From Candidatus Bathyarchaeota archaeon (GTDB lineage: Archaea > Thermoproteota > Bathyarchaeia > RBG-16-48-13 > JAGMEO01), in contig JAUVYS010000003.1 of NCBI GenBank assembly GCA_030602965.1, forward strand, positions 1 to 45,897: a stretch of 45,897 bases of DNA, written 5' to 3'. Below the pieces are notes generated by a model, which ran no database searches, was not told the DNA's origin, and saw only the letters and a program-made list of their open reading frames with translations. Both the position numbers and the translations under genes were made by a program. Below, in pieces: positions 1 through 45,897 of this stretch (position 1 is its first letter; the number at the start of each line of letters is the position of its first letter).

Positions 1-228
1 CATTATTGAAACCCTTACCCCTCCATGTACATTAGGCTTCAAAGGAGTCCCGTCCTTATCGCTTCCACCAGTTATTTTGAGTTTCGCTCCACGCATTTTT
101 GCGATGGATCCATCAATTGTGTCTCCGATTTTTTTTCCAACCAATGGTTGAGCTGCAGGACCTTCAACTTCAAGACTTTTTGATTTACCTGTTTCTGTGT
201 CTGATATTACAAGTTTGAACTTAGCCAT
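1..228 (-). CDS. rps6e: 30S ribosomal protein S6e (partial, N-terminal part only)
   Basis: Reverse-strand translation from 228: MAKFKLVISDTETGKSKSLEVEGPAAQPLVGKKIGDTIDGSIAKMRGAKLKITGGSDKDGTPLKPNVHGGVRVSI, the S6e signature; runs off the window edge. Confidence 0.93.
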   Translation of the reverse strand, partial: MAKFKLVISDTETGKSKSLEVEGPAAQPLVGKKIGDTIDGSIAKMRGAKLKITGGSDKDGTPLKPNVHGGVRVSIM

Positions 229-297
229 TCTTATCTCTCAGTCAATTGGTCTCATGCGATATCAACTATAGCCAAGCTTTCTATTTATTAAAGATTC

Positions 298-2082
298 TCA
301 TAGCCCCCATAGTGGATCACGTTTTCTCATGACTTCTATGAGCTTATTTAAAGCTTCAACTTCACTAGGCGAAAGTTTATTTTGATATTTCTCAAAAAGT
401 TCTTTCACATCCTCCTCAGGCACCAGCACGTACATCATATCGCCCTCATGCAAATTACGTCCTATGATTGGCTCTCTCATTGAAAGTGCAACTTGCATTC
501 CTTCGGTTGCTTCTGGTATTGGTTGTCCTTGACCTTGTATCTGTAAAACATCACCCACCGACTCACCATTGACCTTGACTAACCTGTAATTAGGCTGAAC
601 TCTTCCCGCAGTTACCTTGACACCAAATATTGCTGGTTTACTCTTTCTAAAAACGTAGCCTAGCATCACTTTTATCTCACCCGGCCTCACCAAAGATTCG
701 AATTTTCTTTTAGTCATAGCTTCTTCCTGTAAATGCACCCATTCGATGTAATCTTCTATCAGCCGGTAGATGACATTGTTCTTAAATAGTTTGACACCTT
801 TATTTCCAGCCTCTTCTTCAACATCAGGAAGAATTCGCACATTAAAAGAGAGAATTACACCCAACGTTTGAGTCTCCATCTTCACAATCGACGCTTCAAT
901 GACATCTCTTCTTGAAACATCCCCAACATCAGCCATTCTTACAGGAACCCCATTCTTCTCCAATTCACTTATCATAGCCTCCAGTGATCCCAGCGTGTCA
1001 GTTTTTAATACAACACCAACTTTGTCTGTAATTATCCTAAGTTTCTCTAACTCTTCAGCTACAGTTTCAACAAGCGTATTTACTGGATTTTTACGATCAG
1101 CAGCATATAGGGGAGCACCTGCAATGGCGTCTTCAATACCTGGAGCTGCAATCTTAACTCCTGCAGCTGCTTTCACCTCTTTTACAGGAGTGAATTTTTC
1201 GCGTGGCTCTCGTATTTCGTCGAGAGGTTTAGGTAGTAAGAGAGCTCTCACTCTGGTGACTATTGGCTTATTTTTGCCGCCAATAACTATTTTGTCTCCT
1301 TCATGTAGAACCCCGTCATATATGATAACGTTGATTGTAATACCAAGGCCTGGTTCTTCCTTTACCTCTAAGATCGTTCCTTTCGCAGCGCCTTTACTTA
1401 CTTTAAGTTTCTTTTTTATATACTGCTGAGTGAGACCGATTAAAATGGACAATAACTCGGGAATCCCTTCCCCTGTTTTGGCGCTCAAGGGAACAATGGT
1501 CACATATTTGGTGAAGTCTCTTATTCTATCAAACCGTTCAGCTTTGAAGCCAGTTCTGGAAAAGGTTCCAATTATTGTATAAATGCGATCGTCAAGTTGT
1601 TGCTGAACATTGGTGTCTTGACTTTTCAAAGATTCTAATAGAGAAACATCAGAATGGTTAACCCAACCAGGTATCGTGTCTATCTTGTTTGCAACTACGA
1701 TGAAAGGGATTTTCCTATTCTTAAGAATATCTAGACTTTCGTATGTCTGAGGTTCAAAACCCCTCAGAACATCCAGAACAAGTATTGCAATATCAGCAAC
1801 TGATCCACCACGTTTACGAAGATTAACAAAAACGCTGTGACCTGGCGTATCTATTACGAGGAGGCCTGGAATTTTGATTTTCCCGCTACTGCGCTTTATC
1901 ACCTTTCCACTTATAGCTTTCAAGGTTTTAAGGGGGAAGAAACTAGCTCCAATATGTTGCGTCATAGAGCCAACTTCACTCAAGGCAACTGCTGATCCCC
2001 GAATCTTGTCTAATAGAGTTGTTTTTCCTGAGTCAACATGACCTAGAACGCAAACAACTGGTTGGCGGATTCTAGCTGGCAA
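298..2082 (-). CDS. infB: Translation initiation factor IF-2 (aIF5B)
   Basis: GTPase motifs GHVDSGKTTLLD, DTPGH, NKID; full-length aIF5B-like protein of 594 aa. Confidence 0.97.
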   Translation of the reverse strand: MPARIRQPVVCVLGHVDSGKTTLLDKIRGSAVALSEVGSMTQHIGASFFPLKTLKAISGKVIKRSSGKIKIPGLLVIDTPGHSVFVNLRKRGGSVADIAILVLDVLRGFEPQTYESLDILKNRKIPFIVVANKIDTIPGWVNHSDVSLLESLKSQDTNVQQQLDDRIYTIIGTFSRTGFKAERFDRIRDFTKYVTIVPLSAKTGEGIPELLSILIGLTQQYIKKKLKVSKGAAKGTILEVKEEPGLGITINVIIYDGVLHEGDKIVIGGKNKPIVTRVRALLLPKPLDEIREPREKFTPVKEVKAAAGVKIAAPGIEDAIAGAPLYAADRKNPVNTLVETVAEELEKLRIITDKVGVVLKTDTLGSLEAMISELEKNGVPVRMADVGDVSRRDVIEASIVKMETQTLGVILSFNVRILPDVEEEAGNKGVKLFKNNVIYRLIEDYIEWVHLQEEAMTKRKFESLVRPGEIKVMLGYVFRKSKPAIFGVKVTAGRVQPNYRLVKVNGESVGDVLQIQGQGQPIPEATEGMQVALSMREPIIGRNLHEGDMMYVLVPEEDVKELFEKYQNKLSPSEVEALNKLIEVMRKRDPLWGL

Positions 2083-2186
2083 TTTGGATCTCCTTTCATC
2101 GTGAGAAATCGGTGTTTAAACGACTCTATAAACTTAGAGTTATATCAACATCTCAAGTTTGATTAAGGGTTCGAATAAACCCTATT

Positions 2187-2606
2187 CTAAGACAAAATCT
2201 CTTCAGAAGTAAAGCAGATCTTTATTTCCCTCAAAGCGTTTTCTTCACTATCAGCTGCATGGATGATGTTCTCTGTTATTGAAAGTCCAAAATCACCTCT
2301 TATTGTTCCAAACGCAGCCTTTATTGGGTTTGTGGCACCCACCATTTTTCTCATAACCTTTATGGCTTCTTCTCCTTCAATGACCATAGCCACAATAAAA
2401 TCAGAAGTAATGTGGTTGATAAGGTTGCTAAAAAACGGTTTATTTCTGTGCATCTCGTATAGGTTTTCTGCTTGCGATCGGGTTAGTCGAAGAAGTTTTA
2501 AGGTTATTATTTTTAATCCTTTGTTTTCGATACTCATTATTATTTTCCCAATGAGACCCCTTTTAACAGCGTTCGGTTTAATTATGATAAATGTCTGACC
2601 TTTCAT
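2187..2606 (-). CDS. ndk: Nucleoside diphosphate kinase
   Basis: MKGQTFIIIKPNAVKRGLIGKII...NPIKAAFGTIRGDFG...NIIHAADSEENA; start trimmed to 2606 (ATGA overlap with the rpl24e stop). Confidence 0.95.
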   Translation of the reverse strand: MKGQTFIIIKPNAVKRGLIGKIIMSIENKGLKIITLKLLRLTRSQAENLYEMHRNKPFFSNLINHITSDFIVAMVIEGEEAIKVMRKMVGATNPIKAAFGTIRGDFGLSITENIIHAADSEENALREIKICFTSEEILS

Positions 2607-2797
2607 TCCTTTTTCGCTTTCCTCGCGTAATGAGTTGTCCATTTAAGTTTTTTTGGTTCCCTCTTGAGCACAAGCATATTTTTTCGACATTTACTTGAGC
2701 AGAACCAGTAAACTGTACTATCGGTTTTTACATACATAAGACCGGTTCCATGTTGGAATTCTTGTCCACAGAAGGAGCATTTATGTGATTTTGGCAT
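2603..2797 (-). CDS. rpl24e: 50S ribosomal protein L24e
   Basis: MPKSHKCSFCGQEFQHGTGLMYVKTDSTVYWFCSSKCRKNM, zinc ribbon of L24e; start trimmed to 2797. Confidence 0.95.
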   Translation of the reverse strand: MPKSHKCSFCGQEFQHGTGLMYVKTDSTVYWFCSSKCRKNMLVLKREPKKLKWTTHYARKAKKE

Positions 2798-2813
2798 ACG
2801 AAAATCCTCAAAA

Positions 2814-3032
2814 TTATCTGATTTTCTTAGCTTCCCTATCAGTCTCTCGCAACATGAGAATGTCACCAATCCTCACTGGGCCCTTTATGTTTCTGGATAT
2901 GATTCTTCCCTTGTCTTTTCCTTCAAGTAATTGTACACGTACTTGGTTGACCTCTCCAATTACTCCAACTCGGCCAATGACTTGAATCACTTCAGCTGGA
3001 GTTAGGAGCTTCTTTTGTTCTTTTTCGCTCAT
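2814..3032 (-). CDS. rps28e: 30S ribosomal protein S28e
   Basis: [48 protein letters not shown]28e C-terminal signature. Confidence 0.95.
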
Positions 3033-3050
3033 TGGTCAACTTCGCCTATC

Positions 3051-3422
3051 CTATTTTAGTAGGCTTTCCAGTTTTGACGTAATTTCTTTAACAAGTTCAG
3101 CAGCATCACCAGACTCTATTATGCAAACAGCAGCTGCTCCAACCTTTAAACCAGTTGAGGTTCCAAGCTTTAATTTGCTTGGCACATAAATGTATGCGGT
3201 TTTTCGTTCCTCGCATAGAAGTGGTAAATGAGCTACAACTTCAGGCGGTTGTACATCCTCTGCTATATAAACCAGTTTTGCTATTCCACGTTCAATGGCT
3301 TTAGTGGATTCATTAGTTCCTTTCTTGATTTTTCCTGTGTCTCGGGCTACTTGGAGAGCTTCATAGGCCACCTCTGCAAGTTCTTTTGATACGTCAAATT
3401 TTATAAAAAATGGTTTTGACAA
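3051..3422 (-). CDS. rpl7ae: 50S ribosomal protein L7Ae
   Basis: [49 protein letters not shown]. Confidence 0.97.
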
Positions 3423-3499
3423 AAGGCCTCACCCTACTAAGATTGATCTGGCTTAAGAGTATGATTTAATATTTACTTATAAGGTTTTGTAGGTTTCAC

Positions 3500-5257
3500 T
3501 TATCTATGGGCATAAAATAAAACAGCATGGTTCTTACTTAGTAAGTTAATTTTTCCAAAACCTAAACGTTCCATTTGCACAGTAGCATTTACTTTTTCAT
3601 TTTTTAAACCGGATTCACCTAAACCTATCTGGGTTGTACCAGAAGGCATCACGATCTTTACATGGATGTTTCCTTCCTCAGGTAACCAGTGTATAAGTGG
3701 TACATTCAATTTTTTTGCTTCCATATATGGTTCACTATGAAAATTGCCTTCAACAACGTTCAATCTCACTTTTTCGATTTCTATATTGAATAATTCCATG
3801 AGTCGAACAATATTATTTGACTCCAAGATTTCTAGATCTTTTTTTGAAACATAGAGATGAGCGTTACCTTTTTTTGGCATTACCTGTAATGTTCGATGCC
3901 CCTTTTCTGAATGCCCTGGAATCAGTGGTGGCTTTGAAGTGTAAATTTGTTTTTCAAGACCTCTAATTAGTAGTTTTATCGGATCTACAACTACGAAGTA
4001 TCTATTGGAAGTTGAATCAATAATTTTCCTGTTTATTGCATAAATATTTTTCCAACTTAATGTTGCATCAACAGGCTTTGGTCCTAAGTCTATCATGATT
4101 TCACGTACAGTCTCTGGAGTGATTCCCCGTTTTCTGATCGCCATTAGTGTTCCAAGTCTTGGATCATCCCAGCCTAAGAATTCACCCTTTTCTATTCCTT
4201 CACGTATTTTTGATTTACTTAATACGGATCCTGAGATCTTTAATCGTCCATAGTGTATTGCTTCAGGATAGTTCCATCCAAGGTATTCATACAAGTATAA
4301 CTGTCTAGTCGTGTTTGTTACGTGCTCTTTTCCCCTAAGTATATGCGAAATTTTGAGTAGATAATCATCTATACCGCCACAAAATGCAAATAATGGCCAA
4401 ACTCTGAATTTTTCTCCTGTTCTTGGATGAGGATACTTGTGGGTATCGATAATTCTTAATGCTGGCCATTCTCTTACAGCCGGGTTTGGATGATTAGGAT
4501 CAGTCTTTATTCTCACTACAACCTCCCCTTCAGCGTACGTGCCATCAAGCATGTGATACCATCTTGTTATGTGCTCTTCAGGTGGGAGGTCACGGCATAT
4601 ACAGCTTTTTTTCTTTACAATGAGTCTTTTGAATGTTTGTGGATCGCAATTACAAAGATAAGCGTTACCTTGTGATAATAATTTGGCAGTATAATCATAG
4701 TAAGTTTGCATCCTATCTGACTGATAGACTTCGGTGTTCCATTTAACACCTAACCAACGTAAATCATTTCGAATCCATTCATAAGCTTCAGGTATTGGTG
4801 ACTTGGTACGTGGATCTGTATCATCGAATCTCAAGGTTAGTTTTCCATTATATCGCTTAGCATATTCATCACAAAGTATGACGGCTCTCGCCCCGCCTAT
4901 ATGAAGAGCCCCATCAGGGTTTGGACAGAATCTTGTATGCACAACTGGATATTTTTCTACATTTGGTAGAGGCGGCAAATCTTTTTTTTCAGATTTAGCT
5001 TTCTCAGGTTCTAAAAGTTCAGGCCAATTTTCAATAATAAATTGTTTTTGTTCTGACAGGGAGCGAGTGTTTACTTCGTTTACTACCTTCACCACTAATT
5101 CATTAACATCTTCTGTTCCAGCTCTTAGGCCTGGTTTAATTGAAAATAATTTACCTATTACAGGCCCGACTTTTGCTTTTCCTCCATATCGCAAAGCGTT
5201 CTGAAAAGCAAATCTCTTTATTAGTTCTATGAGTTCTATGTTATTTGATTTTGTCAA
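3500..5257 (-). CDS. gltX: Glutamyl-tRNA synthetase (archaeal type)
   Basis: RFCPNPDGALHIGGARAVILCDEYAKRYNGKLTLRFDDTDP; LSKSKIR; archaeal GluRS N-terminal extension. Confidence 0.95.
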   Translation of the reverse strand: MTKSNNIELIELIKRFAFQNALRYGGKAKVGPVIGKLFSIKPGLRAGTEDVNELVVKVVNEVNTRSLSEQKQFIIENWPELLEPEKAKSEKKDLPPLPNVEKYPVVHTRFCPNPDGALHIGGARAVILCDEYAKRYNGKLTLRFDDTDPRTKSPIPEAYEWIRNDLRWLGVKWNTEVYQSDRMQTYYDYTAKLLSQGNAYLCNCDPQTFKRLIVKKKSCICRDLPPEEHITRWYHMLDGTYAEGEVVVRIKTDPNHPNPAVREWPALRIIDTHKYPHPRTGEKFRVWPLFAFCGGIDDYLLKISHILRGKEHVTNTTRQLYLYEYLGWNYPEAIHYGRLKISGSVLSKSKIREGIEKGEFLGWDDPRLGTLMAIRKRGITPETVREIMIDLGPKPVDATLSWKNIYAINRKIIDSTSNRYFVVVDPIKLLIRGLEKQIYTSKPPLIPGHSEKGHRTLQVMPKKGNAHLYVSKKDLEILESNNIVRLMELFNIEIEKVRLNVVEGNFHSEPYMEAKKLNVPLIHWLPEEGNIHVKIVMPSGTTQIGLGESGLKNEKVNATVQMERLGFGKINLLSKNHAVLFYAHR

Positions 5258-5496
5258 AAGATTTCCCTAAACCCAGAAACTTGAGCTTATCTATATGTGT
5301 GAGATATAAAATGGTGTCAAATTAAAGAATTATCTAATAACTGTGAGATACAAGGATCGCACGCGTGATAGAGCAAGTATTTTCAATCCATTTGGCTTTT
5401 ACTCTTATTTCTTTGTCTTTGCCTCCGCAATTGTTTGCATAAGTACAAATTAAAAAGTTTCATGAAGAAGATGATAAAAACCAGAAAAATCGAATT

Positions 5497-5817
5497 TTAA
5501 GTGTACATCAGACCTGATTTATCATTTTTTTGTGACTCTTTTTTCCCAAGTTTCTGTAAATTTTTAGATAAAATATCTCTTAACGACTTTACGACATTAA
5601 GAGGTATAATCACCTCTACCTGTGAAAGCCGATCAATAACAATCTTCTCTCTAGATTTTGGCTTTTCACCTAACACAAATTCAGATACCGGCTCTCTAGG
5701 ACAATCTAAATAAAAGATTAATCGATAATCGGTTGGAGTTGGTTGAACTCTAACAACATTTGTATAGACTCTTCTAAAGTCATCACTTTTCCCTAATACT
5801 ATGTTCAATTTTGGCAT
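5497..5817 (-). CDS. Small conserved protein, possibly DUF3467-like
   Basis: 106 aa; YTNVVRVQPTPTDYRLIFYLDCPREP...IDRLSQVEVIIPLNVVKSLRDILSKNLQKL resembles the DUF3467 pattern. Confidence 0.55.
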   Translation of the reverse strand: MPKLNIVLGKSDDFRRVYTNVVRVQPTPTDYRLIFYLDCPREPVSEFVLGEKPKSREKIVIDRLSQVEVIIPLNVVKSLRDILSKNLQKLGKKESQKNDKSGLMYT

Positions 5818-5908
5818 GATTCATCACATTAAGCTTACATGAGTCATGTTCGGAGCAATATTTTTAAAAATAAGTATATTACACTTGACAACTTAAATAA
5901 ACAGTCAG

Positions 5909-6916
5909 TTAATGTTTACGATTCACGAGGTAATCATTGAATTCAAGTAAAGCCCTCTTTGCCGTCGAGTCAGGGAAATTTGAAAGCTGTTTTTTTGCTT
6001 TTTCCCCTAATTGTATTGCCTTTACAGTAGCATAATCAATGGATCCAATGTTTTTAACGGCTTCTATTACCGACATTATCTCCTTTGGTGAAACAGAGGC
6101 GTTTCCAAGTGTAGAAAGAATTTGTTTTCTAAGATTTTTTCGGGTATTATTTAAAGCATGTAATATTATGAGAGTTTTTTTTCCCTCTCGAATATCACTA
6201 CCAACAGGTTTACCTAACTTCCCTTCGTCTGCTGTCAGACCTAAAACATCATCAACTATCTGAAACGCTAGACCACTATAATACGAAAAGTCTCCAACCC
6301 TCCTCACTTGTAATTCTGTGCCGCCACCAACTATTGCTCCTACTTGGGCCGCCGTTTTTAGGAGTGAAGCTGTTTTTTTCCCGATCATTTCAAAATATTC
6401 ATCTTCTGAGATTAATTCCTGCTTCTCGAATATCATGTCGTAAGCTTGACCTTCACAAATGGCGATAGCCGCTTTTGTGATTAGATTCAGAGCTTGAAGA
6501 ATCTGCTTCGGTTGTAGCCGCCTAGAGTCAACGAAATTAAGAACTGATTCGTAAACCTTTGCAAAAAGCAGGTCCCCAGCCGTTATTGCCATTGGAACCC
6601 CCCATTTAGCATGCACTGATGGTTTACCTCGTCTTTTAGTATCTTCATCCATTATGTCATCGTGTATGAGAGTGAACGTATGTAGTAGCTCAATAGCAGC
6701 TGCCATAGGCACAGCATCTTCAATTCGGCCACCCACCAATTCACATGATTTTAAAGTTAAGAAAGGGCGAGCTCTCTTACCTCCTGCATCAATAAGATGC
6801 CTCGAAGCTTCATAAAGTACCTTAGGTTTCCAACTCGCTCTTATGATCCTGTCCAAAAGTACATTAACTTGACTGGATGACTCTCTGAGTTGAACAGTTA
6901 AAAATTGACTTATCAT
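5909..6916 (-). CDS. idsA: Polyprenyl (geranylgeranyl) diphosphate synthase
   Basis: LLHTFTLIHDDIMDEDTKRRGKP (FARM) and FQIVDDVLGLTADEGKLGKPVGSDIREGKKT (SARM). Confidence 0.93.
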   Translation of the reverse strand: MISQFLTVQLRESSSQVNVLLDRIIRASWKPKVLYEASRHLIDAGGKRARPFLTLKSCELVGGRIEDAVPMAAAIELLHTFTLIHDDIMDEDTKRRGKPSVHAKWGVPMAITAGDLLFAKVYESVLNFVDSRRLQPKQILQALNLITKAAIAICEGQAYDMIFEKQELISEDEYFEMIGKKTASLLKTAAQVGAIVGGGTELQVRRVGDFSYYSGLAFQIVDDVLGLTADEGKLGKPVGSDIREGKKTLIILHALNNTRKNLRKQILSTLGNASVSPKEIMSVIEAVKNIGSIDYATVKAIQLGEKAKKQLSNFPDSTAKRALLEFNDYLVNRKH

Positions 6917-8010
6917 TATCTTTTCGCCACATAATTCTCTGGGTTAAAACCTCTAACCCTTAACCATTCAGCCATTTTCCCTGTTATTACAACTGGTGTG
7001 GATTTTAACTCTTCAATATTTTTACATCCTGTAAGAAACATTGCTATTTTAAACTCGTGTATGAAAATCTTAAGTTTCTCCAGAACTTTTTCAGTGTTGT
7101 CAGTAGCCGGTTTAAGAAGAGGCATCGCAAATCCAGCCATGGACGCCCCAAGAGCTATGGACTTAGCGACCTCCACGCCATTTCTTATTCCTCCTGACGC
7201 TATTATCTGTAATTTTGTAGATTGGTGTGTCTCTACAACACTAGCTACTGTTGGAATACCCCAATCCCAGAAGGTTTGTCCCAGCCTTTCTCTTACCCCG
7301 TTTTTCATTTTTTTCGCTCTGAAATATTCAACAGCTGCCCAACTTGTTCCCCCTGCGCCAGCAACATCAATTCCTTTGACCCCTGTAGCCTCGATCTTGA
7401 CAGCTTCTTCAGCAGCGATACCAGCTCCAGTTTCCTTAACAATCACAGGTACATTAACAGAATAAACTATTTCTTGGATTTTTTGAAGTACTCCCTTATA
7501 ATTTGTCTCACCCTCTGGCTGTATTACCTCTTGTAAAGGATTCAGATGGATGAATAGTGCATCAGCATCGATCATTTCTATCGCTTTCTGCGTTTCTTTG
7601 CCGCCATATCCTTGTACTAACTGTGGTGCACCTAGATTAGCTATCAGAAAAATGTTAGGAGCTTTCTCTCTGGCTACTTGAAATGTGTATGCAAGCTGTG
7701 GTTTTTCTAAAGCCACCCTCTGACTTCCAACCCCCATAGCCAGATCCAACGTCTCTGCTGCTTCTGCTAAAGCTGCGTTAATTCCCCTTGTTTTTTTAGT
7801 TCCTCCAGTAATAGATTCAATGAGTATTGGTGCTGATAATTTATGGCCAAGAAAGGAAGTTGACATGTCTACTTCTTGAAGCGCGATTTCAGGTAAAGCT
7901 CGATGGATTAAAAACACATCTTTGAATCCCGTAGTTACTCTCCTTGCTTGAACGTCTTCTTTAATTCCTATACTTATATGATTCTCTTTTCTATCACGTA
8001 TTATTGCCAT
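6916..8010 (-). CDS. fni: Isopentenyl-diphosphate delta-isomerase, type 2
   Basis: FMN-dependent IDI2: LIESITGGTKKTRGINAALAEAAETLDLAMGVGSQR...VIVKETGAGI...IASGGIRNGVEVAKSIALGA. Confidence 0.95.
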   Translation of the reverse strand: MAIIRDRKENHISIGIKEDVQARRVTTGFKDVFLIHRALPEIALQEVDMSTSFLGHKLSAPILIESITGGTKKTRGINAALAEAAETLDLAMGVGSQRVALEKPQLAYTFQVAREKAPNIFLIANLGAPQLVQGYGGKETQKAIEMIDADALFIHLNPLQEVIQPEGETNYKGVLQKIQEIVYSVNVPVIVKETGAGIAAEEAVKIEATGVKGIDVAGAGGTSWAAVEYFRAKKMKNGVRERLGQTFWDWGIPTVASVVETHQSTKLQIIASGGIRNGVEVAKSIALGASMAGFAMPLLKPATDNTEKVLEKLKIFIHEFKIAMFLTGCKNIEELKSTPVVITGKMAEWLRVRGFNPENYVAKR

Positions 8011-8016
8011 TGTAAT

Positions 8017-8820
8017 TCAATCCAAAAATAGTTTTGTCCCTTTAACTTCTTCGTTTCTCATAGCTTTGAAAAGCCTATCTGGAACGTTGGCGTTCACCAT
8101 TATTATAGGAATATTATTTTCTAAAACAGGAATTATTTCAGACATTTTACCTGACATTCCTCCTGTTACATCCACATTACTTGACCCAGCAATATTATTG
8201 AGGAACCTCCTTAATTTTCTTAATGATATTTCACCAATTAATTTGGCTTCTGAATCGGTTTTGGGATCAGCTGTATACAAACCGTCTACATCTAGACCAA
8301 TCACGATCCTAGATGTTTTTACACTAGTTGCTAATTTAGAGATAATTTGGTCACCAGAGAGTATGGTGAACCCTAGTTTTTCATCAAGTACAGCATCCCC
8401 GTACATAACTGGAGTGATCCCTAAATCAAGCATCTTTTCTATGGATCTTGTTTCAAATCTTAAAATTCTTCCGTTTTCTGTTAATATGCAAGCTGATGGA
8501 GGAATTCCAACCACAGGTATTCCTTTATCTATAAAGGCATCGATTATTATTTTGTTTAAAGCCATCATTGCTTGTCTTGTCTTTGCGAAGCCTTCAAGCT
8601 GTGATGGAGTTTTGTAACCTTCCAGTATCTTATATTTTTTTGCGATAAAATGTCCAAAGGAGCCCCCGCCATGTACAACAAAAACTGAATCTACATTTGC
8701 TCTATAGATTTCTTTTATCAGCCTATTTATTGCAATTTCATTGGCAGTGAGAGGTTTTTCTTTTACTGTTATTACACTTCCTCCAAGTTTTAAGACAGTT
8801 AATTCTACTTTTGAATCCAT
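8017..8820 (-). CDS. ipk: Isopentenyl phosphate kinase
   Basis: Amino acid kinase fold: VLKLGGSVIT...VHGGGSFGHFIAKKY...DVTGGMSGKM; archaeal IPK, in the mevalonate cluster. Confidence 0.92.
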   Translation of the reverse strand: MDSKVELTVLKLGGSVITVKEKPLTANEIAINRLIKEIYRANVDSVFVVHGGGSFGHFIAKKYKILEGYKTPSQLEGFAKTRQAMMALNKIIIDAFIDKGIPVVGIPPSACILTENGRILRFETRSIEKMLDLGITPVMYGDAVLDEKLGFTILSGDQIISKLATSVKTSRIVIGLDVDGLYTADPKTDSEAKLIGEISLRKLRRFLNNIAGSSNVDVTGGMSGKMSEIIPVLENNIPIIMVNANVPDRLFKAMRNEEVKGTKLFLD

Positions 8821-9785
8821 GATTTTACTCCCTCATCTACTTTACTAGATATTATTGGAGTCCCACCAGCGTTTTTGATAACTTTTGCAATCTTTTTCCT
8901 TTTTTTCAAAGGTGAAAGCGCAATCATACAACCTCCTCCACCTGCTCCAGTTAATTTAGCACCTAAAGCACCAGCTTCTATTGCTACATGGACAAAATTG
9001 TCAAGTGTCTTATTTGATACTCCAATTGCAGAGAGGAGGCCATGATTTATGTTCATTAATTCCCCAAACTTCGTTAAATCTCCAGACTTTAGTGTTTCAA
9101 TTGCTTTTGTTGTTAGGCGCCCAGCTGTTTTGATGAGTGGGTCTACTATTTTTGGGAACCTGTCTCTTCTTATTTTTACAGCTTTAACGAGATCGCCTGT
9201 TGACCTAGGTTCGCCCGTGTTTCCAATAATAATTGGTATCTTTTTTTTCACTTTTATTGGAGTGATACCTTGATTTTTTTTATATACGATTATACCACCG
9301 TTAGTGGAAATTGCTTGATCGATACCTGAAGGCTTTCCGTGAACAAACCGTTCAGCTTCAAATGATAAATCGACAATCTTTTCTTTTGTGAAGTTGACCC
9401 CAAAGAACTTGCCCACAGCAGCCACGGTTGCAACAGCTAATGCGCCAGAAGAGCCCATCCCAGCTGCAACAGGTATCTCAGATTTTATCACAATATTCAA
9501 GCCTGATTCTTCCCTCAGCTCTTTTAATGCTATTTGAGAAGCAATTCTTATTGGCTCAAGAATTTTATGACCGCCCAATCCACCATGATCAGGCTGGAAT
9601 CTATTTCCTTTAAATGATCCAGAGAAGCCAAGATTGGATGCGACGTAAATAACATTATCGTTTCGATCTTTAACACTTACCTTTACGTAACAATCAATCG
9701 CCATGACAATAGCTGGTTCGCCATAGACGACAAAATGTTCCCCAGCTAGTATGATCTTAGCAGGAGCTAATGCTATAGCTTTCAA
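8805..9785 (-). CDS. mvk: Mevalonate kinase
   Basis: GHMP kinase: PAKIILAGEHFVVYGEPAIVMAI...EIPVAAGMGSSGALAVA...AKLTGAGGGGCMIAL. Confidence 0.95.
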   Translation of the reverse strand: MKAIALAPAKIILAGEHFVVYGEPAIVMAIDCYVKVSVKDRNDNVIYVASNLGFSGSFKGNRFQPDHGGLGGHKILEPIRIASQIALKELREESGLNIVIKSEIPVAAGMGSSGALAVATVAAVGKFFGVNFTKEKIVDLSFEAERFVHGKPSGIDQAISTNGGIIVYKKNQGITPIKVKKKIPIIIGNTGEPRSTGDLVKAVKIRRDRFPKIVDPLIKTAGRLTTKAIETLKSGDLTKFGELMNINHGLLSAIGVSNKTLDNFVHVAIEAGALGAKLTGAGGGGCMIALSPLKKRKKIAKVIKNAGGTPIISSKVDEGVKSWIQK

Positions 9786-9856
9786 AATAAGTCCGCCAAA
9801 AGAACATAGATAGATAGAAAAATAAAAACCCTACAGTTAAACATTAAACTTTTCAA

Positions 9857-10708
9857 TTATTTTTCCATTACAATGGATGCATATCCGACAACCCGAGAGA
9901 AATCACCTGTAATGTCGCCACTTGTCTTATAGGAAAGAAGCATGGCTTTCTTTGCTTCAAGCATTTTAGTGGCAACAATAGCGGCTGATGTTGGACCAAC
10001 CCCACACATGCTAATCCTATTATCCTCAACAACGTCTTGGAGGCGTTTTTCGTCAAGTTCGAGAATAGCATCTATCACAAGTTGATCCTTTTCTTCAGCT
10101 ACTTTCTGAGATTTGTAGTGGGTTAAATCTGTTGATGCGATGACAACAGCATTTCTTTTAGAAATGGCTTTCGCAACAGCTTTCCCTACATCTTGACTTA
10201 CTTCTAAGTCCTGCATCATCATACATATAGGTACAAAATTTACATTTTCACCATAAACGTATTGAAGAAATGGAAGTTGAACCTCGATAGAGTGTTCATA
10301 TAAGTTTGCAACATCATCAATGTCTATGTAGTTAGAAGAAGCTTGAATCTCTGTAGCCGCCTCTGTGTCTATTAATACGTCTCCGAACGGTGTTTGCCAT
10401 ATTCCATCCAACATAATTGAAACACCACTTCCAAAGCCAGTGTGGTTTGGTCCGATAATGATGAAAAGCTCTGGTTTTCCATCCAACGCAAGTTCGAAAT
10501 ACGCCTTAGCTGCAGTCGATCCGGAGTAAATATATCCTGCGTGCGGGCTAACAAGAGATACAATATTCCTTGGACCGTGTAACTGAACGGTTGGAAGGTG
10601 CCCTGGTCCAAATTTGTGAAGAAAACATTGCTCAATTTGTTTTTTTAAATCATTAAACCGGGCTTCATAGAAGGTGCCGGCATGACTGGAAGGTCTAACC
10701 GTCACCAT
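9857..10708 (-). CDS. MEMO family protein (AmmeMemoRadiSam system protein B family)
   Basis: MVTVRPSSHAGTFYEARFNDLKKQIEQCF...VSPHAGYIYSGSTAAKAY...IIGPNHTGFG...ASTDLTHY; start trimmed. Confidence 0.93.
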   Translation of the reverse strand: MVTVRPSSHAGTFYEARFNDLKKQIEQCFLHKFGPGHLPTVQLHGPRNIVSLVSPHAGYIYSGSTAAKAYFELALDGKPELFIIIGPNHTGFGSGVSIMLDGIWQTPFGDVLIDTEAATEIQASSNYIDIDDVANLYEHSIEVQLPFLQYVYGENVNFVPICMMMQDLEVSQDVGKAVAKAISKRNAVVIASTDLTHYKSQKVAEEKDQLVIDAILELDEKRLQDVVEDNRISMCGVGPTSAAIVATKMLEAKKAMLLSYKTSGDITGDFSRVVGYASIVMEK

Positions 10709-10715
10709 ATCCCAT

Positions 10716-11414
10716 TCACTCTTCATCAGAGGAGGTTGCGGTTACTTCAAGAGGTTTTGTTTCAAAATCATCAATAGAAACTGTTAAATCGTCATCCTGT
10801 GGAATCTCGCCTTTCTCCCTTGAAACTTGGCGAGCTAGAAGCCAATAAACCGTTGCTAAAGACCTCCTACCCTTATTGTTTACTGGTATAATAAGATCGA
10901 CGTTCGCTAAGCTGTTATCTGTGTCAACAAAGGCAATAACAGGTATACCCATCGAAGAGGCTTCTTTAATAGCCTGTCGATCAGCATTGGGATCTGTAAC
11001 CATAACTAAATAAGGATCACGATGTCCAGAATACAATGGATTAGAAAAAAGACCAGGCGGAAAACGACCAATAACAGGAACTGTACGTGTTACCTCACAG
11101 AACTTTTGAACTGGAACTCTACCATATATTCGAGCTGAGACTACTACCATTCTTTCAGGATCAATGTGGGAAATGAATTTTGCAGCAGTTCTAATCCTCT
11201 CATCTGTTTGTTTAATGTCTAGAACAAAGAGTCCATCAGGTCTAACACGGTAGATAAATGGTTCTAGATCTTTTGTCTTGATTCGTGTTCCTATGTGCAT
11301 TCCGGCAGATAGAATAGTCTCTATTGGTAGAAGAAGTTCAGCTTCTTCTGCCTTGAACTCTTTATTACTTATCTCTGAGTTCTCTATCTTTAAAGTCTTA
11401 TCTTTCTCAGTCAT
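10716..11414 (-). CDS. rps2: 30S ribosomal protein S2
   Basis: LSAGMHIGTRIKTKDLEPFIYRVRPDGLFVLDIKQTDERIRTAAKFIS; FPPGLFSNP. Confidence 0.96.
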   Translation of the reverse strand: MTEKDKTLKIENSEISNKEFKAEEAELLLPIETILSAGMHIGTRIKTKDLEPFIYRVRPDGLFVLDIKQTDERIRTAAKFISHIDPERMVVVSARIYGRVPVQKFCEVTRTVPVIGRFPPGLFSNPLYSGHRDPYLVMVTDPNADRQAIKEASSMGIPVIAFVDTDNSLANVDLIIPVNNKGRRSLATVYWLLARQVSREKGEIPQDDDLTVSIDDFETKPLEVTATSSDEE

Positions 11415-11443
11415 CTTCTCTCATCCATACATTACCTTGTAAA

Positions 11444-11662
11444 TTAACCATCTTCAGATGATTTTAATCTAGTCGTTTTATATTTTAAAACCTCATCAAT
11501 TATTTCAGTATTGGAAAGTAACATTCGACGACAGCAATATCTAGTCACACCAAGATCATCTAGAACTTTACCTAGGTCTTCGCCTTTCTTTACTCTTTTA
11601 TTCAACTCGTCCCATTTATCACCTATAACACTTCCACATGTAAAACATCTTACGGGAACCAT
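11444..11662 (-). CDS. rpoN: DNA-directed RNA polymerase subunit N
   Basis: [19 protein letters not shown]...[23 protein letters not shown]; start trimmed to 11662. Confidence 0.96.
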
Positions 11663-11678
11663 CAAATCAATAACCCTC

Positions 11679-12098
11679 TCAACGATATGATTTCTGCTTC
11701 TTTCTTCTAGCGCCAGGTCCACCGGGCTTCTTTGGCTCTTTCCTCCGAGGATCTCCTACGAGCATAGTTCGGTCATAAGCCATTAGTGCTTTCTTAATTT
11801 GTGATCCTCTAGGCCACTCAGCTAGAGCTCTCGCAATTGCTATCCTAGCTGCCTCCGCTTGTCCCATGAAACCTCCGCCTTTTACTTCAATGTTTATGTC
11901 TAGATTTTTCCAAAAATCCTCTACGACTATAAGAGGTTCAAAAATCTTCTCTCGAGCTATTACAGGCATGTATATTTCTAAAGGTGTTTTATTTATTCTA
12001 ACCCGACCCTTTCCAGGTTTAACCGTTGCTCTCGCAATAGCTGTTTTTCTCTTTCCACTTGTTACCAGGACTCGTTTCTTGCTTGACAACTCAATCAA
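11679..12098 (-). CDS. rps9: 30S ribosomal protein S9
   Basis: [25 protein letters not shown]...[19 protein letters not shown]...[11 protein letters not shown]. Confidence 0.96.
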
Positions 12099-12526
12099 CC
12101 CATGATTTTTGCGTATTCTTTCATTGTTATAAAAGATCTTTTTTGACTAATGGGTATTGCGCCAGTTGGAATCTGGAATTCAAACTTCCTAAGATCCCCT
12201 GGCACTCCTACATGAACTCTTAATCTCTTATAAGCTGTTTTACCCCTTGGCTTCTTCCATGGAAGCATGCCTCTCACAGTTCTTCTGACAATGTTTTCAG
12301 ATCTTCTAGGACGTTTAGGGTTTTTACTTTGGGAGGCCAAGGTTCTGACTTTTAAACGAGCTTCAGTTTCTGCTACAGCAGCTTTTTTACTTTTAGTAAT
12401 AATAATTTTCTCAGCGTTTACTACATGAACCCAGTTACCATTCAAAAGTAGCTTCGCTATTATACTAGCTAACCTACCAAGAACGAGGCCATTTCCATCC
12501 ATTATTATATTATCTCTTTTTGACAA
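12095..12526 (-). CDS. rpl13: 50S ribosomal protein L13
   Basis: [39 protein letters not shown]...[25 protein letters not shown]; likely TTG start near 12526 rather than the ORF-track start at 12574. Confidence 0.9.
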
Positions 12527-12530
12527 AGGT

Positions 12531-12899
12531 TCACCCGATAATCTTGATTTCTTTTCCTTTAGGGAATTTCTCAATAAACTCGTTAATCGTGTAGCACTGT
12601 CCTTTTGCTTTTAAAATTTTGTCTCTTGCCTTTTGAGTGAAGCTAAAAGCTGCAACGTGGACCGGGTGATCTAAGAACCCCGCTGCCAAAATTTTGCCAG
12701 GAACTATAGCTTTATCTCGGGATTTTGTATACCTATTAATTCTGCTAATGTTCACTGCTACCTTCCTGTGTTTAGGTTTTTTTAAATAATTGGCAACATC
12801 ATCCCAAATGGCTGCACCAGTTTCGTTTGCCTTTTTTTTGAGCGATCTAATTGTATGAAAGAGCTCGGGATTCGTTGTTTTAAACTTCATTTGTATCAC
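12531..12899 (-). CDS. rpl18e: 50S ribosomal protein L18e
   Basis: WDDVANYLKKPKHRKVAVNISRINRYTKSRDKAIVPGKILAAGFLDHPVHVAAFSFTQKARDKI. Confidence 0.96.
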   Translation of the reverse strand: MIQMKFKTTNPELFHTIRSLKKKANETGAAIWDDVANYLKKPKHRKVAVNISRINRYTKSRDKAIVPGKILAAGFLDHPVHVAAFSFTQKARDKILKAKGQCYTINEFIEKFPKGKEIKIIG

Positions 12900-13759
12900 T
12901 TTTTCTTCTTTATTTTTGCTTTCTTTGTTTTTTTCTTCACCCTAGCTATTTTCAACTGATTAATTTGTTCAGTAAAGTCCTTAGACTTTTTCCTCAAGAT
13001 TTTTGTAGCTTCAATTATAATTTGTTCAGGTGGTAAAGCACCTGTTGGTCCGACATTAAAAATGAATGCGTTTTTAACATTCTTGATCTTGATAGCTGAA
13101 GGCGTTTTAGGACAAATAACTTCACAGTCATCACAAAGAGTACACTTTTCCTTAGCCACCACTTCTAACCTTTCATCTTTGATGTCAAGTACACCTTTTG
13201 GACAGCCCTCAACACACTGACCACACGCATCACATTTTCTACGGTTAACGATGATTTCAGGGACATATTTGTATGAAGAGACGGAGACAGGTTGCCATTT
13301 TGCATGTTTTGAGCCATGACCAAGTCGAGCATAAGCCTCTAATTTGATTTTTTGACTAGGTGCTAGTTTCACTATAGGAATTTTATCACTTATTGGTGTT
13401 ACATCTGGATTGGCTGATTTCAATTCCCCCGAATACACTGTTCGAATTGAATCTGAAGCCTCAGCATCGAGCGTTAAAGAAACGCTGCATTTATTACAGC
13501 CAAGCTCACTCTGACATTTGCATTCTTCAGGGAGAACGTAAGTATCTAAATCTGTCTTTAAAGGAACAAGACCCAATCTATGAGCCAAAACCTCATCGCA
13601 CATAACTGATGAGTTCTCAATAACAACCACCTCATCTATCGCCATAGTTGGAACCTCATTAACCATTATGCGCCTCAGTGCATTTGCTACTGGAGTAGAT
13701 ATTCCATTAACCTGAAAGCGAAGTTTGTTATCATCCTTATGTAGAATCTTGACATCCAT
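12896..13759 (-). CDS. rpoD: DNA-directed RNA polymerase subunit D with [4Fe-4S] ferredoxin-like domain
   Basis: VANALRRIMVNEVPTMAIDEVVVIENSSVMCDEVLAHRLGLVPL plus CDACGQCVEGCP and CTLCDDCEVICP. Confidence 0.97.
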   Translation of the reverse strand: MDVKILHKDDNKLRFQVNGISTPVANALRRIMVNEVPTMAIDEVVVIENSSVMCDEVLAHRLGLVPLKTDLDTYVLPEECKCQSELGCNKCSVSLTLDAEASDSIRTVYSGELKSANPDVTPISDKIPIVKLAPSQKIKLEAYARLGHGSKHAKWQPVSVSSYKYVPEIIVNRRKCDACGQCVEGCPKGVLDIKDERLEVVAKEKCTLCDDCEVICPKTPSAIKIKNVKNAFIFNVGPTGALPPEQIIIEATKILRKKSKDFTEQINQLKIARVKKKTKKAKIKKKK

Positions 13760-13940
13760 AATAGAGCCAGCTTTTCAGCACAAATTAATACAATAATATA
13801 ATCTTTGAGATGTTCTTGTGAAGAAAGTCAGCTTGTTATATAACTTTTTCTAACAAGAAATTAATTTCAAGAATACTTCAATAAAAAGAGAAAATATACA
13901 AGGTATCTTAATAATACATGATAATACTAGTACCAGTCAA

Positions 13941-14450
13941 ATGTTAAAAAAGAAAAATAGCCTAACCCTGAAATTAAGCTTAGCATCCATCTTTGCTGCC
14001 CTCACAACAATTTCTACAGTAATTATCCAAATTCCTATTCCAGCTACAGGTGGTTACATTAATGTTGGTGATGCAATGATTTTTACAAGTGCTTTACTCT
14101 TTGGACCAATGGTTGGAGCTTTCGCAGGCGGTATTGGTTCAGCTGTTGCTGATATCTTTCTTGGCTATCCAGCTTTTCTGCCCCATACATTTGTAATTAA
14201 AGGGTTAGAAGGTTTTGTTGCCTGATATATTAGTAGAGATGGGAATGATTTTAGGGATATTCTTGCCTGGGTTATAGCAAGCTTTGTTATGGTTGTAGGT
14301 TACTTTATTGCTGAAGCTTATGATGGGTATTGGTCCAGTTTTTGCATCAACTGAAGTTCCTGGAATATTTTCCAAGTAGTTTTTGGAGGAATATTCAGTA
14401 TACCTTTATCCAGATTATTTAGGAAGCGATTTAACTTACTTATTTCATAG
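13941..14450 (+). pseudogene. Decayed ECF-transporter substrate-specific (S) component-like membrane protein
   Basis: MLKKKNSLTLKLSLASIFAALTTISTVIIQIPIPATGGYINVGDAMIFTSALLFGPMVGAFAGGIGSAVADIFLGYPAFLPHTFVIKGLEGFVA, then in-frame TGA and conserved continuation YISRDGNDFRDILAWVIASFVMVVGYFIAEAY, frameshift, MGIGPVFASTEVP, frameshift, NIFQVVFGGIFSIPLSRLFRKRFNLLIS*. Confidence 0.82.
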
Positions 14451-15470
14451 TTTTTTCTTCAAAGCTTTCCATAATTCATCTGATTTAGGCAAATGTAAGG
14501 GTTGAACAGCCCCATCCTTTCTCACTATCTTTCTCATCTTTTCATTTTCTAAAAAATCGCCAATGATAGAAGCCTTAATACCAGTTTTTCTAACCTTAGA
14601 AACGACCTCTTCAGCTTTTTCGGGTTTTATAGCAATAATTAATGCTCCAGAACTAATTAGTTTCAGTGGATCGATTTTAAAGAACCGACAAATTTTCTTT
14701 GTCTCTTGTGAAATGTAAATTTGATTTTCGTAGACTTCAAATCCTGTTCCTGATGCTTCAGCCATTTCGTTAAGGCCGCCAGCTATCCCTCCTTCAGTCG
14801 GATCATGCATAGCTAAAACACCACCTTGTTTAACCGCCAACATCGCTTCTTGAACAACACTAATCATGTCAAAGTAGCTCTCTGCCTTAGCCACCAATTC
14901 TTTACCAAAATTTTTCACAAGAGTTTCTCGTCTGTCTGCCGCTAAAATTGCTGTTCCTTCAATGCCAGCACCTTTGGTAAGAATGATTTTACTCCCTGGT
15001 TTAACCCCAGCACAAGTTACAAACCGATCTTCTTTAGTAAATCCAGCACAGAAACTAATCACCAAAGGATGAGAAATGTGTGGTGTAACCTCTGTGTGAC
15101 CGCCAATTATGGCCATTTCTAGGTTTTTCGCAGCACTGTCCATTTGCACACAGATTTCTCTAAGAAGAGCGTTTCCAGATCCCTCAGGAAGCATTATGCA
15201 AGGTAAGAACCACCTTGGTTTGATACCTCTCGTTGCCACGTCATTCGCTGAAATATTTACTGAGAGCCATCCAATTCGTTCTTCAGCGCCACTTATCGGG
15301 TCACATGAGATTGCAAGTACATGATCTCCAAGTTTTACAATAGCAGCATCTTCACCATATGAAGACCCAAGTAAAACGTCGCTATTCTTAGCACCTAAGT
15401 ACTTCAACACTATTTCCTTTAGAATTTCTGGAACAACCTTACCAGACGGAAAACTCATATTAACGCCCAC
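14445..15470 (-). CDS. AIR synthase-related protein, HypE-like
   Basis: GSSYGEDAAIVKLGDHVLAISCDPISGAEERIGWLSVNISANDVATRGIKPRW; VLAMHDPTEGGIAGGLNEMAEASGTGFEVYE is HypE-like. Confidence 0.8.
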   Translation of the reverse strand: MGVNMSFPSGKVVPEILKEIVLKYLGAKNSDVLLGSSYGEDAAIVKLGDHVLAISCDPISGAEERIGWLSVNISANDVATRGIKPRWFLPCIMLPEGSGNALLREICVQMDSAAKNLEMAIIGGHTEVTPHISHPLVISFCAGFTKEDRFVTCAGVKPGSKIILTKGAGIEGTAILAADRRETLVKNFGKELVAKAESYFDMISVVQEAMLAVKQGGVLAMHDPTEGGIAGGLNEMAEASGTGFEVYENQIYISQETKKICRFFKIDPLKLISSGALIIAIKPEKAEEVVSKVRKTGIKASIIGDFLENEKMRKIVRKDGAVQPLHLPKSDELWKALKKKL

Positions 15471-15672
15471 TTTACCTTCAGCTAAGTATTCTATGATAAA
15501 AACAATAGCTATGAATGGCTTAAAAGGAAATATTTACTTTCAGAATTAAATTGTGTAATTCGAGAATTATTCTTCTTCATTACTAATTTAGATGTTGACA
15601 TTTCTCAGATTATTCATGAACGAAGTAATCTTCTGCGAGATAAAATAGAAAATTAAAGAAAAAATTGAATGG

Positions 15673-15764
15673 TGGGCCGGCCCGGACTTGAACCGGGGAT
15701 CATCCGCGTGTCAGGCGGATATTAGGCAAAATTCTGTATCCTAACCAAACTAGACCACCGGCCC
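15673..15764 (-). tRNA. tRNA-Val(GAC) with a 17-nt intron (15721..15737); CCA encoded at 15670..15672
   Basis: GGGCCGG TG GTCT AGTTTGGTTA GGAT [ACAGAATTTTGCCTAAT] A TCCGC CTGACAC GCGGA TGATC CCCGG TTCAAGT CCGGG CCGGCCC A; cloverleaf is complete once the bracketed sequence is removed. Confidence 0.92.
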
Positions 15765-15834
15765 ACATCTAAAATGCCTTAGGAAACGTCTAATATTTTA
15801 GACTTACTACAAGTTTTTCCTTAAAAGTAATTGG

Positions 15835-15924
15835 TGGACCGACCGGGATTTGAACCCGGGACCTTCGCGATGCCAACGCGACACTCCTTGGCCTTTGGAG
15901 TATACCAAGCTGAGCTACCGGCCC
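15835..15924 (-). tRNA. tRNA-Ala(GGC) with an approximately 16-nt intron (about 15887..15902); CCA encoded at 15832..15834
   Basis: GGGCCGG TA GCTC AGCTTGGTA [TACTCCAAAGGCCAAG] GAGT G TCGCG TTGGCAT CGCGA AGGTC CCGGG TTCAAAT CCCGG TCGGTCC A; all arms pair after excision. Confidence 0.9.
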
Positions 15925-15970
15925 ACATCAATAATTGAGATAGTGCTTAGATAAAAAAAATAGTGTTATT

Positions 15971-16159
15971 TTAAGAACGGCGAGCCTTTCTTGTGACAGT
16001 TTTAGTCTGCCATGCGTATTGACAAATTTTCTTTGACTCTCCGAATCCACAAGCTGAACATCGTTTCTTTCTTATGTGATAAGCTCTTCGACCACACCGT
16101 CTACATTTTATGACAGAGGTCTTATGCCGCTTTCCAAATGAAGGGGTGCCTTTACCCAA
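15971..16159 (-). CDS. rpl37e: 50S ribosomal protein L37e
   Basis: [54 protein letters not shown]. Confidence 0.97.
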
Positions 16160-16166
16160 TGATGCT

Positions 16167-16394
16167 TCACCTTGGAGAAGGCGATACTATTATTACGTTG
16201 TCTCCACGAACTATCATAGTTCCTATTTTCTCAATGTTCTCATTGTCAGAGGCCTCTTCAGCGTCTTCCAAGACGAGGTTCATGTGTTGATCAAATCCTT
16301 TTAGTTTACCTCTAATGCTTCTTCCGCCTCTCAGTCTTACCAAGACAAGCTTTTCCAGACTATCCTCTAACATTTTGCTAGCCATCTCTGTCAT
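16167..16394 (-). CDS. Sm-like (LSm) RNA-binding protein
   Basis: [32 protein letters not shown]...[16 protein letters not shown], Sm1/Sm2 motifs; 3'-adjacent rpl37e is a common archaeal pairing. Confidence 0.94.
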
Positions 16395-16477
16395 TGGTCT
16401 ATATCATCGCCTCAAATTTTAGTTCTTTAAGATTTTAAGATAATGATTTAAAGGTATCGTAAAAACGTATTCTCCTT

Positions 16478-16978
16478 GTGAACCTCATGAGGTTTAAAAA
16501 TAGACATCATCTAGATAACAAGACATTACGGAAAATACTTAGACGATTATCAGAAACCCTTAATGTAGATTCTTCTAACATTAAAATGGATAACGCAGAG
16601 ATAGCTGATCATGAGTCGGGTATAAAGATCCTAATTGTTGATGATAACATCGTTTTTGTTGTTGATGCAGACAATATTTTTCCAACATTATACTTTGAAC
16701 CATTAATTGAGCTTTTACCATCATTAATTGTTGATATGGGTGCTATTCCGTACATATGTAATGGCGCAGATGTTATGGCACCGGGAATTGTTCGTGTGGA
16801 AGGCAATTTTAGAAAAGATTCAATTGTGGTAGTAAGAGATGAAAAACATGGTAAACCGATAGCCATTGCAAGGTCTTTGTCAGGTGCGTCACAGATGAGA
16901 CAAACTGGACATGGAAAGGTAGCAGAGACGCTTCACTACGTCGGTGATGAAATCTGGAATTTAGCGAAACACATATGA
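16478..16978 (+). CDS. PUA-domain RNA-binding protein (MCT-1/Tma20-like archaeal family)
   Basis: PTLYFEPLIELLPSLIVDMGAIPYICNGADVMAPGIVRVEGNFRKDSIVVVRDEKHGKPIAIARSL. Confidence 0.87.
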   Translation: MNLMRFKNRHHLDNKTLRKILRRLSETLNVDSSNIKMDNAEIADHESGIKILIVDDNIVFVVDADNIFPTLYFEPLIELLPSLIVDMGAIPYICNGADVMAPGIVRVEGNFRKDSIVVVRDEKHGKPIAIARSLSGASQMRQTGHGKVAETLHYVGDEIWNLAKHI

Positions 16979-17019
16979 TTGACTGGAATAACGAATATTA
17001 AAAGACTTGCTTAAACAAA

Positions 17020-18933
17020 CTATCTAAGTCTCATAGTTTCTAGGTTTAATGGAGCATTAGTTTCTATTTTATAGATTCTGTGCAGAACTTTTGCAATACT
17101 GATGCATTTTGACTTTTCGCCATGACCAACTATGATGCGTTCTGGTTTGGATGAAAGTCTTCTTACATACCTTATGATCTGATTTCTATCCGAGTGCCCA
17201 GAAAATCCTTCAACGGCTCCTATTTTCATGGCAATTCTTATAACAGACATTTTGCCTTTGTTATTTATTAAAGGTACTTCTGAAAGCCCCCGTCTTATCC
17301 TTGAACCTAAGGTTCCTTCAATCTGATAGCTTACAAATATTAGTGTGTTTCTTTTATCTGAAGATAGAGCTTTGAAGTATTCTATAGATGGCCCACCTTC
17401 CATCATTCCTGAGGTAGCCATGATTATACTGGGTTCGCCTTCAATGATATCTTCTCTTGCACTTGAGTCCTTAACATTTACAAAGTATTCTGATTCAAAG
17501 GGGTTTACTCCCTTGTAAAGAATCTTATCTCGCACATTCCTTTCAAGGTATTCTGGATAAGCGGTATGAATAGCTGTTGCTTCTTGAATCATTCCTTCAA
17601 GGTATATTGGCGCTTCTTGGAGAAGGCCACTTTTCATGTAGCTATCTAAAACCACCATTACCTCCTGAGATCTACCAACAGCAGGCACTGGAATCAGCAC
17701 TTTTCCATTTTTATCTAGAGTTTCATTTATCAAAGACACACTGTTCTGTTCAACACTCCTTCTCTGAGGCATAATATTTTCTGGACCGCCATAGGTAGCC
17801 TCTGTAATTAAAGTTTCAATTCTTGGAAAAACCGTTGAAGCTGGTTCAAGAAGCATTGTGCGCCCATACTTAAAGTCGCCAGTGTAAATTATATTATGCA
17901 GCCCTTGTCCTATATGTAGGTGTGTTATTGTAGAACCTATAATATGACCTGCGTTGTGAAGAGTTAATCTCGCATCAGGAGCAATGTCTGTAACTTCACC
18001 ATATTTTAGAGGAATAATGTGAAGAGTCATCTCCCTAACAGCTTTCTGATCATAGGGAGGTGTGATACCCTCTTTTGTGAGAACATCAAGATAGTCAAGT
18101 TGGAGAAGAGTCATGAGACTTGCTGTTGGCTCAGAGCAGTAAACCGGGCCATCATATCCATACTTATATAGAAATGGAAGCAAGCCACAGTGATCTAAAT
18201 GTGCGTGAGAAATTATAACAGCATCTAAAATATATGGATCAAATTCTTGGATATTAAAGTATGGAAAGGCTTCAGCTGGATTATGAGATCCCGGATTAAT
18301 TCCGCAGTCAATTAGGATTTTACTTTTATCTGTATCAATAAGTAACGCTGATCTACCGACCTCTTGAAATCCGCCCAAAGTTGTCATTCGAACTCTTTTT
18401 GATTTGAATATTATTGGTCGGAATATTCTTTCACCAACGGAGCGTAAGATCTCTTTCCGTCTTTTAACTTCTGATTGATAATAATGTCTCACACTTGCAA
18501 TTATTTTTGATTGTATGGGTGGACTTCTTAATATCCTTGGTCTCCATTTTGTAGTTTTAATTATTTTCTGCAAAGCTGTACTATTTTTGCCTATTATGAG
18601 ACTAGGCTTTTTAACTTCAATAATGACCTCTCCTACAGTTGAATCGAATTCAATGTTGGTAATCTCTGTTTTATCTGAAATTATTGATTGAACCTGCTTC
18701 CGAGCTTCAGGCTCAGGAAGACGAACTGAAGGATCGGAACGGATAACAATTCGCTTTCGAAGGATACTTACAAGGTCTGTTATGATGAAGCTGTTCTCAA
18801 CTAAGATCTCTGGTTTTTTGGCGTAAATAGCTAACCTTGGGCCTTCAAACTCTATGCGACTAACCTCCGCCTCTTTTGGAATATTTTTCAGAATAGCGTT
18901 TCTTATCTTAACTTGAGTCTCGTTAAAAGGCAA
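17020..18933 (-). CDS. Beta-CASP ribonuclease aCPSF1 (KH + metallo-beta-lactamase)
   Basis: N-terminal KH domains; VIISHAHLDHCGLLPFLYKYGYDGPVYCSEPT; TGDFKYGRTMLLEPA; ATSGMMEGGPSIEYF; GFSGHSDRNQI. Confidence 0.95.
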   Translation of the reverse strand: MPFNETQVKIRNAILKNIPKEAEVSRIEFEGPRLAIYAKKPEILVENSFIITDLVSILRKRIVIRSDPSVRLPEPEARKQVQSIISDKTEITNIEFDSTVGEVIIEVKKPSLIIGKNSTALQKIIKTTKWRPRILRSPPIQSKIIASVRHYYQSEVKRRKEILRSVGERIFRPIIFKSKRVRMTTLGGFQEVGRSALLIDTDKSKILIDCGINPGSHNPAEAFPYFNIQEFDPYILDAVIISHAHLDHCGLLPFLYKYGYDGPVYCSEPTASLMTLLQLDYLDVLTKEGITPPYDQKAVREMTLHIIPLKYGEVTDIAPDARLTLHNAGHIIGSTITHLHIGQGLHNIIYTGDFKYGRTMLLEPASTVFPRIETLITEATYGGPENIMPQRRSVEQNSVSLINETLDKNGKVLIPVPAVGRSQEVMVVLDSYMKSGLLQEAPIYLEGMIQEATAIHTAYPEYLERNVRDKILYKGVNPFESEYFVNVKDSSAREDIIEGEPSIIMATSGMMEGGPSIEYFKALSSDKRNTLIFVSYQIEGTLGSRIRRGLSEVPLINNKGKMSVIRIAMKIGAVEGFSGHSDRNQIIRYVRRLSSKPERIIVGHGEKSKCISIAKVLHRIYKIETNAPLNLETMRLR

Positions 18934-18963
18934 TATAATATCCTCTGAGATTTTTAGTTGAGC

Positions 18964-19608
18964 TTAAGCCTCTAGGAACTTGGCCTTTTCTTGATCTGAT
19001 AGTTCTTTATAGCCTTCTTTGGTCACAGTTGCCACATCAAAACTATCCCCGCTCCCTATGTCTCTTTTCATAGCTGACCAGACTGCTTTAACTACTAGGG
19101 GAATTCCCTCTTGAACTGATAAACTCTCTGTGTATTCAGCCTCAAGTACTCCGTAAGCTACAGGTGACCCAGAGCCTGTTGAAACCATTTTTTCTTCAAT
19201 AACACTACCAAAAGGGTCTAAAGCATATATGTGTGGTCCACTGCCATCGATCCCACCAATTATGGCTTGCATGACCAGCGGAAAAGCTCGAGATGAATAT
19301 AAAATGTTTGAAGCCAACCTTGCTAAAGATTTCACAGGAAAAGCCCGATCTTTCTCTAAGCGATAAAGCTTAGCGTTAGCCTGCAAGATGTTCACAACAT
19401 TCTGTGCATCTGCGACAACACCTGCGATTGTTATAGCAAGATGATCGTCAATCTTGAATACTTTCTTACCTTTTTTATGTGCTACTAGATAACCCATCGT
19501 AACTCGGGTGTCGGTAGCTATAACAATACCATCTTGGCAGACTATTCCCATTGTGGTTGTACCTTTAAGTACTTTTAAAATGTCTTCGTTCATCGCTGGC
19601 TCATTCAA
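18964..19608 (-). CDS. psmB: Proteasome beta subunit (predicted active, Thr1 present)
   Basis: MNEPAMNEDILKVLKG|TTTMGIVCQDGIVIATDTRVTMGYLVAHKKGKKVFKI...STGSGSPVAYGVLE...RDIGSGD. Confidence 0.95.
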   Translation of the reverse strand: MNEPAMNEDILKVLKGTTTMGIVCQDGIVIATDTRVTMGYLVAHKKGKKVFKIDDHLAITIAGVVADAQNVVNILQANAKLYRLEKDRAFPVKSLARLASNILYSSRAFPLVMQAIIGGIDGSGPHIYALDPFGSVIEEKMVSTGSGSPVAYGVLEAEYTESLSVQEGIPLVVKAVWSAMKRDIGSGDSFDVATVTKEGYKELSDQEKAKFLEA

Positions 19609-19752
19609 TTGATTAATTTTCCCTCAGAGTATCTTTTTAAAAGAATGATTATAGAAGAGAGGGTAAACATCTTATTTCAGAGAAGCTTTAACTTAAAAAT
19701 ATTTCGAAACATTCTTTTAGATTTTAGATAATGAAGATGTTGGTTAAATAGA

Positions 19753-20805
19753 TTGATGACGGATGCCCATCATATACAACTGCCAAGAGAAGTTCTTATT
19801 GGACGTGGAGTCTTAAAGAAGATTGGAACAGTGTGTCAAGGACTTGGTTTTTCTTCTTCAGCATTATTAATGACAGGGCCGAAGACATACTACATAGCTG
19901 CTAAGGAGACCATTATCTCTCTGGAAAAAAACGGATTCGATGTAGAAAATTTAATTGTTGAATCTTCCGAGATGAAGTACGTTGTTATGGCTGAAAAAAA
20001 AATTTTGAAACATCATCCTAAAATTGTATTAGGTGTTGGTGGAGGGAAAGTAATTGATGTGGGAAAGATTGCTGCTTCTAGACGTAGTGTGCCCTTCATA
20101 AGTGTTCCTACAACTGCTTCTCATGATGGAATTGCTAGTCCAAGGGCTTCGATAAAGGATTTGGAGCAACCATCATCTGTTCTTGCTCAAACACCTACTG
20201 CTATAATAGCTGATACAGAGATAATTCAAAAGTCCCCCTACAGACTTACAGCAAGTGGTTGTGGAGATATAGTATCAAAGTATACAGCGGTTAGAGACTG
20301 GAAATTAGCTCATAATCTCAAAGGTCAATATTATGGAGAATATGCGGCTAGTTTATCTATGATGAGCGCTAGGTTAGTGATGCGTAATGCCAAGATAATT
20401 AGAAAAACAGAAGAAGGCATAAGCATTGTCCTTGAGGCATTAATAAGTTGTGGTATCGCTATGAGCATTGCTGGAAGCAGTGCACCTTGTAGTGGTGCTG
20501 AACACCTCTTCTCTCACATCTTAGACCAGATAGCGCCAACTCCAGCCTTACATGGTGAACAGTGTGGCGTTGGAGCAATTATGATGGCTTATCTTCACAG
20601 AGCCAACTGGAAACATTTAAGAAATAGTCTTCGCAAGCTCAAAGCTCCTACAACTGCCCAAGAACTTGAAATAGAACCAAGATACATCATCGAAGCTTTA
20701 ACAAAAGCTCACAAGATTAGATCTGATAGATACACAATTCTTGGAAATGACGGTTTAACTGAAGACGAAGCTATTCACCTTGCAAAAACCACCGGAGTAA
20801 TTTAG
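19753..20805 (+). CDS. egsA: sn-glycerol-1-phosphate dehydrogenase
   Basis: VLGVGGGKVIDVGKIAASRRSVPFISVPTTASHDGIASPRASIKD; archaeal lipid G1PDH. Confidence 0.95.
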   Translation: MMTDAHHIQLPREVLIGRGVLKKIGTVCQGLGFSSSALLMTGPKTYYIAAKETIISLEKNGFDVENLIVESSEMKYVVMAEKKILKHHPKIVLGVGGGKVIDVGKIAASRRSVPFISVPTTASHDGIASPRASIKDLEQPSSVLAQTPTAIIADTEIIQKSPYRLTASGCGDIVSKYTAVRDWKLAHNLKGQYYGEYAASLSMMSARLVMRNAKIIRKTEEGISIVLEALISCGIAMSIAGSSAPCSGAEHLFSHILDQIAPTPALHGEQCGVGAIMMAYLHRANWKHLRNSLRKLKAPTTAQELEIEPRYIIEALTKAHKIRSDRYTILGNDGLTEDEAIHLAKTTGVI

Positions 20806-20815
20806 TAGAATAAAA

Positions 20816-21280
20816 ATGCTAAAAGAAAAAGTACTCATAACGTTTATAGGCGTTCATCAAGCAAAAAAAGGCTTTATTTTTGTCCACGAAGGGCTTTTGA
20901 AGAATTGTGAAGAATGTGATTTTTTCAAAGTATGCATGAAAAATTTAGAGCCAGGACGAATTTATAAGGTTAGAAAAATTCGTCAAAAGAAGTTTCCTTG
21001 TAAAGTTCATGAAAATGGAGTTCAGGTTGTAGAAGTAACTGAAAGTGATATAGAAGCATCTATCCAAGAAAGACAGGCTTTCAATGGATGTGCTATAACC
21101 TTTCAACATCAAGATTGCAATGAGATTTGTTGCTTATATTATGAAAAATGTAAAGTAAATGGCTTAAAGAACGGTGATAAATGCAGAATTATCAAAGTAA
21201 AAGAGAGACTCACTTGCCCTCTTGAGAAGACTCTTGTTTCCGCGGTTTTACATCGGCTGCCTTTGAGCGAGTCTTTTTGA
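20816..21280 (+). CDS. UPF0179 family protein
   Basis: Cys-rich archaeal protein: KNCEECDFFKVCMKNLEPGRIYKVRKIRQKKFPCKVHENGVQVVEV...DCNEICCLYYEKCKVNGLKNGDKCRI. Confidence 0.83.
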   Translation: MLKEKVLITFIGVHQAKKGFIFVHEGLLKNCEECDFFKVCMKNLEPGRIYKVRKIRQKKFPCKVHENGVQVVEVTESDIEASIQERQAFNGCAITFQHQDCNEICCLYYEKCKVNGLKNGDKCRIIKVKERLTCPLEKTLVSAVLHRLPLSESF

Positions 21281-21953
21281 ATGTCTCAATGATACTTACT
21301 GTCTTTATCTCAGGGAAGAATTTATAGATGTCATTAACTATTCCTCGTTTCGCGAATTGAAGACCTTCAATATAGAAAGCATCCTTAGGCAATTCGATGT
21401 TAGTCTTTGTCTTTGTAACCTTCAAAGCAAAGTCTTCAGCTTTCACTGAGGGAAGTCTTCGATGAATAATTGCTCGTATTTTTTCTTTTTCGTTCTCAAT
21501 TATCTTTTTTAATGTAAGATCGTAAATTAGGGTTCTTCCTGCTAATGGGGGATTGAAATCAACCTGTACACGTCCTGCACCGACAGATCTGATTACAGCA
21601 GATTTTCCACCAATTTCCATTCGCATTCCAGGAACTGGTGTTACTTTTTGTTTTTTGAAGCTTCTTATTGATAGTAATTTGATCTTTTTCGGATCCCTAG
21701 GACCAAAGCCTTTCTCAGGAGGAATAGTAATTGTGGATGATTTTCCCACCTTAAGGGCTGGTAACGCATCATCTAAACTCTTTAGAACCCATCCTTCTCC
21801 AACAACAACGAGCATAGGTTCGTAAGCTCCATTTTCATTAAATGTACCTTTCTCCTTTGCTACATTTTCAATAGTAGTATCAAAAACTTCATCAGTCTCT
21901 TTCACCTTAGCTATATAGTCGATTAGAATAAAGTTTCCTTTTTTTATAGGCAA
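21210..21953 (-). CDS. FKBP-type peptidyl-prolyl cis-trans isomerase (archaeal, SlyD-like)
   Basis: FILIDYIAKVKETDEVFDTT...VVGEGWVLKSLDDALPALKVGKSSTITIPPEKGFGPRDP...VQVDFNPPLAGRTLIYDLTL. Confidence 0.93.
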   Translation of the reverse strand: MPIKKGNFILIDYIAKVKETDEVFDTTIENVAKEKGTFNENGAYEPMLVVVGEGWVLKSLDDALPALKVGKSSTITIPPEKGFGPRDPKKIKLLSIRSFKKQKVTPVPGMRMEIGGKSAVIRSVGAGRVQVDFNPPLAGRTLIYDLTLKKIIENEKEKIRAIIHRRLPSVKAEDFALKVTKTKTNIELPKDAFYIEGLQFAKRGIVNDIYKFFPEIKTVSIIETFKKTRSKAADVKPRKQESSQEGK

Positions 21954-22145
21954 GTATCGATCTCCCTTTGATGTTAGTGATTTATTATCTAGATTGATAA
22001 AAATATTTGGTGGCTTATTACTAGAGCGTGTGATTTTTACTATATTTCTAATTTATATAATTGTCATAAAAAAATCTTTCATTTAACCTACAATACTTAA
22101 AATTTACAACTTCCATTTTGAAGTCAAATTATTAGGAGAAATTAC

Positions 22146-22937
22146 ATGATAATTACTCTTCTTTCAGATTTTGGATTACAGGATTCTTATGTAACAGAGA
22201 TGAAGGGCACTATTTTGACTGTTTGTAGTGATGCAACTATTGTTGATATTACACATAATGTAAAAAAGTTCAATATCAAAATGGGAGCTTTTATTTTAGC
22301 TTCTGCAGCGCCACATTTTCCAGAAGGAACCATACATGTTGCAGTCGTAGATCCAGGTGTTGGCACAAAACGACGTCCCATAATAGTTGAAGCTAAGAAC
22401 AGGATTTATGTAGGACCAGATAATGGGTTGCTGATTTTATCAGCCAAAAATGAAGGACTAAAAAGAGTGATCCATGTAACGAACAAACAATTTTTTCATG
22501 AAACGGTTTCAAAAACCTTTCATGGAAGAGATGTTTTTGCGCCAGTAGCGGCTTACCTTGCAAAAGGAGTTAAATCTTCTAAGTTTGGCCAAGAAATAAC
22601 AGATTTCATAAAACCAACATTCGCTGAACCTACAATAAACAGAGAGAAGATAGAGGGTGAGATTCTCCACATAGATGATTTTGGGAACCTTATAACGAAC
22701 ATTTCCCAAACAATTCTAGATAAAACTAAAGCATCAAAAATAAAGCAACTTCAAATTAGTATAGCAAAAAAGAGAAAAATTCTGAGATTCAGCGGAACAT
22801 ATGGCGATGTTTCTGAAGGAACAGCTTTGATATTAATAGGAAGTCATGGGTTCTTAGAGATTGCAGTTAGTCTAGGAAGTGCAAAAAAGGTATTTAATGC
22901 CAAGCTAGGTGATGTGGTTGAGGTTCATTTATCTTAG
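22146..22937 (+). CDS. SAM hydroxide adenosyltransferase / SAM hydrolase (DUF62 family)
   Basis: MIITLLSDFGLQDSYVTEMKGTIL...VVDPGVGTKRRPIIVEAKNRIYVGPDNGLL...TFHGRDVFAPVAAYLAKG. Confidence 0.93.
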   Translation: MIITLLSDFGLQDSYVTEMKGTILTVCSDATIVDITHNVKKFNIKMGAFILASAAPHFPEGTIHVAVVDPGVGTKRRPIIVEAKNRIYVGPDNGLLILSAKNEGLKRVIHVTNKQFFHETVSKTFHGRDVFAPVAAYLAKGVKSSKFGQEITDFIKPTFAEPTINREKIEGEILHIDDFGNLITNISQTILDKTKASKIKQLQISIAKKRKILRFSGTYGDVSEGTALILIGSHGFLEIAVSLGSAKKVFNAKLGDVVEVHLS

Positions 22938-22979
22938 AACATTTTGAAGGATTAATGGAATAAATCTTACTCAGAAACT

Positions 22980-23264
22980 TTATTCAAGTCTCTTTATAAT
23001 GTGATAACCAAATTTTGTTTTTATAGTAGGTGAAGTCTGTCCCTTCTTAAGAGTAAAAGCTGTTTTCTCAAACTCCTTCACCATTTTTCCTCTACTAAAG
23101 AATCCAAGGTCACCGCCACGGTTTCTTGAAGGACAAAGTGAAACTTCCTTTGCAATTTTTGCAAATTTTTCATCTTTTTTTAAACGCTCGAGAATAGTAT
23201 CAGCTTCCTGCTTGGTCTTTACTAGAATATGAGCACAATGTACTTTATTTGACATACAAATCAA
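22980..23264 (-). CDS. Parvulin-type peptidyl-prolyl cis-trans isomerase
   Basis: VHCAHILVKTKQEADTILERLKKDEKFAKIAKEVSLCPSRNRGGDLGFFSRGKMVKEFEKTAFTLKKGQTSPTIKTKFGYHIIKRLE. Confidence 0.95.
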   Translation of the reverse strand: MICMSNKVHCAHILVKTKQEADTILERLKKDEKFAKIAKEVSLCPSRNRGGDLGFFSRGKMVKEFEKTAFTLKKGQTSPTIKTKFGYHIIKRLE

Positions 23265-23306
23265 AACTCATGAAACAACAGAGATATGAGATTAATTTCT
23301 TGTTTT

Positions 23307-23840
23307 TTAAACTTTGTTAGATAAAGCAAGTTCTTTAATTCTTGAAACACCATCTATACTTTTAATGTAACTTGCCACCCTTTTTGAAAGTAGTTCCTCC
23401 CAGTTGTCATCGTTCAGGATTCTTTTTCTGACTTCAGTCGCTGAATAGATTTCGCGGTGCAAGAATAGTATGTTTTCTACGCTGAAATTTGCTTCTTTGA
23501 ATAAGCGACAAGTAAGAGGATCGTTTGAATATACAACGTCAAAGTGGGGTGTAAGAACACAGACTTCGTTTACCCAGATGGCATGAGCCTTTGCATCTGG
23601 AACTGGAATTATTAAAAATTTCTTTTGATCAAATCCCTCTTCATCTAAAGTAGCTTTTATCATTGTGATACGTTCACCCGCTGTAAAAGGGTTGTCTAAT
23701 TCATGGCTCAACTGGGAGCTCCCCACAATTATTATTAGTTCATCTACGGATTCTAGTAATTTCTTAACAATCTTAATGTGACCAATATGAAAAGGCTGAA
23801 ATCTTCCTACAAAAAGTCCTCGTCTTATCTGCTTTTCCAT
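23307..23840 (-). CDS. nadM: Nicotinamide-nucleotide adenylyltransferase
   Basis: RGLFVGRFQPFHIGHIKIVKKLLESVDELIIIVGSSQLSHELDNPFTAGERITMI. Confidence 0.95.
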   Translation of the reverse strand: MEKQIRRGLFVGRFQPFHIGHIKIVKKLLESVDELIIIVGSSQLSHELDNPFTAGERITMIKATLDEEGFDQKKFLIIPVPDAKAHAIWVNEVCVLTPHFDVVYSNDPLTCRLFKEANFSVENILFLHREIYSATEVRKRILNDDNWEELLSKRVASYIKSIDGVSRIKELALSNKV

Positions 23841-23879
23841 TTAATCACCACGTACATTTTTTAAAATTGATCATATATT

Positions 23880-24450
23880 TTATGGCATAAAAAGGTGTGT
23901 TGGATCAACATATATAACAGAACCCGTTTTTGTTCTAAATTTCACACCTTCTTTTCTAAGAAGAAGGCACTTTATTTCTAGGCCAAGACCATACCCACCT
24001 AAACTTAGATCGTAATATACTACTCGACGACAAGGAACAATTGGCGGAAAAGGTTGCTAGCCATAATATTTCCAACTGCTCTTGCCGCTTTTCTTCTTGA
24101 TAATGAAGAAGCGATACTACCATAAGTACTGACAAAGCCGTATGGAATACCAATTACCGTTTCCAAAACCTTTCTTGTGAAAAAGGGGAGATAATTCATT
24201 TTTAATTCGAAGTTGAAATTCCCCTTTTTTCCCTCACATATATTACTGATAGCTTTGAAAAGTTTCTTTACATACTCATCCTCCTTTTTTTTCCATGATA
24301 CAATTGTTTAAAGGTATTTTCTCTAACACGTAGCTAACGGCTTCTTCTCTGCCTTTAACAGAGAAACTGCAGCATACAATTTATCCGTCTTCACTTAAAG
24401 CTAAAGAGAACCACAATTTTCCTTTTTTACAAGAGTGAATAGAAAGCAAA
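23880..24450 (-). pseudogene. Decayed O6-alkylguanine-DNA alkyltransferase (MGMT/Ogt family)
   Basis: Frame-corrected minus-strand reading: KKGKLWFSLALSEDG*IVCCSFSVKGREEAVSYVLEKIPLNNCIMEKK(fs)KEDEYVKKLFKAISNICEG...NYLPFFTRKVLETVIGIPYGFVSTYGSIASSLSRRKAARAVGNIMASN(fs)PFPPIVPCRRVVYYDLSLGGYGLGLEIKCLLLRKEGVKF... Confidence 0.85.
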
Positions 24451-24508
24451 CTGTTTCAATTAACGATACTGTATTAAGCACGAGTTAAAAGTTTAGATTG
24501 AGAAAAAT

Positions 24509-25579
24509 TTGATTGAAATAAATGGCTTTATGGGAGAAGGCGGGGGACAAATTATTAGAACAAGCGTGGCCCTTGCGACGCTTCTGGGAAAAAAAATTCA
24601 CGTCTTTAATGTGAGAGCAAAACGATCTCCAAAAGGTTTTAGACCTCAACACATTATTGGAGTAAAGACAGTTGCAGCTTTGGCAAAAGCAGAAGTCAAA
24701 GGGTTGAATGTAGGATCAACAGACTTGGTGTTTATTCCTAAAGCAAGGCTTTCTGGAGAATTTATTTTTAATATTGGAACAGCCGGGAGTATATCATTGG
24801 TTTTACAATCACTAATGCCAGCAGCTGCTTTCACATCAGGAAAAGTGAGGTTTACTATAACTGGTGGAACTGATGTGAGATGGAGCCCAACTATAGATTA
24901 CATCAAGTATGTCAAACTTCCCATTCTAAAAAAAATGGGTTACAATGCTACACTATCAGTTTTAAGACGGGGACATTACCCAAAGGGTGGAGGTAAGGTA
25001 GCCATAGAGATTCAACCTCTTAAAAAAATCGAACCTATTAACATCACTGATTTTGGAAGCGTAAAGAAGATAAAAGGAGTGAGTCATTGTGTAAAACTAC
25101 CAAAGCATGTTGCTGAAAGACAAGCAAAAGCAGCTACTGCAGTTTTAAACCAAAGCGGTTTTAAAGATGTAATTGTGTCAACAGAATGGTATTCCTCTGA
25201 AAAAGACCAACATTTTGGTCCTGGGAGCGGTATTATTCTGTATGCTGAAACTACTTCAGACTCTGTAATTGGAGCTGATGCTCTTGGGGAGAAGGGAAAA
25301 CCTGCAGAGAAAGTAGGCACTGAAGCTGCGAACAAGTTAGTAAAAGAGTTACAATCAAAAATGCCAATCGATCGACATATGGCTGATATGTTAGTGCCAT
25401 ATATGGCTATTGCAGATGGAGAATCAATCATCAAGGTTTCAGAAATTACTACGCATCTACTTACTAACGTCAAGATTGCTACTCTAGTTGCAGGGGTCAA
25501 GTTCAAGATTGAAGGGCAATTAAAGTTTTCAGGAAAGATTTCAGTTAAAGGTCTTGGCTTAATAAACGATTTTTTCTGA
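24509..25579 (+). CDS. rtcA: RNA 3'-terminal phosphate cyclase
   Basis: TTG start; EINGFMGEGGGQIIRTSVALATLLGKKIHVFNVRAKRSPKGFRPQHIIGVKTVAALAKAEVKG; RRGHYPKGGGKVAIEI. Confidence 0.94.
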   Translation: MIEINGFMGEGGGQIIRTSVALATLLGKKIHVFNVRAKRSPKGFRPQHIIGVKTVAALAKAEVKGLNVGSTDLVFIPKARLSGEFIFNIGTAGSISLVLQSLMPAAAFTSGKVRFTITGGTDVRWSPTIDYIKYVKLPILKKMGYNATLSVLRRGHYPKGGGKVAIEIQPLKKIEPINITDFGSVKKIKGVSHCVKLPKHVAERQAKAATAVLNQSGFKDVIVSTEWYSSEKDQHFGPGSGIILYAETTSDSVIGADALGEKGKPAEKVGTEAANKLVKELQSKMPIDRHMADMLVPYMAIADGESIIKVSEITTHLLTNVKIATLVAGVKFKIEGQLKFSGKISVKGLGLINDFF

Positions 25580-26615
25580 GATTTTCATAATTAACGTTTA
25601 TAAGCCCAAGGGCTTCTTCAAAGACCTCTTGAACCCCTTTCCCTTCTTTAGCAACAATCTCGTAAACATGATTTGTAAAATTTCTTTTTACTCTCTTAAG
25701 AGAGGCTTGGTCAACCAAGTCTATTTTATTTATGACTTTTATTAACGGAATGCCTACAAACATTTTACTGATCTCTCTGAATAGACTTAATTGCCGTTCA
25801 AAAGAATAACCACAGGTCTCAGAAGGATCAGTAATGAAGATAATCGCATGAGCAAGATGTTTTAATGCAATTATGGCTTGAAGCTCGATAGGGTTTCTCT
25901 CTTTTAAAGGCCTGTCTAACAGGCCAGGGGTATCGATGATTTGACAATGATTTAACTCTGTTTTCTTATGCCCAACTACAACCCCCTTTGTTGTGAAGGG
26001 GTAACTGTTGATTTCTGGTTTAGCTGTAGAAATTTGCTTAACAAAAGTTGACTTTCCAACATTCGCATATCCAGCTACAACTACCGTTCTAATACTTGGA
26101 TCAATGGAAGGAAGTTTTCTAAGCTTAGCCCCCGCTTCTTTTAGGAACTCTAAGTCTTTTCCGATCTGGAAAATTACAGATGACATTCTTCCATATGCCT
26201 TACGTCTCAAATTGGCTGCACCAATGGGCGTCATAACCCGTTTGACAGCTCGTGAATTTTTCTTAACGAAGCCATTTATCATTTTGACAGCCCATTTCAA
26301 CGCAGCTAGACTTTTCTTGAGATTCCCCACACCAACAAGGACATCTGCAAGTTCATAGTAGAATGGATGAACTTCATCAAGCCTTGGGAACTTCTTTATA
26401 ATAATTTTGAGCTTGACGATTATAATATTTCCAGCATTTTTTATACGAAACGCTTCTCTTATACGTGCTTTGGCTCGAGGAGATCTTTTAGAGGAAACAT
26501 CTACAACAGCTTTCGAAGTTCTACGAAACGCTAAATCGATTAGCTCATCTGCCAGTAGTACCGTACCTAAGTCACTAAATGGTTGCTTAGCCAAGTCTTT
26601 TTCTCCATACGACAA
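25545..26615 (-). CDS. NOG1-family GTPase
   Basis: VVVAGYANVGKSTFVKQISTAKPEINSYPFTTKGVVVGHKKTELNHCQIIDTPGLLDRPLKERNPIELQAIIALKHLAHAIIFITDPSETCGY. Confidence 0.94.
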   Translation of the reverse strand: MSYGEKDLAKQPFSDLGTVLLADELIDLAFRRTSKAVVDVSSKRSPRAKARIREAFRIKNAGNIIIVKLKIIIKKFPRLDEVHPFYYELADVLVGVGNLKKSLAALKWAVKMINGFVKKNSRAVKRVMTPIGAANLRRKAYGRMSSVIFQIGKDLEFLKEAGAKLRKLPSIDPSIRTVVVAGYANVGKSTFVKQISTAKPEINSYPFTTKGVVVGHKKTELNHCQIIDTPGLLDRPLKERNPIELQAIIALKHLAHAIIFITDPSETCGYSFERQLSLFREISKMFVGIPLIKVINKIDLVDQASLKRVKRNFTNHVYEIVAKEGKGVQEVFEEALGLINVNYENLRKNRLLSQDL

Positions 26616-26850
26616 ATCCGTTCAATGAGTTTCTGACCTCAATGACACGATGGAAAGGTATTACGACCTCATTATTTTCATATGTGAAGTATGAAGAAGC
26701 AACTTTCGTTATTTTATCGCAAGATGTTTGTTTCCTATTCATGTAAGCACCACGATGAATAAACGTAACTTCATAATTTTCTAGTTTTTCATTCTTATTC
26801 CAGAAAATTTTATTCAGTACTTCACGAAGAGTCAAATGATTGTTCCTCAA
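26587..26850 (-). CDS. UPF0248/DUF504 (MJ1316-type RNA-end domain) protein
   Basis: LREVLNKIFWNKNEKLENYEVTFIHRGAYMNRKQ...SYFTYENNEVVIPFHRVIEVRNSLNGFVVWRKR matches the DUF504 pattern. Confidence 0.85.
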   Translation of the reverse strand: MRNNHLTLREVLNKIFWNKNEKLENYEVTFIHRGAYMNRKQTSCDKITKVASSYFTYENNEVVIPFHRVIEVRNSLNGFVVWRKRLG

Positions 26851-26902
26851 CGATACAGATTTATTTCACAATAATGGTTTAATAGTTAAAGTTATAAGTT
26901 CG

Positions 26903-27538
26903 ATGACATTGAAGGGAAATTTTTTGAGTCGAGAGAGATTGTTTATTCCTGGGGCCTCAACTATAGGCATTGTCTGTAAGGATGGAATAATCCTTACATC
27001 AGAGAAACGTGTTTCTTATGGATATATGATACAAAGTAAAACAGGCAAAAAAGTTTTCAAAATAACAAAAAGCATAGGCGCTGCATGTGCTGGATTAGTA
27101 GCAGATATGCAGATCATGATAAGGGAGATTTCAGCCTATACGAAGATCTATGAATTGGATAAAGGAAAGCCAATATCAGTAAAAAGCGCAGCAAAGCTAA
27201 TGTCAAACATGCTCTTCCAGAGAAGGTTGTTTCCGTACTTAACACAAACAATAATCGGCGGAATAGACAATCACGGGCCAAACTTATATGTCCTAGATGC
27301 ATTGGGGTCACTAATACCAGACAAATATGCTGCGGTAGGCTCTGGAGCCGAAATTGCTCTCGGAGTACTCGAGGTAGCATATAAAGATGGTTTGGATGTT
27401 TCTGAAGGAAAGGAACTAGCTTTAAAAACTATTAAATCGGCTGTAGCAAGGGATGCAGCAAGTGGTGATGGAGTAGACATCCTTGTAATTACAAAAGAAA
27501 GAATGACAGAGGAAACCATGCTATTAGCGCAAACTTGA
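26903..27538 (+). CDS. psmB: Proteasome beta subunit paralog, predicted catalytically inactive (Ala at Thr1)
   Basis: RLFIPGASTIGIVCKDGIILTSEKRVSYGYMIQSKTGKKVFKI aligns to KGTTTMGIVCQDG of the first paralog; start trimmed to 26903. Confidence 0.92.
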   Translation: MTLKGNFLSRERLFIPGASTIGIVCKDGIILTSEKRVSYGYMIQSKTGKKVFKITKSIGAACAGLVADMQIMIREISAYTKIYELDKGKPISVKSAAKLMSNMLFQRRLFPYLTQTIIGGIDNHGPNLYVLDALGSLIPDKYAAVGSGAEIALGVLEVAYKDGLDVSEGKELALKTIKSAVARDAASGDGVDILVITKERMTEETMLLAQT

Positions 27539-27698
27539 ATGCCTATCAAAACAGACATTTTATAATAATATATAATTTATTTTTTGTTCAAGATTTACTT
27601 ATAATTATAAAATTTTTCATGAATAGATAAAATAATCTTCAAGAATTAGTTACATTGCACCAAATAGTTTTGTCAAAAATAAGGAAAAAGGTAGTGCC

Positions 27699-28661
27699 TT
27701 GCAAAAATCTCAACTCTTACCCGATGGCTTATTGGGCGTTTTTAGAAAACAGAAATACCAACTTGTAGGAAGACATGCTGCTGTCAAGAAGTGTCGTTGG
27801 CTTCATAAAAGTTTAGTTGAAGATCGTTCTTGCTATAAAAATAAGTTCTTTGGAATTAAGAGTTGGGGATGTATCCAGATGACTCCCACCGTTGCCTATT
27901 GTACTTTGCGTTGTAAATTCTGTTGGAGAGTTCAACCAGACGAAATAAACATTCCCTTTGATGAAACCCTTTTGCCAAACTGGAATGAACCATCATATAT
28001 AGTCAATGAATGTATTAAAGCTCAACTTCGTATATTAAGTGGGTACAAATCAAACCCTAAGATCAATAGGAAAAGATATAATGAAGCGTTAGAACCACAA
28101 CATGTAGCCATAAGTTTAGCTGGAGAACCTACGCTTTATCCAGAGCTTGGAGAGCTAATTAAAGAGTTCCATCGAAGGAACTTTACAACGTTTGTCGTGA
28201 CAAATGGAACAGTACCTGAAGCTCTTGAAGCTCTTGATGAAGAACCTACGCAACTTTATATTTCTGTATGTGCACCAGATGAAAAAATTTTTCGGATGAC
28301 CTGTCGGCCAAAAATCTCTCAAGCATGGCAGAAAATAACTAAATCACTCGAGTTACTTTCCAGTTTTAATTGTCCAACTGTTATAAGGCACACCTTAGTC
28401 CGCAATCTCAACATGAAATATCCTAAAAAATATGCGAAAATCACCAATACATATAATCCAACGTACATTGAACCGAAGGCCTATGTGTATGTTGGTTACT
28501 CAAGAAAGAGATTGAGATTTGAAGACATGCCAATACACACAGAGATCAAAAACTTTGCTGAAGAACTGAGTGCTTTAACAGGGTACAAGATATTGGATGA
28601 AGCACGTGATAGTCGTGTTGTGTTGTTAAGCCGGTTAGAAAAACCTATTAGGTTTCTTTAA
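27699..28661 (+). CDS. taw1: 4-demethylwyosine synthase (TYW1/Taw1, radical SAM)
   Basis: MTPTVAYCTLRCKFCWRVQPDEI (CxxxCxxC) ...HVAISLAGEPTLYPELGELIKEFHRRNFTTFVVTNGT; TTG start. Confidence 0.93.
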   Translation: MQKSQLLPDGLLGVFRKQKYQLVGRHAAVKKCRWLHKSLVEDRSCYKNKFFGIKSWGCIQMTPTVAYCTLRCKFCWRVQPDEINIPFDETLLPNWNEPSYIVNECIKAQLRILSGYKSNPKINRKRYNEALEPQHVAISLAGEPTLYPELGELIKEFHRRNFTTFVVTNGTVPEALEALDEEPTQLYISVCAPDEKIFRMTCRPKISQAWQKITKSLELLSSFNCPTVIRHTLVRNLNMKYPKKYAKITNTYNPTYIEPKAYVYVGYSRKRLRFEDMPIHTEIKNFAEELSALTGYKILDEARDSRVVLLSRLEKPIRFL

Positions 28662-28683
28662 CGTCAATCTCATTATTCCAATC

Positions 28684-29331
28684 GTGGTTATACCGTTGTC
28701 ACTAAAAAAAATAATTAAGATCCTCCAAAAAGAGTTGAATAAAAAAGATAACGTTCGAGAACAAATTCTATCAAATTCAAGAACTGTTACTAGAATATCA
28801 AAACACGCTATTCTAATGACCCATCAAGGTAGAAACAAAGAAGCTGAAAAAAAACTTGGACAAGCTAAAAAAGAATTGGCAAAAATCAAGAAGATTTCTT
28901 CACCTTATCCTGATCTAGCTTCCATGGGTGCCCTAAGAGCCGCATACGAAGAATATGTAGAAGCCTGGGCTTTCTTAAAGTTTGTAAAGGGTGAAGAGTT
29001 TCTGAATCCAAAGAAGTTCGAGATACCTACAATACCTTATCTTCAAGGGCTTGCTGACTTAATAGGTGAGTTGAGGAGAAAAGCTTTAGATTCTCTGAGG
29101 ATTGGTGATTTAGAGACTTCTGAAAAATGCCTTGAAACAATGGAAGAAGTGTATCTTGAACTCATGTCTCTTGAAAATGTCCATGGTTTAGCCCCAAATA
29201 TAAGAAGAAAAGTTGACGTATCAAGAAAAATAATTGAGGCGACTAGAGGAGACATAACATCAGAAAGCAGGCGGAGTTTACTAGCAACTTCGCTTAAAAA
29301 CCTAAAGAAGCAGCTCAATAGCAAATTATGA
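28684..29331 (+). CDS. Archaeal translin-family protein
   Basis: SRTVTRISKHAILMTHQGRNKEAEKKLGQAKKEL...GALRAAYEEYVEAWAFLKF...IPYLQGLADLIGELRRKALDSLRIGD. Confidence 0.87.
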   Translation: MVIPLSLKKIIKILQKELNKKDNVREQILSNSRTVTRISKHAILMTHQGRNKEAEKKLGQAKKELAKIKKISSPYPDLASMGALRAAYEEYVEAWAFLKFVKGEEFLNPKKFEIPTIPYLQGLADLIGELRRKALDSLRIGDLETSEKCLETMEEVYLELMSLENVHGLAPNIRRKVDVSRKIIEATRGDITSESRRSLLATSLKNLKKQLNSKL

Positions 29332-29407
29332 GAAAATTTCTAGCTGTTCTTGAAGTTTCAAACATGTTATTTACAAGAGTACGCCTCAGATCTGGGAGCT
29401 CAATTGT

Positions 29408-30082
29408 TTGAAGAAGATTCCAAAAAACTTTGATGTCAAAAAAGCACGTGGCATTCAATCTGCACTAGCAAAGAGAGTGATAAAAAAAGATGTTCTTCCA
29501 TCATCTTTGAAGACGATTGCTGGTGTCGATGTTTCATATACTCAAAATCTTGCAGTTGCAGCTGTTGCAATACTAGATTACGACAATTTGGAAACTATCG
29601 AGGTACAGTTTAGTTTAGTCAAGATATGTTTCCCCTATGTACCTACTCTTTTATCATTTCGTGAGGCCCCAGCAATACTTAGTGTCTTAAAAAAGTTGAA
29701 GTCTGAACCAGATGTATGTCTTATTGATGGACATGGAGTAGCTCACCCCTACAGCTTTGGTTTGGCGTGTCACATTGGCGTCATCAAGAAAGTTCCAACG
29801 ATAGGTGTTGCTAAGAATAAACTTTTTGGTGAAGTCAGCAAATTTGAACATAATACAGCAAAAATTAAGGATAACAGTGAAGTCATAGGTCTAGCACTTC
29901 TGAAAAGCACATGCAGAAGACCATTATACATCAGTGTGGGTAACATGGTAAGCTTGGATAAAGCCCTAGAAATCGTAAAGCATTGCATTAGTAACAATTA
30001 TCGAACAGCAATACCGATTATGATTGCACATAAGTTAGCTAATAGGAAAAAACATAATTTGGTTAAGAGGATAAAAAAATGA
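29408..30082 (+). CDS. nfi: Endonuclease V
   Basis: IAGVDVSYTQNLAVAAVAILDY...PYVPTLLSFREAPAILSVLKKL...LIDGHGVAHPYSFGLACHIGVIKKVPTIGVAKNKLFGE. Confidence 0.95.
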   Translation: MKKIPKNFDVKKARGIQSALAKRVIKKDVLPSSLKTIAGVDVSYTQNLAVAAVAILDYDNLETIEVQFSLVKICFPYVPTLLSFREAPAILSVLKKLKSEPDVCLIDGHGVAHPYSFGLACHIGVIKKVPTIGVAKNKLFGEVSKFEHNTAKIKDNSEVIGLALLKSTCRRPLYISVGNMVSLDKALEIVKHCISNNYRTAIPIMIAHKLANRKKHNLVKRIKK

Positions 30083-30756
30083 AGCCAAGTCTTTGGAACA
30101 CCTTAAACAAACTCGCTTTATTGTTAACTCAGGAAAAATCTTTGAAAACTTCAACAACAAAGTTATCTGATAAATTAGGCCTCGCTCAACAGACTGTTTC
30201 ACGCCACTTAATTATGCTGGAAAGACTTGGTCTTATCGAAAGACATGTTACTGTCAAAGGCGAAGAAATAAAGATTACAAACAAAGGATTGGACGAGTTA
30301 AGAAATGTTTATTTTAAGCTAAAATCAATTTTTGAGGGAATTTCAGAAACCTTCATTTTTGAAGGAAGACTTTTTTCTGGAATTGGCGAAGCTGCTTACT
30401 ATATGAGTTTAAAAACATATCGTAACCAATTCATTGAAAAACTTGGTTTTGATCCTTATCCAGGAACATTAAACCTCAAACTTCTATCTACCTCTGACGT
30501 GATTGCAAAGAAGGAATTAGAAACACATTCAGGCATTGAAATTGAAAGTTTTAAAGATAAGAAGAGAACTTATGGTTCAGCCAAATGCTTTAAAGCAAAA
30601 ATAGATGACAAAATTGATGGCGCTGTTGTAATTATAGACCGCAGCCATTACAATGATTCTGTGCTTGAAGTCATAGCTCCAGTATATATTAGGGAAAAAT
30701 TAAGTCTAAAAGATGGAAACATTGTACGTGTTGAAACTTTTACTAAAACAGATTAA
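30079..30756 (+). CDS. ribK: CTP-dependent riboflavin kinase with N-terminal wHTH (DUF120)
   Basis: HTH: SDKLGLAQQTVSRHLIMLERLGLIERH; kinase: GRLFSGIGEAAYYMSLKTYRNQFIEKLGFDPYPGTLNLKL. Confidence 0.95.
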   Translation: MKPSLWNTLNKLALLLTQEKSLKTSTTKLSDKLGLAQQTVSRHLIMLERLGLIERHVTVKGEEIKITNKGLDELRNVYFKLKSIFEGISETFIFEGRLFSGIGEAAYYMSLKTYRNQFIEKLGFDPYPGTLNLKLLSTSDVIAKKELETHSGIEIESFKDKKRTYGSAKCFKAKIDDKIDGAVVIIDRSHYNDSVLEVIAPVYIREKLSLKDGNIVRVETFTKTD

Positions 30757-30816
30757 GCGCAAAAATTGAACTTTGTTTAATAATAGATTTTTTATAAAAA
30801 AACAAGTAAATTTATG

Positions 30817-31278
30817 CTATTTCCACTCTTTAACTATTTTCCGTTTAATCATTGAAGAGCTATTTAAATCAGAAGCTGCAAATTCTCGGATTTTTACAAC
30901 CTTAACTTTTAGATCTAACTTGGCGACCGCTTTTTTCACTGCCTTCTCAATGTAGTCTTGATCATAACCAAGAGCGATGATGTCTGGCTTAATCTTTCTC
31001 ATTACCTCCTCAATATTCAGATCTTCGTAACCTAGAATAGCTTCATCAACGGGTTTTAGGGATTCAACTAACGCTCTCCGTTGATCCTCAGGTATAATGG
31101 GTTTTTTGCCTTTCAATCGCTTAACAGTACTATCTCTAGCTACTACTACAATAAGCTTAGAATTGTCACCTCCAACTTTCTTAGCTTCTTCCAGTGAGAG
31201 AATATGCCCATAATGTAAAAGATCAAATACCCCTGAAGCCAATACTATGATATTCTTATTTTTTCCCAATTTTTTCAC
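30817..31278 (-). CDS. ribL: FAD synthetase (archaeal RibL)
   Basis: VLASGVFDLLHYGHILSLEEAKKVGGDNSKLIVVVARDSTVKRLKGKKPIIPEDQRRALVESLKPVDEAILG. Confidence 0.93.
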   Translation of the reverse strand: MKKLGKNKNIIVLASGVFDLLHYGHILSLEEAKKVGGDNSKLIVVVARDSTVKRLKGKKPIIPEDQRRALVESLKPVDEAILGYEDLNIEEVMRKIKPDIIALGYDQDYIEKAVKKAVAKLDLKVKVVKIREFAASDLNSSSMIKRKIVKEWK

Positions 31279-31358
31279 ATCAAACAGTCTATTCGTACAT
31301 CTTGCGAATCTTATGTAGTTAGATTTTGTTTTCTCAATTATTTTAATGTAAATGGTGG

Positions 31359-31461
31359 CGGGCCCGGAGGGATTTGAACCCTCGGCCTTCGGGTTAAGAG
31401 CCTCAGCCTCAAAGAGGTAAACCTCAGAGACCGCTGCACTACCTAACTATGCTACGGGCCC
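31359..31461 (-). tRNA. tRNA-Lys(CTT) with a 29-nt intron (31402..31430); CCA encoded at 31356..31358
   Basis: GGGCCCG TA GCAT AGTTAGGTA GTGC A GCGG [TCTCTGAGGTTTACCTCTTTGAGGCTGAG] G CTCTTAA CCCGA AGGCC GAGGG TTCAAAT CCCTC CGGGCCC G. Confidence 0.9.
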
Positions 31462-31564
31462 TCAAGGGAAAGGAAAATGATTGTTCATTTTATAAGTTTT
31501 ATTAAAATAAGTTGCTGGAAATGATCGAAAGAAATTCAACCTGAAAAACTATGCCAAAAAATAT

Positions 31565-31832
31565 TCAAGTAGAAACCTTTTTTTCCAACATTTTCTTTAG
31601 ACGATATATTTCGTTTAAAAGATCTTGTGTTTCAACTTCTTTTACAGTTTTTACTCCTTTTTATTACTGGAATTACGATCTTTTTTCTCCTTCTTTGAAT
31701 TAAAACACCAACGGCTACAAATGAACACAAAATAAACACTAGAATTAATAGATTATGTAGAAAAGTTTGTGTCCAATCCCCCTTTTTCTGATTGGCGGTA
31801 AAAGTTTGTACTCTAATATTGTCAAATTATAT
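31565..31832 (-). pseudogene. Possible remnant of a membrane-anchored protein (C-terminal TM plus charged tail)
   Basis: DNIRVQTFTANQKKGDWTQTFLHNLLILVFILCSFVAVGVLIQRRRKKIVIPVIKRSK(frameshift)KTVKEVETQDLLNEIYRLKKMLEKKVST*; no start and an upstream in-frame stop. Confidence 0.45.
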
Positions 31833-31942
31833 GCGAACACATTAGGTCAATTTATTTAACATATGACCTAGCCTTCAACCGTTTCTCGCACACACATAAG
31901 TTAACTTTTAAGATTCAAAATCGCAAATAAGATTGAAAAACC

Positions 31943-33010
31943 GTGTCAAAGGCATACTGTCTCAAGATTTCGAAAAAGCTTGGAGAAAAAGCTATACAAC
32001 TAATTAAAAGCCTAAATCTACTGAATCCCGACCTTAAAATCGCAAAAGAAGAAGACACGCTCTTAATTCCTCTCATTAGAGAACCAAGAAACACCGTAAT
32101 GACAAGAATTAAGCAAAATATTGACCCTGTTGAATTATCCACCTCAAATTTTCAATTAAAAAGAAAAAAAACTCAAACATTAAGCGCAGTCTTAAAGGAG
32201 ATTATCCCGCCACATCTTCTATTAAGTCTACCAAAGTCTTACGATATAACTGGCCAAGTAATTATTATTGAAGTACCCCCTGACCTCAATGAATATGAAA
32301 AACAATTAGGCGAAGGTCTCATTAAGATTTATCCAAAAATAAAGACAGTTTTGTCAAAACAAAGTGCAATTTCTGGTGAGAGCCGTCTTCGAAGATATAA
32401 AATCATAGCTGGATCTGGCGAAACAGAAACAGTTCATAAAGAAAATGGCTGCCTTTATCACATTGACCCTGTAAAAGCCTATTTTAGCCCTCGCCTATCC
32501 TTTGAACACAACAGAGTTTCAAACAATGTAAAAAATGGAGAAAATGTCATCGATATGTTTGCGGGTGTAGGTCCTTTTACCATTCAAATTGCAAAAAGAC
32601 ATAAGGATGTCAAAATCTATGCAATAGATCTAAATCCTGATGCTTTCCAATTCCTTGAAAAAAACATCGAAACCAACAAAGTCAAAAGTAAAGTCGTACC
32701 CATTCTTGGAGATGCCAGGGAGATTATTGAAAGAGACTTGATTGGAACTGCAGATCGAATTATCATGAATTTGCCAAAAGATTCAATCAAATTCATCGAC
32801 ACAGCATGCAAGGGGATCAAATCTTCAGGTGGAATTATTCACTACTATGAGTTTGCGGGTGGAAATGAATTGTTCAAAAGGGCTAAAGAAAGATTACGAA
32901 ATGCAGTATTAAAGAATGGAAGAAAAATTAAAAGCACCACCACTTATAGAAAAGTCAGAGCAACAGCGCCTTATGAGTGGCAAATAGTATTAGACGCCCT
33001 TATTCATTAA
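31943..33010 (+). CDS. trm5: tRNA (guanine37-N1)-methyltransferase (Trm5)
   Basis: DPVKAYFSPRLSFEHNRVSNNVKNGENVIDMFAGVGPFTIQIAKRH...RIIMNLPKDSIKFID. Confidence 0.94.
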   Translation: MSKAYCLKISKKLGEKAIQLIKSLNLLNPDLKIAKEEDTLLIPLIREPRNTVMTRIKQNIDPVELSTSNFQLKRKKTQTLSAVLKEIIPPHLLLSLPKSYDITGQVIIIEVPPDLNEYEKQLGEGLIKIYPKIKTVLSKQSAISGESRLRRYKIIAGSGETETVHKENGCLYHIDPVKAYFSPRLSFEHNRVSNNVKNGENVIDMFAGVGPFTIQIAKRHKDVKIYAIDLNPDAFQFLEKNIETNKVKSKVVPILGDAREIIERDLIGTADRIIMNLPKDSIKFIDTACKGIKSSGGIIHYYEFAGGNELFKRAKERLRNAVLKNGRKIKSTTTYRKVRATAPYEWQIVLDALIH

Positions 33011-33431
33011 TTTCAGTTATTAATGTTATTAAGATTTTTTGATTGGGCCTTTGAATTTTTGTTATAAATTCAGTAGAAAAATCAATGGCTGCTTTATTAG
33101 ATTTTACCATGAGAGTTCTTCCACAATGGAAATCACTCATCCTTGCAACTAGATCTGAAGGATGGGTAAAAGTTAAGCCTGGTCCTCCAAAGCCAAGGGT
33201 TGTCTCTATTAAACCATCTACCTCAATTGTCACAGATATTTTTGCATCTTTTTTTTTAGCTAATTGTTTAAAGTCGAGATTCAATTCAGATGCTCCTTTA
33301 GAAGCGTTAACAGCTATTATGCAGTCCCCTTTTTTAGTTAAATAAGACTCTGTTGTTATCTCGAAAGTGGATTTGTTTCTTGCAGTTATGTTTTTGTGGC
33401 CCCAGCCAACAATTTCTTCGAACACTTTCAA
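33000..33431 (-). CDS. DUF371 family protein
   Basis: GWGHKNITARNKSTFEITTESYLTKKGDCIIAVNASKGASELN...GRTLMVKSNKAAIDFSTEFI. Confidence 0.87.
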   Translation of the reverse strand: MKVFEEIVGWGHKNITARNKSTFEITTESYLTKKGDCIIAVNASKGASELNLDFKQLAKKKDAKISVTIEVDGLIETTLGFGGPGLTFTHPSDLVARMSDFHCGRTLMVKSNKAAIDFSTEFITKIQRPNQKILITLITEINE

Positions 33432-33496
33432 TTAAAGCACTATAATTTATTATACTATGAATTATTGAATTAACGTGTTTTTGTAAAGGTTTAAAT

Positions 33497-33537
33497 ATTA
33501 CCATTAAGTAACTTAAAATAAATTACCAAAAGGTAAT
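33497..33537. promoter_or_regulatory. Putative operator: imperfect IR ATTACC-ATTA-AGTAAC and perfect IR ATTACC-AAAA-GGTAAT
   Basis: Perfect 6-bp arms at 33522..33527 and 33532..33537; related imperfect copy at 33497..33512; half-sites 25 bp apart, immediately upstream of the 33540 GTG start and downstream of TTTAAATA. Confidence 0.6.
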
Positions 33538-33539
33538 AA

Positions 33540-33965
33540 GTGTCAACAATGACGTTTAAATTAGTTCTCTTAAAAGACAACAAAGTAGTCTGGGAAATGC
33601 CACTTTTCACAAAAGAGTGGATAAAAGAGGATTTAAACGAAGAACTAGAAGAATTAGAAAACGAGTTTGATAGAATATCTAAAATCTTTGATGCTTTATC
33701 TAACAAAAACAGGTTGATGATGATGAAAAGCCTCATAGAAGAGGAAACCACGCTTCACTTCTCTGATTTAATGAGAGACCTAAGAATGAACCCTAAAATT
33801 GTAAGAGAGAGTGCTTTAAAGCTCAGGAACGGTGGTCTCCTAGAACAGCCAGACAGAGGCGAGTACCAGTGCTCAAGAACAGGGCAAGTTTCTTTTTTTA
33901 CACTTCCTCTAGTTTTAAAACGCTTACTCAAAACTTTAGATGAAATTGATGAAGAGATGGTTTAG
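33540..33965 (+). CDS. ArsR-family winged-helix transcriptional regulator (HSR1/Phr-like candidate)
   Basis: ISKIFDALSNKNRLMMMKSLIEEETTLHFSDLMRDLRMNPKIVRESALKLRNGGLLEQPDRGEYQCSRTGQ; adjacent to cdc48. Confidence 0.85.
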   Translation: MSTMTFKLVLLKDNKVVWEMPLFTKEWIKEDLNEELEELENEFDRISKIFDALSNKNRLMMMKSLIEEETTLHFSDLMRDLRMNPKIVRESALKLRNGGLLEQPDRGEYQCSRTGQVSFFTLPLVLKRLLKTLDEIDEEMV

Positions 33966-34046
33966 TTAAAAATACTTATTATTAAAAAGTCTATAAAAGA
34001 CAACGATTTAAAAATTTGTTAATTAATAGAAGAAAATGGTGACAAC

Positions 34047-36227
34047 GTGATGGTTAAAGAAATGCAATTAAAGGTAGCTGAAGCCAAGCAACGTGACATA
34101 GGTAGAGGAAAAGCAAGATTAGATAGTGATGGGATGCAAGCTCTAGGCATAACTACAGGAGACATCATCCAGATAACTGGAAAAAGAGACACTACGGCCG
34201 TTGCGTGGCCAGCTTATCCTGAAGACCAAGGTAAGCAAATCATTCGAATAGATGGCATAATTAGAAGAAACGCTAAAGTTGCTTTAAATGACTATATAAT
34301 TATTAAAGGTGTAGAGGCAAAAGGAGCTCAGACTGTTGTATTGGCACCTATTGACATGCGCCTTAATATTGACCAGGATTTCACAGGTTTTGTGAAGAAT
34401 AGGTTACTCGAGCTCCCATTAGTAGAAGGCGATTCTGTTTTCGTAATGATAATGGGCAGTGCTATTCCATTCTCTGTTGTTCGAATTAGACCTCGCGGAA
34501 TAGTAAAAGTTACACAGTCAACAAACTTTCAGATACTAAGTGAACCAACTCCTGAGAAGAAGGGAATTCCTATAGTCACGTACGAAGATGTTGGAGGTCT
34601 TCATGAAGAAATTCGCAGACTTAGAGAGATGGTAGAGCTTCCACTCCGTCATCCTGAGCTTTTTCAACGGCTTGGCATTGAACCTCCAAAGGGAGTACTT
34701 CTTCAGGGTCCTCCTGGATGTGGCAAAACACTTCTAGCGAAGGCTGTTGCCAATGAATCGGAAGCTAACTTTTATGTAATCAATGGTCCAGAGATTATGA
34801 GCAAATATTATGGCGAGTCAGAAAAGAGGTTACGGCAAGTCTTTCAGAAGGCTCAAGAGAATTCCCCAAGCATCTTATTTATCGATGAATTGGACGCGAT
34901 AGCGCCAAAACGAGAAGAAGTAAGTGGTGAAGTAGAAAGAAGAGTTGTTGCTCAGCTTCTCTCTTTAATGGATGGGCTTGAAGCCAGAGGCGACGTAATA
35001 GTTATCGGTGCAACAAACAGAGTGAATGCTATTGATCCTGCTTTAAGAAGGCCAGGGCGATTTGACCGAGAAATTGAGATTGGTGTTCCCGATAAAAATG
35101 GACGGTATGAAATACTTCAGATTCAAACAAGGGGAATGCCATTATATGAGGATGTTGATCTAATGAAATTAAGAAACGTGACTCATGGATATACAGGTGC
35201 AGATATTGCTGCTCTTGCTCGTGAAGCAGCAATGAAAAGTCTTCGGCGTTATCTTCCTGAAATAAACCTAGAGGATGAGAAAGTCGCACCTCAAATCTTG
35301 GAAAAGATGGAAGTAAAAATGGAAGATTTCTTAGCAGCCTTCAGAGAAATAACCCCAACAGCTATGAGGGAAGTTTACATTGAAGTGCCAACCACACGGT
35401 GGAGCGATATAGGAGGATTAGAAGAGTCAAAACAATTACTCAAAGAGTCGGTGGAATGGCCAATAAATAACCCAAGCATCTTTTCCAGAATGGGAATTAA
35501 ATCTCCAAAAGGCATTCTATTACATGGTCCACCGGGATGTGGAAAAACACTCCTAGCTAGAGCAGTTGCTACAGAAAGCGAAGCAAACTTCATTAGCATA
35601 AAGGGGCCAGAGGTCTTCAGTAAGTGGGTTGGAGAATCAGAAAAAGCAATAAGGGAAATCTTCAGGAAAGGACGTACCGCGGCTCCATCGGTAATCTTCA
35701 TTGATGAGCTTGATTCTATTGTACCTAGAAGAGGAGTTGGTTACGCCGACTCCGGAGTGTCTCAAAGAGTCCTAAGCCAACTTCTAACAGAGCTAGATGG
35801 TTTGGTATCTCTACAGAGTGTTGTTGTTATTGGAGCGACAAATAGACCCGACATAATAGATCCTGCGCTCATGAGACCAGGCCGATTTGACAGAATGATC
35901 TATGTCCCAGCTCCAGAAGACAAGAGCCGCCTTCAAATATTTAAAATATATACAAAAGATATGCCCCTAACCAATGATGTTGATATAGAAGAACTCACCA
36001 AAAGAACTAAAGGATATTCAGGCGCAGACATAGAAGCAATATGCAGAGAAGCTGGAATGAATGCCTTAAGACGGAACATTGAGGAGAAAAAGGTTAAACT
36101 TGAAGACTTCAATAAAGCAATAGAAAATTCTGCTCCAAGCATCACTCCTCAAATGGAAAAGTGGTATCAGAACGTAGCTAAACAATTTAAGAGACAAACG
36201 GTTAAACCTGCAATGCCCGTAGCATAA
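34047..36227 (+). CDS. cdc48: CDC48/VCP-family AAA+ ATPase
   Basis: N-domain plus two AAA modules: [57 protein letters not shown]. Confidence 0.97.
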
Positions 36228-36238
36228 GAAACCAAGAG

Positions 36239-36484
36239 ATGAAAAATATTTTGCAACAAAACTGGGAAATCATTCCACTGCACACTTATATTGTTGAACT
36301 GCTTGAAAAGAACAAAGGCACATACACTGACGACGAACTTTTCAAAGTTTTAAAAGAAAAAAACAACGACCTTAGCATGAGAACCTTCAACAAAACACTG
36401 ATGAATCTAGAAGTAAGTGGCTTAGTACGAGTTACCTACTTAACGAAAAAAAAACGCAACATCGAACTGATAGCAAATACGTGA
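36239..36484 (+). CDS. Small archaeal winged-helix protein
   Basis: 81 aa, LLEKNKGTYTDDELFKVLKEKNNDLSMRTFNKTLMNLEVSGLVRVTYLTKKKRNIELI; overlaps the fen1 start by 4 nt. Confidence 0.75.
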   Translation: MKNILQQNWEIIPLHTYIVELLEKNKGTYTDDELFKVLKEKNNDLSMRTFNKTLMNLEVSGLVRVTYLTKKKRNIELIANT

Positions 36485-37530
36485 AGGCGCATGCCTTGGG
36501 AGCGCAATTAAGCGATCTTGCACAACATAAGAAAATAGAATTAACCAACATCTCAGGAAAAGCTATAGCTATAGATGCATATAACACTCTATACCAATTT
36601 TTATCAAGAATAAGAGGAGTGAATGGCACTCCTCTTAAAGACAGAAGTGGAAGAATTACAAGCCATCTAAGCGGACTCCTGTATCGTACATCTAATTTTG
36701 TTGAAGCAGGTATCAAGCCAGCATTCATCTTTGACGGAATTCCCCCAATCCTTAAAGAGATGGAAATTAAACGAAGAAAACATGCCAAAAAAGTTGCTTT
36801 AGAAAAATACAAAAAGGCATTGAAAGAAGGAAAAAAAGAAGACGCTCAGAAATATGCACAAGCAATGTCTCAACTGGAAAAATATATGGTTGAAGGAGCA
36901 AAACACCTCCTCACCTTGATGAGCATACCGTGGATTCAAGCACCATCAGAAGGAGAAGCTCAAGCTGCCCACATGACGATTAAAAACGATGTATGGGCAA
37001 CCGCAAGCCAAGACTATGATGCCCTACTCTTTGGCGCCCCAAAACTTATTCGAAATCTGAGCATAACTGGAAGACGAAAACTACCCAGAAAGAAAGTGTA
37101 TGTTGAAGTAAGACCTGAATTGATAGAGCTTGATCAAGTTCTAACCAAGTTAGACATAACACGGCAACAACTCATAGCAATCGCCATATTAATTGGAACC
37201 GACTTCAATCCAGATGGAATAAAAGGCATCGGACCAAAAAAAGCACTACAACTAGTAAAAAAACATGGCAACCTCCAAAATATTATTGCAAATCTTGAAC
37301 AAGTGAAATTTCAAACCGATCCAAAGATGATAGAACAAATCTTTTTGAAACCTAAGGTAACAAATGATTATAAATTAAATTGGAAAAAACCTGACATCGA
37401 TGGTGTTTTGGACTTTTTATGTAATGAACATGATTTTTCAAGAAACAGAGTTCAAAAAACACTTGAAAAGATGACTATAGGATACACAGAAGTAGAGAAA
37501 AAAACTACACTTGAAAAATGGTTTACTTGA
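36481..37530 (+). CDS. fen1: Flap endonuclease 1
   Basis: AIDAYNTLYQFLSRIRG...PAFIFDGIPP...APSEGEAQAAHM...SQDYDALLFGAP...IGTDFNPDGIKGIGPKKALQLVKKHG; C-terminal LEKWFT PIP-box-like end. Confidence 0.96.
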   Translation: MKAHALGAQLSDLAQHKKIELTNISGKAIAIDAYNTLYQFLSRIRGVNGTPLKDRSGRITSHLSGLLYRTSNFVEAGIKPAFIFDGIPPILKEMEIKRRKHAKKVALEKYKKALKEGKKEDAQKYAQAMSQLEKYMVEGAKHLLTLMSIPWIQAPSEGEAQAAHMTIKNDVWATASQDYDALLFGAPKLIRNLSITGRRKLPRKKVYVEVRPELIELDQVLTKLDITRQQLIAIAILIGTDFNPDGIKGIGPKKALQLVKKHGNLQNIIANLEQVKFQTDPKMIEQIFLKPKVTNDYKLNWKKPDIDGVLDFLCNEHDFSRNRVQKTLEKMTIGYTEVEKKTTLEKWFT

Positions 37531-37547
37531 CTCATTAAATTCACAGT

Positions 37548-38237
37548 CTATTTAAAACCATGTTCTCCATGCAAAGGCACAAATGCAACAGAACCCAAGT
37601 TATATTCAAAAATCTTTCCATCTAAGTTCTTTTCAAATTTTAATAAACTTTGGAAAAGATGTAAACCCCCTACTGGAATCAATAGTATACCTCCTTGCTC
37701 AAGTTGATCAAGTAAAGGAGGAGGTGCACTTGGCGCTGCTGCTGTCACGTAAATCCTATCAAATGGAGCTTCAGATGAAAGACCCAAACCTCCATCACCA
37801 TGTAAAACAGTGATTCTACCTCCATATTCAGCCTTCTCAATGTTTTTTCGAGCAAGTTCTACAAGTTCCGGAATTATGTCAATACTGTAAACGTGTCCCC
37901 ACCGACTCTTTTTAACATTCAACGGAGCAACGATCTCCGCAACTGTACAAGCATGATATCCACAACCAGCTCCAATCTCTAACACTTTCTGCCCAACCTT
38001 AAATTTACACTGCTCATTCATTATGCTCACCATATGGATTGCAGATATCGTTTGGTTATAACCAATTGGTAAAGGCCGGTCAACATATGAATAGTCCTTG
38101 ATGTCTTCTGGTATGAATTGTTCTCTAGGAACTTGTCTCATCGCTCTGATAACATCTGAAGATTGTAGAATACCTTCATTGATCAATCGAGAAATAACTC
38201 TTTTTTTCTGTTCCTTTACACCAGTCTTGAACGACAA
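37548..38237 (-). CDS. pcm: Protein-L-isoaspartate O-methyltransferase
   Basis: MRQVPREQFIPEDIKDYSYVDRPLPIGYNQTISAIHMVSIMNE...VLEIGAGCGYHACTVAEIV. Confidence 0.95.
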   Translation of the reverse strand: MSFKTGVKEQKKRVISRLINEGILQSSDVIRAMRQVPREQFIPEDIKDYSYVDRPLPIGYNQTISAIHMVSIMNEQCKFKVGQKVLEIGAGCGYHACTVAEIVAPLNVKKSRWGHVYSIDIIPELVELARKNIEKAEYGGRITVLHGDGGLGLSSEAPFDRIYVTAAAPSAPPPLLDQLEQGGILLIPVGGLHLFQSLLKFEKNLDGKIFEYNLGSVAFVPLHGEHGFK

Positions 38238-38364
38238 TTTTAATCATTAAGTTATGATTTTGAACCTTTTAAAGTAAAAAAAACCTGACTTCAAATCCAA
38301 AATAAATTAAATTTATTTAAAGAACAATGGACATAAACTCGCAAGATCAGATAATCCTTTCAGA

Positions 38365-38631
38365 TCATATTCTTCTTACCATAAGGACGTCTATTTCACT
38401 CACTCCCTTCACTTTTTTAATAGCCTCTTCAATTTGATCCATCATACCACCCTCTTCGGGCATAATAACAAAGGCAACAACAGCGACGACGCCAAAAGCT
38501 ATTGGCTCCTCCTCAAACTTATGAATAGAGACTTTATCTGGAAGGGAATCTTGAATGGTTTTCTTTAATTTGTTCAAATCAACTTTAACGCTTTTGGGAA
38601 AAATTTTGAAAACACCAACAACTTGCTTCAT
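38365..38631 (-). CDS. ef1b: Translation elongation factor 1-beta (aEF1B)
   Basis: MKQVVGVFKIFPKSVKVDLNKLKKTIQDSLPDKVSIHKFEEEPIAFGVVAVVAFVIMPEEGGMMDQIEEAIKKVKGVSEIDVLMVRRI; start trimmed. Confidence 0.93.
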   Translation of the reverse strand: MKQVVGVFKIFPKSVKVDLNKLKKTIQDSLPDKVSIHKFEEEPIAFGVVAVVAFVIMPEEGGMMDQIEEAIKKVKGVSEIDVLMVRRI

Positions 38632-38642
38632 AATAATCACTC

Positions 38643-38828
38643 TCATGGTCCCGTGAAACCGCATTTAGGACATTTATAAGTTCTTCCGAAAAGACGGCAT
38701 CTTTCGCAACGCCACATCAAAATTTCGCCGCAAGAAGGACAGGAGAACTTTACTGCTTTCTCGTCTACAACTATGTTATGTCCACATGAGATGCATATGG
38801 GCATCTTAACAGTTGTCTTCTTGCTCAT
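38643..38828 (-). CDS. Small zinc-ribbon protein (HVO_2753-type)
   Basis: MSKKTTVKMPICISCGHNIVVDEKAVKFSCPSCGEILMWRCERCRLFGRTYKCPKCGFTGP; adjacent to aEF1B as in many archaea. Confidence 0.87.
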   Translation of the reverse strand: MSKKTTVKMPICISCGHNIVVDEKAVKFSCPSCGEILMWRCERCRLFGRTYKCPKCGFTGP

Positions 38829-38901
38829 ATCATGTCTCATCCAAACGTTTTGACAAATAAACAATATATTGCCTATTTATGCCTTCCCATGTATAAAATG
38901 T

Positions 38902-40089
38902 CTATAACAGCGATTTTATTATTTGCCACATAATTCTCAGTGAAGAAGGGTGTAATAATAATCGGAATAAAACTTTACTTTGAAAGTCAATGTGCCCATG
39001 TTCTTCGATTTCCTCATGCAAATTGTAATCAATTATTGTTTTGAAAATTTCATCCACTGCTTTATCTGTAAGTTTGTCCATTACCTTACGGGCTAAGAGC
39101 ATTATTTCGAGCTCTCTTCCCATACTATTTTTCCATCGTCTCTCATAGACTTGTAAAAAACGAGCTGAACTATCATCATTGTTGACAGCTTCAGCTGCGG
39201 TTTCACCACAAAACTGTGCACATATACCACCAAAGATTACTCCTCCACCAGTTGTTGGTTTAATTTGTCCAGCCGCATCTCCGACAACAAGAAATCCATT
39301 ACCATACGTTTTTTTGGACGGTGCTCCTACGTAAACAAGCCCTCCTCGTTTTGCGGTAATATTGAACTTACCAAACTGGTTCTGAGCAAAATGGTAAAGT
39401 CTTTGATGAACATTGATTCCTCTTCCAGCTAAACCAATTCTAGCAGAAGATTCTCCTGTTGGAATTATCCAAGCAAAGAATCCTGGAGCAGTTTTTTCTC
39501 CAAGAAAGATTTCAACGCTGTTTGCATTTGCTTTTACTCTGCTTACTTCAAACTGCATCGCAGATAGGAAACTTTCTCTTTTTGGTGCATTGAATTTATA
39601 CATGTGAAGTAATTTACAACTACTTCCTTCTGCATCGATCACTACTTTTGCAAGGATTTTCTCGCCGTCCTTTCCAGTAACACCTATAACATGTTTATCT
39701 TTGAAGATGAGAGATCTTGCTTGGAAACCAAGCTTTAAATTTACACCTGCCTTTGAAGCTTGTTCAGTAAGATAATTATCAAAGGCTTTTCTATCAACTA
39801 CATAAGCCTGTTTACCTTTGCCTCTTACCTTAAAAGCTAAACCACTGGGAGAATGGAAAGTCGCGTCAGAGACCTCGTTCTGGATAAATACTTTATCAGG
39901 ACGTACACCTATCTGCTTTAACCCTTCAATACTTAAAAGACCCGCACAGTGAGTGGGAAATCCAATTACATCGTGTTCTTCGATAACAATAACACTTACT
40001 CCTTTGGACACTGCAGTTCTACCTGATATTAGTCCTGCAGGTCCACCTCCAATGATTAATATGTCACTAGTTTTTTTTGGAATTGGCAA
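38902..40089 (-). CDS. Geranylgeranyl reductase family FAD-dependent oxidoreductase
   Basis: DILIIGGGPAGLISGRTAVSKGVSVIVIEEHDVIGFPTHCAGLLS...GFLVVGDAAGQIKPTTGGGVIFGG. Confidence 0.92.
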   Translation of the reverse strand: MPIPKKTSDILIIGGGPAGLISGRTAVSKGVSVIVIEEHDVIGFPTHCAGLLSIEGLKQIGVRPDKVFIQNEVSDATFHSPSGLAFKVRGKGKQAYVVDRKAFDNYLTEQASKAGVNLKLGFQARSLIFKDKHVIGVTGKDGEKILAKVVIDAEGSSCKLLHMYKFNAPKRESFLSAMQFEVSRVKANANSVEIFLGEKTAPGFFAWIIPTGESSARIGLAGRGINVHQRLYHFAQNQFGKFNITAKRGGLVYVGAPSKKTYGNGFLVVGDAAGQIKPTTGGGVIFGGICAQFCGETAAEAVNNDDSSARFLQVYERRWKNSMGRELEIMLLARKVMDKLTDKAVDEIFKTIIDYNLHEEIEEHGHIDFQSKVLFRLLLHPSSLRIMWQIIKSLL

Positions 40090-40128
40090 GCCTTAACAAC
40101 CTTTATAGTATAATATCCAACTTGAATT

Positions 40129-40500
40129 GTGAGACTTTTGTCATCTTTTAAGTATAAACAGGTTATAGTGATTCGTAACGATCTTAAAATGAGTTCGGGT
40201 AAGATCGCTGTTCAAGCTGCTCACGCTGCTGTTACTGGGTCTGAATTGGCTAAAAAAAACCATTCAAACTGGTGGAAAGAATGGTTTGACGAAGGGCAAC
40301 GAAAAATTGTGGTTAAAGTAGATTCAGAAAATAAGCTTTTAAAAGTAGAAGAAGCAGCAAAAACAGCTTGCCTCCCAGCAGCTTTAATTCAAGACAAAGG
40401 CTTAACCGAGGTTCCCCCTAGAACAATAACTTCTTTGGTTATAGGTCCAGCACCTAGTCAGTTCATAGATAAGATCACACGGAAATTCTCACTTTTATGA
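40129..40500 (+). CDS. pth2: Peptidyl-tRNA hydrolase, archaeal/eukaryotic type (Pth2)
   Basis: KQVIVIRNDLKMSSGKIAVQAAHAAV...WFDEGQRKIVVKV...LIQDKGLTEVPPRTITSLVIGPAPSQFIDKIT. Confidence 0.95.
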   Translation: MRLLSSFKYKQVIVIRNDLKMSSGKIAVQAAHAAVTGSELAKKNHSNWWKEWFDEGQRKIVVKVDSENKLLKVEEAAKTACLPAALIQDKGLTEVPPRTITSLVIGPAPSQFIDKITRKFSLL

Positions 40501-40510
40501 GGCTCACGAC

Positions 40511-41866
40511 ATGCTGGTTCCAGAATACGACAGACACATCGGAATTGAAGTCTATGGCACCAATATCAAGGGAATAAGTGGGAGAATAAAACAGATTGCA
40601 GAAGACTTCATCGTTGAGGAGATATTAAAAGACGGATCAATTGCTAGTGTCACTCCAAAGAAAAGAAAAGAAAAAATCGTTGGCGAAGGAGAAAATTTAG
40701 TATGCTATCTTGTAAAGAAGAACTGGAACACTTTTGTTGCCATAAAAGAAGTAGCCACTAAATTAAAAGTGGGTGCAAAAAGAATTCGATATGTGGGAAT
40801 AAAGGACTCTAAAGCTTTAACATCACAACACATAAGTATATGGAATATTGCTCCCAAGGAAATAAGGCGAGTTCAAATAAAAGACATAGTGCTATGGCCT
40901 TTTAGATTTTCTTCCAAGCCAATAAGGCATGATAATCTATTTGGAAACCAATTTCAAATAAAAATTAGACAAATAGATGATGAACCTAACGTTGTAATAG
41001 ATAAAGTTAATTTGATTCTAGGGAAAATCAATACTCTTGGCGGATTTCCAAATTTTTTTGGGCACCAAAGATTCAGCACAATAAATCACGTGATAGGAAA
41101 AAAAATTGTTCAAAGACGTTACGATGAAGCTGTTTTAACTTTCTTATCGGAACCACGGTTAGTAGAAACAGAGGAGGCTAAAGAAGCACGCGCTAAATTG
41201 AAAGAAACTTTAGATTATAAACAAGCTTTGAAGATCTTTCCAAAATATCTGAAATTTGAAATTGCCATGCTTAACTACCTCGTTAAACATCCTAAGGACA
41301 CTGTGAATGTATTTCGTGTTATACCAAAAAAACTTGGACGACTCTTCATCCAAGCTTACCAATCATATCTGTTTAATCGGTTACTAAGTCATAAACTCAG
41401 CAATAGTAAGACTCTAAAAGAAGCGAGAATTGGAGATTCTGTTGTTTATTTGAATTCTCAAGGGTTACCATCAAACGATGTAAAACATGTTACCCAAACA
41501 AATAAGGCAAAAATTGAAGAAGAACTCCTGACTTGTAAAGCTTGTTTAGCTTTACCAATATTTGGTTACAAGAGCAGAATTTCTGATGGTATAATTGAAG
41601 ACATAGGATGCATAAGTCTAACTGAAGAAAATATTGATTTTAAAAATTTTTACATTCCAGATCTGAAGGAGTTTAGTTCACGAGGAACAATTAGACCTGT
41701 AGTTACCTCAATGAAAAATTTTGAACTTTCCGAAATAATTGAGGATGATCTAAATCCAGATAAGAACGCTGTAAAGCTCAGTTTCTCTTTAAGAAGAGGA
41801 GAATACGCAACAATAGTACTCAGAGAGCTTATGAAGCCCAATGAACCTATACCTGCCGGTTTCTAA
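40511..41866 (+). CDS. truD: tRNA pseudouridine(13) synthase TruD
   Basis: ISGRIKQIAEDFIVEEI...YVGIKDSKALTSQHISIW...GNQFQIKIR...GGFPNFFGHQRFS; RPVVT. Confidence 0.95.
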   Translation: MLVPEYDRHIGIEVYGTNIKGISGRIKQIAEDFIVEEILKDGSIASVTPKKRKEKIVGEGENLVCYLVKKNWNTFVAIKEVATKLKVGAKRIRYVGIKDSKALTSQHISIWNIAPKEIRRVQIKDIVLWPFRFSSKPIRHDNLFGNQFQIKIRQIDDEPNVVIDKVNLILGKINTLGGFPNFFGHQRFSTINHVIGKKIVQRRYDEAVLTFLSEPRLVETEEAKEARAKLKETLDYKQALKIFPKYLKFEIAMLNYLVKHPKDTVNVFRVIPKKLGRLFIQAYQSYLFNRLLSHKLSNSKTLKEARIGDSVVYLNSQGLPSNDVKHVTQTNKAKIEEELLTCKACLALPIFGYKSRISDGIIEDIGCISLTEENIDFKNFYIPDLKEFSSRGTIRPVVTSMKNFELSEIIEDDLNPDKNAVKLSFSLRRGEYATIVLRELMKPNEPIPAGF

Positions 41867-41934
41867 TTTTTAGATTTAAACAAGAAATTATAGTAAACTA
41901 GAAAATTGTTTCATGTCTAGCTTATGCGTTGACT

Positions 41935-42744
41935 TTACATTAAAGCTTCTTTCAAAGCGTTACCGCAATCACAGCTTCTGTCTTCGGGTATTTTTAGAAT
42001 TGTGTTGATTATTAATCTCTTGAAATTTTCAATGTTTTTTTTCATAGTTTTTACAACTTCTTCTGCTGACACTGGCTTTTCAGCCCAAACATCATAGTCA
42101 GTTACCATAGCCACAGTGACGTAGCAGATCTCTACTTCTCTGGCTAAAACACATTCAGGGTAAAGTGTCATACCTATGATGTCTGCTCCCCAAGAACGGA
42201 AGAGTCTTGATTCCGCTCTAGTAGAAAATCTTGGTCCTTGGATACATACATATGTTCCTTTGTCGTGATGGTGTAATCCTAATGTCTTTGCAGACTCTGT
42301 GAAAATCGTCCTTAATTCAGGGCAGAAGGGGTCAGCGGAGGAGATATGGCAGATTTGTCCTCCTTCATAGAATGTGTCTTTCCTGTCTTTGGTTCTATCT
42401 ATAAACTGGTCAATGATGACAAAGTCAGATGGTTTATACTCTTCCTTTAAACTTCCTACAGCCGATGCCGATATTAACCGGTGAACACCTAACTCTTTCA
42501 TTGCCCAGATGTTTGCACGAAAGTTAATTTTATGTGGTGGAATGTGATGTTTCCTTCCGTGACGTGGAATGAAAGCTATTTTTTTCCCCTTGTAAAACCC
42601 AATCATAGGACTATCCGAGGGAGGCCCATATGGGGTAAAGACCTTGACTTCTTTAACATCTTCAATAATAGCTGGGTCATATACCCCTGTCCCACCGATT
42701 ATTCCCAATTCAACGTCTCTTACTGAAAACTTCATTAACTCCAC
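41935..42744 (-). CDS. mtnP: S-methyl-5'-thioadenosine phosphorylase
   Basis: LGIIGGTGVYDP...FTPYGPPSDSPMIGFYKGKKIAFIPRHGRKHHIPPHKINFRANIWAMKELGVHRLISASAVGSL. Confidence 0.95.
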   Translation of the reverse strand: MELMKFSVRDVELGIIGGTGVYDPAIIEDVKEVKVFTPYGPPSDSPMIGFYKGKKIAFIPRHGRKHHIPPHKINFRANIWAMKELGVHRLISASAVGSLKEEYKPSDFVIIDQFIDRTKDRKDTFYEGGQICHISSADPFCPELRTIFTESAKTLGLHHHDKGTYVCIQGPRFSTRAESRLFRSWGADIIGMTLYPECVLAREVEICYVTVAMVTDYDVWAEKPVSAEEVVKTMKKNIENFKRLIINTILKIPEDRSCDCGNALKEALM

Positions 42745-42826
42745 ATTTCATTTAGACAGTTTAAAACGCATAAACCTTTTTCTATTCATCCGGCTCTTCA
42801 GCATTTAGAAAACACGCATTATAGAT

Positions 42827-44146
42827 TTATGGGGTAAGTCGAAATCTGTCCCTTGGAAAAAGTGTAACTTCTCGAATATTATCTTTTCCAGTAACAATCA
42901 TCATAAATCTTTCCAAACCTAGGGCCCACCCTGCGTGCGGAGGCATTCCGTAGTCAAAGGTTTTTAGATGATATTCAAAGGATGATGGATCCAAACCTTG
43001 TTCTTTAAGTCGCTTTATTAACCGGTCTTTATTAGCTACACGCGTCCCGCCAGAAACAAGCTCAATCCAACCATACATGAGATCAAAAGCCTCACAAAGC
43101 CTTGGTTCATCTTCTCTTGGTTTTATATAGAATGGTTTAGATTCGGTAGGCCAATCCTTTATGAAATAAAATGTAGAATGTAATTTTGCCAAAGTCTTAA
43201 GCGAAGGAGTTGAAATATCCTCCCCCCAAGCGATACCGTCGTCTTCTTTTCGTAACTCTTCAATAATTTGATCGTACGTTAAAATCTCAAATGCCTTTTG
43301 AGGGATAATTATTTTTCGTTTCAAAACACCAAGCTGACTCTCACACTCAGTTTTCACTCTCTTTAATACATAACGGATCATTTCTTCCAGAGTATTCATT
43401 ACATCGTCGACTGTGACAAACGCTTCTTCTATGTCTATAGATATTGATTCACTGAGATGTCTTCTTGTACGTGATTCCTCAGCTCTAAAGATTGGACCGA
43501 TCTCAAAGACCTTTTCAAAATCACTTACTAGCTGTTCCTTGAACAGCTGAGGACTCTGGGCTAGAAACGCCTCTCTGTTAAAGTAGGCAATAGGAAAAAG
43601 AGACGCCCCACCTTCTGTGGCTGAAGCAATTATTTTCGGTGTAATTACTTCAAGAAAACCCTGTTCAGATAGAAAAGTTCTAATGGCACTTAAGACAATG
43701 TGCCGAATTTTGAAAATTGCTCTAGAAGTAGGTCTCCTCAAATCTAGAATTCGTGCATTTAAACGTACATCTATATCAGCTGGAACCCTTCCAGTTGGGT
43801 CTAATGGAAGAGGATGATGAGCTGGAGCTAAAACCTTGATCTCCTTTGGCACAATCTCTGCTCCCCTTGGAGCCTTCGCCATCTTTTTCACAATACCTTT
43901 TACTCCTATAACAGATTGCTTTTTTATCCCCGACATTTTCTTTATTATTTTTTGGTTGACTTCTTTACTAGGTGCTGTAATCTGGATTATTCCCTCTTTA
44001 TCTCTTAAAACTAGAAATTTTAGTCCGCCAAGATCCCTTATCTCTTCCACCCAACCAAATACTGTTATTTTTTCACCGTCTAGTTTAGGAGATATCTCAG
44101 ACGAGTAATGTGTTCTACGCCATTTTTCTAGAGGGTCATAATCCAC
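42827..44146 (-). CDS. aspS: Aspartyl-tRNA synthetase (probably non-discriminating Asp/Asn)
   Basis: [34 protein letters not shown]...[23 protein letters not shown]...[28 protein letters not shown]. Confidence 0.96.
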
Positions 44147-44152
44147 TTTTGT

Positions 44153-44668
44153 TCACCTTCTTTTCATTTCAAATTCTACTCTAATAGTTCTCCTTTGAAC
44201 TTTTTTCACAAGTTCTTTCAAAGTATTCATACTAACTGGTAGTCTTTTGGGTTGACCTGAAATAATCACTCTCGTCTCTGTTGTTCCATCTGGCAACCAT
44301 ATAGTGTTAAGCGATGTGATAGTCACAGGTGCTAAAAGATCTTCGAGAAATTTTCGAATACCCACTCCTTTTTCTATTATCCTGATGGTTTTTCCTGTTT
44401 TCTGACCTAGTTCCCTGAGGATTTTTCCACCATACCCTAAAAGATGGGGTAAATCTCCGGCTCCCACAAGAATTGCTAATACACCATTAGAGTCATACGC
44501 TTTATGGAAAGAAACTGTTTGAAGAGACGGATACTTATCTTGAAGGGTTATGAGTAGTCCGGCTACTTCTATATCAGTGTCAGTGATTTCGCTTGACATA
44601 GCTTTTTCTTGACATTTTGGGCATAGCACGCCACTCTTTAAGCAAAAATCGCATAGGGGAGTCTTCAA
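44153..44668 (-). CDS. KH-domain protein, archaeal NusA-like/transcription-factor-like, with N-terminal zinc ribbon
   Basis: MKTPLCDFCLKSGVLCPKCQEK (CxxC...CxxC), then GAGDLPHLLGYGGKILRELGQKTGKTIRIIEKG. Confidence 0.75.
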   Translation of the reverse strand: MKTPLCDFCLKSGVLCPKCQEKAMSSEITDTDIEVAGLLITLQDKYPSLQTVSFHKAYDSNGVLAILVGAGDLPHLLGYGGKILRELGQKTGKTIRIIEKGVGIRKFLEDLLAPVTITSLNTIWLPDGTTETRVIISGQPKRLPVSMNTLKELVKKVQRRTIRVEFEMKRR

Positions 44669-44719
44669 CCATAATTCCTCTTAAAAAAATGAGGGGGGGA
44701 ATAAAGTTTTGGTGATATT

Positions 44720-45016
44720 TTACTTTGATAATATGACTTCGATTGTGCTTACGTTGGAAATCCCGCCGTCTTCCACACGTTCTATCTGATCAGTTCCGAT
44801 CTTGATGTCTTTCACCTTAACATCCGATAGAAAACGGCGTCTCGTTATCTCTGCAACGTCAATAGCAGTTGATATTGCTCGACCGCGAGCTTTAAGCACA
44901 ACCTCTTCAGAGTTAAGTGTACTGAAACCGGTGATTACTGCAAGAACATAGTTCATTGTTGGTTTTCGACCTATAAATACAACATTTGATTTCTCTGACA
45001 TTTTTGTTATCTCCAT
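44720..45016 (-). CDS. albA: DNA/RNA-binding protein Alba
   Basis: [54 protein letters not shown]. Confidence 0.96.
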
Positions 45017-45123
45017 TGTCTTTTTGTTGTTTTAGACTCCTAATTATGTTTGAAAATAAATGCATTACGGTTTTCATTTTTGTGTAGCATTATGTAACGT
45101 ATCTGTATTACTCGAGGAAAATT

Positions 45124-45143
45124 AAGGTTTAAAATTAAACCTT
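45124..45143. repeat. Perfect 9-bp inverted repeat AAGGTTTAA-AA-TTAAACCTT overlapping a TATA-like element
   Basis: Direct sequence read; followed by TTTATAAG; lies in the alba/regulator divergent intergenic region. Confidence 0.6.
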
Positions 45144-45233
45144 TATAAGCTATTTAGTGTACATTTGAAGGAAAAATGTTTTCAAACGGAAAATAATTTT
45201 CAACAAACATCAGTGAGTTGTATTTTATAACGG

Positions 45234-45710
45234 GTGAATAATAAAATGACAAGAGAGATTCTTTCTGGCAGACCTTTACGTCTATTACAAATGCTTTATG
45301 ATAGAAGTAAATCTATGACCGTTTTTACTGTTCGGATTAAACAGAGCGAGTTAGCAAATGAGTTAGGGATTACAAGACAGGCGTTAAATGTTCACCTAAG
45401 AAAGCTTCGAGAGAAAAGCTACATTAGAACTGGAAGAGGTTTCTTAGATATAACAGAAAGAGGTTTGAAAAGTTTAGGCTATTCTTCTAATCCTGCTTTT
45501 CTGTGCCTAAATATCTCACCAAACAACAGAGTGGAAGCATACAAAAGGATCTGTACTCTGCCTATACAGAGTGCTTTTAGAATAGCGGGAGATAGAGATG
45601 TTATAGTAATGGTTGAACGTGGACGACTTGATGAAATACTTAGTCAAATATCTCAAATAGATGGCGTAAAGGAAACCAGATCATATATAGCTTTAGAGTC
45701 TTTAAAATAG
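45234..45710 (+). CDS. Winged-helix transcriptional regulator with AsnC/Lrp-like C-terminal domain
   Basis: KQSELANELGITRQALNVHLRKLREKSYIRTGRGFLDITERGLKSLG; C-terminal DVIVMVERGRLDEILSQISQIDGVKETRSYIAL. Confidence 0.8.
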   Translation: MNNKMTREILSGRPLRLLQMLYDRSKSMTVFTVRIKQSELANELGITRQALNVHLRKLREKSYIRTGRGFLDITERGLKSLGYSSNPAFLCLNISPNNRVEAYKRICTLPIQSAFRIAGDRDVIVMVERGRLDEILSQISQIDGVKETRSYIALESLK

Positions 45711-45761
45711 TATGAAACTTTTTATCTTTAACTTCAATTAATGCTTGAAAAGGAATGAACT

Positions 45762-45897
45762 ATGCCAATCACAGATCTTTATAAAAAAAGGATTGCACAG
45801 AAACATAAATTATATTTTAAAATATGTCGATCTTGCGGTGCTAGGAATGCGCCTAACGCGATAAAATGTCGCAAGTGCAGAGGAAAGAATCTACGAT
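45762..45897 (+). CDS. rpl40e: 50S ribosomal protein L40e (3' end off window)
   Basis: MPITDLYKKRIAQKHKLYFKICRSCGARNAPNAIKCRKCRGKNLR. Confidence 0.95.
   Translation, partial: MPITDLYKKRIAQKHKLYFKICRSCGARNAPNAIKCRKCRGKNLR

Follow-up and report, generated by a model that had tools for sequence, protein, structure and literature searches.

The window, that is, the whole stretch of 45,897 nt analysed here, belongs to a Bathyarchaeota assembly of 1.44 Mb that is 73.5% complete. On the minus strand it carries a tRNA-Val(GAC) gene whose two exons are separated by 17 nt. Positions 15764 to 15670 of this strand read GGGCCGGTGGTCTAGTTTGGTTAGGAT-ACAGAATTTTGCCTAAT-ATCCGCCTGACACGCGGATGATCCCCGGTTCAAGTCCGGGCCGGCCCACCA in the order exon-intron-exon, and the gene and the elements of its putative bulge-helix-bulge (BHB) motif, the last four of which were read directly from the letters, are as follows.

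15670-15764, minus strand: tRNA-Val(GAC) gene; precursor of 95 nt including the encoded CCA, mature tRNA of 78 nt
15721-15737, minus strand: intron ACAGAATTTTGCCTAAT, 17 nt, position 25/26; assigned from the parse and BHB fit, the copy in a sister species and intronless orthologs
15740-15743, minus strand: exon TAGG, 5′ strand of the BHB central helix
15723-15726, minus strand: intron CCTA, 3′ strand of the BHB central helix
15737-15739, minus strand: bulge AT^A at the 5′ splice site
15720-15722, minus strand: bulge AT^A at the 3′ splice site

The interval 15670-15764 matches the tRNA family RF00005 of Rfam with 48.1 bits. A first-pass annotation of this DNA had proposed the 17 nt intron, and its coordinates and sequence proved exact. 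Its removal restores a fully paired cloverleaf, as that annotation had also claimed, with all four stems formed: the acceptor stem has 7/7 pairs, the T-stem 5/5 and the anticodon stem 5/5 (TCCGC:GCGGA), and the D-stem GTCT:GGAT is formed by four pairs including two G-U. The spliced tRNA has T33, the anticodon GAC and the encoded CCA. Our parse places the insert between bases 25 and 26, where it separates the D-arm from the anticodon arm, so that it does not occupy the canonical position 37/38; this agrees with the earlier assignment between the D-arm and the anticodon stem.

The same mature sequence results from four adjacent intron frames. The archaeal splicing endonuclease EndA cleaves each 3 nt bulge after the second base, and among the four frames AT^A/AT^A is the one that fits this rule. 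In this frame, the 4 bp central helix TAGG:CCTA is flanked by 3 nt ATA bulges with the cut behind the second base of each; this agrees with the motif described at first pass. Shuffled introns yielded an all-Watson-Crick fit in a frame keeping the mature tRNA in 1.1% of cases and a BHB fit with G-U permitted in 8.7%. The intron does not have the strict hBHBh′ form with helices of ≥2 bp on both sides, a form that relaxed motifs need not show. On the intron side, the helix is short and weak, with the pairs C-G, A-T and G-T (shuffle p of about 0.12), and on the exon side a continuous helix is absent. The motif is thus a relaxed BHB rather than a full hBHBh′.

At 37 °C, free-energy minimization folds the precursor into a structure other than the BHB conformer, which is 6.4 kcal/mol less favourable. 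For two convincing homologs whose ends were trimmed correctly, the BHB conformer likewise lies 4.7-8.1 kcal/mol above the minimum; two further homologs, cut at a wrong 3′ end, were left out. Because this tendency is shared by homologous introns that have good hairpins, we judged free-energy folding to be uninformative and gave it little weight. The predicted fold, together with a mature product that cannot tell the four frames apart, would also be compatible with removal of the insert by a route other than BHB and EndA, or with cuts at shifted sites in another frame. We regard this as very improbable. Self-splicing introns need more length than the 17 nt insert offers, the AT^A frame gives the 4 bp helix with 3 nt bulges, and homologs with other junctions, such as AC^A and AA^G in tRNA-Val(TAC), keep the same phase.

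We compared the tRNA-Val(GAC) gene with its orthologs in related genomes, a comparison that the first-pass annotation had named as a check. A contig search with the neighbouring protein led to one locus, in the metagenome-assembled genome of a sister species of the same genus (G001). Its tRNA-Val(GAC) is 97% identical to the window copy and contains the intron at the same locus and position with one substitution, in the loop of the intron, where T replaces A. The tRNA-Ala/tRNA-Val pair is common to the window genome and the sister species, with the intron in the same place. The nearest named record, which we take to be this same sister genome, is Candidatus Bathyarchaeota archaeon RS_19_18 (JAGMEO010000020.1), in which the protein of the gene downstream of the tRNA is 94% identical. 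In the sister tRNA-Val(GAC) (L029/L106), C replaces T at position 33 (CCGACAC loop), an unusual residue that may reflect either true variation or a fault in the assembly.

Farther away, in genomes from the same order and class, tRNA-Val(GAC) is intronless (G003, G008 and G059), contains a canonical 37/38 intron (G005, G014 and G029) or contains a D-loop intron (G032). G004, a member of the same order, has an 18 nt intron at 25/26 in tRNA-Val(GAC) with the same TAGG:CCTA helix. The intronless and differently interrupted orthologs indicate that the 25/26 intron is an insertion into an otherwise intact gene and that tRNA-Val(GAC) is interrupted at different places across related lineages.

tRNA-Val(GAC) was found only once in the assembly, and GTT and GTC together account for 345 of the 628 valine codons in 21 open reading frames of the window. 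This single copy and the share of GTT/GTC codons make it very likely that the gene is needed. An intact second copy, which the first-pass annotation had set out as a sign of a pseudogene, did not appear. A tRNA-Val pseudogene with a random, unspliced insertion and an active copy elsewhere would demand that this second copy be missing from the assembly, as its 73.5% completeness would permit. Such a pseudogene is highly unlikely on several grounds: every stem is intact, the sister species shares the insertion within near-identical exons, the same insertion site is used by 13 genera of the class, and an insert would fit the BHB rule by chance in only ~1% of cases. Least plausible of all is an uninterrupted 95 nt tRNA-Ala(TGC) with its anticodon inside the putative intron, which is how ARAGORN labels 15670-15764 (tRNA-Ala(tgc)), since it leaves the perfect TCCGC-CTGACAC-GCGGA hairpin without explanation, the intronless orthologs carry this GAC hairpin and a proper tRNA-Ala(TGC) exists elsewhere in the genome (L006). 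We therefore rejected both the pseudogene and the tRNA-Ala(TGC), given the intact stems, the sole Val(GAC) copy, the genuine Ala(TGC) gene and the orthologs. The ARAGORN label also means that, when this genome is annotated automatically, the valine gene could be given an incorrect amino acid.

Noncanonically placed introns with a relaxed BHB have been tied to a heterotetrameric EndA with an extra loop (PMC4090602, PMC12397907, PMC7714728), and the first-pass annotation had pointed to such an enzyme as a check on the intron. This was borne out in the sister species, which has both α and β subunits. In the assembly that contains the window, complete to 73.5%, a search for α with the sister protein matched β only. 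Most relatives have two EndA paralogs. The sister α has the Tyr, His and Lys active-site residues and a loop of the Crenarchaea-specific type with a lysine, GKPVGIPKPK. It is most similar to the solved archaeal catalytic splicing-endonuclease chains 3p1z_B, 2cv8_A and 3ajv_B, and its loop aligns with GKPIGISKPK of 2cv8_A. The sister β is devoid of the active-site His and also matches solved splicing endonucleases. Compared with the (αβ)2 EndA of the crenarchaeal and nanoarchaeal type, the sister α thus aligns along its length, loop included, with solved catalytic chains, whereas the sister proteins are of Bathyarchaeota type and known from their sequences. The neighbourhood of the sister α is not collinear with the window genome: the shared segment stops downstream of α and the contig of the window genome then carries other genes, so that an assembly gap at α is neither shown nor excluded. 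The simplest reason for the missing α is the incomplete assembly, and we infer that the window species encodes it.

Taken with these comparisons, the locus is very probably a functional tRNA-Val(GAC) gene with a genuine BHB intron of 17 nt, noncanonically placed at 25/26, which was gained in this lineage and is spliced by a heterotetrameric EndA. In the precursor, the exon TAGG, located on the 3′ side of both D-loop and D-stem, would pair with the intron CCTA, and the (αβ)2 EndA would cleave both AT^A bulges. The exons would then be joined, upon which the D-stem and the anticodon stem could adopt their mature form. Exon joining in archaeal tRNA splicing is expected to be carried out by an RtcB-type ligase. 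By analogy with established archaeal tRNA splicing, the tRNA-Val(GAC) precursor is presumably cleaved and ligated in vivo after transcription and folding of the BHB. Many further BHB-type tRNA introns are present in the same genome. The intron would have been acquired in this lineage as one of a set at 25/26 that recurs in tRNA-Val genes of the class.

We searched 257 genomes of the class with a pattern for BHB-type introns at 25/26 of tRNA-Val. It matched in 23 of the 257 genomes and in 13 of 109 genera, counts that are lower bounds as the pattern covers one type of 25/26 intron; the reversed pattern, used as a control, gave 0 matches in the 257 genomes. All matches are tRNA-Val(TAC) genes (CTTAC loops) except those in the window genome (G000), G001 and G004, and among the 257 genomes the 25/26 introns in tRNA-Val(GAC) were found only in the window's order. 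The tRNA-Val(TAC) introns are 17-34 nt long. Most of them have an intron-side helix of 3-6 bp that is better than nearly all shuffles, and the sequence of this helix differs between copies (TTCC:GGAA, TCCA:TGGA, CTTGC:GCAAG and TTTACG:CGTAAA). The central helix of the other 25/26 Val introns is TAGG:CCTA/CCTG or CAGG:CCTG, the single CAGG exon being paired with an intron CCTG; since the search pattern itself fixes AGG and CCT, only the first base pair of the central helix and the helix on the intron side count as independent evidence. Many tRNA-Val(TAC) copies apparently have a second intron after the anticodon. The Val(TAC) introns of other genera resemble the window intron in insertion site, TAGG:CCTR helix and cut phase, but they interrupt another isoacceptor, most have a better hairpin, and their junctions are mostly AC^N and AA^G.

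The tRNA-Val(TAC) gene of the window genome itself (L020, G000:C14:7684-7779) has a 23 nt intron at 27/28, two bases from the 25/26 site, with the central helix GGAT:GTTC and the junctions AC^A/AA^T. This intron is kept in the sister species (L107), where GTTC is changed to GTCT with the pairing preserved. Tentatively, and with rather more doubt than confidence, 25/26 may be viewed as a recurrent BHB site of tRNA-Val from which an intron moved between isoacceptors, residing in TAC in several families and in GAC only in the window's order, where the TAC intron of the window genome would have shifted to 27/28. If true, this would be a traceable transfer or sliding of an intron inside one tRNA family in Bathyarchaeota-type archaea.

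Position 25/26 is already among the published noncanonical intron sites of archaea, and the tRNA-Glu(UUC) of Caldivirga maquilingensis, cited in the same work, is split there (PMC4090602). tRNAscan-SE 2.0 reported 673 introns at noncanonical sites across 217 archaeal genomes (PMC8450103), and Caldiarchaeum subterraneum is rich in tRNA introns, including noncanonical ones (PMC3293823). Because 25/26 and other noncanonical introns have been published, the tRNA-Val(GAC) intron is a further example of an established type. It resembles the known archaeal 25/26 introns in position, size range, BHB-type junctions and a lineage with an (αβ)2-type EndA, but differs in that its host is of Bathyarchaeota type, its gene is tRNA-Val and its motif is relaxed, with no continuous exon-side helix. 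The recurrence of 25/26 in Val isoacceptors of the class, with GAC rather than TAC used in the window's order, is of some interest. A dedicated study of tRNA introns in Bathyarchaeota or Bathyarchaeia was not found in the open-access literature searched and may still exist; our analysis adds a well-supported noncanonical intron for this poorly studied class. One orthologous tRNA with several intron positions and intronless neighbours offers a good data set on intron gain and movement, a subject treated in the literature consulted mostly for Thermoproteales.

Other tRNA genes of this genome are also interrupted. The adjoining tRNA-Ala(GGC) (15835-15924, minus strand) contains a noncanonical 15 nt D-loop intron, ACTCCAAAGGCCAAG, at 15887-15901 (about position 21/22), with a TGGT:GCCA helix and the bulges AT^A and AG^G. 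Splicing leaves a D-loop that ends in GGTAT, as in the tRNA-Ala(TGC) of this genome, which has no intron. In tRNA-Lys(CTT) (31359-31461, minus strand), a 29 nt insert at 31402-31430 lies at about position 30/31 with a central helix CAGC:GCTG, and this position is the join of the split tRNA-Lys(CUU) genes in Nanoarchaeum and Staphylothermus; the spliced anticodon stem would retain one G-A mismatch, 27-43. tRNA-Ser(CGA) (L017, G000:C14:38566-38691), parsed by eye, is apparently interrupted twice by BHB introns, at 32/33 (CTGG:CCAG) and in the variable arm (CCTT:AAGG), both of which are kept in the sister species (L105). The interval 12896-13759 (minus strand) of the window encodes an RpoD-like subunit of RNA polymerase, in which two cysteine motifs are of the ferredoxin (4Fe-4S) type.
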